In this document: positions 1 to 50,745 of the stretch, in pieces
Position numbering within the stretch: position 1 is the first letter of the stretch
How the letters are laid out: each line of letters opens with the position of its first letter
From: Clostridia bacterium
GTDB taxonomy: Bacteria > Bacillota > Clostridia > Christensenellales > Pumilibacteraceae
Length of the DNA: 50,745 bases
Direction of reading: 5' to 3'
Assembly: GCA_017500845.1 (NCBI GenBank)
Contig: JAFVXY010000020.1
Coordinates: forward strand, 1-50,745
Program-made: the position numbers and the translations under genes
Notes under the pieces: generated by a model
Seen by the model: the letters and a program-made list of their open reading frames with translations, nothing else
Databases searched by the model: none
Told to the model about the DNA's origin: nothing

Positions 1-39
<39 letters not shown>

Positions 40-46
40 AGAGTAA

Positions 47-68
47 GGCTGTGCAATGGAGCATAGCC
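47..68 (+). other. Hairpin just 3' of 16S rRNA
   Basis: GGCTGTGC (47-54) pairs with GCATAGCC (61-68), 8 bp with one G-U, around a 6-nt loop. It lies directly after the mature 16S end and could be a processing or trailer structure; that role is inferred. A second hairpin, TGGAGC/GCTCCA, is at 125-142. Confidence 0.5.
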
Positions 69-180
69 GAGCTAATAAGACATAAGAACCTGCGAAGCAT
101 AAAAGCAGTAGAAAAGTAATGCCTTGGAGCAGAGAAGCTCCACGAGCTGACTTGTTTTATATACCAATGTTAATAAGCAA

Positions 181-213
181 AAGCACTTACTGGTTAATGG
201 TAAGTGCTTTTTT
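181..213 (+). terminator. Rho-independent terminator after 16S trailer
   Basis: AAGCACTTAC (181-190) pairs perfectly with GTAAGTGCTT (200-209) around a 9-nt loop and runs into six Ts (208-213). It would end the 16S transcript about 170 nt past the gene, so 23S cannot be co-transcribed in the usual way. Confidence 0.85.
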
Positions 214-226
214 CCATTAAAACCTA

Positions 227-470
227 TTAAAGCCGTGAAATGCTTCGCCATAGCTATTTTTGCCTTGCGGTTTCTCATTTGTGTACAAAAAAGTACACGT
301 CATTCGAAATCCGCGGCAGAAAAAAGCTCTTGCTCGCATTTGACGGCTTTAATTGTTCTATCGAGAGTAGACAAGCCCCAACCCCAGCAAAAGCAGCTGT
401 GCTGCCGCGCCGCTCGTAATCCGCAGCATAAAAGACGGTCTGACTCGCATTTGACGGCTTTAATGTTCTA
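227..470. repeat. Imperfect direct and inverted repeats, no gene seen
   Basis: A block of about 53 bp occurs at 308-360 and again, imperfectly, at 418-470. Its best-conserved core, CATTTGACGGCTTTAA, is at 337-352 and 448-463. The core also occurs inverted with one mismatch at 227-242. A perfect GTGTAC-A6-GTACAC hairpin lies at 281-298. The open frame across this stretch looks like repeat sequence rather than a protein. Confidence 0.6.
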
Positions 471-476
471 CCGTGA

Positions 477-503
477 TGTGGTGTGATAGATTATGTCACC
501 ACA
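477..503. repeat. Inverted repeat, 7 bp arms
   Basis: TGTGGTG (477-483) and CACCACA (497-503) form 7-bp arms around 13 nt. It belongs to the gene-free stretch 220-760 between the rRNA terminator and the first sigma gene. No function is evident. Confidence 0.4.
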
Positions 504-601
504 CGAGGGCAAGCAAAGCTTGACCTTGGGCGCGGCGAGCGTGTGTACGCTAAATGTACTTTCCTGTGCAGGAGCAAATCTTCTTTTTGTGCAGAGTGCT
601 T

Positions 602-627
602 TGTACGCTAAATGCGTTCATTTAGCG
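602..627. repeat. Perfect 9-bp palindrome and repeated motif
   Basis: CGCTAAATG (606-614) and CATTTAGCG (619-627) form a perfect stem with a 4-nt loop and no T-run. TGTACGCTAAATG at 602-614 is also present at 544-556. It could be an operator or a mobile-repeat remnant. Confidence 0.5.
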
Positions 628-736
628 AGGGAATACGGGAACTCCTTGTTTTTTCCACAAAAGGCGCTATTTACTCTCTGGAACTTGATTGTTGACATAC
701 GTTATCAAAAAACTCTCTATTTATGTTCAAAACGTT

Positions 737-764
737 TTGAAATGAAAAAAAGCTATGCTATAAT
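737..764 (+). promoter_or_regulatory. Promoter of first sigma gene
   Basis: TTGAAA (737-742), a 16-bp spacer, then TGC-TATAAT with an extended -10 (TATAAT 759-764). Transcription would begin near 771, only about 10 nt before the chosen start codon, giving a very short leader that carries GAGGG as ribosome binding site. Confidence 0.65.
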
Positions 765-780
765 GACGCAAGAGGGTAAG

Positions 781-1302
781 ATGTCAAAATATGCTAAAGA
801 AGTTAATAATTGCTTAGAAAGGCTTAAGCGGGGAGATGACTCTCAATATCAAGTTCTATTTGGTATTACATGGAACCACTTATGCGTCGTAGCTAAATAT
901 TATCTAAAAAATCAGTCATATTGTGACGACGTAGTAATGGAAGTCTATGAGCGAGTGATGAAATACAAAAGCTCATATAAAGAAGGCATGGATGGATATA
1001 ATTGGCTATGTAAGATTACGCAAATGGTTGCATACGCCTTTAATGATAAGGATAAGATATTTGATAATTCCGTTGCGGTTGAAGATAGTGATCGAACCGA
1101 AAATTTTACTGATATCGTTGATATTAAGACGGATGTGGATAACATTCTCAAAGAATTAGATCCCGAAAGCAGAAAAATAATCATAGGCTATTTTTATTTG
1201 AATTTTACATACGAGGAAATAGGTAAAAAATTAGGCAAAACAAGATCGGCAATATATAAACAGCTAAAGAAAATTCTAAAAGAAATCGAAAAATTATTAT
1301 AA
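781..1302 (+). CDS. Sigma-70 family (ECF-like) RNA polymerase sigma factor
   Basis: A 173-residue protein with a region-2-like helical part (about 20-80, with Asp-Asp-Val-Val followed by Glu-Arg-Val-Met) and a C-terminal helix-turn-helix typical of sigma region 4 (about 120-170: LDPESRKI, then TYEEIGKKLGKTRSAIYKQL). There is no region 3, so it is ECF-sized. It would direct RNA polymerase to a small alternative regulon. The open frame continues upstream, but the ATG at 781 is preferred because it follows GAGGG and lies just after the promoter at 737-764. The next gene encodes a one-pass membrane protein placed like an anti-sigma factor. Codon use is AT-rich compared with the rest of the window. 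Confidence 0.8.
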   Translation: MSKYAKEVNNCLERLKRGDDSQYQVLFGITWNHLCVVAKYYLKNQSYCDDVVMEVYERVMKYKSSYKEGMDGYNWLCKITQMVAYAFNDKDKIFDNSVAVEDSDRTENFTDIVDIKTDVDNILKELDPESRKIIIGYFYLNFTYEEIGKKLGKTRSAIYKQLKKILKEIEKLL

Positions 1303-1358
1303 AGTAAACTTTGTTTTATTAAAGCTGATTATATTACACATTTTAGTTAGGAGAATTT

Positions 1359-2033
1359 ATGAAAGATAATGACTTTCACAAATTAATAGAGCAACAAAAC
1401 GCACAAAAAAAGGCGGGAAAGTATGCGGAATTCGAAAAGAAGCATGATTTGCCTGAGGCTAATACGGTCAAGGCAAAGCAAAAGCATACAGTTCGTTACA
1501 TTCCGTTTGGTTCTGTTTTGAGTGCGCTTTGTCTTATTATTGTACTGACCTTTATGCTAAACGCCGAGAAGTTTATGCCTCCCGATAGCTCGCAGACGCC
1601 CCCTTCGCACAGCCTTTACGAAGCTGTACGTATTGATTACACGGTCAAGGAATATTCAGCAAACGAAGAGCTTCCCCTGTTATATATTGACTGGTATGAT
1701 GTAGCGGACGATGTTCAGACGTGGTTGTACGTAGATATAAATAATAACGATGATGTTATCTATATAAAAGAGGATATTGCAAATGGCGAAACGGGTGATA
1801 TAGTTTATCTGTATATTATGGATGAGCATACAAGCGTTGATATTTTCACCTTTTTTGAACAAAGCTGTAACAAAACGGCAGTTATAGGAGAAGTAATTAT
1901 AAATTGGTCTTATAGATCCGCCTTGAGTACCGCATTTTTCAAATATGAAGGCTATAAGTATTATATACAATTAGAATTCCCCATGGAGGAAGACGCCATC
2001 TTGAAAATTGCCGAAGCAATGATATTAAAATAG
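1359..2033 (+). CDS. Single-pass membrane protein, putative anti-sigma factor
   Basis: A 224-residue protein with a charged, Lys/Glu-rich cytoplasmic N-terminus (1-46), one hydrophobic membrane segment (about 48-67) and an acidic extracellular C-terminal domain of about 150 residues. No zinc-binding anti-sigma motif (HxxxCxxC) is visible. The anti-sigma role is inferred from its place directly behind a sigma gene and from the same layout in the 4499 gene behind the second sigma module. Its start follows TTAGGAG. The extracytoplasmic domain was not recognised and could be a sensor. Confidence 0.5.
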   Translation: MKDNDFHKLIEQQNAQKKAGKYAEFEKKHDLPEANTVKAKQKHTVRYIPFGSVLSALCLIIVLTFMLNAEKFMPPDSSQTPPSHSLYEAVRIDYTVKEYSANEELPLLYIDWYDVADDVQTWLYVDINNNDDVIYIKEDIANGETGDIVYLYIMDEHTSVDIFTFFEQSCNKTAVIGEVIINWSYRSALSTAFFKYEGYKYYIQLEFPMEEDAILKIAEAMILK

Positions 2034-2079
2034 TATATTTGGATGTGCAAGCATACAAATCAAATAAAGCTTGATTTAC

Positions 2080-2117
2080 AAAGCACCTCAAATTTCAGAT
2101 ACTTTTTTGGGTGCTTT
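2080..2117. terminator. Possible terminator hairpin
   Basis: AAAGCACC (2080-2087) pairs with GGTGCTTT (2110-2117) around a 22-nt loop. There is no clean T-run after the stem on either strand, so termination is uncertain. A further GC-rich hairpin, GGCAGCC/GGTTGCC, is at 2138-2166. Nothing else was found in the gap 2034-2381. Confidence 0.35.
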
Positions 2118-2381
2118 ATGTTGTAAAAATAAACACAGGCAGCCGCGCCAACGGTGAACGGTTGCCCGATTTAATATTCCTTTATCCTTTCGTTTAAGCG
2201 ATTGGAAGACTACTGCTTGTCAAAAAAGTTGACGAGCTCAAAAGAATTTATAAGCTTATTATTCAATTTTAGATATCTTATATTGTCAATTGATACCCAA
2301 AGTCGGTGTTTGCTGTATTAACTCATTCGCAGATGGACATGATAAAATGTAGTTACAATTCACTCGTTTTTGAGGTGTTCA

Positions 2382-2714
2382 ATGAATATACATTCGAGAA
2401 TAAAGCAATTGCAAAATAATAGGAATTGGTCTATCAATCATATGGCAATGGAAGCCAATATAAGCCCGGGGACTATACTCAATTGGTTCAAAAGAAAATC
2501 AATACCCACAATAGAAGGAATTCAAAATCTTTGTAATGCTTTTGGAATTACATTAAGCGAGTTTTTTAATGAATGTGGAGACGATAGTGTTTATTTAAGC
2601 CAGATTCAAAAGGAACTTTTAAGTGAATTTGACTTACTTGATAAAAGAGAAAAAGAAGACATTATCAGGCTTATTAAAACAAGAAATGAAATAAGAAAGG
2701 AATCTCCTTTGTAG
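2382..2714 (+). CDS. XRE-family helix-turn-helix regulator
   Basis: A 110-residue protein. Residues about 3-63 form a Cro/C1-type HTH: RIKQLQNNRNWS, then MAMEANISPGTILNW, then the typical IPTIEGIQNLCNAFGITLSEFF ending. The C-terminus is charged and ends in a short helix (KREKEDIIRLIKTR). Such proteins bind operator DNA as dimers. The ATG at 2382 was chosen over an upstream TTG because GAGGTG (2372-2377) is correctly spaced. It lies 39 bp before the second sigma gene and may control that module. Confidence 0.85.
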   Translation: MNIHSRIKQLQNNRNWSINHMAMEANISPGTILNWFKRKSIPTIEGIQNLCNAFGITLSEFFNECGDDSVYLSQIQKELLSEFDLLDKREKEDIIRLIKTRNEIRKESPL

Positions 2715-2753
2715 AAATAAAATCGCATCGAGGAAAAACAAACGAGGAAGCTT

Positions 2754-3266
2754 ATGACGCCAAGAGAGTTCAACATATGCCTTCGAAGAATAAAAACGAA
2801 TGTAAAAGCATTCAATAGGTTATATAAATTTTATTTTCCAAAGATAGTAATCCATATTTTTGTTATCTACAAAAACAAAAATCTTAGTGAAGATGTAGCG
2901 CAAGAATTCTTTATGAAGTTAATGGAAATGCAAGAATTTAACTACATAACATATCCAAATTCATGGGTATACACTATTGCCGAAAATATAGCGAAAAATA
3001 TTATAGCTAAGGAAAAGAAATATTTTGCAGAACCTATAGATAATATAAAAATTTCAGTAAACGATGAATATGCATATTACTTATATGGCGACTATTGGGA
3101 AAAGCTTAATGAACTCGACGAGCAAACACGAAAAATTATAATAATGAAGATTTTTGAGGGCTACCGCTATAAAGAAATTGCGGATAAAATGAATTTGAAA
3201 GTGGACACAGTCAGACAAAAATATAGCCGTGGAATAAAAAAATTAAAATTGATGTCACAAAATTAG
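2754..3266 (+). CDS. Sigma-70 family (ECF-like) RNA polymerase sigma factor
   Basis: A 170-residue ECF-size sigma factor. Region 2 is at about 15-90 (FNRLYKFYFPKIV, SEDVAQEFFMKLM, then NSWVYTIAENIAKNII) and region 4 at about 113-165 (LDEQTRKIIIMKIFEGYRYKEIA, then LKVDTVRQKYSRGIKKLK). The start follows ACGAGG. It is the second sigma factor in this island and is only distantly like the first. Its last codons overlap a promoter-like repeat (3251-3287) that has a near copy at 5244-5280, the arrangement expected if it transcribes its own downstream operon. Confidence 0.85.
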   Translation: MTPREFNICLRRIKTNVKAFNRLYKFYFPKIVIHIFVIYKNKNLSEDVAQEFFMKLMEMQEFNYITYPNSWVYTIAENIAKNIIAKEKKYFAEPIDNIKISVNDEYAYYLYGDYWEKLNELDEQTRKIIIMKIFEGYRYKEIADKMNLKVDTVRQKYSRGIKKLKLMSQN

Positions 3267-3287
3267 ATTTTTTTTTGTCTCTAATAT
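3251..3287 (+). promoter_or_regulatory. ECF-type promoter motif, copy 1
   Basis: GATGTCACAAAAT, a 9-nt AT-rich spacer, then TTTTGTCTCTAATAT. The layout (TGTCACAAA as -35, GTCTCTAAT as -10) resembles ECF sigma promoters rather than the housekeeping type. It overlaps the end of the second sigma gene and lies about 28 bp ahead of the C39-like gene. A second copy at 5244-5280 has the same spacing. Confidence 0.6.
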
Positions 3288-3314
3288 ATAAATAATATAA
3301 AGGAGATTACAAAA

Positions 3315-4487
3315 ATGAAAAAATTACTAACCTTTATGCTTTTGTTAGCTGTTTTAGCTTCCGTTTCTCTTACGCCAAGCTTTGCGTTAGCTCATGCAGA
3401 AACTAATTTTGAAGAAGAATGTGATACATTATTCTTCCAAACATTAAATGAAATAATTGCCGATGAGGGTATTACAACAGTCAATAATACAATTACTAAA
3501 GAAGTTGTTTATGACATGCGTTTACAGCCGTTGGGATACATATATTACATAAGCTTAGAGGAAAACGAAGGATATGCTTTTGTTGTAAATACCAACGGAG
3601 AATTTGAGATTACAGAATTGTATTTAAACGCCCAAGATCCGTATGCAGAATACAGCGGGGATAAGGTTTATATCAATATAATGTTCTATGCCGTTTGGGA
3701 TGGTGAAAATTTTATTGAAGTAAATAATGGAATAATTTTAGATAGCTCAGATGATGTTTTAAATGAGAATGCTTTTTATGCAACAGATTATACAATCACG
3801 ACAAGCAGTGAAACGGTTTACTATACCAACAGAGTAAAAAATGAATATGGGCTTGCAAAGCGTTACCCCAGCTATCTTCCTATTGGAATATCAAATGGTT
3901 GCGCTGCAGCCGCAGGTGGAAGTATAATAGGCTTTTATGATAGATTTTTCCCCGAATTAATACCCGGCTTTACTCCCGGAACACCAATGGGGCAATACTA
4001 TCTTTACAAAGAATTGCCGCAAGAATCAGCCGCTCTCGTGCAAACGCTTTATAATTATATGGAAACCAACGTCAATGGACCCGGAACTACAATAAACAAA
4101 TTTAAAAGTGGTATGACAAGATTTTGCAACGAAAAAAATAGGAGCATAAGCTTCAACTCTTGCATGCAAGGAGGATCATTTAACTATAATTATGCTAAGC
4201 AATGCTTTGAGTCAGGAAAGCCCTCGATTTTATTTGTCGATACGTTTACAGTTTGTACTACGTTTGATAACCAAACGAGTGAACAAATAGATTATTTAAT
4301 TGCGCAGGCGTGCCACGTTATGGCAGGATTTGGATATTCCGAAATTACCTACACCTTGAGTAATGGTTCAACAAGAGCCGACAAATATATAATGGTAGCT
4401 ACAGGACTTGCAATCAGATCCGAAGCTTATTTTAATATTAACTATAATACAATTATAGATGAATATTATTCTGTAAATATATATTAG
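3315..4487 (+). CDS. Secreted C39-like (papain-fold) cysteine peptidase-like protein
   Basis: A 390-residue protein with a clear Sec signal peptide (MKKLLTFMLLLAVLASVSLT, cleavage near 26-28). The middle (about 30-150) is acidic and unrecognised. The C-terminal half resembles C39-like/peptidase_C39_2 domains: NGCAAAAGGSIIGFYDR with candidate catalytic Cys196, CHVMAGFGY with candidate His334, and a possible third residue Asp356. Triad assignment is inferred. Family members cleave peptides or act as transpeptidases outside the cell. The start follows AAAGGAG. It is probably driven by the ECF motif at 3251 and sits between a sigma gene and a membrane protein gene, suggesting it is the module's main output or takes part in signalling. 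Confidence 0.65.
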   Translation: MKKLLTFMLLLAVLASVSLTPSFALAHAETNFEEECDTLFFQTLNEIIADEGITTVNNTITKEVVYDMRLQPLGYIYYISLEENEGYAFVVNTNGEFEITELYLNAQDPYAEYSGDKVYINIMFYAVWDGENFIEVNNGIILDSSDDVLNENAFYATDYTITTSSETVYYTNRVKNEYGLAKRYPSYLPIGISNGCAAAAGGSIIGFYDRFFPELIPGFTPGTPMGQYYLYKELPQESAALVQTLYNYMETNVNGPGTTINKFKSGMTRFCNEKNRSISFNSCMQGGSFNYNYAKQCFESGKPSILFVDTFTVCTTFDNQTSEQIDYLIAQACHVMAGFGYSEITYTLSNGSTRADKYIMVATGLAIRSEAYFNINYNTIIDEYYSVNIY

Positions 4488-4498
4488 ATGGAGATGAA

Positions 4499-5176
4499 AT
4501 GAAAAAAAATTCCATACAAGATCAAGCAAAATATGCCGAAAATAAAATTTTGGAAGATAATGCCGAATTTTACAATAAGGTGCAGACCAAGCATTTTCCA
4601 AACAAAGCGGCAAACAACCGTATCCTTTTTTTAAGAGTAGGCAGTGTAGCAGTCGCAGCCTTAGTTTTAGTAATTTGCTTATCGGTAATTATGACTAAAG
4701 TCTTAGATAAGAATAATGAAAAGCATTATTTGCTGCAAAACGAAGAAAATACATTTTCTGATTTAAGCGAAGTTAATGATAATCTTAATAGTGTTTTCTT
4801 AGATCTTGATGAGAATGAATATGAGTTTCAAGTTACTAAAATTTACGATTCCGTGTCGGGAGATGATTTGTGCTTTATAATAAAAATTGTTGGTAATGAT
4901 TATTTTGAAAATATAAAAATGTGGTTTTTTACCAATCCTTATTATGAACAATTCGTTAAATTATCGGGAGATGTAATTAAAGCCACAAAGGTCGGTAGTC
5001 TTGATGTCAGCTATAAAGAAGACGTTTTCGAAGATTCTGACGGATTATTTAATTTTAATTACGCAGCTCAAATAAATGATGATAAGACAGTAGTCTATAT
5101 TGAATATGAGCAATTATGGTATGAGAATTCGACCAATTTCTTTAGCTTCTTAGAAACAGCAATAATAAACAAATAA
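4499..5176 (+). CDS. Single-pass membrane protein, putative anti-sigma factor
   Basis: A 225-residue protein with a charged cytoplasmic N-terminus (1-44), one membrane segment (about 46-66) and an extracellular Asp/Glu-rich domain. It matches the 1359 gene in length and topology though sequence likeness is weak. It starts 11 nt after the C39-like gene with GGAG as ribosome binding site, so the two are co-transcribed. By position it may hold the 2754 sigma factor at the membrane. No anti-sigma signature was recognised, so this is inference. Confidence 0.5.
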   Translation: MKKNSIQDQAKYAENKILEDNAEFYNKVQTKHFPNKAANNRILFLRVGSVAVAALVLVICLSVIMTKVLDKNNEKHYLLQNEENTFSDLSEVNDNLNSVFLDLDENEYEFQVTKIYDSVSGDDLCFIIKIVGNDYFENIKMWFFTNPYYEQFVKLSGDVIKATKVGSLDVSYKEDVFEDSDGLFNFNYAAQINDDKTVVYIEYEQLWYENSTNFFSFLETAIINK

Positions 5177-5192
5177 TAATTAATGTTGTTTG

Positions 5193-5224
5193 GCGCTTTC
5201 CGTAGAAATACGGAGAGCGTTTTT
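5193..5224 (+). terminator. Rho-independent terminator of sigma/C39 operon
   Basis: A 12-bp stem (5193-5204 with 5209-5220, two G-U pairs) with GAAA loop, followed by Ts to 5224. It closes the operon that ends with the 4499 gene. Confidence 0.85.
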
Positions 5225-5243
5225 AATATAAAAAATTAAAAAA

Positions 5244-5280
5244 GATGTCACAAAATGATAATTTATTTTGTCTCTAATAT
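5244..5280 (+). promoter_or_regulatory. ECF-type promoter motif, copy 2
   Basis: Near-identical to 3251-3287: GATGTCACAAAAT, 9 nt, TTTTGTCTCTAATAT. It comes right after the operon terminator and points at 5486. The 200 bp between holds only a small hairpin (ACCCA/TGGGT near 5370-5388) and a second, weak housekeeping -10 (TATAAT 5450-5455). Confidence 0.55.
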
Positions 5281-5485
5281 GGGAGTAGTTAATCAACAAT
5301 CTTTAACCTCTACAATCGAGAACATTAGGAGCGCATTATACTTAGGGCATATTTGAATAAAAAACACCCACTATAGGATGGGTAATCATAGTATATTTGG
5401 AATTTCTTAATTTGGTAAAAGTACGGACTTTAGCAATACTCAAATAAGATATAATATAAGCATAACGACTTGAGAGAGAAGAAAC

Positions 5486-5854
5486 TTGACGAAAGAGAAA
5501 GTAAAACGGATAGTCAAACGGCTTTCTTACATACTGGAAATGATGCGTGATGGTAAAACGGAGTGTGTGGTTTATATAAGCAAAGCAAAAGAGAAAATCG
5601 TTGTTGATGATGACGTTTTATTGGTAATAGAGATAATGGATGAAATTATCGAAAATGAACAAACAGAATGGCGAAAAAAGTTTTTTGTTGGTATCAGAAA
5701 AGGATTTAATGATATTTATATTATACATAATTGTCCCATGGAGCGAACCAAATATTATGCGGCAAAAAAGGCTTTTGTAGATAAAATTTATGAATGCTGT
5801 ATTTACAGAGGTTTGGTGGACTATAAGGACATATTAAATACGATAGTAGGATGA
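5486..5854 (+). CDS. Hypothetical protein, weakly ArpU/RinA-like
   Basis: A 122-residue protein with a TTG start preceded by GAGAGA. It is highly charged. The C-terminal part (about 90-115: PMERTKYYAAKKAFVDKIYE) resembles the recognition-helix end of phage late-gene activators of the ArpU/RinA type, and the N-terminus (KEKVKRIVKRLSYILEM) fits the same layout. This is a weak match by eye. It overlaps the next gene by ATGA. Composition is AT-rich, as in the rest of the island. Confidence 0.45.
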   Translation: MTKEKVKRIVKRLSYILEMMRDGKTECVVYISKAKEKIVVDDDVLLVIEIMDEIIENEQTEWRKKFFVGIRKGFNDIYIIHNCPMERTKYYAAKKAFVDKIYECCIYRGLVDYKDILNTIVG

Positions 5855-6075
5855 TGGAAATGCAAAAGAAAAGCTCGGAAGAAGTACTGGAAATGATGAT
5901 ACAATTGCTGCTCGTTTATTTAGAAGAGCTGTCTGTATTTAAGGATATTGACGGTGAGCAGTTTCTATACGGAGAGCGCACGGCGTATACCGAATGCTTG
6001 GAGATGATACAGGAGTGGGAATACGCTGATATTAACGGCTTGAATTTTGATATCGAAGAAAAATATCCCTTATAA
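5851..6075 (+). CDS. Small acidic hypothetical protein
   Basis: A 74-residue, Glu- and Met-rich, probably helical protein, not recognised. Its ATG overlaps the stop of the 5486 gene (ATGA), which implies translational coupling. It may work with that gene as a pair, perhaps a relic of a phage or mobile element; context is the only evidence. Confidence 0.55.
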   Translation: MMEMQKKSSEEVLEMMIQLLLVYLEELSVFKDIDGEQFLYGERTAYTECLEMIQEWEYADINGLNFDIEEKYPL

Positions 6076-6101
6076 ACAGGTAAATATCCGTGGGTTCAAA
6101 A

Positions 6102-6638
6102 TCACTGTTTACTTGCACCTTTTATTCGGCGAATTATAATAAGCGACAGTCCAAGCTTTAGTAGGTCGGGGATAACATACGGTAGCACGCAAAGCGTTAG
6201 TGCGGCGGTAAGCCCTACAGCCGTACCCGAGCTTGCACAGTAAATCATATACCAAGCTGTGCCGCACGTATAGCAAACAAGTAGCCCTACAAGCATTATT
6301 AGCGGTAGAAGCTTGCTTTTGTTAAGAAGCGTTTGCAAAAGCCACATAGCAAGAGTGGCAAGCACGAAGCCCCAAATAAAGCCACCGTTTATTCCAAGCA
6401 GTATTCCAAGTCCGCCCGAAAACGAAGCAAATACGGGTAAGCCGATTGCGCCAAGAATCACGTACACGACAATTGCGAGGGTGCTTTTTTTTCCGCCCAA
6501 AATGCCAAACGACAAAAACACCCCAAGCGTTTGTAGGGTGAATGGGACGGCGGTGGGGATGGCAATCCAAGAGCATAATACCATTACGGCACACATCAAT
6601 GCCACACGCACTATATCGATTGTAGACAGCTTTGACAT
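6102..6638 (-). CDS. bioY: Biotin transporter BioY (ECF transporter S component)
   Basis: A 178-residue membrane protein with about six hydrophobic segments. It carries the BioY hallmarks near the N-terminus: IAIPTAVPFTLQTLGVFLS and the Gly-rich ILGAIGLPVFASFSGGLGIL. BioY captures biotin and works with or without the EcfA/EcfT energising unit, which is not in this window. It starts 1 nt after the birA stop with no obvious ribosome binding site, so translation is probably coupled to birA. BirA control at 7648-7679 would cover both. Confidence 0.92.
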   Translation of the reverse strand: MSKLSTIDIVRVALMCAVMVLCSWIAIPTAVPFTLQTLGVFLSFGILGGKKSTLAIVVYVILGAIGLPVFASFSGGLGILLGINGGFIWGFVLATLAMWLLQTLLNKSKLLPLIMLVGLLVCYTCGTAWYMIYCASSGTAVGLTAALTLCVLPYVIPDLLKLGLSLIIIRRIKGASKQ

Positions 6639-6639
6639 A

Positions 6640-7608
6640 TTATATTTTGATGCTTATTTCGCCGGACGACAGAGCCGCCGTTTCGCCGCTATCGTAGCGC
6701 ACTATAAGGCGGCATTCACCGTCTATATCAAGGGCGGTTGCGGTGCGCTCGCTGTCAAATCCAATAACGGTAATTTGCCTGCCCAAAATAAAGCTTTTGC
6801 TTCGATATGACGATACGTACCCCTGATTTTTTGACAAATAGTAGTACATAAAGCGATTTATTACCTCCGCGGCAAGCCTGTTTTTGCCGTCACTTTGCGG
6901 CGACAAAAGAATGGCTCCCGCTATGCTTTTTAGCTCGTCGGGGAAGCCTTCGCGCGGAGGTGTAACGTTGATTCCTATACCTACTATTGCGTAGTCCAAC
7001 GTGCCTGTTTCGATGCCCATAGCGGCCTCGGTAAGTATGCCGCAAGCCTTTTTGCCGTCCACAAAAACGTCGTTAACCCACTTGATTTTGGCGGTTTTGC
7101 CGCACACAGACTCTATTGCCTCGCAAACAGCTACCGCCGCCATTGTGGTAAGGCTTGCCGCCTTTTCCGCAGAGAAGTGGTGGGGACGGAGCAAAAGGCT
7201 CATATATATGCCGCTTCCTTGCGGCGAAAAAAAGCTTCGACCCTTGCGACCCTTACCGCCTGTTTGAGTAAGCGCAAATACAACGCCCTCGCTTGCACCG
7301 CAGGCGGCGTTTTCGCGTGCCGTATTATTTGTGGATACAAGCGTTGGGTGGACGGTGATATCCAAGCCTTGATATTCAGGTTGCAGATATTTGCGTACGC
7401 CTACTGCCGAAATAACATCCGTTTGGGTGGATAAGCAGTAGCCTTTGTTTTTTACCGCATCAATTTGATACCCCTCGGCGCGCAAAGCCGTAATTGCCTT
7501 CCATATCGCCGCGCGCGAAACAGACAGCTGTGTGCCTATTTGCTGACCCGAAACGTATTCACCCTTGTGCCTTAATAGTAATTCCAGTAATTGCTGCTTT
7601 GTGTCCAT
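6640..7608 (-). CDS. birA: Bifunctional biotin-protein ligase / biotin operon repressor BirA
   Basis: A 322-residue protein of the regulatory (group II) type. An N-terminal winged HTH (about 1-65, GEYVSGQQIGTQLSVSRAAIWKAI) binds the biotin operator. The catalytic domain contains GGKGRKGRSFFSP (the GRGRxGR-type biotinyl-AMP loop), KWVNDVFVDGKKACGILTE, and a C-terminal SH3-like cap. It activates biotin with ATP, loads it on carboxylase carrier domains and represses transcription when biotin is plentiful. The start follows AGAGGTG. The next gene on this strand is bioY, and a BirA operator overlaps the promoter. Confidence 0.96.
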   Translation of the reverse strand: MDTKQQLLELLLRHKGEYVSGQQIGTQLSVSRAAIWKAITALRAEGYQIDAVKNKGYCLSTQTDVISAVGVRKYLQPEYQGLDITVHPTLVSTNNTARENAACGASEGVVFALTQTGGKGRKGRSFFSPQGSGIYMSLLLRPHHFSAEKAASLTTMAAVAVCEAIESVCGKTAKIKWVNDVFVDGKKACGILTEAAMGIETGTLDYAIVGIGINVTPPREGFPDELKSIAGAILLSPQSDGKNRLAAEVINRFMYYYLSKNQGYVSSYRSKSFILGRQITVIGFDSERTATALDIDGECRLIVRYDSGETAALSSGEISIKI

Positions 7609-7625
7609 TTTGCACCTCTAATCTG

Positions 7626-7654
7626 AGTATAGCAAAATGTACGGCAATTGTCAA
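7626..7654 (-). promoter_or_regulatory. Promoter of birA-bioY
   Basis: On the minus strand TTGACA (7654-7649), 17-bp spacer, TATACT (7631-7626). The -35 lies inside one half of the BirA operator, so bound repressor would block RNA polymerase. Confidence 0.8.
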
Positions 7655-7679
7655 CCAAACAAATCAAAAAGGTTTACAA
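7648..7679. promoter_or_regulatory. BirA operator
   Basis: TTGTCAACC (7648-7656), 14 nt, GGTTTACAA (7671-7679). This matches the Firmicutes BirA box, an inverted TTGTnAACC/GGTTnACAA pair separated by about 14-16 nt. It lies just upstream of birA-bioY and implies autoregulation and biotin-responsive uptake. Confidence 0.85.
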
Positions 7680-7720
7680 TGTGATTTTGTAAAAAACCTT
7701 TTATGGGTCTTATAAAACAG

Positions 7721-7749
7721 TTGACAAGAACGCATATTTTTGGTAGTAT
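7721..7749 (+). promoter_or_regulatory. Promoter of tRNA-Ser(CGA)
   Basis: TTGACA (7721-7726), 17 bp, TAGTAT (7744-7749). Transcription would start about 4 nt before the tRNA 5' end. Confidence 0.75.
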
Positions 7750-7760
7750 ATATTGGCTGT

Positions 7761-7849
7761 GGAGCGGTATCGAAGTGGTCATAACGGCCCTGACTCGAAA
7801 TCAGGTAGCCTGAAAGGGCTCGTGGGTTCGAATCCCACCCGCTCTGCCA
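7761..7849 (+). tRNA. tRNA-Ser (anticodon CGA)
   Basis: An 89-nt cloverleaf with acceptor GGAGCGG/CCGCTCT (G-U at the first pair), discriminator G and encoded CCA. The anticodon stem CCTGA/TCAGG holds a CTCGAAA loop with CGA at 7796-7798. There is a long variable arm (class II) and a T-loop GTTCGAATC. It reads UCG serine codons. Its last 14 nt plus the following A (7836-7850) recur at 8832-8846. Confidence 0.95.
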
Positions 7850-7857
7850 ACAAAAAA

Positions 7858-7891
7858 CGCGCTTTTGTCTACCGACAAAGGTGCGTTTTTT
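7858..7891 (+). terminator. Terminator of tRNA-Ser(CGA)
   Basis: A 12-bp stem (7858-7869 with 7874-7885, two G-U pairs), TACC loop, then six Ts. Confidence 0.85.
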
Positions 7892-8070
7892 AAATGAAGC
7901 GCGCCTGCGGCGCATGAAGACGCTTTGTTAATGAAGCAGCCTTCGGCTATGAAGCATGGCTTCGCCACTTAAGGATGCGCGCTTCGCTTCATGTTCCGCT
8001 TGCGGAACACTTCATGGCAATTGCAGCTTGTTGCAGTTGCCGCTTCATATTGCCAACGGCAATGCTTCAT
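7892..8070. repeat. Array of short hairpins separated by ATGAAG / CTTCAT
   Basis: At least six small stems with 2-4 nt loops stand in a row: GCGCC-tgc-GGCGC (7901-7913), AGCC-ttc-GGCT (7938-7948), TGGC-ttc-GCCA (7957-7967), GTTCCG-cttg-CGGAAC (7993-8008), a 12-bp stem (8016-8041), and ATTGCC-aac-GGCAAT (8049-8063). The left half is punctuated by ATGAAG (7894-7899, 7914-7919, 7931-7936, 7949-7954), the right half by its complement CTTCAT. The whole could fold into one branched RNA or cruciform. No open reading frame crosses it. Confidence 0.7.
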
Positions 8071-8093
8071 TTTAAGATATACAAAGCTACGCC

Positions 8094-8122
8094 TTGATTT
8101 ATTTGCGGAAATGTGATATAAT
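8094..8122 (+). promoter_or_regulatory. Promoter of DUF3885 gene
   Basis: TTGATT (8094-8099), 17 bp, TGA-TATAAT with extended -10 (8117-8122). It resembles the promoter at 13136-13164 over most of its length, including the spacer. Confidence 0.7.
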
Positions 8123-8145
8123 TTATATGGAAGGACGGTGATTTT

Positions 8146-8775
8146 GTGAATGTAAAGAATAAGTCAAACAGTAAAATCGAAAAAATGGTTTCGGACACAT
8201 CATTTTCATATAAACAACCGTGGTTTTATAATCATTCTTTTGCGCTCAGATGTGAATTGGGAATAGGTGATTCAAAGCGTGTATATTTAAAAAATGCCAA
8301 GAAACGAGCTTTTGAAATATTCGATATTCTTTTTCAAAATCCGCCCGATGCCATATTTTTTGATCATTACGTCGAAGATCTTTCTTTGTTGGATGAAATC
8401 AATATCAATAATACCATTGGTTATTTCAAAAAGGACATAAGATTCCTTGCACAGCATATAAACAAATACGAAAAAACCGTCATCTTCAATATTCCACTTG
8501 ACGAAGATGAAGACAGTGTTCAAAAAAATCGCATTATATGTTATACAGATGCCAAATATCCTTACAAAAAAAGAGCAATAGAAAATTTTCATGGGGGAGC
8601 AAGAACAGTACATTTTGTGTCTTTTGAAAACGAATGCATTTTAAGTATTTATGACGATAGAGGTTGTGATATTGTTTTTGCGACAAGAGAAAAAATGCGA
8701 GAATTTTATGACAAATTGAAACCGTATTTTCTCGAATATGATGCAGAAGAAATGTCGAAGCGTTTTAATGATTAA
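8146..8775 (+). CDS. DUF3885 family protein
   Basis: A 209-residue protein, GTG start after AAGGACGG. The N-terminal part (about 25-65: YNHSFALRCELGIGD, then NAKKRAFEIFDILFQNPPD) and the C-terminal IYDDRGCDIVFATREKMREFYDKLKPYF, then LEYDAEEMSKRF match the conserved ends of DUF3885 proteins, common in Firmicutes and often near polymorphic-toxin or immunity genes. Biochemical function is unknown. No signal peptide or membrane segment is seen. The gene is AT-rich and lies between the two copies of the tRNA-Ser 3' end, suggesting transfer. Confidence 0.75.
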   Translation: MNVKNKSNSKIEKMVSDTSFSYKQPWFYNHSFALRCELGIGDSKRVYLKNAKKRAFEIFDILFQNPPDAIFFDHYVEDLSLLDEININNTIGYFKKDIRFLAQHINKYEKTVIFNIPLDEDEDSVQKNRIICYTDAKYPYKKRAIENFHGGARTVHFVSFENECILSIYDDRGCDIVFATREKMREFYDKLKPYFLEYDAEEMSKRFND

Positions 8776-8850
8776 ACTCTAATCTTGCCGGACACCTTTT
8801 GTTCGTTTTTACCTATGTTTAGACACCTTTTCACCCGCTCTGCCAAAAAG

Positions 8851-8876
8851 ACAGCACCCAAAAGGGAGCTGTTTTT
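8851..8876 (+). terminator. Terminator after second tRNA-Ser 3' copy
   Basis: ACAGCaCCC (8851-8859) pairs with GGGaGCTGT (8864-8872), one A-A mismatch, then Ts to 8876. It follows the duplicated tRNA end by 5 nt and may be the tRNA's original terminator. Two GACACCTTTT repeats (8791-8800, 8822-8831) sit just before the tRNA-end copy. Confidence 0.65.
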
Positions 8877-9033
8877 ATTTGCAAAAGCGGGTGGCACGCT
8901 CGCCAGCCACTATTATATGAATGATGCTTGCCTTCGCAAGTGATGGCAAAGATTACATCATGTGACACGCACAGAAGCAATATTATTTTGAGCGAAGCGA
9001 AGATATCTTTTTTTACATATAGCGCAAAAATTA

Positions 9034-9062
9034 TTGATTTTAGAGACCGATTGTATTATACT
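9034..9062 (+). promoter_or_regulatory. Promoter of GIY-YIG-like gene
   Basis: TTGATT (9034-9039), 17 bp, TATACT (9057-9062). Confidence 0.65.
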
Positions 9063-9095
9063 AAAACGGTAAAAGAAAATGGCGAGAGGACAAAG

Positions 9096-9632
9096 ATGCT
9101 GCACAAAACTTTGACGCTTATAAGAGTTACCAAAAATTTTGTAAATATAGGTGACGTACTCAAAAACCGTGACCTTTTGTCGCAAATTCCTGATAGCGAG
9201 GGCGTGTTTTTCGTTTTCAACAAGGATAAGGTGGAAATAAAATTTGCGCCAAATCTTACAAACCCCATATCGGGCGAAAAGATTACGGTGGCTCGCCCCA
9301 AGAAGGTAGATTACTTAGAGGCGAAGTGGGAGTACGTCAATCACGACGTGCTTTTTATCGGGCATGCCAAGGTCGATAAGCGCAATCCGAACGGACTAAG
9401 AGGACAAATTGCCGAGCTTTTGAGCGTTGCCGACAACAAAAAAAGCCGCACGGACGGAAAAACGCTTTGGCAAGTAGAGGGGGCGGCTCGGCTTTATATA
9501 GGCTGGCTACCTTGCGAGAGTCCGTCTGCCACCGATTGGATAAAGCAATTTGCAAAGGACAAGGCGATTTTTGCCATTTTGGATAAAATGCTCATTCCCC
9601 TTGCCAACAGCAAATTCAACTACAAAAAATAG
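9096..9632 (+). CDS. GIY-YIG-like domain protein
   Basis: A 178-residue protein. The central part has the order of a GIY-YIG fold: SEGVFFVF (strand with GVY-like motif), then DVLFIGHAKV (YIG-like), NGLRGQIAELL helix, and GAARLYIGWLPC strand. Classic catalytic Arg and Glu are hard to place by eye, so nuclease activity is uncertain. The ATG at 9096 follows GAGAGGA; the upstream open frame lacks a site and contains the promoter. It is a lone transcription unit between the tRNA region and purC. Confidence 0.55.
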   Translation: MLHKTLTLIRVTKNFVNIGDVLKNRDLLSQIPDSEGVFFVFNKDKVEIKFAPNLTNPISGEKITVARPKKVDYLEAKWEYVNHDVLFIGHAKVDKRNPNGLRGQIAELLSVADNKKSRTDGKTLWQVEGAARLYIGWLPCESPSATDWIKQFAKDKAIFAILDKMLIPLANSKFNYKK

Positions 9633-9649
9633 CATTGTAAATTAGCAAC

Positions 9650-9668
9650 AAAAAAATCTGATTTTTTT
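9650..9668. terminator. Weak A/T-rich palindrome, possible terminator
   Basis: A7-TC (9650-9658) and GA-T7 (9660-9668) form an AT-rich palindrome ending in Ts, placed between the GIY-YIG-like gene and the purC promoter. Confidence 0.3.
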
Positions 9669-9689
9669 CTTAATTGTGTTTTTCAATAA

Positions 9690-9718
9690 TTGACAAAAGG
9701 ACGATTTTTTTATATAAT
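9690..9718 (+). promoter_or_regulatory. Promoter of purC
   Basis: TTGACA (9690-9695), 17 bp, TATAAT (9713-9718): full consensus. The leader of about 73 nt has no recognisable purine riboswitch. Confidence 0.85.
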
Positions 9719-9797
9719 AAATTTGATTTTGTTGATTGCTTTTAGGGCGCGACAAAAAATCTTACTAGGAATTTTTAACTAAGAGAGGATATATATT

Positions 9798-10481
9798 ATG
9801 AAAAAGCTCTATGCAGGAAAAACCAAGGATGTCTTCCAGCTTGACAACGGCAATGTTATGCTCAAGTTCAAGGACGATTGCACCGGCAAAGACGGCGTTT
9901 TTGATCCGGGCGAGAATTCGGTAGGTCTTACTATCGAGGGTATCGGCAAGGCAAATCTTCAGACGTCCGTTTATTATTTTGAACTTTTGAAGAAGGCAGG
10001 CATCAAGACTCACTACGTTAGCGCAAACGTTGAGGACGCAACTATGGAGGTTTTGCCCGCAACTGTATTCGGCAAGGGCTTGGAGGTTATTTGCCGCCTT
10101 GTTGCGACCGGCAGCTTCGTTCGCAGATACGGTGAGTATATCGCTGACGGTACCGTGCTTGAGGGTGGCTACGTAGAGTGCACCTTCAAAAACGACGCTA
10201 AGGGCGATCCGCTTGTTACCAGCGAAGGTCTTGCGGCACTCGGCGTTATGACTCCCGAAATGTTTGCAAGCATGAAGGAGCAAACCCTCAAAATCACCAA
10301 GATTGTTGCTGACGACCTTAAGAAAATCGGTCTTGACCTTTGGGACATCAAGTTTGAGTTCGGCTACAACAACGGCGAGGTTATCCTTATTGACGAAATC
10401 GCTTCGGGCAATATGCGTGTATATAAGGACGGCAAGATTGTTGATCCCGTTGACCTTACCAAGTATATTCTTAATAGATAA
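9798..10481 (+). CDS. purC: Phosphoribosylaminoimidazole-succinocarboxamide synthase (SAICAR synthetase)
   Basis: A 227-residue protein of usual length. It joins CAIR with aspartate using ATP, the eighth step of purine synthesis, in the cytosol. Seen: the N-terminal [15 protein letters not shown] glycine-rich ATP loop, [25 protein letters not shown] and the C-terminal [21 protein letters not shown] and GNMRVY motifs of the family. The start follows AGAGAGGA. It is monocistronic with a consensus promoter and strong terminator; the other pur genes are not in the window. Confidence 0.95.
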
Positions 10482-10500
10482 TAAAGCAAAAAGGATTAAG

Positions 10501-10530
10501 CGCACGGCAGAAAATGCTGTGCGTTTTTTT
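10501..10530 (+). terminator. Terminator of purC
   Basis: CGCACGGCA (10501-10509) pairs with TGCTGTGCG (10515-10523), one G-U pair, then seven Ts. Confidence 0.9.
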
Positions 10531-10544
10531 GTGTTTTGTGAGCT

Positions 10545-10580
10545 TACGTAGTGCAGGTCAACCAAAATACTGCCTACGTA
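10545..10580. repeat. Hairpin upstream of flavodiiron gene
   Basis: TACGTAG-t-GCAG (10545-10556) pairs with CTGCCTACGTA (10570-10580): 11 bp with one bulged T and a 13-nt loop. It lies about 90 bp before the promoter and could be an operator; function unknown. Confidence 0.4.
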
Positions 10581-10669
10581 TATGCGATTTTTGTACAATA
10601 GTATAAGTTTTTGTAGATATCTTCTCGGCTTTTAGCGTTTTTTTGTATAGACAAATTTTTCAAAAAATG

Positions 10670-10698
10670 TTGCTAAGTACAAAGATATGTGTTATAAT
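10670..10698 (+). promoter_or_regulatory. Promoter of flavodiiron fusion gene
   Basis: TTGCTA (10670-10675), 17 bp, TGT-TATAAT with extended -10 (10693-10698). Confidence 0.7.
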
Positions 10699-10749
10699 GT
10701 AGTGTGGGCACGCAAAGTGGCTTTGCCTAAAATAAAGGAGTGGACTGTT

Positions 10750-12537
10750 ATGAAAATAACTCAAGACATTAAATATATCGGCGTAAACGACCACGAGGTG
10801 GATTTATTCGAGGGGCAGTACGTTGTACCAAACGGCATGTCGTACAACTCATACGTTATTATGGACGAGAAAATTGCCGTAATGGATACCGTCGACGCGC
10901 GTTTTACGCACGAGTGGCTGGATAATTTGCAAAATGCAATAGGGGATAGGACACCCGACTATCTTGTGGTTCAGCACATGGAGCCTGACCATTCGGCGAA
11001 TATCCTTAATTTTGTCAAGGCGTATCCCAAGGCAAAAATCATTTCTTCCACCAAAGCCTTTGCTATGATGAAAAACTTTTTCAGCACCGACTTTGCGGAT
11101 AGGCAAGTCGTGGTAGGCGAGGGCGACACCGTTTCGCTTGGCAAGCATAATCTCGTTTTTGTTGCCGCGCCTATGGTGCATTGGCCGGAGGTTATCGTAA
11201 CGTACGACAGCACTGACAAGGTGTTGTTCTCGGCTGACGGCTTTGGCAAGTTCGGTGCGCTGGACGTAAACGAGGAATGGGCGTGCGAGGCTCGCAGGTA
11301 CTATTTTGGTATAGTGGGCAAGTACGGCATGCAGGTGCAGAATTTGCTAAAAAAGGCGGCAGGGCTTGAAATAAATCAAATTTGCCCGCTTCACGGACCT
11401 GTCTTAAGCGAAAACCTCGGCTACTATTTGGACCTCTATAAAACGTGGTCTAGCTATCAGTCCGAAAGCGAGGGTATAGTCATTGCCTATACCTCGGTTT
11501 ACGGCAACACCAAAAGGGCGGTTTTGCAGCTTGCCCAAAAGCTTAAGGCCAACGGCTGTCCCAAGGTAGTCGTCAACGATCTCGCCAGATGCGATATGGC
11601 AGAAGCGGTCGAGGACGCCTTTCATTACAACAAAATTGTGCTTGCGACCACCACGTACAACGCAGATATTTTCCCGTTTATGCGAGAGTTTATAAATCAC
11701 CTTACCGAGCGCAATTTCTCCAACAAGACGGTAGCTTTTATCGAGAATGGAAGCTGGGCGCCTCTTGCCGCAAAGGTTATGCGTGGCATGCTGGATAAGT
11801 GTAACGGTATTACTTTCGCCGATACGTCTGTAAGAATTTTGTCCGCGCTTAGCGAGGAAAGCTCGGCACAGCTTGACGCTCTTACCGCCGAGCTTTGTCA
11901 GGAATATCTCGCAAGGCAGGACGAAACGGCTAACAAAAACGACCTTTCTGCTCTTAATAACATAGGCTACGGCCTGTATGTAGTCACCTGCAACGACGGC
12001 AAAAAGGATAATGGTCTTATCGTTAATACCGTGTCGCAGGTTACAAGCACGCCCAGCCGTGTGGCAGTAACGATAAACAAGGAAAATTACTCGCACCATA
12101 TTATCAAGCAGACCGGCATAATGAACGTAAACTGCCTGACTACAAGCGCACCGTTTGAGGTTTTTGAGAAGTTTGGCTTTACCAGCGGCAGAGTAGTAAA
12201 TAAATTCGAGGACTGCAAGCCGCTTCGCTCGGACAACGGACTTATTTTCTTGCCGCGACATATCAACTCGTTCCTCTCGCTAAAGGTAGAGCAGTACGTG
12301 GATATGGATACACACGGCATGTTCATTTGCTCGGTCACCGAAGCACGTGTAATAAGCAACGACGAAACGATGACTTACGGCTACTACCACGCTTTTGTTA
12401 AGCCCAAGCCGGATCAAGGCAAAAAGGGCTTTGTGTGCAAAATTTGCGGATACGTACACGAGGATTCCGTGCTTCCCGAGGACTTTATCTGCCCCTTGTG
12501 TAAGCACGGCGCAATCGACTTCGAGCCACTTGGCTAA
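10750..12537 (+). CDS. Flavodiiron protein fused to flavin reductase and rubredoxin domains
   Basis: A 595-residue multidomain redox protein. Domains in order: metallo-beta-lactamase-like diiron domain (1-245; ligands in HMEPDH at 76-81, His144, Asp163, His215), flavodoxin domain (about 250-390; YTSVYGNTKRA FMN loop), flavin-reductase-like domain (about 405-540; NIGYGLYVVTC), and C-terminal rubredoxin (about 545-595; CKICGYVHE, then CPLCKHG). The first two form an A-type flavoprotein that reduces O2 to water and/or NO to N2O. The last two equal high-molecular-weight rubredoxin (Hrb), its electron donor in Moorella. The fusion puts the NAD(P)H-to-O2 chain in one chain. The ATG at 10750 follows AAAGGAG. 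It is expected in a strict anaerobe. Confidence 0.9.
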   Translation: MKITQDIKYIGVNDHEVDLFEGQYVVPNGMSYNSYVIMDEKIAVMDTVDARFTHEWLDNLQNAIGDRTPDYLVVQHMEPDHSANILNFVKAYPKAKIISSTKAFAMMKNFFSTDFADRQVVVGEGDTVSLGKHNLVFVAAPMVHWPEVIVTYDSTDKVLFSADGFGKFGALDVNEEWACEARRYYFGIVGKYGMQVQNLLKKAAGLEINQICPLHGPVLSENLGYYLDLYKTWSSYQSESEGIVIAYTSVYGNTKRAVLQLAQKLKANGCPKVVVNDLARCDMAEAVEDAFHYNKIVLATTTYNADIFPFMREFINHLTERNFSNKTVAFIENGSWAPLAAKVMRGMLDKCNGITFADTSVRILSALSEESSAQLDALTAELCQEYLARQDETANKNDLSALNNIGYGLYVVTCNDGKKDNGLIVNTVSQVTSTPSRVAVTINKENYSHHIIKQTGIMNVNCLTTSAPFEVFEKFGFTSGRVVNKFEDCKPLRSDNGLIFLPRHINSFLSLKVEQYVDMDTHGMFICSVTEARVISNDETMTYGYYHAFVKPKPDQGKKGFVCKICGYVHEDSVLPEDFICPLCKHGAIDFEPLG

Positions 12538-12571
12538 ATAGAAAAGGATAAAACGACAAGGAGGTTGAGCG

Positions 12572-12940
12572 ATGGAAGAAAAAGGTATGGTTGATATAAT
12601 TTTAATAATTATCAAAATTTTTGTAACATTTTTGATATTTGTGACGTTGACCTTTGCCACCTTTCTTATCGTAAGGAACGCGATAAGCGCGGCGCAAATA
12701 GAAGATCCAAGTGATTGCAATTACTCCGGCTTGGTTTATGCTGTTTGTCATGTATTGCTGTTTGCAGCAAACATTGTTCTTACTATAATAAGTCTTATTG
12801 GATTGATTATCGCAAAGCTGTACAAAAGCTCGCCTATTTACAGAAAAAACGTCGTTTCGTTCAGATGGCTATCCGCAGCTCCCACGCTTGCTCATGTTCT
12901 GTTTTATCTTATAACTGTGATTGTTGGGCTTATTCTGTAA
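12572..12940 (+). CDS. Small membrane protein, unknown
   Basis: A 122-residue protein with three or four hydrophobic segments (about 8-35, 52-80, 100-121) joined by short charged loops. Its family was not recognised. The start follows AAGGAGG, 34 bp behind the flavodiiron gene, so it is probably co-transcribed. A membrane partner for that enzyme is possible but unsupported. Confidence 0.6.
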   Translation: MEEKGMVDIILIIIKIFVTFLIFVTLTFATFLIVRNAISAAQIEDPSDCNYSGLVYAVCHVLLFAANIVLTIISLIGLIIAKLYKSSPIYRKNVVSFRWLSAAPTLAHVLFYLITVIVGLIL

Positions 12941-13014
12941 GGTGGACATATTTGCATATCAAATATAATCCGTTTCTGCAGATTATTTTTTGGGAATTAA
13001 GGATATATACTAAA

Positions 13015-13043
13015 AATGGCTACTATATGTAGTCATTTTTTTT
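13015..13043 (+). terminator. Terminator
   Basis: AATGGCTAC (13015-13023) pairs with GTAGTCATT (13029-13037), followed by a T-run to 13043. It closes the flavodiiron unit. Confidence 0.8.
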
Positions 13044-13086
13044 CAAAAAGTCAACATCTTGCATGAAATATTACACGTTTATTGAT

Positions 13087-13125
13087 GTTAGATTACTCTT
13101 TTTACAAACAAAAGAATAATCTAAC
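13087..13125. repeat. Long inverted repeat upstream of acyltransferase promoter
   Basis: 16-bp arms (13087-13102 and 13110-13125) with one mismatch and a 7-nt loop, ending 11 bp before the -35 box at 13136. No T-run follows, so an operator or regulatory structure is more likely than a terminator. Confidence 0.55.
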
Positions 13126-13135
13126 AATTATGTCC

Positions 13136-13164
13136 TTGATTTATTCGCGAAATTATGATATAAT
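13136..13164 (+). promoter_or_regulatory. Promoter of acyltransferase gene
   Basis: TTGATT (13136-13141), 17 bp, TGA-TATAAT extended -10 (13159-13164). Spacer and flanks closely resemble those at 8094-8122. Confidence 0.75.
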
Positions 13165-13197
13165 ACAATAACAAATTTTTTATACAAAGGAAATTTT

Positions 13198-14517
13198 ATG
13201 GCTAAAAAACTAACTATAGCAAAAAAACTTGCAAAAAGAAAGTATCGCCCCGCGCCCAGAATTATTGCTTGGATTTACAAGCTTATAATGGTGGACATTG
13301 TTGGACGAAAATACAAGCCGCAGTTTCATATTATCGATGACGTAAACGATTGTGACGGGCCATGCTTTGTAATTTTTAACCATCTCTCCCGAATTGACCA
13401 CGTGTATGTCAGCGGTGCGGCATATCCAAGAATTACAAACATGATGGCAGGCAACAGCGAATTTTATCGCAAAAAGTTTTCGTTTTTGTTTGGACTTAAC
13501 AAGGTTATTCCCAAAAAGAATTACTCGATGGATAGACTTTATTTCCGCGGTATATCCGAGGTTTTCAAAAAGGGCGGCTGCGTAACCTTTGCGCCCGAGG
13601 GACTTGCTAGCGATTACGGTGGAAACAAGCCCATCGTCCCCGGTACGAGCAAGCTGTTCAAGCATTTTAAGGTTCCCGTATACTTATGCTATCTCGAGGG
13701 TCAGTATTTGCAGAACACCAAGGTTTGTCTTGACGAGCGTTATGGCGAAACACACGCAACGATGTCGCTTTTGTTCAGCAAAGAGGATATCGAAAAAATG
13801 TCTGTTGAGGAAATGGATGAAATTATAAACGAGAGGTTCAGGCGCAACGAATACGCTTGGAATGCCGAAAAGAAGATCAAGTGGGAAACGCACGGAAGAA
13901 TTTGCCACCGATTAGAGGATTTTTGCTACAAATGCCCTAAGTGCGGCAAGGAATTTACAATGAAGGGCGAGGGCTACAAGATTACTTGCTCAAGCTGCGG
14001 CAACGGCGCAACGATGGACGATTATTATCAGTTCCACCCCTATGAGGATGCTGTTATTCCCGCATCGCCGTTCGACTGGGTAGAGAGCGAGCGCATGGAT
14101 ATCATTAGGGAAATTCGCGAAAATCCCGACTACTTCTTCGAGGACGATTGTCAAATAGGTAACTTGGACGAATACAAGCTTGTCGGTAACAACAAAACCA
14201 GCTTTATTGTGGGCGAAGGCAAAATAAGAGTGGATCACAGCGGCATGCACTATAAGGGCACGCGCCACGGTGAGCCGTACGAGTTCTCGGTGGGCTATAA
14301 AAGCCTATACACCTTAATTACCGAGGTGGATTCAAGCTTCTTCAACTTCTACCTCAATGGTGAATATTTTGACGTTTTCCCCAAACACCAGACGGTGGGC
14401 AAGTTCTGCTTGCTCGTGGAGGAAATGCACCGCTACCACGTCAACGTGTACAAGAACTTTAAGTGGAACGACTATATGTACGAGGGCATGGAGCTGGGTA
14501 TAGACCTGAAAAAATAA
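13198..14517 (+). CDS. PlsC-type acyltransferase with C-terminal zinc ribbon and extra domain
   Basis: A 439-residue protein, about twice the usual PlsC length. Residues 1-215 form an acylglycerolphosphate-acyltransferase-like domain with the catalytic NHLSRID (His62, Asp67; HX4D) and FAPEG (about 131-135), so lysophosphatidate or a related lipid acceptor is likely. Then follows a zinc ribbon (about 240-270: CPKCGKEF and CSSCG) and a C-terminal domain of about 150 residues I do not recognise. No membrane segment is obvious apart from the amphipathic N-terminus. The start follows AAAGGAAA. It is probably co-transcribed with the MBL-fold gene 81 bp downstream. Confidence 0.8.
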   Translation: MAKKLTIAKKLAKRKYRPAPRIIAWIYKLIMVDIVGRKYKPQFHIIDDVNDCDGPCFVIFNHLSRIDHVYVSGAAYPRITNMMAGNSEFYRKKFSFLFGLNKVIPKKNYSMDRLYFRGISEVFKKGGCVTFAPEGLASDYGGNKPIVPGTSKLFKHFKVPVYLCYLEGQYLQNTKVCLDERYGETHATMSLLFSKEDIEKMSVEEMDEIINERFRRNEYAWNAEKKIKWETHGRICHRLEDFCYKCPKCGKEFTMKGEGYKITCSSCGNGATMDDYYQFHPYEDAVIPASPFDWVESERMDIIREIRENPDYFFEDDCQIGNLDEYKLVGNNKTSFIVGEGKIRVDHSGMHYKGTRHGEPYEFSVGYKSLYTLITEVDSSFFNFYLNGEYFDVFPKHQTVGKFCLLVEEMHRYHVNVYKNFKWNDYMYEGMELGIDLKK

Positions 14518-14598
14518 ATTCATGCGAATTTATCTAAATAGCGCGCAAAAGCTACATAATAAAAAGCTCGTTATTTTCAAAAAGTGGGGACAATAAAA

Positions 14599-15282
14599 AT
14601 GAACGATTTAACGTTTATAGGCGTAGGCGGTGCGTTTGCCGTGGAGCTTGGCGGTAATTGCGCATATTTGAAAGACGGAAATACGCTACTTTTGGTTGAT
14701 TGCTGTGAGGATGCCACCATCAAGCTCAAAAACAATAACGCTTTTGACGGAGTGGAAAATTTAATTATTGCAATTACTCATACGCATGCAGACCACGTAG
14801 CAGGGCTTGGTACACTAATTTGGCAGTGCAATTCTATTTTTAATATAAGACCTAAAATTGTAAGCAATTCCAATTCGTTTGAATTGCATCTAAGACAGCT
14901 GATGAAATTGCTGGGTGTTGAGGAAAAGCTTTTTGAATTTGTTGGTGCGGAAGCTGTTCAGGTTGACGGCTGTAAAATAGAGATGCAGCCAACAACGCAC
15001 ACGCCCATTCTGGAAGCCTTCGGGATTATGTTTTCGGATAGCAAGGGCAAATATTATTATACCGGCGATACAAACGACTTTCAATACGTCAAAGAACTTG
15101 CGCTTGACGAAGACGTAAAAAGAATTTATTGTGAGGTCAGTCGCAATGCCGGTAACGTGCATTTAGTATACGATAGGCTGAAAGAAATAAAATCCAACAA
15201 ATTAGTGCTTATGCATTTCGAAAATATAGATTTGTATAACCTTGCAAAAACAGATGGATTTAACGTCGCAGTTATAAGCTAA
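14599..15282 (+). CDS. Metallo-beta-lactamase-fold hydrolase
   Basis: A 227-residue protein with the metal-binding THTHADHVAG motif (about 60-69), a later TTHTP with a further His, and YYTGDTND with the bridging Asp, then a C-terminal LMHFEN His. The order fits RNase Z-like or phosphodiesterase-type MBL proteins, but the RNase Z exosite is absent, so the substrate is unknown. The ATG at 14599 follows GTGGGGA; an in-frame start at 14584 lacks a site. Confidence 0.75.
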   Translation: MNDLTFIGVGGAFAVELGGNCAYLKDGNTLLLVDCCEDATIKLKNNNAFDGVENLIIAITHTHADHVAGLGTLIWQCNSIFNIRPKIVSNSNSFELHLRQLMKLLGVEEKLFEFVGAEAVQVDGCKIEMQPTTHTPILEAFGIMFSDSKGKYYYTGDTNDFQYVKELALDEDVKRIYCEVSRNAGNVHLVYDRLKEIKSNKLVLMHFENIDLYNLAKTDGFNVAVIS

Positions 15283-15300
15283 TAAATAAGAAGAATGTAA

Positions 15301-15328
15301 AAAAAGCACCGCTACGGGTGCTTTTTTA
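15301..15328. terminator. Bidirectional terminator
   Basis: A6-GCACC (15301-15311) pairs with GGTGC-T6 (15318-15328). It serves both the MBL gene (plus) and the converging 15358 gene (minus). Confidence 0.85.
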
Positions 15329-15357
15329 GTGCTAATTCTATAGTTATGATACAAAGA

Positions 15358-15783
15358 TTAGTCAAGAACCTTTTCTTTTAGTTCTGCCAAAAAAGTTTCG
15401 CCAATATTGATAGTTTTCTTAAAAAGTCCTTTAACCTTGTAGGGTGTAAAAAAGGACACTTCAAGTCCGTTAGACATAATTATACAGGTTTTTAATGCAT
15501 CGGTGATGTCGTTAGGCGTTGTGCAAATACGCGTGCTGTAAGAAAAAATTGCATAGGTAAAGTTTTCTTTTTTGAGCATTTCAATTGCAACGGCATAGGC
15601 TTTATCTACGTCCGTTTTGCCATCTTTGGGCTGCAAGCTGATTAGCTTGTTAGAATCTGCGATCATTAACATCGGGATTAGCGAACGGTCTTGCTTCAAA
15701 ATATCGGCAGTCACGGCAATATGCTTATCCAAAGCGTTAACAATCAGCTCCTGCACAGCGGTATCAAGTTCAGAAAATTTCAT
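15358..15783 (-). CDS. Conserved hypothetical protein
   Basis: A 141-residue soluble alpha/beta-looking protein with no recognised motif or membrane segment. The start follows AAAGGAG and the gene has its own promoter (15807-15835, minus). Length and codon use look like a genuine gene. Function unknown. Confidence 0.65.
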   Translation of the reverse strand: MKFSELDTAVQELIVNALDKHIAVTADILKQDRSLIPMLMIADSNKLISLQPKDGKTDVDKAYAVAIEMLKKENFTYAIFSYSTRICTTPNDITDALKTCIIMSNGLEVSFFTPYKVKGLFKKTINIGETFLAELKEKVLD

Positions 15784-15806
15784 AATTAGCTCCTTTCGTT
15801 TGATAG

Positions 15807-15835
15807 ATTATATCATACTTATGGAAAAAAATCAA
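15807..15835 (-). promoter_or_regulatory. Promoter of 15358 gene
   Basis: On the minus strand TTGATT (15835-15830), 17 bp, TGA-TATAAT (15812-15807) with extended -10. Confidence 0.7.
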
Positions 15836-15876
15836 TCAAATTCGCTTTTAGCTCAAATTATAATTGCTAACGCAAA

Positions 15877-15926
15877 ATGATAACTCGCTACGCTCGAATG
15901 ATAATCAAATTCTTGCGAATTTGACA
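15877..15926. repeat. Short hairpins separated by ATGATAA
   Basis: ATGATAA (15877-15883) precedes a small CTCG-type hairpin; ATGATAA (15898-15904) precedes TCAAATTC-ttgc-GAATTTGA (15905-15924). The design (spacer word plus tiny palindrome) resembles the array at 7892-8070. The stretch 15784-16169 has no gene; it holds this, two terminators, and tRNA-end repeats. Confidence 0.45.
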
Positions 15927-15927
15927 T

Positions 15928-15970
15928 AAAAATAACCTAATTTGATGTAAATTCAAATTAGGTTATTTTT
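15928..15970 (-). terminator. Terminator after distal tRNA-Ser 3' copy
   Basis: A 16-bp perfect stem (15929-15944 with 15954-15969), with Ts on the minus strand. It follows the distal copy of the tRNA-Ser(GCT) 3' end in the tRNA's direction. Confidence 0.75.
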
Positions 15971-16057
15971 GGCGGAGAAAGAGGGATTTGCTCTTGCGTT
16001 TTGCAAAGCGCAAATAAAAACCAAGCAAAAGCTTTGCAAAACGCTTCGGTCACCGCT

Positions 16058-16085
16058 AAAAACAGTGGGTGTCCACTGTTTTTTT
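16058..16085. terminator. Terminator hairpin inside fold-back segment
   Basis: AAAACAGTGG (16059-16068) pairs with CCACTGTTTT (16073-16082), GTGT loop, with Ts following on the plus strand and a shorter T-run on the minus strand. Confidence 0.7.
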
Positions 16086-16126
16086 AACGCTCCGTTCAAA
16101 TCCCTCTTACAAACTTTAAACTAAAC

Positions 16127-16169
16127 AAAAAAAATCTTATTTAAACCGCAAGGGTTCAAATAAGATTTT
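16127..16169 (-). terminator. Terminator of tRNA-Ser(GCT)
   Basis: Arms 16131-16147 and 16153-16169 (one mismatch) with an A-run at 16127-16134 that reads as Ts on the minus strand. It starts immediately after the tRNA CCA end. Confidence 0.8.
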
Positions 16170-16262
16170 TGGCGGAGAAAGAGGGATTTGAACCCTCGCA
16201 CCAGTTTTATCCAGTCTACTCCCTTAGCAGGGGAGCCCCTTGAGCCACTTGGGTATTTCTCC
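16170..16262 (-). tRNA. tRNA-Ser (anticodon GCT)
   Basis: A 93-nt class II tRNA on the minus strand with acceptor GGAGAAA/TTTCTCC, discriminator G and encoded CCA (16172-16170). The anticodon loop CTGCTAA holds GCT, reading AGC/AGU serine codons. The variable arm is long and the T arm GAGGG-TTCAAAT-CCCTC is perfect. The 3' end is duplicated 200 bp downstream in its direction. Confidence 0.95.
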
Positions 16263-16273
16263 TAACTGCGCCA

Positions 16274-16302
16274 TATTAACATAATAGAGGAGTGGTTGTC
16301 AA
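16274..16302 (-). promoter_or_regulatory. Promoter of tRNA-Ser(GCT)
   Basis: On the minus strand TTGACA (16302-16297), 17 bp, TTAATA (16279-16274). Confidence 0.65.
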
Positions 16303-16368
16303 GAGATTTGGGGGTGGTTTTGTAATTTATTTGTCGGGAGAATTTTGCAAATTTCGTTATTATATTGA

Positions 16369-16397
16369 TTGAAAAGTTTTTATTTTTATGCTAAAAT
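16369..16397 (+). promoter_or_regulatory. Promoter of metal exporter gene, start at ATG
   Basis: TTGAAA (16369-16374), 17 bp, TGC-TAAAAT extended -10 (16392-16397). The expected transcription start, 7 nt on, is the A of the ATG at 16404; no ribosome binding site exists. Confidence 0.6.
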
Positions 16398-16403
16398 TGT
16401 AAT

Positions 16404-17324
16404 ATGTTGGAAATTTTGGAGCATTCATTACTTGATTCGGTAGTAGTTTTGCCGTTTTTGATTCTCGTTTACGTGTTAATCGAGGTGATAGAGCATACCG
16501 CCGCATCAAAAATATCGGCTCGTCTTCTAAAGGGCAAGCTTAGTCCGCTTATAGGGGCGGGCGTGGGTGTTATTCCACAATGCGGCTTTGGCGTTGTGGC
16601 GACCAAGCTGTATGCAAACAGATCGATTGCTATGGGTACGCTTCTTGCCGTTTATCTTTCAACGTCGGACGAGGCACTTGCCGTGCTTGTAAGTGACTTT
16701 TCGGCTATTGATAAGCTATTACCCCTGCTTGCGATAAAGGTCGTTTTTGCAATAATTGTGGGGTACGTAGTCAACTTTTTTGTACGCAAGCGCGAGCTGA
16801 CGAGCTATGACGAGAATATAAGCGTGGAGGGCTGTCACCATCACGTTGTGGGTCACGACGAGGATTGCGGTCATTGTAATCACGATGAGGAGGATGCTCA
16901 CAAGATAGAACATAGGCGCAACGCCATAAATCGCTACATATGGCATCCGTTGTGGCACACAATAATTACCTTTTTGTATATATTTGCGGTTAACTTTATT
17001 TTCTCCGCCATAATTCATCACGTGGGCGAGGATGCGCTTGCCTCTTTTATGGGCAAAATCGAATACGCACAGCCCTTGCTTGCGGCGGTTATCGGGCTTA
17101 TTCCCAACTGCGCGGCAAGCGTTGTTATCGCACAGATGTACGCTATCGGCACGCTTTCGCTTGGCGGTGCGGTAAGCGGCCTGTGCGTTTCGGCAGGAAT
17201 AAGCGTTGCCGTATTATTTAAGGAAAATAAGAGCGTAAAGGACAGTCTAACCGTTTTGGCATTGCTGTTTGGGCTTAGCGTAGCGCTGGGAATGGCGGTA
17301 ACTGCCATCCATGCGTTATTTTAG
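16404..17324 (+). CDS. Putative 10-TM metal/arsenic exporter (ArsP_2-like)
   Basis: A 306-residue membrane protein with two related halves. Each carries an Ile-Pro-x-Cys motif followed by Gly-rich helices (GVGVIPQCGFGVVATKLY at about 51-68; GLIPNCAASVVIAQMY later). The halves are joined by a cytoplasmic loop rich in His, Cys, Asp and Glu (about 147-172), a likely metal-binding site. The design fits the putative heavy-metal/manganese exporter family; the substrate cannot be told from sequence. The mRNA appears leaderless. dnaX follows after 47 bp with its own promoter. Confidence 0.8.
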   Translation: MLEILEHSLLDSVVVLPFLILVYVLIEVIEHTAASKISARLLKGKLSPLIGAGVGVIPQCGFGVVATKLYANRSIAMGTLLAVYLSTSDEALAVLVSDFSAIDKLLPLLAIKVVFAIIVGYVVNFFVRKRELTSYDENISVEGCHHHVVGHDEDCGHCNHDEEDAHKIEHRRNAINRYIWHPLWHTIITFLYIFAVNFIFSAIIHHVGEDALASFMGKIEYAQPLLAAVIGLIPNCAASVVIAQMYAIGTLSLGGAVSGLCVSAGISVAVLFKENKSVKDSLTVLALLFGLSVALGMAVTAIHALF

Positions 17325-17325
17325 G

Positions 17326-17354
17326 TTGACAAGCGGCGGTATTTGGTATACAAT
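17326..17354 (+). promoter_or_regulatory. Promoter of dnaX-ybaB-recR
   Basis: TTGACA (17326-17331), 17 bp, TACAAT (17349-17354), starting immediately after the exporter stop codon. Confidence 0.75.
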
Positions 17355-17371
17355 ATAGTCGAGGTAAAATT

Positions 17372-18871
17372 ATGGCTTCGCTTTATCGCAAATTCAGACC
17401 CGACAGCTTTTCGTCGGTTATAGGACAGGAACACGTTACACAGACCCTAATCAATCAGCTGCAAACGGGTCGCATAGGTCACGCATATCTGTTTACGGGC
17501 AGTCGCGGCGTAGGAAAAACAACTTGCGCCCGAATTTTTGCGCGTGCAATCAACTGCCTAAGTCCCATTGACGGCTCGCCGTGTGGAAAGTGCGAGGCGT
17601 GCAGGGCTCTTTCTGTCCCGAATATGGATATTTTGGAAATCGACGCGGCAAGCAACAACGGCGTGGACGATGCTCGTGAAATTAGGGAAAAGGTCAACTA
17701 TCCCCCTGTGCACGGCAAGTACAAGGTTTATATAATCGACGAGGTTCACATGCTTACGGGCAACGCCTTTAACGCTCTTCTTAAAACGTTGGAGGAGCCG
17801 CCCTCACACGCGGTGTTCATTCTTGCGACCACCGAGGCGCACAAGCTGCCTGCAACCATTCTGTCAAGGTGCATGAGATTTGATTTCCGACTTGTTTCGG
17901 TAGAAGAAATATCTGCATTGCTTTGCAAGGTTTACGATGCCGAGGGTAAAAGATACGACCTTGACGCAATAAAGTGTATAGCGGCGGCGGCAGAGGGCTC
18001 GGTGCGTGATTCGCTTTCGATTGCTGATATGTGCATATCATTTTCGGGCGAGAAGCTGACGTACGAACAGGTTTTGCTTTCGCTTGGCGGCGTAGACAAA
18101 AGCAAAATTCGCGGACTGTTTTCGGCAATAGCAAGCGCCGATTGCGGCAAGTGCTTTGATGCTATCAACGAGCTTGCAATCAGCGGTAAAAGTATGGGAC
18201 TAATTGCCAAGGAGCTTACCTTTTACGCGAGGGATTTACTCCTGCTAAAAACTGCGCCGAGGCTTGTTGTTGAAACGGACGAGCATATCGCTATGATGAA
18301 AGAGGATGTTGCAGCTTCAACTACCGACTTTTTGACCACCGTAGTTACGCTTTTTTCCTCGATCGAGGCAGAGCTGAGGTATTCGCTTAGTCCCAGAATT
18401 GTGTTGGAAACAGCATGTCTTAGGGCTTGTAAGCTGGCAATAACCGATCTTGCGGCACTGGAGGAGCGTATCTCAAGGCTGGAAAAAAAGGTGGCGCAAG
18501 GCGTTGTTGCGACCGAAGCTCGTGCCGAAGCACCTACCGCGCCTACCATTGGCATAAGAATGACTGCGCCCATGGCGTGGGGTAAGGTAATCAGCTATTT
18601 TAGAATGAACGAATCGGCGCGACTTCAAACGCTTGTAGGCAATCATAGCGACGTAGAGGTTAAGGGAAACGACTTTATCATTTGGTGCGGCGAGAACTAT
18701 CTTGAATTTTGCAATCAAAGCACATTGGATGCACTTGGACGTGCGTTTGCGGCAAACGGAATCGGCTACAAAATCAAGGTGGATAAGCGCGCCGAGGCGG
18801 ACAAGGACAAGGAGCTTGAACGCTTGAAGCAGATGGTGGGACGTGACGTTAAAATAAACGTAGTAAAATAG
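17372..18871 (+). CDS. dnaX: DNA polymerase III subunit gamma/tau
   Basis: A 499-residue clamp-loader ATPase. Seen: Walker A GSRGVGKTT (about 43-51), the zinc cluster around CGKCEAC, Walker B YIIDEVHML, sensor/SRC motif ILSRCMRFDF, then lid and collar domains. The region after about 370 is the tau-specific tail that would bind polymerase and helicase. At 18484-18490 there is an in-frame A-AAA-AAG slippery heptamer with AAGG just upstream and a possible hairpin downstream. A -1 slip there would end at 18585 and give a gamma-like product of about 404 residues. Start follows GAGG. First gene of the classic dnaX-ybaB-recR operon. Confidence 0.97.
   Translation: MASLYRKFRPDSFSSVIGQEHVTQTLINQLQTGRIGHAYLFTGSRGVGKTTCARIFARAINCLSPIDGSPCGKCEACRALSVPNMDILEIDAASNNGVDDAREIREKVNYPPVHGKYKVYIIDEVHMLTGNAFNALLKTLEEPPSHAVFILATTEAHKLPATILSRCMRFDFRLVSVEEISALLCKVYDAEGKRYDLDAIKCIAAAAEGSVRDSLSIADMCISFSGEKLTYEQVLLSLGGVDKSKIRGLFSAIASADCGKCFDAINELAISGKSMGLIAKELTFYARDLLLLKTAPRLVVETDEHIAMMKEDVAASTTDFLTTVVTLFSSIEAELRYSLSPRIVLETACLRACKLAITDLAALEERISRLEKKVAQGVVATEARAEAPTAPTIGIRMTAPMAWGKVISYFRMNESARLQTLVGNHSDVEVKGNDFIIWCGENYLEFCNQSTLDALGRAFAANGIGYKIKVDKRAEADKDKELERLKQMVGRDVKINVVK
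18484..18514 (+). promoter_or_regulatory. Candidate -1 frameshift signal in dnaX
   Basis: A-AAA-AAG is in the zero frame (codons GAA AAA AAG at 18482-18490), as in E. coli dnaX. Upstream AAGG (18475-18478) could act as an internal SD. Downstream, GGT-CGCAA and TTGCG-ACC (18490-18514) can pair with a two-base bulge. The minus-one frame stays open for 31 codons and stops at 18583-18585. Confidence 0.5.
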
Positions 18872-18953
18872 TTTTGGTCAAAAAAGGGCGCATACGTGTG
18901 CGCGAATTTTTGCGAAATAATATAGATAAACAAGATTTTCGGAGGATATAATT

Positions 18954-19283
18954 ATGGCAAAATTCGGCGGCTTCGGCGGCGGTGGCGGAATGAATATGCA
19001 GGCTATGATGAAGCAGGCACAAAAGCTTCAGGAGCAAATGGCGGCGGCACAAGCCGAGCTTGAGGATACCGAGCTTACCGGCGAAAGCGGCGGCGGGCTC
19101 GTATCGGTGACTATTGACGGCAAAAAGAGATTGCAACGCCTTTCGATAAAGCCCGAGGCTGTAGATCTTGATGATTTGGAAATGCTGGAGGATCTTATTC
19201 TCGCGGCATACAACGAGGCTTTTGCGGCAGCGGAGGAGCTAGAGGCGGAGCTTATGCCAAGTGGCATGGGCGGCTTGATGTAA
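18954..19283 (+). CDS. ybaB: YbaB/EbfC family nucleoid-associated protein
   Basis: A 109-residue protein with a Gly/Met-rich start (FGGFGGGGGMN), a long amphipathic helix (MQAMMKQAQKLQEQMAAAQAEL) and the conserved GGGLVSVTIDGKKRLQRLSI beta segment. Family members are dimeric, tweezer-like DNA-binding proteins. It lies between dnaX and recR, the usual place, and one nt before recR. Start follows GGAGGA. Confidence 0.93.
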   Translation: MAKFGGFGGGGGMNMQAMMKQAQKLQEQMAAAQAELEDTELTGESGGGLVSVTIDGKKRLQRLSIKPEAVDLDDLEMLEDLILAAYNEAFAAAEELEAELMPSGMGGLM

Positions 19284-19284
19284 A

Positions 19285-19869
19285 ATGAAGCAACCAAGCA
19301 GTATTATAAAGCTGATAAACAAATTCTCGTCCTTGCCGGGCGTGGGACTAAAGACGGCGCAGAGGTTTGCATATTCGGTTATTGATATGACCGAAGCCGA
19401 GGTGACCGATTTTTGCGATGCGCTTCTTTCCGTAAAGAAAAACGTAAAATTTTGTGCCGAGTGCGGAAACTTTACCGAAAGCGAGGTTTGCGAGATTTGT
19501 GCCGGGCGCGACAAGTCTGTTATTTGCGTAGTAGCGTACCCCAAGGACGTGCTTGCGCTCGACAAAAGCGGATCGTACAAGGGAGTGTATCACGTTTTGC
19601 ACGGCACTCTTAGTCCGCTTGATGGCAGAGGAGCAGACGACCTTAACATAAAAAGTCTTATTGGTAGGCTTGACGGCGTAAAAGAGGTTATTATGGCGAC
19701 CAACCCCGACGTAGAGGGGGAGGCGACGGCGGCATATTTAGCTAGGCTTATCAAGCCGTTTGGCATCAAGGTTACAAGACTTGCGCAGGGCATAAGCATT
19801 GGTAGCGATATCGAATACGCTGACGAAATCACGCTTGAGCGTGCGCTTGACGGAAGGATAGAAATTTAA
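19285..19869 (+). CDS. recR: Recombination protein RecR
   Basis: A 194-residue protein of usual length. An N-terminal helix-hairpin-helix (LPGVGLKTAQRFAYSVI) is followed by a C4 zinc finger (CAECGNFTESEVCEIC, about 53-68), a Toprim domain (VICVVAYPKDVLALDKSG, then IMATNPDVEGEATAAYLA) and the C-terminal IGSDIEYADEITLERAL. It loads RecA with RecF/RecO at gaps. It begins 1 nt after ybaB. Confidence 0.97.
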   Translation: MKQPSSIIKLINKFSSLPGVGLKTAQRFAYSVIDMTEAEVTDFCDALLSVKKNVKFCAECGNFTESEVCEICAGRDKSVICVVAYPKDVLALDKSGSYKGVYHVLHGTLSPLDGRGADDLNIKSLIGRLDGVKEVIMATNPDVEGEATAAYLARLIKPFGIKVTRLAQGISIGSDIEYADEITLERALDGRIEI

Positions 19870-19870
19870 T

Positions 19871-20572
19871 ATGGACAAAAATCAAATTGCGATACAGTTT
19901 TTGAATAGGGACTACATACTCAACGCTTCTATTATCGAGCCTATCAAAATGGGATATGGCGAGGTGCTGTACGCCGATGAGGGGTGCGTGCTGTTTAAGA
20001 GTGCGGGCTGCAACGTTTATATGCTGGAAACGGACGATATGACAAAGGCAGACAAGCTTCTTGATACCGTACCGACGGACGCGGCAATAGTTGCACACAA
20101 CGACGCACTTGCCGACTTTGTGGCAAAAAAGATGGACTTTCATTGCAAAACCCCGTGCTATCAGGGCGTTTACCTTGGTCAGCCGCTTGAGTGCAATTTA
20201 GGCGAGCTTACCGTAAGGCTTATGACGCTGGACGAGGTGGGCGAGGCGTGCGCTATGTATCACTTCAAGGAGGATTCTGCCATTACGCACATCAGCCGCG
20301 GACTTGCTTACGGCGCGTACGTTGGCGATAAAACGGTGGGAATGGTAGGAATGCATATTCAGGGTGCTATGGGACTGCTGTCCATAAAGCCCGAGTATCG
20401 CCGAAACGGCTATGCCGAAATTCTCGAAAGATTTTTGATAAATAAGCTACTCAGCGAGGGGAAGGTTCCGTACTGTCAGATTGTAGAGGGCAACGAGCCG
20501 TCGCTTTCGCTTCAACGCAAGCTGGGACTGTCGCTTAGCAAAAATAAGCTGTACTGGATGCATAAGGAATAA
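19871..20572 (+). CDS. GNAT-family N-acetyltransferase
   Basis: A 233-residue protein. The C-terminal GNAT/FR47-like domain (about 115-233) has the acetyl-CoA loop MGLLSIKPEYRRNGYAEILERF and the late NEPSLSLQRKLGL motif. The N-terminal half looks like a degenerate acetyltransferase-like domain. The substrate is unknown. It begins 1 nt after recR, so it belongs to the dnaX operon. Confidence 0.85.
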   Translation: MDKNQIAIQFLNRDYILNASIIEPIKMGYGEVLYADEGCVLFKSAGCNVYMLETDDMTKADKLLDTVPTDAAIVAHNDALADFVAKKMDFHCKTPCYQGVYLGQPLECNLGELTVRLMTLDEVGEACAMYHFKEDSAITHISRGLAYGAYVGDKTVGMVGMHIQGAMGLLSIKPEYRRNGYAEILERFLINKLLSEGKVPYCQIVEGNEPSLSLQRKLGLSLSKNKLYWMHKE

Positions 20573-20588
20573 GAGAGAACAAAAAAAT

Positions 20589-20611
20589 GACCACACGTAG
20601 TGGTCTTTTTT
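20589..20611 (+). terminator. Terminator of dnaX operon
   Basis: GACCAC (20589-20594) pairs with GTGGTC (20600-20605), then six Ts. Confidence 0.8.
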
Positions 20612-20657
20612 GATTGGCATCTACATAATAAATTAGCGTCCGACACATACTTGCATT

Positions 20658-20795
20658 ATGATATGCAGTAAATGTGGAAGAGAAACGGACGTAAAAGAAA
20701 CCTCGTATTGCAGTAGATGCGGACTGCAATATTGTAAATCGTGCAGACAAACCAAGTGTGAGGTTTGCTTTGATGGACTAAGGTTTTACAGCTAA
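20658..20795 (+). CDS. Small Cys-rich zinc-ribbon protein (45 aa)
   Basis: A 45-codon frame read directly from the sequence. It begins MICSKCGRE and continues with CSRCG, CKSC and CEVC, giving four CxxC knuckles (eight Cys), enough for two zinc sites. It lies in the 290-bp gap between the dnaX operon terminator and the spoVG terminator. There is no ribosome binding site; the CATACT at 20646-20651 could be a -10 that starts transcription at the ATG. The dense Cys pattern argues for a real product. Confidence 0.55.
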   Translation: MICSKCGRETDVKETSYCSRCGLQYCKSCRQTKCEVCFDGLRFYS

Positions 20796-20804
20796 ATTAT
20801 GCAC

Positions 20805-20842
20805 AAAAAGCAGATATAAGAGTATTTCTTATACCTGCTTTT
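20805..20842. terminator. Terminator of spoVG (and of the small zinc-ribbon gene)
   Basis: Arms 20805-20820 and 20828-20842 form a long stem with A-rich and T-rich ends, so it can work both ways. Confidence 0.75.
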
Positions 20843-20863
20843 GCTATTTAGCTTGTTAAGTCT

Positions 20864-21145
20864 TTAGGCGTTTTCGCCTTCTGCCGCCGCTACTGCCTTG
20901 CGATATTCGGCAACGATTAGGCTACGAAGCATTTCGCGCGTTTCGGTGTTGAGCGGATGAACGATGTCCTTATACTCACCCGATGGCATTTTTTTGCTGG
21001 GCATTGCAATAAAGAGATCACTTTCGCCCTGTATAACCTTTATATCGTGAACTACGAAATAATTGTCAATGGTGATTGTAGCAACTGCTTTAAGCTTGGT
21101 GTCATCTTTTTTGAGCAGACGAATTCTTACTTCGGTAATGTTCAT
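20864..21145 (-). CDS. spoVG: Septation/sporulation regulator SpoVG
   Basis: A 93-residue protein of usual length. It matches SpoVG throughout: MNITEVRIRLL, DNYFVVHDIKVIQG, LFIAMPSKKMPSGEYKDIVHPLN. It is a small RNA/DNA-binding regulator that affects septum placement and gene expression, present in sporulating and many non-sporulating Firmicutes. The ATG at 21145 follows AAAGGGG; the open frame upstream runs into promoter repeats. Confidence 0.96.
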   Translation of the reverse strand: MNITEVRIRLLKKDDTKLKAVATITIDNYFVVHDIKVIQGESDLFIAMPSKKMPSGEYKDIVHPLNTETREMLRSLIVAEYRKAVAAAEGENA

Positions 21146-21163
21146 AGTTATAGTCCCCTTTTG

Positions 21164-21183
21164 AGTATCACTTAGTATCACTA
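21164..21183. repeat. Tandem 10-bp repeat at spoVG transcription start
   Basis: AGTATCACTT is followed directly by AGTATCACTA. The pair lies just downstream of the spoVG -10 (21183-21188, minus), covering the start site, so it could be an operator. Confidence 0.45.
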
Positions 21184-21211
21184 TTACAACACATTTTCAA
21201 CTTATTGTCAA
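21183..21211 (-). promoter_or_regulatory. Promoter of spoVG
   Basis: On the minus strand TTGACA (21211-21206), 17 bp, TGTAAT (21188-21183). Confidence 0.75.
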
Positions 21212-21276
21212 GTGTTTTGCACGCAATTTGTGTTTTTTTGTGCACTTTAGGCTATTTTTAGGCATATTATACGCTT

Positions 21277-22530
21277 ATGAGGGTGCATTTTGTTGGTATA
21301 AACGGCGTTAGTATGCAGTTTCTTGCCTCGCTTTGTCGAGCAAGAGGAGTAGAGGTTAGCGGCTCGGATATAGCTACGGGCGGGCATAAAGCAAGCAACG
21401 TAGTGGGTGCGGATGCGGTGGTGTATTCGTACGCAATCAGCGCGGAAAACGTGGAAATCGTGGAGGCAAAAAGGCTGGGTATTCCGCTTTTTTCCCGTGC
21501 GCAGCTGTTGGGTGCGCTGTCCGATACGTTTGGCGAGGTGGTGGCAATAAGCGGAACACACGGCAAAACTACGACCACGGCGATGATGGGAGCGACGTTG
21601 GGATATCTCAATCCCACCTGCCACGTTGGCGGCAGTGTAAACGGTGTTTTTGGCAATATCGGCGAAAGCTCGCTGTTTATCACCGAGGCTTGCGAATACC
21701 GAGAAAGCTTTTTGTCGCTTGCGCCCGACTGCGCGGTGGTGCTAAACGTCGAGCTTGACCACGCTGATTATTACAGTAGCTATCAAAGGTTCTACGCCGC
21801 CTTTGAAAAATTCACGGCAAAAAGCAAGACCGCCTTGGTGTGCGGCGACAACGAAGCCAAAACGCTTAAGGGCAGGGAGCGCACCTACACCTTTGGGCTA
21901 AGCCCCATCAACGATTACTATGCCCATATCGTGGGCGAGTTAAACGGCTACTATACTTTTGAGGCATGTTTTAGGGGCGAAAAGTTTGCGGATATTACGC
22001 TGTCGGTGCGCGGCGAGCATAACGTACTCAACGCAATGTCGGTGATTGCTTACTGCCACCTTACAGGCAAGGATTTTAGTGCTATTCGGAACTTTGCAGG
22101 CGTAGATAGACGGTTCGAGAGCCTTTGTAAAATAGGCAGTACCGAAATAATAAGCGACTATGCGCACCACCCTCACGAAATAGAGTGTACGCTTGAGCTG
22201 GCTAAGAAAATATATCGAAGTGTATTCGCCGTTTTCGAGCCGCATACATATACGAGGACGGCGGCTTTTTGTAAGGAATTTGCTTCGGCGTTATCCATAG
22301 CTGACGAGTGCTTGCTTGTTCCCATATATCCTGCGCGAGAAGCGCCTATTCCCGGCGTGGCTTCCTCGTTGATTGCTAAAAGGGGTGGCTTTATGGAGGC
22401 GCAGTCGTATAGCGAGGCGCAAAAAATACTCACCCGAAATATAGGCGAGTACGATTGCGTTTTGTTTATGGGGGCGGGAACGGTAGATGATTTTGCAAGA
22501 AGATTCGTTTCCGTTTATAAAAACTTATAG
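21277..22530 (+). CDS. murC: UDP-N-acetylmuramate--L-alanine ligase MurC
   Basis: A 417-residue Mur ligase, slightly shorter than the usual 440-460. Seen: N-terminal MRVHFVGINGVSM dinucleotide-type loop, ATP loop AISGTHGKTTTTAMM (about 91-105), NVELDHADYY, GVDRRFE, SDYAHHPHEIECTL and FEPHTYTRT, all MurC markers. It adds L-Ala to UDP-MurNAc in the cytosol, the first stem-peptide step. No ribosome binding site precedes the ATG, and a TATTAT (21265-21270) lies 6 nt upstream, so the transcript may be leaderless. It is divergent from spoVG and convergent with hpt. Confidence 0.95.
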   Translation: MRVHFVGINGVSMQFLASLCRARGVEVSGSDIATGGHKASNVVGADAVVYSYAISAENVEIVEAKRLGIPLFSRAQLLGALSDTFGEVVAISGTHGKTTTTAMMGATLGYLNPTCHVGGSVNGVFGNIGESSLFITEACEYRESFLSLAPDCAVVLNVELDHADYYSSYQRFYAAFEKFTAKSKTALVCGDNEAKTLKGRERTYTFGLSPINDYYAHIVGELNGYYTFEACFRGEKFADITLSVRGEHNVLNAMSVIAYCHLTGKDFSAIRNFAGVDRRFESLCKIGSTEIISDYAHHPHEIECTLELAKKIYRSVFAVFEPHTYTRTAAFCKEFASALSIADECLLVPIYPAREAPIPGVASSLIAKRGGFMEAQSYSEAQKILTRNIGEYDCVLFMGAGTVDDFARRFVSVYKNL

Positions 22531-22550
22531 TTTTAAGCATCGATACAAAG

Positions 22551-23111
22551 CTACTTGTCCGTATCGCATTGGTATTCGGCGATATAAGGCAGATTTCGGT
22601 ACTGCTCGGCGCAGTCCAGTCCGTACCCGATCACAAAGAAGTCCGGTATGGTAAACAGCGCTACGTCAGGCCGAAAATCGATCACGCGGCGGCTTGGCTT
22701 ATCTAAAAGTGTAACCACCTTTAGCGAAAGCGGGTTGCGAGCTTTCAGCATTTTTACGACCTCGGCAAGCGTTCTGCCCGTGTCGATGATGTCCTCGATA
22801 ATAACTACATGGTACGTGCTTACGTCACGGTCAAGATCCATTGTGACGGTAACCTTGCCGCATGAGAGTGTGCCCTCGTAATAGCTTTTTACTCGCATAA
22901 AGCCAACCTCGCAGGGCACGGTAATCGCCCTGGCAATATCCGCCAAAAAGATAAACGAGCCCGTCAAAATGCTTACAAGCAAAAGTGGCTTGCCGTCGTA
23001 TTCGGCGGATAGCTCCTTGCCCACTTCGGCTACCTTTTGCTCGATTTGCTCCTTGGTGATTGCAATACGCTTGATTTTGCGCTGATAATCCATTTTGTCA
23101 CAATTGTTCAT
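22551..23111 (-). CDS. hpt: Hypoxanthine phosphoribosyltransferase
   Basis: A 186-residue protein that salvages hypoxanthine/guanine to IMP/GMP with PRPP. Seen: LLVSILTGSFIFLADIAR, MRVKSYYEGT and the PRPP loop VVIIEDIIDTGRTL, then DFFVIGYGLDCAEQYRNLPYIA. The start follows AAAGGAG. It has its own promoter (23140-23168, minus). Confidence 0.96.
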   Translation of the reverse strand: MNNCDKMDYQRKIKRIAITKEQIEQKVAEVGKELSAEYDGKPLLLVSILTGSFIFLADIARAITVPCEVGFMRVKSYYEGTLSCGKVTVTMDLDRDVSTYHVVIIEDIIDTGRTLAEVVKMLKARNPLSLKVVTLLDKPSRRVIDFRPDVALFTIPDFFVIGYGLDCAEQYRNLPYIAEYQCDTDK

Positions 23112-23139
23112 AGCCGTAGCTCCTTTTTATAACGGTATG

Positions 23140-23168
23140 ATTATATCATATAATTTTGCTTTTTGCAA
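23140..23168 (-). promoter_or_regulatory. Promoter of hpt
   Basis: On the minus strand TTGCAA (23168-23163), 17 bp, TGA-TATAAT (23145-23140). Confidence 0.7.
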
Positions 23169-23244
23169 CAAAAGCCACGTGCTTGCAAGCCATAAAAACG
23201 GTTGGGCGGTCTTACTAATGGCGTGCCAAAGCGGCATAATTCAC

Positions 23245-23273
23245 TTGACTTAAATTATCCTTTGTAGTATTAT
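23245..23273 (+). promoter_or_regulatory. Promoter of gpsA
   Basis: TTGACT (23245-23250), 17 bp, TATTAT (23268-23273). Confidence 0.7.
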
Positions 23274-23304
23274 AAATAGGAATACAGTAGCAAAAGGAGA
23301 ACAC

Positions 23305-24264
23305 ATGAAGGTTTCGGTTTTAGGCTGCGGAAGATGGGGCTCATTCCTCGCGTGGTACAACAACTACATAGGTCACGATGTGGTAAGCTTTGGCAGAGAG
23401 GATTCCCCAAGCTACAAAGTGCTTAAGGAAACGGGCAAAAACGAGTGGGTGACGCTTAGTGAGGGCATCGAGCTTTCGTGCGATCTCAAGTACTCGGTAG
23501 AGCGCGCGGACGTGATTATCATATCTATCAATTCGCAAGGCTTGAGAGAGTTCTTTAAGCAAATTGTAAAGTACGAGCATAAGGATAAGATTTTCGTTCT
23601 TTGCATGAAGGGTATCGAAAACGTTACGGGCAAGCGACTTACCGAGGTTGCAATCGAAAGCGGTATCGACAAAAGCAAAATCGCCGTTTGGGTGGGCCCG
23701 GGACATATTCAGGAGTTCACCAAGGGCAGACCGAGCTGTATGGTTATCGACTCGTACAGCGACGAGCTCACCGACAGGCTTATCAGCTACTTCAAAAGCA
23801 ACTTGATTAGGTTCTATCACGGAAACGATATAATCGGCACCGAAATCGGCGCGGCGGCAAAAAATGTGATGGGTATATTGGCAGGAGCCGCCGACGGAAT
23901 GCAAATGCCTGCGCTTAAGGGTGCGCTTTTGGCACGCGGCAGCAGGGAAATCGCAAGGCTTATAGGTGCGCTTGGCGGCAACGAGCTGTCTGCGTACGGA
24001 CTTTGCCATCTCGGTGACTACGAGGCAACGCTTTTCTCCGAGCATAGCCACAACCGCAAATGGGGTGAGCTGTTCGTTAAGGGCGAAAAATTTACAAAGC
24101 TTGCCGAGGGCGTTATGACGGCAAAGGCTATTTCGGCACTTGCCGCTAAGGTCGGGGCACAGGTGCCGCTTACCGATGCGGTAAACAAAATGATAGACGG
24201 CGCGGCACCCAACGAGCTTCTTAAGGACTTGTTCGAGCGTCCGCTTACACACGAATTTGAGTAA
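23305..24264 (+). CDS. gpsA: Glycerol-3-phosphate dehydrogenase (NAD(P)+)
   Basis: A 319-residue cytosolic enzyme making sn-glycerol-3-phosphate for phospholipids. N-terminal nucleotide fold VSVLGCGRWGSFLAW, the VGPGH motif, GTEIGAAAKNVMGI with the catalytic Lys, GDYEATLFSEHSHNRKWGE and the C-terminal domain are present. Start follows AAAGGAG. Monocistronic, flanked by its own promoter and terminator. Confidence 0.95.
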   Translation: MKVSVLGCGRWGSFLAWYNNYIGHDVVSFGREDSPSYKVLKETGKNEWVTLSEGIELSCDLKYSVERADVIIISINSQGLREFFKQIVKYEHKDKIFVLCMKGIENVTGKRLTEVAIESGIDKSKIAVWVGPGHIQEFTKGRPSCMVIDSYSDELTDRLISYFKSNLIRFYHGNDIIGTEIGAAAKNVMGILAGAADGMQMPALKGALLARGSREIARLIGALGGNELSAYGLCHLGDYEATLFSEHSHNRKWGELFVKGEKFTKLAEGVMTAKAISALAAKVGAQVPLTDAVNKMIDGAAPNELLKDLFERPLTHEFE

Positions 24265-24274
24265 AAGCATAGAC

Positions 24275-24309
24275 AAAAAAAGAACGCTTATATCGGGCGT
24301 TCTTTTTTT
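24275..24309. terminator. Bidirectional terminator gpsA / 24372 gene
   Basis: A7-GAACGC (24275-24287) pairs with GCGTTC-T7 (24297-24309). It serves converging genes. Confidence 0.85.
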
Positions 24310-24371
24310 GTGCTTTGTGCTATGTTTTTACAAAATAGCGTTACGTATCTGCGTTTTATTGCTAAGAGGTG

Positions 24372-24680
24372 TTAGTCTACGGGCAAATATTCCTTGTATA
24401 GGTGTCGTATTCTGCCCGTTTGCTCCTTGACGTATTCGAGGGTAAAAAAGTCAAACGGAACGTCCTCGACAAAGTCGCTTGCAAGAAATCGAGCAATACC
24501 GAAGCTGTCAAAATTTCGAATATGTGACACAAGTATCACGGGGGTGGGGACGTCCATTTCCTCGCAAAGCTTGGGTAGCATCGACTCGAAATCGTTTATG
24601 TCAAATTTTCCCTCGTGCTTGTAGACGTGGCTTTTGGTAATCTTTTCACTACGGATTGTTTTTGCCCAGATTTTGTACAT
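24372..24680 (-). CDS. Conserved hypothetical protein
   Basis: A 102-residue soluble protein (MYKIWAKTIRSEKI at the start, later MDVPTPVILVSHIRNFDSFG, then FVEDVPFDFFTLEYV). It resembles a family of small uncharacterised Firmicutes proteins I recall without a known function. Start follows AAGGAG. It has its own promoter at 24710-24739. Confidence 0.65.
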   Translation of the reverse strand: MYKIWAKTIRSEKITKSHVYKHEGKFDINDFESMLPKLCEEMDVPTPVILVSHIRNFDSFGIARFLASDFVEDVPFDFFTLEYVKEQTGRIRHLYKEYLPVD

Positions 24681-24709
24681 AGCCTACTCCTTATTTTTTT
24701 GTTGACGTC

Positions 24710-24739
24710 ATAATAGCATAAAAATAGGCGATAAGTCAA
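24710..24739 (-). promoter_or_regulatory. Promoter of 24372 gene
   Basis: On the minus strand TTGACT (24739-24734), 18 bp, TGC-TATTAT (24715-24710). Confidence 0.6.
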
Positions 24740-24800
24740 AAGAAAAGCGGCTAAAAAATGCGTTTTGGTGTGTGAAAGGCAATAATATTCCGTTATGCGC

Positions 24801-24830
24801 TTGACTTTTGAGCTGAAATGGGTATATAAT
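24801..24830 (+). promoter_or_regulatory. Promoter of greA-lysS operon
   Basis: TTGACT (24801-24806), 18 bp, TATAAT (24825-24830). No further clear promoter is visible before the operon ends at ricT. Confidence 0.7.
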
Positions 24831-24864
24831 ATAAATTACTGAGTTATAAGGAGAATTAACAAAT

Positions 24865-25323
24865 ATGGTAGAATTACTGACTTTGGAGGATATAAAGGAG
24901 CTTGAAGCAGAGCTTGAGGACCTTAAGGTTAACGGCAGAGCCGATATGGCAAACAAAATCAGAGCTGCCCGTGAGTTCGGCGACTTGTCCGAGAATGCCG
25001 AATATGACATTGCAAAGGAAGAGCAGGCAAAGATGGAAGCGCGTATCGTGGAAATCGAAACGATGCTCCGCAATGCTCAGGTGTACGAAAAATCCAAGTC
25101 GGACAAGGTTGGTCTTGGTCACACCGTAAAAATTATGGACCTCGACACCAAAAACGAATACACCTACGACATCGTAGGCTCGCATCAGGCTAATCCGATG
25201 GAAAACCGCATCAGCAACGAGTCGCCTGTTGGCAAGGCTCTTATGGGCAAAAAGCGCAACGACACCGTTGAGATTAAGGTAAAAGCGGGCGTTAAGAAAT
25301 ACAAGATTATCAAGATAAGCTAA
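24865..25323 (+). CDS. greA: Transcription elongation factor GreA
   Basis: A 152-residue factor that rescues backtracked RNA polymerase. N-terminal coiled coil (about 10-75) with the tip motif REFGDLSENAEYDIAKEEQ carrying the catalytic acidic pair, then the FKBP-like C-terminal domain (VGSHQANPMENRISNESPVGKALMGKK). Start follows AAGGAG. lysS begins 9 nt later. Confidence 0.97.
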   Translation: MVELLTLEDIKELEAELEDLKVNGRADMANKIRAAREFGDLSENAEYDIAKEEQAKMEARIVEIETMLRNAQVYEKSKSDKVGLGHTVKIMDLDTKNEYTYDIVGSHQANPMENRISNESPVGKALMGKKRNDTVEIKVKAGVKKYKIIKIS

Positions 25324-25332
25324 GGAGCAATT

Positions 25333-26847
25333 ATGGAAGAGAAGAACATTCAAGTACCTGCCGAAGCGGAAAACGAGGCAGTGGACATGCAAGAGCAGCT
25401 TTCGCTCTCGCAAATCAGACGCGAAAAGCTTGCCGCATTTGCAGAGGCGGGCAAGAATCCGTACGAAATTACTAAGTTCAATCCTAAGCATAAGTCCGAA
25501 TACATTCACCAAAAGGAGTCGCTTATCGGCAAAAAGACGGTGGTTGCCGGCCGCCTTGTAAGCAAGCGCGTTATGGGCAAGGCCAGCTTTGGTCATATTT
25601 TGGATTCCGAGGGTCAGCTTCAGATTTACGTAAAAATCGACGAGGTGGGTGCCGAGGCGTATGACGATTGGAAAAAGTATGATATCGGCGACATCGTGGG
25701 CGTAGAGGGCAAGGTGTTTGTTACTCACAAGGGCGAGGTTTCGGTATCGGCAACCAAAATCGTTCTTTTGTCCAAGTCGCTTTGGCCGCTTCCCGAAAAA
25801 TGGCACGGTCTTAAGGACAACGATATGCGTTACCGTCAGCGTTACGTAGACCTTATCGCAAATCCGTCCGTAAAGGACACCTTTGTAAAAAGATCCAAAA
25901 TCATTTCCACCATTCGTCGCCGCCTTGAAAAGAACGGCTTTATCGAGGTGGAAACTCCCATACTCAACACCATTGCGGGCGGTGCAAACGCAAGACCGTT
26001 CATTACGCACCACAATACGCTTGACATAGATATGTATATGCGTATCGCTCCCGAGCTTTACCTTAAGCGTCTTATCGTAGGCGGCTTTGATAAGGTGTTT
26101 GAAATCGGCAGACTTTTCCGCAACGAGGGTATGGACATAAAGCACAATCCCGAGTTCACCACGATGGAGCTGTACCAAGCGTACGCCGACCTTGACGACA
26201 TGGCGGACCTTACCGAGGACCTTTTTGACGCAATCCGAAAGGAACTTAATCTTGGCGAGGTTATCAGCTATCAGGGTACTGAAATCAACCTTGCTACTCC
26301 GTGGAAGCGCATAACCATGCTCGAGGCGGTAAAGGAATACGCGGGCGTTGACTTTACAAATCTTAACGATGAGCAGGCAGTAGCCGAGGCAACAAGGCTT
26401 GGTGTCGAGCTTGACAAGGGCAAGCGCACTTGGGGCAACGCGGTATACGAGGTATTCGACCAATTCGTAGAGGAAAAGCTTATTCAGCCGACCTTTATCT
26501 ACGACTATCCCATCGAGGTAAGTCCGCTTGCTAAGCGCAAGGCAAACGATCCGCGCCTTACTCACAGATTCGAGTTCTTTATCTACGCGCGTGAAATGGG
26601 TAATGCATTTGCCGAGCTTAACGACCCCATCGACCAAAAGGCAAGATTCGAGGCTCAGGTTGCGCTTCGCTCCTCGGGTGACGACGAGGCTCAGATGATG
26701 GACGAGGACTACGTTACCGCACTTGAATACGGTATGCCTCCGACGGGCGGTATCGGTATCGGTATCGATAGACTTGTTATGCTCTTTACGGACAGCTTCT
26801 CCATCAGGGACGTATTGTTGTTCCCCACAATGAAGCCCAAAAAGTGA
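25333..26847 (+). CDS. lysS: Lysyl-tRNA synthetase (class II)
   Basis: A 504-residue enzyme of normal length. An N-terminal OB-fold anticodon-binding domain (about 65-180; [19 protein letters not shown]) precedes the class II catalytic domain with motif 1 (FIEVETPIL), motif 2 ([21 protein letters not shown]) and motif 3 ([13 protein letters not shown]). It charges tRNA-Lys. Its ribosome binding site overlaps the greA stop. Its TGA overlaps the GTG of the next gene. Confidence 0.98.
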
Positions 26848-27860
26848 ATCTATATATAAACAAAAAAGTCGAGGATTATATAAGAGCGTCCCGTCAGCGC
26901 TGGCATACGCCGGGGCATAAGGGGACGCTTTTGTCCACCGATATAACCGAAATAGACGACGACTTCCCCGGAGATGCTATAATCAAGGCGCAGGAGAGAA
27001 CGGCAAAAATTCTGGGAGCTAAGCACGTAAGATTTCTTGTGGGCGGCTCGTCTATGGGTATAAAGGCTTCGGTGATAGCTGCAGGCGGCGATATACTGGT
27101 TGCAAAAAATTCGCACCGCGCGCTTTTTGAGGCGGCGCGACTAGCCAAGGTAAATGTTTTTACTGTCGAAAACGAAATTAGGGACGACCTGCCTATGCCG
27201 CTTTCGGCAAGGCAGATAGAGAGCGCACTTAAGGCGCACCCCTCGGTTAAGGCGGTGTACATTACCTCGCCCGACTATTACGGACTTGCGGCAAAGGCGG
27301 ATATTGCGGAGGTCGCGAAGGGCAGATACTTGTTTTGTGACGGAGCGCACGGCGCGCATTTTCCGTTCAGAACCGATTTATTCCCGACTTCGTTTTCCTC
27401 TTTTGCGGACGCAACAAATCTTAGCGCACACAAAACGCTTCCCGCTTTTACGCAAAGTGCCTTTTTGGCAGTTAACAACGACGAGCTTATAGGCAAAATT
27501 GACGAGGCTCTTGACCTTTTAGGTACGACCAGCCCCTCTTACGTTTTGCTTGGCGGTTTGGAGTACGCCGCTTGCTATACCAGTCAAAACGCAAGCCATT
27601 ACGATGGGCTGGTTACGGCAATAAACGACCTTAAATCCAAGGTGCCTACGCTATCAAACGATGACATAACGAGAGTGGTTGTAGACGCCTTCAGAATGGG
27701 GCTAAGCGGTGAAGAATTATATCTTAGGTTAAAAAAACGCGGTATCGTAGCAGAGAAATATGATCACAGATACGTGGTGTTCATAGTTTCGATATGCGAT
27801 ACTCCGCACGATATTGATATATTAAAGGACGAACTATGCGAGGCAAGTTTATTACGTTAG
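26844..27860 (+). CDS. Short Orn/Lys/Arg decarboxylase-family PLP enzyme (YaaO-like)
   Basis: A 338-residue fold-type I PLP protein with WHTPGHKG near the N-terminus, [12 protein letters not shown] (cofactor phosphate region), [11 protein letters not shown] (pyridine-N Asp and stacking His) and [15 protein letters not shown] with the Schiff-base Lys. Relatives such as B. subtilis YaaO have about 480 residues; most of the C-terminal domain is missing here, though active-site residues are kept. The substrate is uncertain. The GTG start overlaps the lysS stop, and the 3' end overlaps tmk by 25 nt. Confidence 0.85.
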
Positions 27861-28456
27861 AGGGCTGTGACGGCTCGGGCAAAAGCACGCAAATCGAGAT
27901 GCTAAAAGGCACGCTTGCGGCAAAAAATATTCCGTTCGTTTTTACCCGCGAACCGGGCGGAACGGTAATTTCCGAGCGCATCAGGGAGATTATTTCCGAC
28001 CCATCGCTTAGCGAGATGGACTATTATACCGAGCTTCTTTTGTACACGGCGGCTCGCCGTCAGCATACTGCGGAGTTTATTTCGCGACAGCTCGAACTTG
28101 GCAAATACGTCTTTTGCGACAGATACGTGGACTCTACCGTTGCCTATCAGGGATACGGCAGGGGACTTGACGTGCAGACAATAAACTTTTGCAACAAGCT
28201 TGCACTTGGTGATGAAAAAATTGACCTAACGCTCTTTTTTGATTTATCGCCCCAGGAAGCGTTTGCACGCAAGGGCGGCGCAGACAAAAGCGATAGATTA
28301 GAGTGCGAGGAAATGGACTTTTATACCAGAATATACGGGGGCTACAAAAAAATAGCCATGGAAAACGAGCGAGTTGCGGTGGTTGATGCAAGAGGAACGG
28401 CAGACGAGGTTCACCGCAAAATGCTTAAAATTTTAGAGCAGCGAGGAATTTTATGA
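27836..28456 (+). CDS. tmk: Thymidylate kinase
   Basis: A 206-residue kinase phosphorylating dTMP to dTDP. P-loop [12 protein letters not shown] (about 8-19), the DRY-type motif VFCDRYVDSTVAYQGYGRG and the FTREPGG dTMP-binding segment are present. The ribosome binding site AAAGGAC is inside the preceding gene. It overlaps holB by ATGA. Confidence 0.96.
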   Translation: MRGKFITLEGCDGSGKSTQIEMLKGTLAAKNIPFVFTREPGGTVISERIREIISDPSLSEMDYYTELLLYTAARRQHTAEFISRQLELGKYVFCDRYVDSTVAYQGYGRGLDVQTINFCNKLALGDEKIDLTLFFDLSPQEAFARKGGADKSDRLECEEMDFYTRIYGGYKKIAMENERVAVVDARGTADEVHRKMLKILEQRGIL

Positions 28457-29382
28457 CGTTTTCGCAGGCGGTAAAGCGAAATCAGACCTTTGCTCAGCTT
28501 AGGGCAGAGGCAAAAACGAATACGCATTCTTATATGATTGTTTCGCCGGATACGGTGACGAGCCAGCTGTTTGCGCTGTCGCTGGTGTCGCTTTGCACCG
28601 GTAAAAGCGAGGAGCAGGTAGAGGAGAGCGCGGACGTTTACTTTTTGCCACAGGGCGAAAAGGTGCTTATTTCGGACGCCGACTTTATTACCTCGCAGGT
28701 GCATATTATGCCCACCGTGCTTGACAAAAAATATTTTATAGTACGTAATGCCGAAACCGCAAACGAGGCGGCTCAAAACAAGCTACTTAAGACGTTGGAG
28801 GAAGCGCCCGAAACGGCAGTAATAATTATGCTTTGCGCCAACGAGTACGCAATGCTTCCCACCGTAAGATCGCGTTGCCGCATTATAAGACCGTCGGCGT
28901 ATAGTGACGATATTGTACAAAATGTGCTAAGCGGTGAGTACGGCGAGGTGGATAATCCGTCCTTTGTGGTGGCGATGGCAGACGGAAACCTATCAAGGCT
29001 TCAAGCCGCTGTGTCGGGCGGAACCGAAGCGTTGGACAGCGCTCTTAATCTTATGGTCTACATGCGCAAAAGCGGCGAAATTTTGCCGTACGCCACACGA
29101 TTGATTGCAAAAAAGGATAAGCTTATAGAGATAATAGACTGTATCGAGCTTATCTTGCGTGACTGCATGGTGGTGTGGTATCGTCCCGAGCACGTCAAGC
29201 TAAGGGACAATGTTATGGATATACGCGAGCTTTCGTCCCACTACACGCCCGAGGCAGTAATAAGGATATTGCCGCACGTGGCGCGTGCACGCAAGCGACT
29301 TGCAAACGCAGGCAACGTAAGCAGTGTGGTTGACCAATTATTATTTTCTATATTGGAGGAAAAAGCAAAATGCCAAAGGTAG
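28453..29382 (+). CDS. holB: DNA polymerase III subunit delta'
   Basis: A 309-residue AAA+ relative of dnaX. It keeps the KLLKTLEEAPETAVIIML and TVRSRCRII (SRC) motifs but has no Walker A P-loop, normal for delta', which is a structural clamp-loader subunit. The position between tmk and ricT is the conserved Firmicutes order. It overlaps ricT by 13 nt. Confidence 0.92.
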   Translation: MTFSQAVKRNQTFAQLRAEAKTNTHSYMIVSPDTVTSQLFALSLVSLCTGKSEEQVEESADVYFLPQGEKVLISDADFITSQVHIMPTVLDKKYFIVRNAETANEAAQNKLLKTLEEAPETAVIIMLCANEYAMLPTVRSRCRIIRPSAYSDDIVQNVLSGEYGEVDNPSFVVAMADGNLSRLQAAVSGGTEALDSALNLMVYMRKSGEILPYATRLIAKKDKLIEIIDCIELILRDCMVVWYRPEHVKLRDNVMDIRELSSHYTPEAVIRILPHVARARKRLANAGNVSSVVDQLLFSILEEKAKCQR

Positions 29383-30563
29383 TTGGCGTAAAATTTAGCA
29401 ATACAGCTAAAATATATTATTTCGAGCCAAGAGAGCACGAATATACGCAAGATTGTGGCGTAATAGTGGAAACGGCACGCGGCATCGAATACGGAACGGT
29501 GGCTCTTCTGCCCATGGACATATCCGAGGATAAAATAGTGGGACAGCTTAAGCCCATTATTCGTGTGGCAACGCCAAAGGATACTGCTCAGTACAAAGAA
29601 CTTGAGGCACGTAGGGTCGAAACTATGACCATTGCTCACGAAAAAATCAAGGCAAGCGGGCTGGATATGAAGCTCGTGGACGCAAAATACAACTTTGACG
29701 GACAAAAGCTGGTGCTGTACTTTACGGCGGACGAGCGAGTGGACTTCCGTGAGCTTGTGCGCGAGCTGGCTTCCACCTTCCATACCCGAATCGAGCTTAG
29801 ACAAATCGGAGCAAGGGACGAGTGCAAGATGCTTGGCGGAATCGGCCCGTGTGGCAGGCCGTGCTGTTGTGCGGCTCATGCGCTTGACTATGCGCACGTA
29901 TCCATCAAGATGGCAAAAAATCAAGGGCTTGCGCTAAACCCCGGCAAAATCAACGGCTTGTGCGGTAGCCTTATGTGCTGTCTTGAATACGAAAACGATT
30001 ATTACACCGAGGTCAACAAGCTTATGCCTAAGGTTGGCAGTGAGGTTTCTTTGGCTGACGGCGCTAAAGGCGTGGTTACGGCAATCAATCAGCTAAAAAA
30101 GACGGTAACCGTAAAGACGCAAAACAAGGACGACAGCTTTACCTATTCTACGGTTACGCTTGACGAGCTAAACGCTTATAAGGAGAATGAGGTGGAAAAG
30201 GAAGCTGAAGCTACTCAAACGGAAGTCGAGGACGAAAGACAAGATCAAGCCGAGGTGGAAATTGAGGTTAGCGATAAGCAAGCCGCCGACCAGACCGAGG
30301 CTGTTGCGAGCCAAGCCGAGCAGCAAGAACGCCCCGAACGTCCCGAACGCAAGGATAGCCGCGGCAAGGGTGATCATAGGCACGGCAGAGAGGGTGGCAA
30401 GCGCGATTACGCCAAGCGCCCCGCAAGAGAGGGCAAGCCGCAAGGCACGGGCGAAAATTTGGATAAGGGCAAGAGCCGCCATCATGGAAACGGAAATCGT
30501 TATGGCAAAAAACGTGGCGATAGGTCGGAAAAAGCTCCGCAAGGTAAGCCCGAGCAAAACTAA
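29370..30563 (+). CDS. ricT: PSP1-domain protein RicT (YaaT)
   Basis: A 397-residue protein. The PSP1 domain covers about 1-260, with the Cys-rich signature ARDECKMLGGIGPCGRPCCC and LCGSLMCCLEYE. In B. subtilis RicT joins RicA and RicF in a complex that carries [4Fe-4S] clusters and modulates RNase Y maturation of operon mRNAs. The C-terminal 130 residues are a low-complexity charged tail, first acidic (Glu/Gln), then basic (Arg/Lys/Gly/His), perhaps for RNA binding. Last gene of the greA operon. Confidence 0.92.
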   Translation: MPKVVGVKFSNTAKIYYFEPREHEYTQDCGVIVETARGIEYGTVALLPMDISEDKIVGQLKPIIRVATPKDTAQYKELEARRVETMTIAHEKIKASGLDMKLVDAKYNFDGQKLVLYFTADERVDFRELVRELASTFHTRIELRQIGARDECKMLGGIGPCGRPCCCAAHALDYAHVSIKMAKNQGLALNPGKINGLCGSLMCCLEYENDYYTEVNKLMPKVGSEVSLADGAKGVVTAINQLKKTVTVKTQNKDDSFTYSTVTLDELNAYKENEVEKEAEATQTEVEDERQDQAEVEIEVSDKQAADQTEAVASQAEQQERPERPERKDSRGKGDHRHGREGGKRDYAKRPAREGKPQGTGENLDKGKSRHHGNGNRYGKKRGDRSEKAPQGKPEQN

Positions 30564-30596
30564 AAATAAAAATTTGCAAATAAATTATAAAAACTG

Positions 30597-30625
30597 TTTA
30601 CAAATATAAAAATGTATGATACAAT
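30597..30625 (+). promoter_or_regulatory. Promoter of ferredoxin gene
   Basis: TTTACA (30597-30602), 17 bp, TGA-TACAAT extended -10 (30620-30625). Confidence 0.7.
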
Positions 30626-30670
30626 AAGTACACTACTTAGGTGGTAATAAAAAAGAAGGAGAAAAGAGTT

Positions 30671-30841
30671 ATGCCCAGAATTATTAGTGACGAATGCATT
30701 GCGTGCGGAAGCTGCGAAGCAAGCTGCCCCGTAAATGCAATTGCAATGGGTGCTGCCCATTTCGAAATCAACGAAGCTGAGTGCATCGATTGTGGTGCAT
30801 GCGAAGGTGCTTGCCCGGTAAGTGCAATCAGCGAGAAGTAA
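30671..30841 (+). CDS. 2x[4Fe-4S] ferredoxin
   Basis: A 56-residue clostridial-type ferredoxin with two CxxCxxCxxxCP motifs (CIACGSCEASCP and CIDCGACEGACP). It carries low-potential electrons in anaerobic metabolism. The ATG follows AAGGAG; an upstream in-frame start has no site. It is a single-gene unit with its own promoter and terminator. Confidence 0.95.
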   Translation: MPRIISDECIACGSCEASCPVNAIAMGAAHFEINEAECIDCGACEGACPVSAISEK

Positions 30842-30852
30842 CAAAAATTCAG

Positions 30853-30887
30853 AAAAAGAGGGTCCTTATTTTGGGGACTCTCTTTTT
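30853..30887 (+). terminator. Terminator of ferredoxin gene
   Basis: Arms 30853-30865 and 30875-30887 pair over 13 bp with one G-U and end in Ts. It lies just upstream of the next start codon. Confidence 0.8.
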
Positions 30888-30908
30888 CTATAAGACAAGG
30901 TGGTGAAA

Positions 30909-31331
30909 ATGATAGACAAAGGATATGCCGAGGGCTTGCTCGGTGGCGAAACGAGATGTGCCGTAATCAAGGGTGACAAAAAGTTTACCAGCATAAAGCG
31001 AGGAATCGCTCCGCTTATCGAGCTTGTGGATGGCGGCGAGGATTTTAGCGGCGGCTTTGCGGAAGACCGCAAGGTGGGCAAGGCGGCGGCGCTTATATAT
31101 GCACACGTGGGCATTCGTACGCTTTATGCCGCGGTGCTTAGTAAAGCGGCAATTTCAGTGCTGGATAGATACGGTATAGAATACGCTTATGGTGCGCTTG
31201 CCGAGTATATAATCAACCGTAGCGGCGACGGGCTATGCCCCATGGAGCAAACGGTGCGCAATATCGACGACCCCGACGAGGCGCTGATTAAGCTGCGAGA
31301 AACGGTGCAAAAGCTAAAATCAAAAGCATAA
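30909..31331 (+). CDS. DUF1893 family protein (TM1506-like)
   Basis: A 140-residue protein. It matches DUF1893 by DFSGGFAEDRKVGKAAALIYAHVGI, then LYAAVLSKAAISVLDRYGIEYAYG and CPMEQTVRNIDDPDEAL. The TM1506 structure has a cytidine-deaminase-like fold with unknown activity. The ATG at 30909 is chosen because AAGGTGGTG precedes it; GTGs at 30900 and 30903 are possible. A terminator lies directly upstream, so expression depends on read-through or an unseen promoter. Confidence 0.85.
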   Translation: MIDKGYAEGLLGGETRCAVIKGDKKFTSIKRGIAPLIELVDGGEDFSGGFAEDRKVGKAAALIYAHVGIRTLYAAVLSKAAISVLDRYGIEYAYGALAEYIINRSGDGLCPMEQTVRNIDDPDEALIKLRETVQKLKSKA

Positions 31332-31349
31332 CGCAGTCATAATATTTAC

Positions 31350-31379
31350 AAATCCCCATTGACAAACGGTGGGGATTTT
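31350..31379 (+). terminator. Hairpin/terminator overlapping rplI promoter
   Basis: AAATCCCCA (31350-31358) pairs with TGGGGATTT (31370-31378) and runs into Ts. The 11-nt loop begins with the TTGACA -35 box of the rplI promoter. Confidence 0.65.
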
Positions 31380-31387
31380 GTTATAAT
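31359..31387 (+). promoter_or_regulatory. Promoter of rplI
   Basis: TTGACA (31359-31364), 17 bp, TGT-TATAAT (31382-31387). Full consensus with extended -10. Confidence 0.85.
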
Positions 31388-31418
31388 ATAAGCAACTAAA
31401 TTAAAGTAGAGGTTTTTT

Positions 31419-31862
31419 ATGAAGGTAATTTTGATAAAGGACGTAAAGGCACAGGGCAAAAAGGGAGAGGTAATCGAGGTTAGCGACGGATATGCGCGCA
31501 ACTTTTTGCTAAAAAACAATCTCGCCATTGAGGCTACAAGTGTAAACCTTAACAGCCTTAAAATTTCTCAGCAGGCGGCAGACCATCGCAAGGCGGTGGA
31601 AAAGGCGGAAGCCAAGGAGCTTGCTAAAAAAATTGACGGAATGAGCGTTACCGTACAGCTCAAGGTATCCGAAACGGGCAAGATTTTTGGCGCGCTTAAT
31701 ACGCAGGCGATTTCGGACGCGCTCGCAAAGCAGGGAATTACAATCGACAAAAAGAAGATCGTTTTGCCTGAGCCAATTAAGACCGTAGGCACGCATACCG
31801 TTACGGTAAAGCCGTACGCAGAGGTATCGGCATCGCTTAAGGTTATCGTAGAGGGAATTTAA
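31419..31862 (+). CDS. rplI: 50S ribosomal protein L9
   Basis: A 147-residue ribosomal protein. The N-terminal rRNA-binding domain ([31 protein letters not shown]) is followed by the long connecting helix and the C-terminal domain ([15 protein letters not shown]). Start is the ATG after GTAGAGG. Its TAA overlaps the ATG of the next gene. Confidence 0.98.
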
Positions 31863-32686
31863 TGGGCTTATTCTCTTGGCTAAAAAAGAATAAAACACCT
31901 GCGCCTATCGGACGAAAGCCCAAGGTTGCGCTCTGCCTTGGCGGTGGCGGCGCTCGTGGCTTTGCTCATATAGGCGCACTAAAGGCTTTTGACGAGGCGG
32001 GCTTCGACTTTGATATGTGCGTAGGTACAAGCGTGGGCAGTCTTGTCGGGGCCTTTTATTGCTCGGGTATAGATATAGAGCACCTTGTGGAATATTCGCA
32101 CGAGCTGCAAATAGGTGACGTCAAAACCACGAGGCTGGGCATATTTTCGGACGCGCAGTCCATAGGCAAGATTTTTACGCGACGTATGGGCAATATGAAT
32201 ATAGAGGATATGCTAAAGCCGTTTGCGTGCGTGGCGGTGGACCTTGTTTCGGGCAAGGAGGTAGTTTTTGACAGGGGAAGCGTGGGGGACGCAATCAGCT
32301 CGTCCTGCGCCGTACCCATAGTATTTAAGCCGGTTGTATTGGGCGAGCGTCACCTTGTTGACGGCGGCGTGCTAAACAACATTCCGGCATCGGTGTGCAA
32401 GATGCTTGGTGCAGATTTCGTGGTTACGGTGGACGTAAATCCTACCCGCGGCGAGGGAACTAAGGAGCTTGGTACGCTGGATGTTCTTAAGGCAACGTAC
32501 AGAATTATGTCGGCACACACCTCGGTAGAGGGGCTTAGAATGTCAGACGTAATCGTGGCAACCGACCTATCCAAGTATTCCGCCGCAAAAAAAGAGGGGT
32601 ACGAGGAAATGATTAGGCTGGGCTACAAAGCCGCTAAGGAAAAAATTGCAGATATTCAAAAACTGTTCGACGTCGAAATTTTTTAG
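31862..32686 (+). CDS. Patatin-like phospholipase (RssA/YlbK type)
   Basis: A 274-residue protein with oxyanion motif GGGGARGFAHIG (about 28-39), nucleophile elbow GTSVGS (Ser about 60), and catalytic DGG (VDGGVLNN). These are the Ser-Asp dyad motifs of bacterial patatins that hydrolyse acyl esters. No signal peptide. Start overlaps the rplI stop (TAATG), so it is translated with it. Confidence 0.92.
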   Translation: MGLFSWLKKNKTPAPIGRKPKVALCLGGGGARGFAHIGALKAFDEAGFDFDMCVGTSVGSLVGAFYCSGIDIEHLVEYSHELQIGDVKTTRLGIFSDAQSIGKIFTRRMGNMNIEDMLKPFACVAVDLVSGKEVVFDRGSVGDAISSSCAVPIVFKPVVLGERHLVDGGVLNNIPASVCKMLGADFVVTVDVNPTRGEGTKELGTLDVLKATYRIMSAHTSVEGLRMSDVIVATDLSKYSAAKKEGYEEMIRLGYKAAKEKIADIQKLFDVEIF

Positions 32687-32707
32687 TAGGTACGTTTTGG
32701 AGAGATT

Positions 32708-34030
32708 ATGAAAAAATTCTTATTATTTATTTTTAGTCTGATATTCGCTTTTGGTTTCACGGCTACCCTTAATTTTGGGGTGGTAAGGGCTGACGAAACG
32801 GAAGGCGCAGGCGTGATTGAGTACGGCTCGCTTACCGTTCACTTTATCGACGTGGGGCAAGGCGATGCGTGCATAGTCGAGCTTCCGGACGGAAGAACAA
32901 TGATTATTGACGCGGGCGAAAATAATAAAAGCACCGAAGCAAAGCTAGACCAGTACATTGCCGCTAACGTTGCCGACAGCGATGGAGAAGATAGCGAATT
33001 CTACTTTGATTTTGCTATTTTGACTCACTCGGACGCTGACCATATTGGCAGCATGGACTATGTTTTGCAAAACTACCCTGCACGCACGGTCTACCGTCCC
33101 AACGAGGAATGCAAAAACGATACATACTGTAGCGGTGACCCTGCAAACGACGGTGATGAGGCAAACGAGTGCTTTTGGGGCGATAGTCATGGCAGTAAGA
33201 CTACCGTGGCGTATCATTGGGCATTATATAGAGCGTACGAGTCGGCAGAAAAGGTTATTGTTACCAATCCGTACGACGACACGCAAAACGTAATTACGTC
33301 CTCGTCCGACAAGGATCACGAGGAGTATCAAATCAATTTTTACGCTCCGCTTTCGTCCGAGTATAACGACCACAACAACTATTCGCCCATAATCGTAATA
33401 GACTATCAGGGTAGAAGCATTGTGCTAAGCGGCGATGCCGAGGCGCAGTGCGAGGCGGAGTTCGTTGAGGCGGCTCGCGGTGGCGAGGGCAGATACGCAA
33501 GGTTTTCCGATTTCAGCGCAGACGTAATCAAGCTTGGTCATCACGGAAGCCGCACAAGCAGCAGCGAGGACTACCTTAACGTAATGACCAAAAGTGAATT
33601 ACGCAGTGAGGTTTTTGTAATAATCAGCTGTGGTGAGGGCAATAGCTATGGGCATCCGCACCCCGAGGTTTTGTCGCGTCTTGCTGATATGGGATTTAGC
33701 AGCGACTATATTTTGCGTACCGATTTGTTGGGCGACATTGTATTGTCCATTGGTGAGGTTGACGGAGAGTATCAAGTAACCTACGGTGACAAAACCGGCG
33801 GTACGGGTAACGGAAATCAAGTCGAGGGCGGTAATGGCGACACTCCCCAAGGCGATGTCTTTGACAAAATCGCAGACGAGCTTAACAGACTTTTGGGTGG
33901 CAAACCGTTTACCGTTACAAGACGTCACGTTATTGTGGCGCTTGTCGTAATAGCGGTAATAGTGATTGTTGTGGTATTGCTTAGTAAGAAAAAAAGCAAA
34001 AAGAGCAAGCGTAATAACAAAAGGAAGTAG
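32708..34030 (+). CDS. Secreted, membrane-anchored ComEC-like MBL-fold hydrolase
   Basis: A 440-residue protein. Signal peptide (about 1-28), then an MBL domain with FIDVGQGDACIVELPDGRTMIIDAG, metal motif THSDADHIGS (about 101-110), SGDAE, and LGHHGSRTSS plus YGHPH, all typical of the ComEC/Rec2 C-terminal domain. After a Gly-rich linker a C-terminal membrane helix (about 400-423) ends in Lys/Arg. It lacks the ComEC channel. Stand-alone versions may act as extracellular nucleases or phosphodiesterases. It is in a run with rplI and the NUDIX gene. Confidence 0.85.
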   Translation: MKKFLLFIFSLIFAFGFTATLNFGVVRADETEGAGVIEYGSLTVHFIDVGQGDACIVELPDGRTMIIDAGENNKSTEAKLDQYIAANVADSDGEDSEFYFDFAILTHSDADHIGSMDYVLQNYPARTVYRPNEECKNDTYCSGDPANDGDEANECFWGDSHGSKTTVAYHWALYRAYESAEKVIVTNPYDDTQNVITSSSDKDHEEYQINFYAPLSSEYNDHNNYSPIIVIDYQGRSIVLSGDAEAQCEAEFVEAARGGEGRYARFSDFSADVIKLGHHGSRTSSSEDYLNVMTKSELRSEVFVIISCGEGNSYGHPHPEVLSRLADMGFSSDYILRTDLLGDIVLSIGEVDGEYQVTYGDKTGGTGNGNQVEGGNGDTPQGDVFDKIADELNRLLGGKPFTVTRRHVIVALVVIAVIVIVVVLLSKKKSKKSKRNNKRK

Positions 34031-34041
34031 TAAAGAAAGCA

Positions 34042-34587
34042 ATGATTTCGGAAGAAGAATTTTTGGCAAGCTACGATCCGTCTAAGTACAAGCATCCCTC
34101 GGTGGCGGTGGATTGCGTGGTATTTCGTGACGGCAAAATTTTGCTCGTGCGCCGTGGCGGGCATCCGTATAGGGGGTTGCTTGCGCTCCCGGGAGGCTTT
34201 ATCGAGGAAGGAGAAAGTGCCGAGCAAGCAGCAGGACGCGAGCTTAAGGAGGAAACGGATATTTCGGTAGTAAATTTGCGTCAGTTCGGCTTTGCGTCCA
34301 CCCCGGGACGTGACCCGCGGGATTGGAATATCAGCCTCGTATTTACGGCGGTTGCGGCAAGCGGCACGCCAAGGGGTGGTGACGATGCGGCCGATGCATC
34401 TTTTGCCGAGGTAACCTTGAATGGCAATACGCTTACCGTTGACGGAATGGATATTACGCTTGATATCGTTCTCAACGACAGCAACGAGCTTGACTTCGAC
34501 AAGACCAAAATAATAAAGGATGGGGTTTTGGCGTTCGACCACGCAAAAATTATCGCCGCTGTGCTTATAAAAGGTTGCGGCTATTAG
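34042..34587 (+). CDS. NUDIX hydrolase
   Basis: A 181-residue protein with the NUDIX box LPGGFIEEGESAEQAAGREL followed by KEET (about 50-73), matching GX5EX7REUXEEXGU. The HPSVAVDCVVF start and the GRDPRDWNISLVF segment resemble ADP-ribose or NAD-linked NUDIX proteins (NrtR-like N-domain). The exact substrate is not determined. It begins 11 nt after the MBL gene, so same operon. Confidence 0.9.
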   Translation: MISEEEFLASYDPSKYKHPSVAVDCVVFRDGKILLVRRGGHPYRGLLALPGGFIEEGESAEQAAGRELKEETDISVVNLRQFGFASTPGRDPRDWNISLVFTAVAASGTPRGGDDAADASFAEVTLNGNTLTVDGMDITLDIVLNDSNELDFDKTKIIKDGVLAFDHAKIIAAVLIKGCGY

Positions 34588-34680
34588 GGCAAATAGCGTT
34601 TTCGCCGTTCGATTTTTACCCAAAAACCTTATCTAAAACTCGAAATTACCGAGGATTATCAAAAATCGTATCGAATTTGC

Positions 34681-34711
34681 TTGATTTTTTGCTTTTGATA
34701 TGTTATATAAT
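34681..34711 (+). promoter_or_regulatory. Possible promoter of CorC/HlyC-like gene
   Basis: TTGATT (34681-34686), then TATATA (34704-34709, spacer 17) or TATAAT (34706-34711, spacer 19). Confidence 0.5.
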
Positions 34712-34749
34712 AAGAACAATAATAAAAGGAAGGTTAAATAAAAACTTCA

Positions 34750-36072
34750 ATGGACCCTGCCAGTCGGTGTTTAACACTTATTTCGTCAGTTAGTTCTAAT
34801 GACTATGCTTGGATTATAGTCGTGCTTGTATTGCTACTTGTATTCTCTGCGTACTTTTCGGGTACCGAAACGGCTTATACGTCGTGCAACCGAATAAGGC
34901 TTAAGAGTATCGAGAGTAGCGGCGAGCCAAAGCGTGCCAAAAAGGCAACCAAGATACTAAAGCAGCTTGATAATTACGACAGGATACTTTCGACGGTGCT
35001 TGTCGGCAACAATATAGTCAATATTGCGGCTTCGTCGCTTTCGACGGTGCTTTTCGTTGCGGTTTTAGCGGGCAAGGAGGATCTTGCACCCGCAATTTCT
35101 ACTATCGTAATGACGGTGGTCGTGCTTATTTTTGGCGAGGTTGCGCCCAAAACGTACGCAAAGGAGCACCCCGAAGCGTTTGCTATGACGTTCTTGCCCA
35201 TCATGACGTTCTTTGTTGGTCTGTTTTTCCCCATAACGTGGATGCTTTCGTTTATCAAAAAGCTTTTTGGCGGCAAGAAGGAAGCGTCTATCACCAGTGA
35301 AGAGCTTATCACCGTAGTAGAGGAAGCAAAGGCCGAGGGCGAAATTGACGAGCACGAATCCGAGCTTATACGCTCGGCAATCGAGTTCGACGACCTTGAC
35401 GTATACGATATTATGGTTCCGCGCGTAAACGTGGTAGCTATTGCAGACGACGCAAGCATGGAGGAAATCGCCGAGATTTTCTCGCAAAAGGGTTATTCGC
35501 GCTTGCCCGTATATCACGAGAGCATAGACTCCATAATCGGTATAATTCATATCAAGGACTTCTACGAGCTGTACAGCGATAACAAGACGGACATTCGTCC
35601 CATTATTCAAAACAGCATCTGCGTATCCAGCAATATGAAAATCAGCGCATTGCTTCGCTTGCTTCAAAAAAGCAAGATTCACCTCGCAGTCGTTATTGAC
35701 GAGTTCGGCGGTACCGAGGGTATAGTTACTCTCGAGGACGTAATCGAGGAGCTTGTCGGTGAAATTTACGACGAGCATGACGAGGTCGAGGAGCTTATCA
35801 CCTGCCAAGAGGACGGCACTTGGATTGCAAGCGGCTCCGAAAATCTTGCCGAGCTGTTTAGGCTTGTGGGCAAAAACGTCGATACCGCCGAGGAGTTTGA
35901 GTCTACAACGGTAGGCGGCTTCGTTACCGAGGAGTTAAAGTGCATACCGGGTCAAGGCGAGGAATTCATGTACGAAAATATCAAGTTTACCGTTCTTAAG
36001 GCAGACGGCCGAAAGGTAAACGAGGTTAAGGTTGAGGTTCTTCCCATAGAGGAAGTAGAACAAGAGGAATAA
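34750..36072 (+). CDS. CNNM/CorC-type membrane protein with CBS pair
   Basis: A 440-residue protein of the hemolysin C/CorC (TlyC/YrkA) family, linked to Mg2+/divalent cation homeostasis. It has a DUF21/CNNM membrane domain (about 15-180; FSAYFSGTETAYTSCNRIRL), two CBS motifs (about 205-335; VPRVNVVAIADDASMEEIAE and VVIDEFGGTEGIVTLEDVIEE) and a C-terminal CorC_HlyC domain. AAAGGAAGG (34725-34733) is 16 nt before the ATG, too far for efficient initiation. An in-frame ATA at 34738 would be ideally spaced, so the true start is uncertain. Confidence 0.9.
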   Translation: MDPASRCLTLISSVSSNDYAWIIVVLVLLLVFSAYFSGTETAYTSCNRIRLKSIESSGEPKRAKKATKILKQLDNYDRILSTVLVGNNIVNIAASSLSTVLFVAVLAGKEDLAPAISTIVMTVVVLIFGEVAPKTYAKEHPEAFAMTFLPIMTFFVGLFFPITWMLSFIKKLFGGKKEASITSEELITVVEEAKAEGEIDEHESELIRSAIEFDDLDVYDIMVPRVNVVAIADDASMEEIAEIFSQKGYSRLPVYHESIDSIIGIIHIKDFYELYSDNKTDIRPIIQNSICVSSNMKISALLRLLQKSKIHLAVVIDEFGGTEGIVTLEDVIEELVGEIYDEHDEVEELITCQEDGTWIASGSENLAELFRLVGKNVDTAEEFESTTVGGFVTEELKCIPGQGEEFMYENIKFTVLKADGRKVNEVKVEVLPIEEVEQEE

Positions 36073-36080
36073 TCAGTATA

Positions 36081-36114
36081 AAAATCTGCCCTAAGTGAGG
36101 GGCAGATTTTTTTG
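36081..36114 (+). terminator. Terminator of CorC-like gene
   Basis: AAAATCTGCCC (36081-36091) pairs with GGGCAGATTTT (36100-36110), then more Ts. Confidence 0.85.
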
Positions 36115-36130
36115 TGGACAGTTTAACAAC

Positions 36131-36234
36131 GGGTATTGACAACACCGAGTTTGTATGGTATAATTTAACAAATAATATGGTTACGTGCTTGCGTTTTTTG
36201 TGCAAGCAAAGCCAAATAAAAAAGGAGAATAATA
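36131..36234 (+). repeat. Duplicated promoter-leader, copy 1
   Basis: It carries TTGACA (36136-36141), 17 bp, TATAAT (36159-36164), then a leader hairpin TGCTTGC/GCAAGCA (36186-36192 with 36202-36208), and AAAGGAG. The whole block recurs nearly unchanged at 37824-37927. The outer stem pair is T-A here and C-G there, so pairing is kept. Confidence 0.85.
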
Positions 36235-37620
36235 ATGAAAAAGCTTCTTGCGTTTATTTTTGCGCTTATGATTTCGCTTACGGCTTTTGCAATGATTGCT
36301 TGCGAAAAACCCGATAATGATGATCAGCCTGAATACGTAAAGATTGATGCCGAGACGTTTGCTTCGGCTATCGAGGCTTACGGTGACTTGTCAAGCTACG
36401 TGGGCGTTCAGGGCTACAAGTTTGATTTAGATTTTTCCACCGAAATGGCTGTCGCGGTGACGCTGCCGCTCGAGCAGGGTGGGCAAACAGCCATAAGCAA
36501 GGACCGTTTGGATATCTCGCTTAGCAGTATGCTCAATTACGCTGACCTTAGTGATGTCGAGTTTAGCCTTAACTTAGACCTAGTCGAAACGATAACCACG
36601 TTAGGAGAATCTGCGCAGCAGCAAGGAAGCATGAACTATTATCTTTATGACGAGGGCTTTTTTGCCGATGTATCAGCAAATCTTGAGGGAGCACAGCGTG
36701 ACGAAAAGGAGCGAATTTCTGACTTTACCAATGATTTAGAGGGAGTATTGGAAAAGGTTATGCCGCTACCGGGCAAGCCGCCCTATGTTGGGGGTATTAC
36801 CGCCGATATGACACCCGAGCAGGTTTCTGCAAGGCTCAACGAGCTGCTGGACAGATTTGTCCGTCACTATTACGGGGTGCCGCTTGAGGACCTTTTGGTA
36901 GAAAACGAGATAGCGGCAGAAACGGTAATTGCAACAGTGGTCATGGGGACTTATTTGGAAGAGCGTTTGGAAATCAGCTATAATAAGTCACTTGGTCATT
37001 ACGTTTTGGAAGCGAATATTCCCGAGGCGGTTACCATAGAGCAAGAAGGCGCAACGGTTATTCTTCCTGCTATTAATTATAAGGTAGAGCTTTACGCTAA
37101 TGAAAACCGTATAACCAATTTCACCGTAGCTTGTGACTTTGCAGTTGAGTCAAACACGATAAGTTATAGTATGAGCTTTGGCGAGACCGCCGAAAAAATC
37201 GTTAAGCCAATAAATCCCCAAGACTACGTTGAGGTTTCGGGTGAGGGTGAGTCTATACTTGCCGAGTTAAAATCCCGTTACGACAGCTTTATGAGTGCCG
37301 TCAATTTTATTTCGCCAAGCCGCGACAAAACCTTGGATTTTTACGCAAGTATGCAATATGACGTCACCTTTATGAATCAAGACTACACGGCAATACTTTC
37401 CTTCCTTGAGAGTAGAATAGTTTGTTTAGATATGGGGTTTGCTACTCAGCACTTAGAAATACAAATTGCATATTCGTCAATAATCATTGCCGCCGACCGT
37501 AGCGGAAATGCAGCAATGTTTGTATATTACGAAGCAACCGAAGAAGAACCAGCGCATTTTATGGTTTATAACCCAACTACACTAAAGCTTCTTGCTGTTG
37601 CATATCCAAGATTGGCGTAA
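36235..37620 (+). CDS. Putative lipoprotein, tandem paralogue 1
   Basis: A 461-residue exported protein. A lipoprotein signal peptide with lipobox FAMIAC is followed by an acidic linker (EKPDNDDQPE). The mature part is rich in beta-like segments with no recognised domain. Conserved blocks shared with the next gene include FASAIEAYGDLSSYVGVQGY and the SMSFGETAEKIVKP stretch late in the protein. It is probably held on the outer face of the membrane. It has its own promoter and leader. Confidence 0.8.
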   Translation: MKKLLAFIFALMISLTAFAMIACEKPDNDDQPEYVKIDAETFASAIEAYGDLSSYVGVQGYKFDLDFSTEMAVAVTLPLEQGGQTAISKDRLDISLSSMLNYADLSDVEFSLNLDLVETITTLGESAQQQGSMNYYLYDEGFFADVSANLEGAQRDEKERISDFTNDLEGVLEKVMPLPGKPPYVGGITADMTPEQVSARLNELLDRFVRHYYGVPLEDLLVENEIAAETVIATVVMGTYLEERLEISYNKSLGHYVLEANIPEAVTIEQEGATVILPAINYKVELYANENRITNFTVACDFAVESNTISYSMSFGETAEKIVKPINPQDYVEVSGEGESILAELKSRYDSFMSAVNFISPSRDKTLDFYASMQYDVTFMNQDYTAILSFLESRIVCLDMGFATQHLEIQIAYSSIIIAADRSGNAAMFVYYEATEEEPAHFMVYNPTTLKLLAVAYPRLA

Positions 37621-37696
37621 CGGTGTAGCTCAAAAACATTTATTAGCGCAAAGAACAAATACAATATAGATTGACAAAACCACTGAGCAAACAAGT

Positions 37697-37739
37697 AGAG
37701 AACAAAGCGGTCATCTGATATGCCGAGTTCTCTCTTTTT
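37697..37739 (+). terminator. Terminator between the lipoprotein genes
   Basis: AGAGAAC (37697-37703) pairs with GTTCTCT (37727-37733), with an inner CGG/CCG, then C and five Ts. The 307-bp gap 37621-37927 otherwise holds only the second promoter-leader. Confidence 0.6.
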
Positions 37740-37823
37740 GCCCGTAATGCTTTTTTGGAGTGAGATTTGCCGCATTGTTATTATTGTACATCGGTAGATT
37801 TTTTTGTGACTTTTTCAAAAAAA

Positions 37824-37927
37824 GGGTATTGACAACACTGGATTTGTATGGTACAATTTAACAAATAATATGGTTACGCGCTTGCTTTTTTTGTGCAAGC
37901 GAAGCCAAATAAAAAAGGAGAATAATA
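37824..37927 (+). repeat. Duplicated promoter-leader, copy 2
   Basis: TTGACA (37829-37834), 17 bp, TACAAT (37852-37857), leader hairpin CGCTTGC/GCAAGCG (37879-37885 with 37895-37901) and AAAGGAG. It is aligned with copy 1 at a constant offset of 1693 bp. Confidence 0.85.
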
Positions 37928-39286
37928 ATGAAAAAGATTCTTGCAATTATTTTTGCACTTACGATTTCGTTGGTTGCCTTTGCAATGGTTGCTTGCCAAA
38001 AGCCCGATGACGATCAGCCCGTGTATACCGCGATAGATGTCGAGACGTTTTCTTCGGCTATCGAGGCTTACGGTGACGCATCAAGCTACGTGGGCGTTCA
38101 GGGGTATAAGTTTGATTTAGATATTGATTTTGAGACGGAGCTTTTTGTTGGCGAAGAACTGGCAGTGAGCAACGACATAGTGGAATTAAGCGGCTTACTT
38201 AATTACGCCGATCTTAGTGATGTTGAGTTAAGTCTTGATGCGAGCGTGACCCAAAAGGTTACTTATGGTGAAGAGACTAAAGAGGAGGAGATGGGCGCGA
38301 AGTTGTATCTTTACGGCGAGGGTCTTTTTGTCGATACGGTTATGGATTTGGGCGAAGAAGAGTTTGTCGAAAAGTTATGCATAAGAGAATTTACCAACGA
38401 TTTCGAGAGCATAGTAGAAATGCTTATGCCGCTTGAGAACAACCCGCCCTTTATTGCAGGTAGCGATACCGAGATGACCGAGGAGGAGCTTACTGCCGCG
38501 GTTATGGCTATGCTTGACGAAATTATTTATTCCAATACCGGAATGACGCTTGAGGAGTTTTTGGCATCAGATGAGGTTGGCTCTGCAACGGCGGTAATGG
38601 AATATCTGTCCGAAAAGCTGACAATCACCTATTGCGCTTCGCTTGGTCATTATGTTTTGGAAATTAATGTTTCTGAAGAAGTTGAATTGAGACATGAAGG
38701 TTCTGCAATTGAGTTGCCTGGATTTAATCTTAAGGTGGGTCTTTTTGCTAAGGAAAACCGCATTACCAAATTCACCGTAGATTTTAACGTTCCAGTTGAA
38801 GATGAGCCCTTTCTTCAGGTTAGCTTGAGCTTTGGCGAAACCACCGATAAAATCGTTAAGCCGACAAGCATCGAGGATTATGTTGAGGTCTCTGGCGAGG
38901 ACGGCAACTCTCTTCTTACCGAGCTCAAGGTGGGCTACGAAAGCTTTATGGCGATCGTAGAAATGATTTCGGCAAGTCGCGACAACACCTTGGAGTTTTA
39001 CGCTAGCAGCCAATACGAGGTCATCGGTAATGATGACTCGACAGTAACACTTACGTTCACCGCTGACAACACTATTTTGGTGAGTGATGGAGTAGACAAT
39101 GAGCTTTTTGATATACAGTTTATGTATTCGGCAATAATACTTGCGGCAAGTGATGATGGCACCACCTATATGTTTATGTATACAGAGGCAACCGAGGAAG
39201 AACCTGCATATTTTGTTATAATGGACCTTACAACGCAAGAGATTGTCGGCATTGCGGTGGCGGTTGAAGCGGATACTGCGGCGTAA
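37928..39286 (+). CDS. Putative lipoprotein, tandem paralogue 2
   Basis: A 452-residue exported protein paralogous to the gene at 36235. It shares lipobox FAMVAC, FSSAIEAYGDASSYVGVQGY near the N-terminus, matching central blocks, and LSFGETTDKIVKP. Function unknown. Divergence between the copies is substantial in the coding part but low in the promoter-leader, so the control region is under stronger constraint or the copies have converted. Confidence 0.8.
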   Translation: MKKILAIIFALTISLVAFAMVACQKPDDDQPVYTAIDVETFSSAIEAYGDASSYVGVQGYKFDLDIDFETELFVGEELAVSNDIVELSGLLNYADLSDVELSLDASVTQKVTYGEETKEEEMGAKLYLYGEGLFVDTVMDLGEEEFVEKLCIREFTNDFESIVEMLMPLENNPPFIAGSDTEMTEEELTAAVMAMLDEIIYSNTGMTLEEFLASDEVGSATAVMEYLSEKLTITYCASLGHYVLEINVSEEVELRHEGSAIELPGFNLKVGLFAKENRITKFTVDFNVPVEDEPFLQVSLSFGETTDKIVKPTSIEDYVEVSGEDGNSLLTELKVGYESFMAIVEMISASRDNTLEFYASSQYEVIGNDDSTVTLTFTADNTILVSDGVDNELFDIQFMYSAIILAASDDGTTYMFMYTEATEEEPAYFVIMDLTTQEIVGIAVAVEADTAA

Positions 39287-39335
39287 TAGATTGTTGAGAT
39301 TGCGTGTGTAGTTGAAGGCATTGATAAAAACAGAA

Positions 39336-39374
39336 CACTAAAATATCCACCTAAGTTAGGTGGATATTTTAGTG
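39336..39374. terminator. Perfect 19-bp palindromic terminator
   Basis: Arms 39336-39354 and 39356-39374 are perfectly complementary with one base between; TTTT lies near the 3' end. It would end transcription of the second lipoprotein gene. Confidence 0.75.
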
Positions 39375-39462
39375 AAAAATTTAACCAAAAATTTCACAAT
39401 ATGCACTAAAAATATATGTTATTATATAGTATAATAGTACTATTAAACTAAAGGAGCGAAAA

Positions 39463-41262
39463 ATGAAAAAGTTTTTTGGCTTTATTCTTACTTTTGTATT
39501 GGCGCTTACGGTAGGCGTTACGTTCAAGATTGCTTCAAGCAATTTTGGGGCGGAGCAAACCGATATTGTGGCTGCCGATACACTGCAAAACCACGCTGTC
39601 GGCGTTGTTATTAAAATTATAACTCAGACCGACGCTATGGGCAACGAGGTGCAAATCGAGGTTACTCACGACGTGCAAGCGGGTAAGTACATAATGATTG
39701 ATGAAACGCGCAACATATTTCTTGCTGACGTACAAAACACAAACGCGTTTGACCCCACGCAGGGCTTTTTGAGCATAAGCGACGATGGAACCGAGAGCTT
39801 TGATCCCGTTGCAGTTTCTGCGTGGAATAACGTGGTTAAGACGTACGACTTCTACGCCAACGGCAATTTGGGCGTAAGTATTCGCGGCGTGGATGGCAAT
39901 AATGACACTATCAGCGGCAATTACGAGCAGAGAGGTGAGTATATTATACGCGTATGGATCCACTATCAGCGAAATTACGACAACGCGTTTTGCTCTACCG
40001 ATCTTGAAACCAAAATAGCAACTATCGCTATCGGTGACGGAAGCAGGTGGGGTAATCTACAGGACCCCGCAAAGGCGTTGGACGTTCTTGGACACGAATA
40101 TCAGCACGCTATAACCAAATACTATTCCGGCTTGGAATACGAGGGTGAGTCGGGTGCAATTGACGAGGCAATTTCGGACATAATTGGTGCGCTTATCGAG
40201 GGCGATACCGGCGATGACTTTTGGACCGTTGCAGAGGATGCAATGTCAGAAATGGCAGTCCGTCAAGGCAAAACCAATCTTCGTTCCACCATTGGGGGAA
40301 CGCAAGGTCAGCGCTATACGGCATCACAAAAATTTGTATGCGGCGAAAGAGGTCATGGCTCGGGAACCCATACACAGGATGCTAATTGTGACTACAACGG
40401 TGTTCATTTCAACAGCACCATTCTAACGCACCTTCAGTATAATATTTGTCAGGCAATGCCCGAATATTTCACCAACGAGAGAATTGGCAAGCTTTGGTTT
40501 AACACTATGGATAAGCTTCAGCGCTACTCGAATTTTCAAGATTTTATAGATAAGTATTTGCAAACGGCAATTGAGCTTGATTTTAGTGACGAGGCTATAA
40601 GCACGATTACAACCTGTATGGTAGAAAGCGGCTTTAACCCTCAAACTTTCCATAAGGTGCAGTTCGTTGATTACGACGGAACCGAGCTTGCTTCGTATAT
40701 GATAAGCAGTGGCTCCGAGCTTGACGGAGTAATCCCCACACCCTCTCGTGAGGATACCGATCAGTATGACTACACCTTTATCGGTTGGGATAAGGAAATT
40801 CCTGCCGTGATTACCGAGGATATAGTATTCACAGCGCAGTACAAGGTAGACGTTTTGCAATACACCGTTACGATTATAGATATGGTCGGCTCGGTTGTGT
40901 CAACCATTGACTACGATTACGGAACGGTGTTTGACCAAACCAATTTGCTCGAGCCGACATCTTTGGGTGCAAAGTGGACGTTTGTTGGTTATTTTGCTGA
41001 CGATGCCTACACGACTGCGGTACAAGGCTTTACCTTGACCGAGGATATAACCTTGTATGCATATTGGGAATACCAGACTCCAAGCACTCAGCCTGATGAC
41101 GGTGGCGAAGAGGAAACTCCTGAGAAGCCCTCAAACTGCGGTACGGTTGCTGCTCCGTCTATCGGGGGCAATAACGGTGGCGGCGGTCTTATGATAGGCT
41201 TTGTTGCAGCAGTAAGCGCTGCTCTTGTTGCGGTTCTTGCAAAAAAGAAGCAAAGAAATTAG
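39463..41262 (+). CDS. Secreted M4 (thermolysin-like) metalloprotease with surface repeats
   Basis: A 599-residue protein. Signal peptide (1-about 26), then a short propeptide-like region and an M4 catalytic domain with HEYQH (zinc His211, His215; Glu212) and GAIDEAISD (third ligand Glu235). The 24-residue gap equals that of thermolysin. Two InlB/Listeria-Bacteroides-type beta repeats follow (about 395-530; FIGWDKE...TAQYK and FVGYFADD...YAYWEYQ). A Gly-rich linker containing NCG, a hydrophobic helix and KKKQRN end the protein, giving membrane or wall attachment. The usual long FTP/PepSY propeptide is missing. Start follows AAAGGAG. Confidence 0.88.
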   Translation: MKKFFGFILTFVLALTVGVTFKIASSNFGAEQTDIVAADTLQNHAVGVVIKIITQTDAMGNEVQIEVTHDVQAGKYIMIDETRNIFLADVQNTNAFDPTQGFLSISDDGTESFDPVAVSAWNNVVKTYDFYANGNLGVSIRGVDGNNDTISGNYEQRGEYIIRVWIHYQRNYDNAFCSTDLETKIATIAIGDGSRWGNLQDPAKALDVLGHEYQHAITKYYSGLEYEGESGAIDEAISDIIGALIEGDTGDDFWTVAEDAMSEMAVRQGKTNLRSTIGGTQGQRYTASQKFVCGERGHGSGTHTQDANCDYNGVHFNSTILTHLQYNICQAMPEYFTNERIGKLWFNTMDKLQRYSNFQDFIDKYLQTAIELDFSDEAISTITTCMVESGFNPQTFHKVQFVDYDGTELASYMISSGSELDGVIPTPSREDTDQYDYTFIGWDKEIPAVITEDIVFTAQYKVDVLQYTVTIIDMVGSVVSTIDYDYGTVFDQTNLLEPTSLGAKWTFVGYFADDAYTTAVQGFTLTEDITLYAYWEYQTPSTQPDDGGEEETPEKPSNCGTVAAPSIGGNNGGGGLMIGFVAAVSAALVAVLAKKKQRN

Positions 41263-41280
41263 ACGTAAATATAAAATAAC

Positions 41281-41313
41281 AAAAAAACGGTGGGTACGTC
41301 CCATCGTTTTTTT
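41281..41313. terminator. Bidirectional terminator
   Basis: A7-CGGTGGG (41281-41294) pairs with CCCATCG-T7 to 41313, one G-U. It serves the M4 gene and the converging spmB. Confidence 0.85.
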
Positions 41314-41323
41314 GTTAGGCACT

Positions 41324-41830
41324 TTACATTACCCGAAGTAAGGCACAACCTATAATCGAGCCTAAGAGGGATGCAATAAGTGCAACGGGTATGGCGTAGC
41401 GCAGCTTTTTGGTTTTGCTTTTGGATAGGTATATGGCACTAACGTAAAATACTGTTTCGCTTGATCCGTATATTACCGAGGCACATCTACCCACAAAGGT
41501 ATCCGTGCCGTAGGTTGCGTAAATATTGTCAAGGATTGACAGCGAGCCTGCGCCGCTAAGCGGTCTAAGCAGAATAAGCTCAACAAGCTGTTTGGGGAAG
41601 CCGAGTATCTCAAAAACGGGTGCGACAAAATCAGACACCCTTTCGCTTACGCCCGTTTGACGAAAAAGCTCTACGCACATCATTATGGTCATAAGGTACG
41701 GGAATACCCCAACCATAAGATCAAGTGCCGAGCGCGAGCCGTCTATAAAGTACGAGTATGCATCCTTTTTCTTAAAAAATGACACCACAAGCACGATTAC
41801 AAATAAAACGGGAACAACGTATGCGGTCAT
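41324..41830 (-). CDS. spmB: Spore maturation protein B
   Basis: A 168-residue membrane protein of the nucleoside-recognition (Gate) domain type. Seen: DGSRSALDLMVGVFPYLMTIMM, LILLRPLSGAGSLSIL and YGSSETVFYVSAIY, typical SpmB. It acts with SpmA in spore core dehydration in B. subtilis. Its start overlaps the spmA stop by 4 nt. Confidence 0.93.
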   Translation of the reverse strand: MTAYVVPVLFVIVLVVSFFKKKDAYSYFIDGSRSALDLMVGVFPYLMTIMMCVELFRQTGVSERVSDFVAPVFEILGFPKQLVELILLRPLSGAGSLSILDNIYATYGTDTFVGRCASVIYGSSETVFYVSAIYLSKSKTKKLRYAIPVALIASLLGSIIGCALLRVM

Positions 41831-42402
41831 AGCTTTCTTTTACCGTCAGGGAAAATCTTGGACAATAATTTTACAAGAGTGACGCCGATAACCGTCGAAG
41901 CAATGGTTGCTACGATACACGGCAACAAAAAGTCGGCGGCATTTGCCGAGCCGTGTGCCGCACGCATGCTAATTACGGTGGTGGGCAGAATTTGTAGACT
42001 CGTTGCCGAGATTACCACCATCATAATTACGTTGGTATTTGCGCTTGGCTGTTCGTCACCAAGTAGTCTGATGGACGAAATTCCCATAGGCGTAGCGGCG
42101 TTTCCAAGACCAATAAGGTTTGCGGACATATTCATAGATACGTATTTTTGCGCCTCGTCGCTACTCCCCTTAAACAGAAATTTTATCAGCGGACGAAGAA
42201 GCTTTGCAATAATGTCGGCCACTCCTGTTTTGTCCAGTAGAGCAAAGAAACCAAGCCATACTCCGTACACGGCAACAAGCTCCATTGCAAGAGCAACAGA
42301 GTCAGTTGCGCCTGTCAGCATCGCCGAAATAGCGACGCTGGGATCGGTAAAAAGGGCAGTAGCAAGCGACGAAAGTAGCATAATAAGCCAAATTTTACTC
42401 AT
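41827..42402 (-). CDS. spmA: Spore maturation protein A
   Basis: A 191-residue membrane protein with VYGVWLGFFALLDKTG, then LIGLGNAATPMGISS and LQILPTTVISMRAAHGSANAADFLLP, the SpmA pattern. It is shorter than some homologues but complete. Start follows AAAAGGAGG. With spmB it is a sign that the lineage sporulates or descends from spore formers. Confidence 0.93.
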   Translation of the reverse strand: MSKIWLIMLLSSLATALFTDPSVAISAMLTGATDSVALAMELVAVYGVWLGFFALLDKTGVADIIAKLLRPLIKFLFKGSSDEAQKYVSMNMSANLIGLGNAATPMGISSIRLLGDEQPSANTNVIMMVVISATSLQILPTTVISMRAAHGSANAADFLLPCIVATIASTVIGVTLVKLLSKIFPDGKRKL

Positions 42403-42449
42403 TTTTCCTCCTTTTAGTAATGTATATGTAAAAAAGCTGTTAAAAAGAA

Positions 42450-42478
42450 TGGACTTTTTTTTGGATTTGCGCTATAAT
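42450..42478 (+). promoter_or_regulatory. Promoter of metG
   Basis: TGGACT (42450-42455), 17 bp, TATAAT (42473-42478). The leader is too short for a T-box. Confidence 0.55.
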
Positions 42479-42524
42479 TAGTGGTAGAATAATTTGTTTA
42501 GGCTTAGAAAGAGAGGAAATAACT

Positions 42525-44444
42525 ATGGCAAACAAACAAAAATTTTATATTACTACACCGCTTTACTATCCCAGCGGTAAATGGCATCTCGGACACAGCT
42601 ATACCACGGTTTGCTGTGACGCAATCGCAAGATACAAGCGCCTTATGGGCTTTGACGTGTTCATGCTTACCGGTACGGACGAGCACGGTCAAAAGATTCA
42701 CGAGCGCGCTACGGCAGCGGGCAAGCAGCCTAAGGAATTCGTTGACGAGCTTGTAGCTGACATCAAAAGATTGTGGGAGCTGCTTGATATTAAGTACGAC
42801 AAGTTCATTCGTACCACCGACGACTATCATGTAGAAAGCGTTCAGAAGATTTTCCAAAAGCTGTACGAGCAGGGCGATATCTACAAGGCGACCTACACAG
42901 GCAAGTATTGCACGCCGTGTGAGTCCTTTTGGACTGCAAGCCAGCTGGTAGACGGCAAGTGCCCCGACTGCGGCAGAGAGGTTATTGACGCCGAGGAGGA
43001 AAGCTACTTCTTTAGACTAAGCAAGTACAAGGAGCCGCTTCGCAAGCTACTTACCGAAACGGATTTCTTAGAGCCTAAGTCGCGTGTAAACGAGATGGTA
43101 AACAACTTCCTTACCGACCTATCCGACCTTGCTGTTTCGCGTACCTCAGTAAAGTGGGGCATACCCGTAACGTTTGACAAAAAGCACTCGGTTTACGTTT
43201 GGATCGATGCGCTTACCAACTATATCAACGCACTTGGCTACAACGCAGGCGAGGAGCGCATGGACTATTGGCCTGCCGATCTTCACATGGTGGGCAAGGA
43301 AATCGTTCGCTTCCACGCTATAATATGGCCCGCAATCCTTATGGCGCTCGGTCTTCCTATTACCAAAAAGGTGTACGGACACGGCTGGATGCTATTTGGC
43401 GGCGACAAGATGAGCAAAAGCAAGGGCAACGTTGCCGATCCGTTCGTTTTGGCGGATCGCTACGGAATTGACGCGCTAAGATACTATTTGCTTCGCGAAA
43501 TTCCCTTCGGCTCGGACGGAATTTATACTGACGAGGCGTTCCTTACCCGAATCAACGCCGACCTCGTAAACGACCTTGGCAACCTCGTCAAGCGCACGGT
43601 GTCAATGGCAAATCAGTACTTTGGCGGCACGGTAAAAAAGCCCTCGGCATTTATTGACGACGATTATATTGCTATGGCAAAAGGACTTTACAATAAGCTT
43701 GACGGCTCGATGAACAAATATTCTTGCTCGGACGCGCTCGAGGGAATCTTCGCATTCGTATCGGCATCTAATAAGTTTATCGATATTCATATGCCGTGGA
43801 AGCTTAACAAAGAGGGTGAAACCGAAAAGCTTAACGCCGTTATCTACCAGCTTCTCGAGGGTATAAAATTGATTGCAGGCGCGTTGCTACCCTTTATTCC
43901 GCTTGGCGCAGGTCGCATTTTTGCTGACCTCGGTCTTAGCGTGCCCGACACTCTTGTGGGCATAAGCTACGGCGATACTGAGAGCTTTAAGGTAGGCGAG
44001 GGAACTGTTCTTTACAAAAGATTGGATGTAAAAAAGGAGCTTGAAGAGCTTATGAGTTTAGCAAATGCAGGCGAAGAAAAGAAGCCCGAGGTAAAAGAAG
44101 AAGCTAAGGTAGAAGAAAAGAAGGAAATTACCATAGATGAATTTTTCAACACCCAGCTTCGTGTGGCAGAGGTTATAGCTTGTGAAAAGGTAGAAAAGGC
44201 AGACAAGCTGCTTAAGCTTACCGTCAAGGTAGGCGAGGAAACTCGCACCGTTGTCAGCGGTATCGCAAAAAGCTATACCCCCGAGGAAATGGTGGGCAAG
44301 CAGGTTGTGCTCGTTGCCAACCTCAAGCCGGTTAAGCTTCGCGGCATACTCAGCGAGGGTATGGTGCTTTGCGCAACTCACGGCGACAAGGTTGTGCTTG
44401 TATCTCCCGAAACTAAGGTTAATAGCGGAAGCGAGGTTTGTTAA
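42525..44444 (+). CDS. metG: Methionyl-tRNA synthetase
   Basis: A 639-residue class I synthetase. HIGH-like HLGH motif (about 22-25), zinc knuckle (CTPCESFW and CPDCGRE), KMSKS in GDKMSKSKGNV, anticodon-binding helical domain, then a Lys/Glu-rich linker (about 520-540) and a C-terminal EMAP/Trbp111-like tRNA-binding domain (about 545-639; TIDEFFNTQLRVAEVI). It charges both Met tRNAs. Its TAA overlaps the tatD ATG. Confidence 0.98.
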   Translation: MANKQKFYITTPLYYPSGKWHLGHSYTTVCCDAIARYKRLMGFDVFMLTGTDEHGQKIHERATAAGKQPKEFVDELVADIKRLWELLDIKYDKFIRTTDDYHVESVQKIFQKLYEQGDIYKATYTGKYCTPCESFWTASQLVDGKCPDCGREVIDAEEESYFFRLSKYKEPLRKLLTETDFLEPKSRVNEMVNNFLTDLSDLAVSRTSVKWGIPVTFDKKHSVYVWIDALTNYINALGYNAGEERMDYWPADLHMVGKEIVRFHAIIWPAILMALGLPITKKVYGHGWMLFGGDKMSKSKGNVADPFVLADRYGIDALRYYLLREIPFGSDGIYTDEAFLTRINADLVNDLGNLVKRTVSMANQYFGGTVKKPSAFIDDDYIAMAKGLYNKLDGSMNKYSCSDALEGIFAFVSASNKFIDIHMPWKLNKEGETEKLNAVIYQLLEGIKLIAGALLPFIPLGAGRIFADLGLSVPDTLVGISYGDTESFKVGEGTVLYKRLDVKKELEELMSLANAGEEKKPEVKEEAKVEEKKEITIDEFFNTQLRVAEVIACEKVEKADKLLKLTVKVGEETRTVVSGIAKSYTPEEMVGKQVVLVANLKPVKLRGILSEGMVLCATHGDKVVLVSPETKVNSGSEVC

Positions 44445-45214
44445 TGATTGACTCGCACGCGCACCTCAACGACGCACGCTACGAGGACGTACACCAAATA
44501 GTGGGCAATATGCACGCAGACGGACTAAAAAAGATTGTAGTCGTGGGCTACGACGTGGAGTCCTCACTTCGTGCGTTAGATCTTGCTAAGGAGCATAAGG
44601 ACGTTTATTGTTCCGTGGGTGTTCATCCGTCCGACTGCGCGGAGCTTTCGGATGCGCAGATTGACAGCTTAGTGGAGCTTTGCGGTCACGAAAAAACGGT
44701 AGCGTATGGCGAAATTGGTCTGGACTACTTCTACGACACGGTGGATAGAGCCGTGCAAAGGGATGCGCTTATCCGTCAGCTTTATGCGGTAAAACGCACC
44801 GGGTTGCCTGCTGTATTTCATTTGCGTGACGCTTACGAGGATATGGACAATATAATTCGCGACCACCGCGATTGTCTTAGTGGCGGAGCAGTTATGCACT
44901 GCTTTTCGGGCAGTAAGGAAACAGCGCTTAAGTACGTGGATATGGGATTCTATATTTCGTTTTCGGGGGCAATCACCTTTAAGAACGCGGTCAAGGCTCC
45001 CGAAATTATCAAGGCGTTGCCGCTTGACCGCATTTTGGTGGAAACGGACTGCCCGTATCTTACGCCTGTGCCGCATCGCGGTAAGCTAAACTATCCTACG
45101 TATGTGCGTTTTGTTGCCGCAAAAGTGGCAGAAGTGCTTGGTAAGTCGGTGGAAGAAATCGAAGAAATCACCGAGCAAAATACGTACAACATTTTTACCA
45201 AAATGAAACGTTAG
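44444..45214 (+). CDS. tatD: TatD family metal-dependent DNase
   Basis: A 256-residue TIM-barrel hydrolase. Metal ligands in DSHAHLND at the N-terminus, GEIGLDYFYD, VFHLRDA, MHCFSG and VETDCPYLTP follow the TatD pattern. Family members are 3'-5' exonucleases and D-aminoacyl-tRNA-type hydrolases. The ATG overlapping the metG stop (TAATG) is preferred to a TTG 6 nt upstream. metG-tatD is a common Firmicutes pair. Confidence 0.95.
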   Translation: MIDSHAHLNDARYEDVHQIVGNMHADGLKKIVVVGYDVESSLRALDLAKEHKDVYCSVGVHPSDCAELSDAQIDSLVELCGHEKTVAYGEIGLDYFYDTVDRAVQRDALIRQLYAVKRTGLPAVFHLRDAYEDMDNIIRDHRDCLSGGAVMHCFSGSKETALKYVDMGFYISFSGAITFKNAVKAPEIIKALPLDRILVETDCPYLTPVPHRGKLNYPTYVRFVAAKVAEVLGKSVEEIEEITEQNTYNIFTKMKR

Positions 45215-45309
45215 TATTTTATGATTCCGACTACCATTCGACGTACTGTTTTTATCACCGTCTAATGAATCGGAGCAAAATTAAAAATTATACATCAAGG
45301 AGAAATAAA

Positions 45310-46536
45310 ATGGACAAAAAATTACAAAAGTATGCTGAGCTTATCGTAAAGCAGGGCGTTAATCTTCAGCCCGGCGAGCCGGTTGCAATTTTCGCACCCA
45401 TTCTTGCGGCAGATCTCGTGCGCGAGGTGGCAGACCAAGCGTATCGCAGTGGCGCACCCAAGGTTACCGTTTTTTGGAGTGATGGCGAGCTTAGCAGACT
45501 TGCTTATGACTATCAGACCGAGGAAACTCTTACCAACATTCCGCAATGGGTGGTAGATTCCCGCAACTATATAGTAGACACCAAGGCTGTAAGCATCAAC
45601 ATTATTTCGGAGCTTCCCGACCTTCTCAAGAACATTCCGCCCCAAAAGGTTACGGCGGCAGGTCGTGCTACCAGCAAGGCGCTTGCTCGTTTCCGTGAAT
45701 CCACCGGCTCCAACCAGACTCGCTGGTGTATTGTTGCATATCCCAACGTAGAGTGGGCAAAGAAGATGTTCCCCGAGCTTAGCGATAAGGCAGCTCTCGA
45801 AAAGCAGTGGAAGTATCTTCACAAGACCGTTCGCCTCGACAAGACCGACACGCTTGGCGCATGGCGCAAGCACGCGGCAAAGCTTGCTAAGCGTAGCAGA
45901 TTCCTTAACCGCGCAAAAATCGTTTCGTTCCACTACAAAAACAGCATTGGCACCGACTTCACCATCGGAATGCCCAAGGGTTATATCTTTACGGGCGCAG
46001 TGGAGAAGGGCGGCGGCGGAGTAGACTTTACCGCAAATATCCCCACCGAAGAAGTATTCAGCTGTCCCGATAAGTTCTCGGCAAACGGAACGCTCGTATC
46101 CGCAAAGCCGCTTGTTCGCTCGGGTGGAATTATGGAAAACTTCAAGCTCACCTTCAAGGATGGCAGAATCGTTGACTACTCGGCAGAAAAGGGCTACGAA
46201 ACTCTTAAGGGCATTATCGAGACGGACGAGGGCTCGCACTATCTTGGCGAAATCGCACTTGTTGGCTACAATTCGCCCATACAAAACCTTAATACCTTGT
46301 TCTATAATACCCTTTTTGACGAGAACGCTTCCTGCCACTTCGCAATCGGCAGAGCTTTCCCCGGTTGCATAAAGGGCGGCGACAAGATGACCAAGGAGCA
46401 GCTTGCAAAGGCTGGTCTTAACGACTCGCTTGAGCACGTTGACTTTATGATTGGCACCGAAGACCTTTCGATCATCGCAACCACCGAAAAGGGTGAGGAG
46501 ATTGAGATCTTCAAAAACGGTGACTGGGTAATTTAG
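45310..46536 (+). CDS. Aminopeptidase, M29 family
   Basis: A 408-residue enzyme (AmpS/aminopeptidase T type). The start LQKYAELIVKQGVNLQPGE is typical of M29. Motifs IPTEEVFSCPD, GGIMENF, YLGEIALV, LFYNTLFDENASCHFAIG and the late SLEHVDFMIGTEDLSI hold the two-metal ligands. It removes N-terminal residues from peptides in the cytosol. ATG after AAGGAG. Confidence 0.95.
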   Translation: MDKKLQKYAELIVKQGVNLQPGEPVAIFAPILAADLVREVADQAYRSGAPKVTVFWSDGELSRLAYDYQTEETLTNIPQWVVDSRNYIVDTKAVSINIISELPDLLKNIPPQKVTAAGRATSKALARFRESTGSNQTRWCIVAYPNVEWAKKMFPELSDKAALEKQWKYLHKTVRLDKTDTLGAWRKHAAKLAKRSRFLNRAKIVSFHYKNSIGTDFTIGMPKGYIFTGAVEKGGGGVDFTANIPTEEVFSCPDKFSANGTLVSAKPLVRSGGIMENFKLTFKDGRIVDYSAEKGYETLKGIIETDEGSHYLGEIALVGYNSPIQNLNTLFYNTLFDENASCHFAIGRAFPGCIKGGDKMTKEQLAKAGLNDSLEHVDFMIGTEDLSIIATTEKGEEIEIFKNGDWVI

Positions 46537-46567
46537 TAAGACCGTATATAAAACGAAAACAAAAACA

Positions 46568-46603
46568 AACAAGGCGTAGGAGTAATTCCTACGCCTTGTT
46601 TTT
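46568..46603. terminator. Terminator of M29 aminopeptidase gene
   Basis: A 14-bp perfect stem (46568-46581 with 46587-46600), then Ts to 46603. It also faces the end of the minus-strand gene. Confidence 0.9.
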
Positions 46604-46636
46604 GTAAGCTTAGTTTTTGCACAAGCAACATTTTTG

Positions 46637-47482
46637 TTATATTTGATTTTCCTGCTGCTTTATGGATTGTTCGGTGCAATCATGCTCGCAGGTGGCCGCT
46701 ACCGCCGCAATGGGGTCGGCGGAGATAGATGTATTCTTGTGTTTAATCAAGATGTATACATAGTAGAAGCCGAGAATATACACAAAGAACAGCGCCACCA
46801 CGATAAGGGGATAAAGTATGGGGCTGCCGCCGACCAAATTAAAGAAGATATCGTAAGGTGTGCCGTCACCGCGCATCAAAAACATATAGTTGTAATCAAG
46901 CGTTATGTTTGCAATATACGCCAAGATGCAAAAGGCGGATAGGATGCTTAGACAAATAGGAATACTTTCCTTCTTCATGCTAGCCATACCCGAGAGTATT
47001 ATGTACAAGGAGGCAAAGCCCGAGATTGAATGGGTGATTCCCGAAACGAGGTTTGGCCAAGAGAGCACGGGATAAGCGTTGTAATTCTGCGCGGCTCCGT
47101 AAGTACCCATCACTGCGCCCAAAATTCCAAAGATTAGTACAAAATCAAGGGCGGCGTTTTTGAGCTTGCCCTTACTAAACGCCGCAAGCGGAATGGCAAT
47201 CAGCTGTATGCTGCATAGGAATAATGGCAACATCATGCGAAGTGGCGCAATAGATCCGTCAAGCGAGCAGGCGATAATGATTTTTGCCAGCTCAAATCCG
47301 TCAATTAGTATTGCCGCCCAAATTAAAACCTTGTTTTTTGCGGCTAACTCTTGATTTTTATACCGCTTTCCCAAAAAGATCGCCGACAAAACCATTATAA
47401 CCATAAGCGTGGTAACAAACGTCAAATGCTGCCACGAATATGCGCCTTGTGCTTCACCCGAGCCGCTTAAAAATTCTTTCAT
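46637..47482 (-). CDS. YwaF/TIGR02206-like integral membrane protein
   Basis: A 281-residue protein with about seven hydrophobic segments. The WQHLTFVTTLMVIMVLSAIFLGKRYK start, LPLFLCSIQLIAIPLAAF and YMFLMRGDGTPYDIFFNLV resemble the YwaF family of unknown function. The ATG at 47482 follows AGGTGG; a longer frame exists but contains the promoter (47520-47548). The C-terminus has a short soluble His/Cys-containing tail. Confidence 0.8.
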   Translation of the reverse strand: MKEFLSGSGEAQGAYSWQHLTFVTTLMVIMVLSAIFLGKRYKNQELAAKNKVLIWAAILIDGFELAKIIIACSLDGSIAPLRMMLPLFLCSIQLIAIPLAAFSKGKLKNAALDFVLIFGILGAVMGTYGAAQNYNAYPVLSWPNLVSGITHSISGFASLYIILSGMASMKKESIPICLSILSAFCILAYIANITLDYNYMFLMRGDGTPYDIFFNLVGGSPILYPLIVVALFFVYILGFYYVYILIKHKNTSISADPIAAVAATCEHDCTEQSIKQQENQI

Positions 47483-47519
47483 AACAAACCACCTGTGTAA
47501 AATGTTGAAACTTGCAATT

Positions 47520-47548
47520 ATCATAGCAAATATCGACAACTTTGTCAA
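47520..47548 (-). promoter_or_regulatory. Promoter of YwaF-like gene
   Basis: On the minus strand TTGACA (47548-47543), 17 bp, TATGAT (47525-47520). Confidence 0.75.
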
Positions 47549-47696
47549 TTATAAAAAAGTGTTTTATAGGCGTTTGAGTTTTATTGTCATGTGGGTGTGC
47601 GGAGGCTTAGTACGGTCAAAAAAGCAGCAGACTGATTGTATGCTTTTACTAAAAACACGATGTAACAAAATTTACAAAAAAATTTAAAAATCCCTA

Positions 47697-47725
47697 TTGA
47701 CAAAAAAACGCGACTATGGTACAAT
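47697..47725 (+). promoter_or_regulatory. Promoter of small lipoprotein gene
   Basis: TTGACA (47697-47702), 17 bp, TACAAT (47720-47725). Confidence 0.8.
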
Positions 47726-47753
47726 ATTTTTAGTAAAATATGGGAGGAACATT

Positions 47754-48092
47754 ATGAAAAAAACTATATCAATTGCACTTGCTGCTTGTATGCTCATTAT
47801 GTGCATGTTTGCACTTACATCCTGCTCGGGACTTAGCGGCACTTATGAAAACGAAATTCTTGGCACTAAAACCACTTATAAGTTTGGTGCGTTTGGCAAG
47901 TACACTATGACCGTAGATGCCACATTTGGCGAGGACGAGGTTGTAGAGGGCAAATACGAAATCAGCGATGACGGCAACGAAATCATCTTTATTTACGAGG
48001 ATAAGGACGGAGAAGAAATCAGAATCCCCATGCCGTTCGAAAAGGGTGACGGTTATATAAAAATCATGGGAGTAGAATACAAAAAGAAATAA
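47754..48092 (+). CDS. Small putative lipoprotein
   Basis: A 112-residue exported protein with lipoprotein signal (lipobox LTSC at about 22-25) and a compact beta-rich mature part (SGTYENEILGTKTTYKFG, then EGKYEISDDGNEIIFIYEDKDG). This looks like the small lipocalin-like/DUF5640-type domains common in Clostridia; the family assignment is tentative. ATG after GGGAGG; the longer frame starts inside the promoter. Confidence 0.8.
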   Translation: MKKTISIALAACMLIMCMFALTSCSGLSGTYENEILGTKTTYKFGAFGKYTMTVDATFGEDEVVEGKYEISDDGNEIIFIYEDKDGEEIRIPMPFEKGDGYIKIMGVEYKKK

Positions 48093-48112
48093 TTGCTTTA
48101 TTGCAAGCATTT

Positions 48113-48142
48113 CCCGCCTAACTAAGGCGGGATTTTTTTTTG
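48113..48142 (+). terminator. Terminator of small lipoprotein gene
   Basis: TCCCGCCT (48113-48120) pairs with AGGCGGGA (48126-48133), then a run of Ts. Confidence 0.9.
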
Positions 48143-48150
48143 CAAAATTC

Positions 48151-48179
48151 TTGCCAAAAGCAAAATTATATAGTATAAT
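48151..48179 (+). promoter_or_regulatory. Promoter with start at the ATG of 48186
   Basis: TTGCCA (48151-48156), 17 bp, TATAAT (48174-48179). The base 7 nt on is the A of the ATG at 48186, with no SD between, so the mRNA is predicted to be leaderless. Confidence 0.7.
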
Positions 48180-48185
48180 AGCTGT

Positions 48186-48626
48186 ATGAAATATGTTGTT
48201 GACATAAACGGACGCTTTGACATAGATATTAATTTTTGGAATGGCAAGGCAAAGGTCAGTTATGAGGGAATGGCGCTTAAGGGCGAAGAAAAGAACACCT
48301 TTATGCTTGGTAGCGAAAAGTGCGTTGTTTGCGGCTCACTCTTTTCGGGCGTGTTTTTCTACCGCGGTCAGACCTCTGTGATGCTAACAAAGCTCTTTTG
48401 GTACGACTACCTTATAGGCTTACTCCCATTTTTGGTTAGTGTACTTGGTGGACTTATCGGCGCGGTGCTTGGTGTGATTGGATTTCTTGTGTGCTACAAG
48501 CTTATGCCTAACATCAAAAGCTTTTGGCTTAGGCTACTTATTTGCATAGCGGTGGCGGGCATAGTGTTTTTGATTATAATGTCACTTGCTTCATTGTTCC
48601 CGGCATTGTTTGGGATAGAGGGGTAG
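48186..48626 (+). CDS. Membrane protein of unknown function
   Basis: A 146-residue protein. The N-terminal 65 residues look like a small beta domain with CVVCGS; then two or three membrane helices (about 73-100 and 115-140). Not recognised. The start codon has no ribosome binding site and coincides with the predicted transcription start. The TcdA-like gene begins 3 nt after its stop and is probably co-transcribed. Confidence 0.65.
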   Translation: MKYVVDINGRFDIDINFWNGKAKVSYEGMALKGEEKNTFMLGSEKCVVCGSLFSGVFFYRGQTSVMLTKLFWYDYLIGLLPFLVSVLGGLIGAVLGVIGFLVCYKLMPNIKSFWLRLLICIAVAGIVFLIIMSLASLFPALFGIEG

Positions 48627-48628
48627 CT

Positions 48629-49315
48629 ATGGATTTATCGCGTAGCGAAGCAGTGCTTGGCGACCTTAGCACGCTAAAAAGCAGTCACGTTGCAGTGTTC
48701 GGCTTGGGCGGAGTAGGCGGATCTGCCGCCGAAGCTCTTGTTAGGGCAGGCGTAGGCGAGCTTACCATCGTGGACGGTGACGTAGTATGCCCGTCCAATA
48801 TCAACAGGCAGATTATCGCACTAAGCACAAACGTGGGCGAAAAGAAGGTGGATGCTATGGAAAAACGCTTGCTTGCCATCAATCCCGACCTTGTGCTTCA
48901 CAAATACGATTTATTTTTCTTGCCCGAAAATGCAGATGCAATAAGCTTTGACCAATTCGACTTCGTGCTTGATGCGGTGGATACCGTTACGGCAAAGCTC
49001 ACGCTTGCTTCCATTGTGGGGGATAAGCTGATTTGTTGCCTTGGTACGGGTAATCGCATAGACCCGACGGCATTTAGGGTGGGTGACGTGTACGAAACGT
49101 CTTATTGCCCACTTGCAAGGGTAATGCGTAGAGAATTGCGCAAACGCGGAATAAATAGACTTAGAGTAGTGTATTCTACCGAAGAACCGATAAAGGGGCA
49201 AAGAACTCCCGGCAGTGTGTCCTTCGTGCCGCCCGTAGCAGGAATGATTATGGCAGGCGAGGCAATCAAAGCCTTGTTAAAAAGTAAGCGTTGTCAAAAA
49301 AATAGCAATACGTAA
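48629..49315 (+). CDS. tcdA: ThiF/E1-like protein, tRNA threonylcarbamoyladenosine dehydratase (TcdA)
   Basis: A 228-residue E1-superfamily enzyme. ATP-binding VAVFGLGGVGGSAAEALVRAG (about 21-41), DGDVVCPSNINRQ (Arg finger region), DAVDTVTAKL, then LCCLGTGNR-type and RTPGSVSFVPPVAG C-terminal motifs. This matches TcdA (YgdL), which cyclises t6A37 in tRNA to ct6A using ATP. CsdE/SufE partners are not here. ATG follows GAGGGG. Confidence 0.9.
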   Translation: MDLSRSEAVLGDLSTLKSSHVAVFGLGGVGGSAAEALVRAGVGELTIVDGDVVCPSNINRQIIALSTNVGEKKVDAMEKRLLAINPDLVLHKYDLFFLPENADAISFDQFDFVLDAVDTVTAKLTLASIVGDKLICCLGTGNRIDPTAFRVGDVYETSYCPLARVMRRELRKRGINRLRVVYSTEEPIKGQRTPGSVSFVPPVAGMIMAGEAIKALLKSKRCQKNSNT

Positions 49316-49345
49316 ATGCTAAATAGCAGCAATCAACAAGGAAGA

Positions 49346-49648
49346 ATGAAAAAAGTTAAAATTACTGTCAAAAGAATAGCGAGATACGACGACTTAATCG
49401 CCGAGTACGAAAACGAAATCGAGCATACCTGTTCACTTACGGGTGGCGAGGTTTTTGTAAGCTTGGGCGGCGAAAAGCCACCCCTTTTGTGTGATAGCGC
49501 ATGGGGGAGTATGGAGCAGTTTGTAAAGGAGCTTGCCGCAGGCGGCGGTAACTTTTTTGATGGCTGGATGAAGAATCCGCACAGCGCGATGATTTCGTGC
49601 AATGACGGCTTCCGTCCCGTTAGCTTTTTGATAGAAGCAATCGACTAA
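49346..49648 (+). CDS. TIGR04076 family protein
   Basis: A 100-residue protein. KKVKITVKRIARYDDLIAEY at the N-terminus, LLCDSAWGSMEQFVKELAAG and MISCNDGFRPVSFLIEAI fit TIGR04076, a family of unknown function found mainly in anaerobes. Start is placed at the ATG where family similarity begins; the ATG 30 nt upstream lacks a site. It follows tcdA closely and is probably in the same operon. Confidence 0.75.
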   Translation: MKKVKITVKRIARYDDLIAEYENEIEHTCSLTGGEVFVSLGGEKPPLLCDSAWGSMEQFVKELAAGGGNFFDGWMKNPHSAMISCNDGFRPVSFLIEAID

Positions 49649-49693
49649 TATTATTTCATATAATAAAATACCACAGACAAGGAGGAAAATGCG

Positions 49694-50431
49694 ATGAAGT
49701 GGAAATTACCAAAGCGCAAGCAACCCGTCTGGCGCATATTTAAAGCAATCGTAAAGCCCTTTTTGGGGGCGAAAGAAGTCGTTAATCTTGGCGACGAACC
49801 AATGACCGAAAAATGTATTATCGTATCCAACCACGCAAACAAAAAAGGTCCGCTCAGCTTAGAGTTAAGCTTACCTATCTTTCATGCAAGGTGGGCGGCG
49901 TCCCCAATGATGGAAGGCTACAAGGATAGATGGCACTATCTTCGTGACGTGCTGTACGTTCAAAAGAATGGAACCAACAAGTTTTGGGCGTCAATCAAGT
50001 CAACAATCGAGGCTATTTTCAGCCCGTATGTGTACAAGGGACTAAAGGCTATTCCGTCATATATAGGCTCGCGTATGCGCAAAACAATTAATTACAGTAT
50101 GGAATGTCTGGACAACGGTATTGCGGTAGGTATCTATCCCGAAAATTCTAACAGCGGTTATCACGATGAGTTTATCGAGCTACATACAGGCTTCGTTTTT
50201 TTAAGCGAAATGTACCGTCGAAAAACGGGCGAGGATGTTCCCGTGTACCCCGTATACATAGGCAAGGTAAACAAAAAGAGAAAGGTGGTAATAGGTAAGC
50301 CCATAAAAATAGGCGAGCTTATGGACAGCGGACTCGACCGTAAGGCTGTCGCCGAGCATTTCTTAGGCTTAATCAATCAGCTTTACTTCGATTATTTCAA
50401 GCCTAATGGTAAAGAAATCACAACAACGTAA
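49694..50431 (+). CDS. PlsC-like acyltransferase, atypical active site
   Basis: A 245-residue PlsC-superfamily protein. The expected HX4D motif reads NHANKKG (His47, position of Asp is Gly52), so the charge-relay Asp is missing at the usual place. The IYPENSNSGYHDE stretch (about 153-165) replaces PEG. VYPVYIGKVNKKRKVVIGKPI fits the later family region. It may be a divergent lipid acyltransferase or a non-catalytic relative. Start follows AAGGAGG. Confidence 0.7.
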   Translation: MKWKLPKRKQPVWRIFKAIVKPFLGAKEVVNLGDEPMTEKCIIVSNHANKKGPLSLELSLPIFHARWAASPMMEGYKDRWHYLRDVLYVQKNGTNKFWASIKSTIEAIFSPYVYKGLKAIPSYIGSRMRKTINYSMECLDNGIAVGIYPENSNSGYHDEFIELHTGFVFLSEMYRRKTGEDVPVYPVYIGKVNKKRKVVIGKPIKIGELMDSGLDRKAVAEHFLGLINQLYFDYFKPNGKEITTT

Positions 50432-50436
50432 GTACA

Positions 50437-50471
50437 AAATCCCAACAGAAAACGTTCTGCTGGGATTTTTT
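50437..50471 (+). terminator. Terminator of PlsC-like gene
   Basis: Arms 50437-50450 and 50455-50468 (one A-C mismatch), AACG loop, then Ts. Confidence 0.85.
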
Positions 50472-50509
50472 CTATTCAAAAGAGCAAGGTTATGGTGACG
50501 TTTGTGCAT

Positions 50510-50547
50510 AAAAAAATTCCTTTGACTATTTGCCAAAGGAATTTTTT
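50510..50547. terminator. Terminator of pntB (minus) / bidirectional
   Basis: A-run plus TTCCTTTG (to 50524) pairs with CAAAGGAA plus T-run (50534-50547). It sits just past the pntB stop codon. Confidence 0.85.
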
Positions 50548-50561
50548 GTTTGCTTTTAACC

Positions 50562-50745
50562 TTATTTGTTCATATCCTCAAGGAACTTTGCAAGAGTGTC
50601 TTGCGCGTTACCAAGATAGAGGTGAACGCCCTCAGTTCTCGTATAAAGCGGGTTGTCAACGCCAGCATAGCCGGGCTTGAGGTCGTAGTTAAAGATGTAA
50701 ATGCTCTTGCACTCGTCTACGTTAAGCACGGGCATACCGTAGATA
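50562..50745 (-). CDS. pntB: NAD(P) transhydrogenase subunit beta, C-terminal fragment
   Basis: The last 61 codons of a minus-strand gene that continues past the right edge. The reading IYGMPVLNVDECKSIYIFNY, then LKPGYAGVDNPLY and LYLGNAQDTLAKFLEDM matches the NADP(H)-binding domain III end of PntB (GMPILEVWKA, MNTGYAGVQNPLF, MLFGDAK in E. coli). PntB with PntA couples hydride transfer between NAD(H) and NADP(H) to the proton gradient. Confidence 0.88.
   Translation of the reverse strand, partial: IYGMPVLNVDECKSIYIFNYDLKPGYAGVDNPLYTRTEGVHLYLGNAQDTLAKFLEDMNK

Follow-up and report, generated by a model that had tools for sequence, protein, structure and literature searches.

Integron attC sites are imperfect hairpins that recombine as folded single strands and occur in arrays. 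Tycheposons are tRNA-linked integrative elements that carry cargo, are kilobase-sized, and bear an integrase. The closest described counterparts of the locus reported here include integrative elements at tRNA/tmRNA genes and those of their tandem derivatives that lack an integrase. An example is provided by the ssrA islands of Dehalococcoides, which, according to the portion of the published account used here, insert in the T-loop and accumulate tandem 20-bp repeats of the 3' end (PMC3146451). In our search of the literature, whose coverage leaves out most subscription journals, elements of the sort proposed below were described nowhere.

The locus lies on contig 12 (50,745 bp) of assembly G000 (1.28 Mb, 22 contigs, 75% complete). 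"The window" hereafter means this whole stretch. We report the anatomy of a unit behind its tRNA-Ser(GCT) gene, the recurrence of such units at other tRNA genes, the boundary they share at the T-loop, the hairpin that defines a first class of inserts, tandem units, and differences between sister species.

Anatomy of the Two tRNA-Ser Loci

The tRNA-Ser(GCT) gene (16170..16262; ARAGORN, Rfam RF00005) lies on the minus strand, like all features of its locus, and its 3' end is the first copy (A) of the repeat. In the sense of the tRNA, the order is tRNA, terminator hairpin H, inverted copy A', two hairpins, direct copy A2, and terminator H2. The proximal terminator H (16126..16169) consists of an inverted repeat (16130-16147/16153-16170) and a T run; all 43 aligned bases are identical in the sister species G005, with one gap. 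A' (16094..16108) is an inverted copy of the tRNA T-arm and acceptor. An earlier note on this DNA had seen it as a 10-bp match; the inverted part is present and is 15 bp long, 100% complementary to 16179-16193, and it outscores every swapped tRNA end (see below). The first of the two hairpins, ACAGTGG..CCACTGT with A/T flanks (16058..16085), was recognized by eye. The second, GCGTTTTGCAAAGC..GCTTTGCAAAACGC (15996..16044), came from an inverted-repeat search as a further inverted repeat of the insert. A2 (15965..15990; repeat search and boundary analysis) comprises 21 nt of tRNA, from T-loop to CCA, and 5 nt more. As the note had said, the 3' end is repeated in the same orientation 200 bp away: positions 15965-15990 and 16165-16190 agree at 26/26 bases. 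H2 (15925..15970), detected as a hairpin, is related to H, the pair scoring 13 against a maximum of 5 among swaps; the terminator that the note assigned to each copy corresponds to terminator-like hairpins at 15928-15970 and 16130-16170. Beyond H2 lies an array of short hairpins with constant spacers (15845..15924, by eye), in which 76/80 aligned bases are identical in G005.

The description of the insert as non-coding holds, as no ORF of at least 60 aa overlaps it; at this threshold it has no integrase gene of its own. Folded as RNA, positions 15925-16200 reach -105.8 kcal/mol (z = -10.7). Rfam matched only the two tRNAs in the window. The 341-bp Ser(GCT) stretch found nothing better than E 0.058 in the rest of G000 and, among 61 genomes searched, is nearly whole only in G005 (97%). 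The gene behind the unit (15358-15783) has no Pfam family, and we therefore dropped an initial label, DUF1893, for it. A homologue (64.5% identity) follows a tRNA-Ser(CGA) unit in G022.

Both tRNA genes of the window had been said to show the pattern. It is plain at Ser(GCT) and looser at tRNA-Ser(CGA) (7761..7849, plus strand; ARAGORN), where the second copy of the 3' end (8832..8849, plus strand; 17/18 by repeat comparison) lies about 1 kb from the tRNA, outside the 700-nt range of our test. A cargo-like DUF3885 gene (8146..8775, plus strand; ORF call, PF13021, 66.5 bits) stands between the two copies. Behind the distal copy, a terminator-like hairpin of its own and then a remnant in inverted orientation extend up to 8894. 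By eye, positions 7892-8075 and 15845-15924 are both arrays of short hairpins with differing stems and a near-constant spacer (ATGAAG and TTATCAT, respectively); comparable arrays stand behind Asn, Arg, and Leu tRNAs in G000 or G005.

Recurrence and a Boundary at the T-Loop

We surveyed 16 stretches around G000 tRNAs and regions of five sister genomes covering part of their tRNAs (only 5 regions for G006), with contig-edge tRNAs left out. The last 28 nt of each tRNA were compared with the next 700 nt, ended at the next tRNA, and at least 120 nt had to be free; of 126 tRNAs, 47 were short of this space, which left 79 for the test, or 78 once duplicates were removed. A match was a direct copy scoring at least 11 within 700 nt. 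In these six genomes of the genus, 21/78 testable tRNAs have a direct copy, 10 an inverted copy, and 24 either. When ends were swapped in from tRNAs for a different amino acid, 1580 pairs yielded 4 direct and 8 inverted matches; the copy at Ser(GCT) is thus not due to chance. We relied on this swap null because a random-window null, in which 10/286 windows scored at least 16, was coarse. Direct copies are found at 5/17 testable tRNAs of G000 and 16/62 of the five sister genomes, in line with the recurring process that the earlier note had suspected. All six genomes are fragmented drafts of 22 to about 90 contigs, and several copies lie at contig ends.

Further afield, two genomes from other families of the order gave direct copies at 2/23 and inverted copies at 4/23 tRNAs (30 loci of 86 tRNAs); G052 accounts for every one of these, and G037 has none. 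Three genomes elsewhere in the phylum gave no direct copy among 21 tested tRNAs (23 loci). Loci chosen through Ser(GCT) gave 0/17 in other genera of the family and 3/11 in the other families of the order. From these unequal counts, the distribution is patchy. The family includes the genus Pumilibacter, since G025 is Pumilibacter intestinalis (1200 nt of L238 are identical in L258). This species has a class I unit (see below) behind Val(CAC), at L258.

The limits of the copies were read from 22 tRNAs (genus, family, and order loci) whose A2 holds the last 12 bases exactly. Leftward identity extends 14-21 nt from the CCA end in 21/22 loci and 37 nt in one. The T-loop occupies positions 17-23 from the tRNA end in standard numbering; sixteen left edges fall inside it and five just beside it. 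To the right, identity stops 0-41 nt past CCA. In 7/22 loci, including Ser(GCT) of the window, H resembles H2 above any swap. The repeated block therefore starts sharply at the T-loop and often takes in the terminator. Two features expected of tRNA-targeted elements are found here, a 3'-end repeat at the far boundary and a defined starting point in the tRNA (21/22). A' matches its own tRNA above all swaps in only 8/23 loci.

These limits bear on an explanation without any recombinase, namely local fold-back duplication. A replication fork stalled at the tRNA terminator hairpin would switch strand, copy the tRNA end inverted (A'), turn at a second hairpin, and copy it direct (A2), and REP-like hairpins would later settle in the spare copy. 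The alternating orientation of A, A', and A2 with a hairpin at every turn agrees with this, as do the relation of H to H2 in 7/22 loci, which points to H having been duplicated with A, and the Thr(GGT) locus of G000, where terminator and A' form one long hairpin. We nevertheless regard it as unlikely: fold-back copying would account for A', but a local accident predicts neither a left edge held to the T-loop border in 21/22 loci nor one core family at many tRNAs with near-fixed spacing.

Families of Insert Cores

The insert cores group into three families, of which class I is best defined. Such sharing had been anticipated in the earlier note, which would have been at odds with repeats confined to these tRNAs or with inserts lacking any common feature; as the inserts form families that share cores, neither is the case. 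Units measure about 110-260 bp and are mostly gene-less. Rfam applied to eight loci with units returned only tRNAs, an unrelated FMN riboswitch, and sub-threshold matches.

The class I core comprises a hairpin, a stem GGTGGCGA..TCGCCACC whose loop varies in length, and AAGGGAGCGAAGCGACCGCC directly next to A2. It is carried by G003, G004, G002, G005, and others, and seven units delimited by hand measure 129-136 nt. A covariance model built from eight sequences has matches in 12/74 family genomes, among them all 8 from the genus. Over 34 matches, the length of the core ranges from 41 to 112 nt, with 25 at 92-112 nt. In the alignment of the 34, which includes the model-building sequences and, being fitted to the model, leans towards it, 96.6% of cells pair, 7/12 pairs have changes on both sides, and the covariation score is 0.266, compared with 0.078 for shuffles and a slid maximum of 0.046. 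Both sides of the main helix have changed in 35 cells, 6 are unpaired, and only 2 are G-U; these counts hint at pairing as DNA.

Eighteen of the 34 class I matches follow a same-strand tRNA by at most 260 nt (14 of them by 39-60 nt), and the tRNAs ahead of them are those for Ser, Arg, Leu, Gly, Ala, Val, Tyr, Thr, and Glu. Among the other 16, four have less than 130 nt upstream, two are second units of an array, two lie near Arg(ACG) in the opposite orientation, and eight are unexplained. That one core adjoins tRNAs of differing identity counts against the integrative-element explanation put first below, since a simple crossover at the T-loop would swap acceptor ends and cannot carry one unit from Leu to Ser.

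Class II cores (TACTCCGC..GCTCCGTGGCG..) are found at Glu, Thr, Leu(TAA), and Ile genes. In two cases judged by eye, Leu(TAA) of G000 and Thr(GGT) of G002, the core lies inside the D-arm of a near-complete second copy of the tRNA, an arrangement that favors fold-back copying; at the latter (L160:362-640) it is a cluster of hairpins. The class III hairpin, CAGTCC...GGACTGTTTTTAGC, is present at Arg(TCG) of G000 and G005. Its pattern occurs in 6/61 genomes, the reversed control in 2/61, once each, and some copies have no intact tRNA beside them. By eye, the hairpin at 16058..16085 resembles the one that G000 has in its Arg(TCG) insert; its loop is one base longer, and the pattern misses it. In G031 (L179), a class III hairpin is flanked by two copies of a sequence that looks like a tmRNA 3' end.

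Turnover between Sister Species

Units stand in tandem at Gly(CCC), Leu(CAG), and Glu(CTC). Comparison of G000 with G005 shows conserved units at some tRNAs and differences at others. Between H and A2 inclusive, the Ser(GCT) units of the two species agree at 197/198 aligned bases with 2 gap positions. The 5' flank agrees at 119/140 and H2 at 41/46, and identity is 96.5% for the next gene and 94.8% for the 5.2 kb around the locus. Such near-identity indicates that the unit is either under strong constraint or was exchanged recently. For the Arg(TCG) unit, identity over 136 bp is 97.8%. At Glu(CTC), the unit next to the tRNA in G005 recurs in G000 (92.5% over 159 bp) at a place 128 bp farther out, with another unit between it and the tRNA. 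At Thr(GGT), it is the proximal terminator of G005 that the distal terminator of G000 matches. At Ser(CGA), the spacer holds the DUF3885 gene in G000 and a class I unit in G005, and from the tRNA to the shared flank the two species have no blastn match at E 0.001. Arg(ACG) and Trp have a unit in neither species, and several orthologous tRNAs have none or share none. When occupied and unoccupied sites were compared, Glu(CTC) carried one more unit on the proximal side in G000 than in G005, and none of the empty sites was fully clean.

The near-identity at Ser(GCT) beside a 5' flank at 119/140 is what would be expected of a structured RNA or DNA device kept by selection, for instance an RNA that ends in CCA and mimics a tRNA, or an antisense directed at the tRNA end, and the class I covariation would also fit one. 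Recent exchange would also explain the identity, however, and sister species differ in their units at the same tRNA. A terminator-like hairpin moreover precedes each unit, and the pairing counts given above for the class I main helix suit DNA hairpins better than RNA. We consider such a device improbable.

Taken together, the T-loop edge, the shared cores, the near-fixed spacing, the tandems, and the displaced unit point to serial site-specific insertion at the T-loop. The explanation we put first, with about even confidence, is that the units are miniature integrative elements, for the most part gene-less, whose insertion site is the T-loop of tRNA genes. In the tRNA sense, each would consist of H, A', a structured hairpin core, and A2 running from T-loop to CCA. 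A new element would enter between the tRNA body and the older unit, bringing along a new 3' end for the tRNA and a terminator of its own, and pushing the old end and terminator downstream. Gain would run in this direction, a site-specific recombinase would act in trans, and A' might be part of the folded or inverted core site of the element. A' is nonetheless foreign to ordinary att sites, which weighs against this explanation. So do the 16 class I matches that have no same-strand tRNA within 260 nt, the orthologous tRNAs of G000 and G005 that have no unit or share none, the fragmentation of the six draft genomes, and the scarcity of PF00589 matches, with none in G002 and one in G000.

Candidate Recombinases

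The earlier note had proposed looking for an integrase acting in trans. The only PF00589 match in G000 is a 289-aa tyrosine recombinase (L197:1450-2319) that starts about 135 bp behind tRNA-Leu(CAA), a tRNA without a unit by the same test. A relative (91%) stands at the same tRNA in G005 and is the sole close one among 30 of the 34 matches of the genus that were compared, the others that matched it being at most 34% identical. This enzyme is a candidate helper. G002 (88% complete) has units and no PF00589 match. Y1 transposases (RAYT, PF01797) were found in 1/8 genomes of the genus, whose assemblies are incomplete, and not in G000. The earlier note saw a true and recurrent pattern and its guess at the nature of it was roughly right, the trans-acting integrase being putative.

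A recombinase behind Leu(CAA) in both species, like the gene still held in the Ser(CGA) spacer, could also be a remnant of larger elements. The units would then be scars of decayed prophages or ICEs, attL and attR being left after deletion of the middle. We find this hard to credit, because random deletion would leave no similar covarying cores at tRNAs of differing identity, and the narrow length ranges of the seven class I units and of 25/34 class I cores also speak against it.

Distribution of the Core Motif

An exact scan of 84,980 species for ACCAAGGGAGCNNAGCGACCGC, the 20-base motif of class I, gave 88 matches in 79 stretches: 51 in Clostridia, 20 in Symbiothrix/Dysgonomonadaceae, 16 in Paenibacillus, and one in Neolewinella. 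Viral contigs contained no exact match. Behind a same-strand tRNA, at 60-450 nt, lie 6 of the 51 Clostridia matches. Most of the others in Clostridia are REP-like and end in GCGTGGAGAAATCTC or similar. Those of Symbiothrix/Dysgonomonadaceae are REP-like as well, with 0/20 near a tRNA, and none of the 16 Paenibacillus sites is near one. With so few matches near tRNAs, the motif as such is not tied to them. GCGNAGC forms an unusually stable DNA mini-hairpin. An uncultured Clostridia assembly (L328:696-937) has three REP-like repeats with the motif, 110 bp apart.

By eye, the Paenibacillus sites are attC-like, with AAC..GTT ends, and one array has a DUF3885 gene between two such sites. A contig of Paenibacillus glacialis (L254) has three attC-like sites with the 20-base motif among genes that include DUF3885; it resembles an integron cassette array, in this case of a Firmicute. 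The class I model scores Paenibacillus and REP-like sites marginally (best E 0.00038; Paenibacillus from 0.0015), on loci selected by the motif. We tried these scores as proof of common descent and set them aside, as they are marginal and the loci motif-selected.

These sites raise the prospect of an integron-like system anchored on tRNA genes, in which a structure-reading recombinase would act on folded single-strand sites with an attC-like core. A' would pair with A2 in the folded strand, and the hairpin core would be the variable end of an attC-like site. Insertion would occur at the T-loop, with its near-universal GTTC, of almost any tRNA, and occasional cargo such as DUF3885 would be carried. 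If so, the 20-base motif in Paenibacillus attC-like arrays would mark a common origin. We hold this to be rather improbable.

Comparison with Known Systems

If the units are mobile as miniature elements, they would be among the smallest integrative elements, and a large share of the tRNA genes of this lineage would have been hit with none lost, showing that essential genes can be repeatedly invaded and repaired. They would also join three subjects that are usually handled separately: REP-like hairpins, tRNA integration sites, and attC-like sites. Given the sharp edge at the T-loop and the comparisons between sister species, the mechanism can be put to a direct test.

With tycheposons, the units share linkage to tRNAs; tycheposons are kilobase-sized with an integrase, whereas the units measure about 110-260 bp. 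Unlike MITEs, they lack fixed, target-independent terminal inverted repeats, as their ends follow the local tRNA. The likeness to integron attC sites rests on the 20-base class I motif within the Paenibacillus sites (by eye), yet the arms of the units are tRNA sequence and not attC boxes (also by eye), most units have no cassette gene, and a search limited to the general integrase domain PF00589 identified no IntI. The units resemble REP palindromes, associated with RAYT, and the GTAG/CGTC families in being short structured intergenic palindromes, as far as the part of the source consulted describes them (PMC3733652). The class I motif is indeed shared with REP-like repeats of other bacteria, but the units are tied to tRNA ends and carry local tRNA sequence. 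Finally, 3'-end direct repeats, insertion at the T-loop, and tandem accretion are common to the units and the ssrA islands of Dehalococcoides, which, in the portion of the account used here, bear genes, depend on a serine recombinase, and have one target (PMC3146451). The units, in contrast, are small and mostly gene-less, and they combine many tRNA targets with an inverted arm and a conserved hairpin core.
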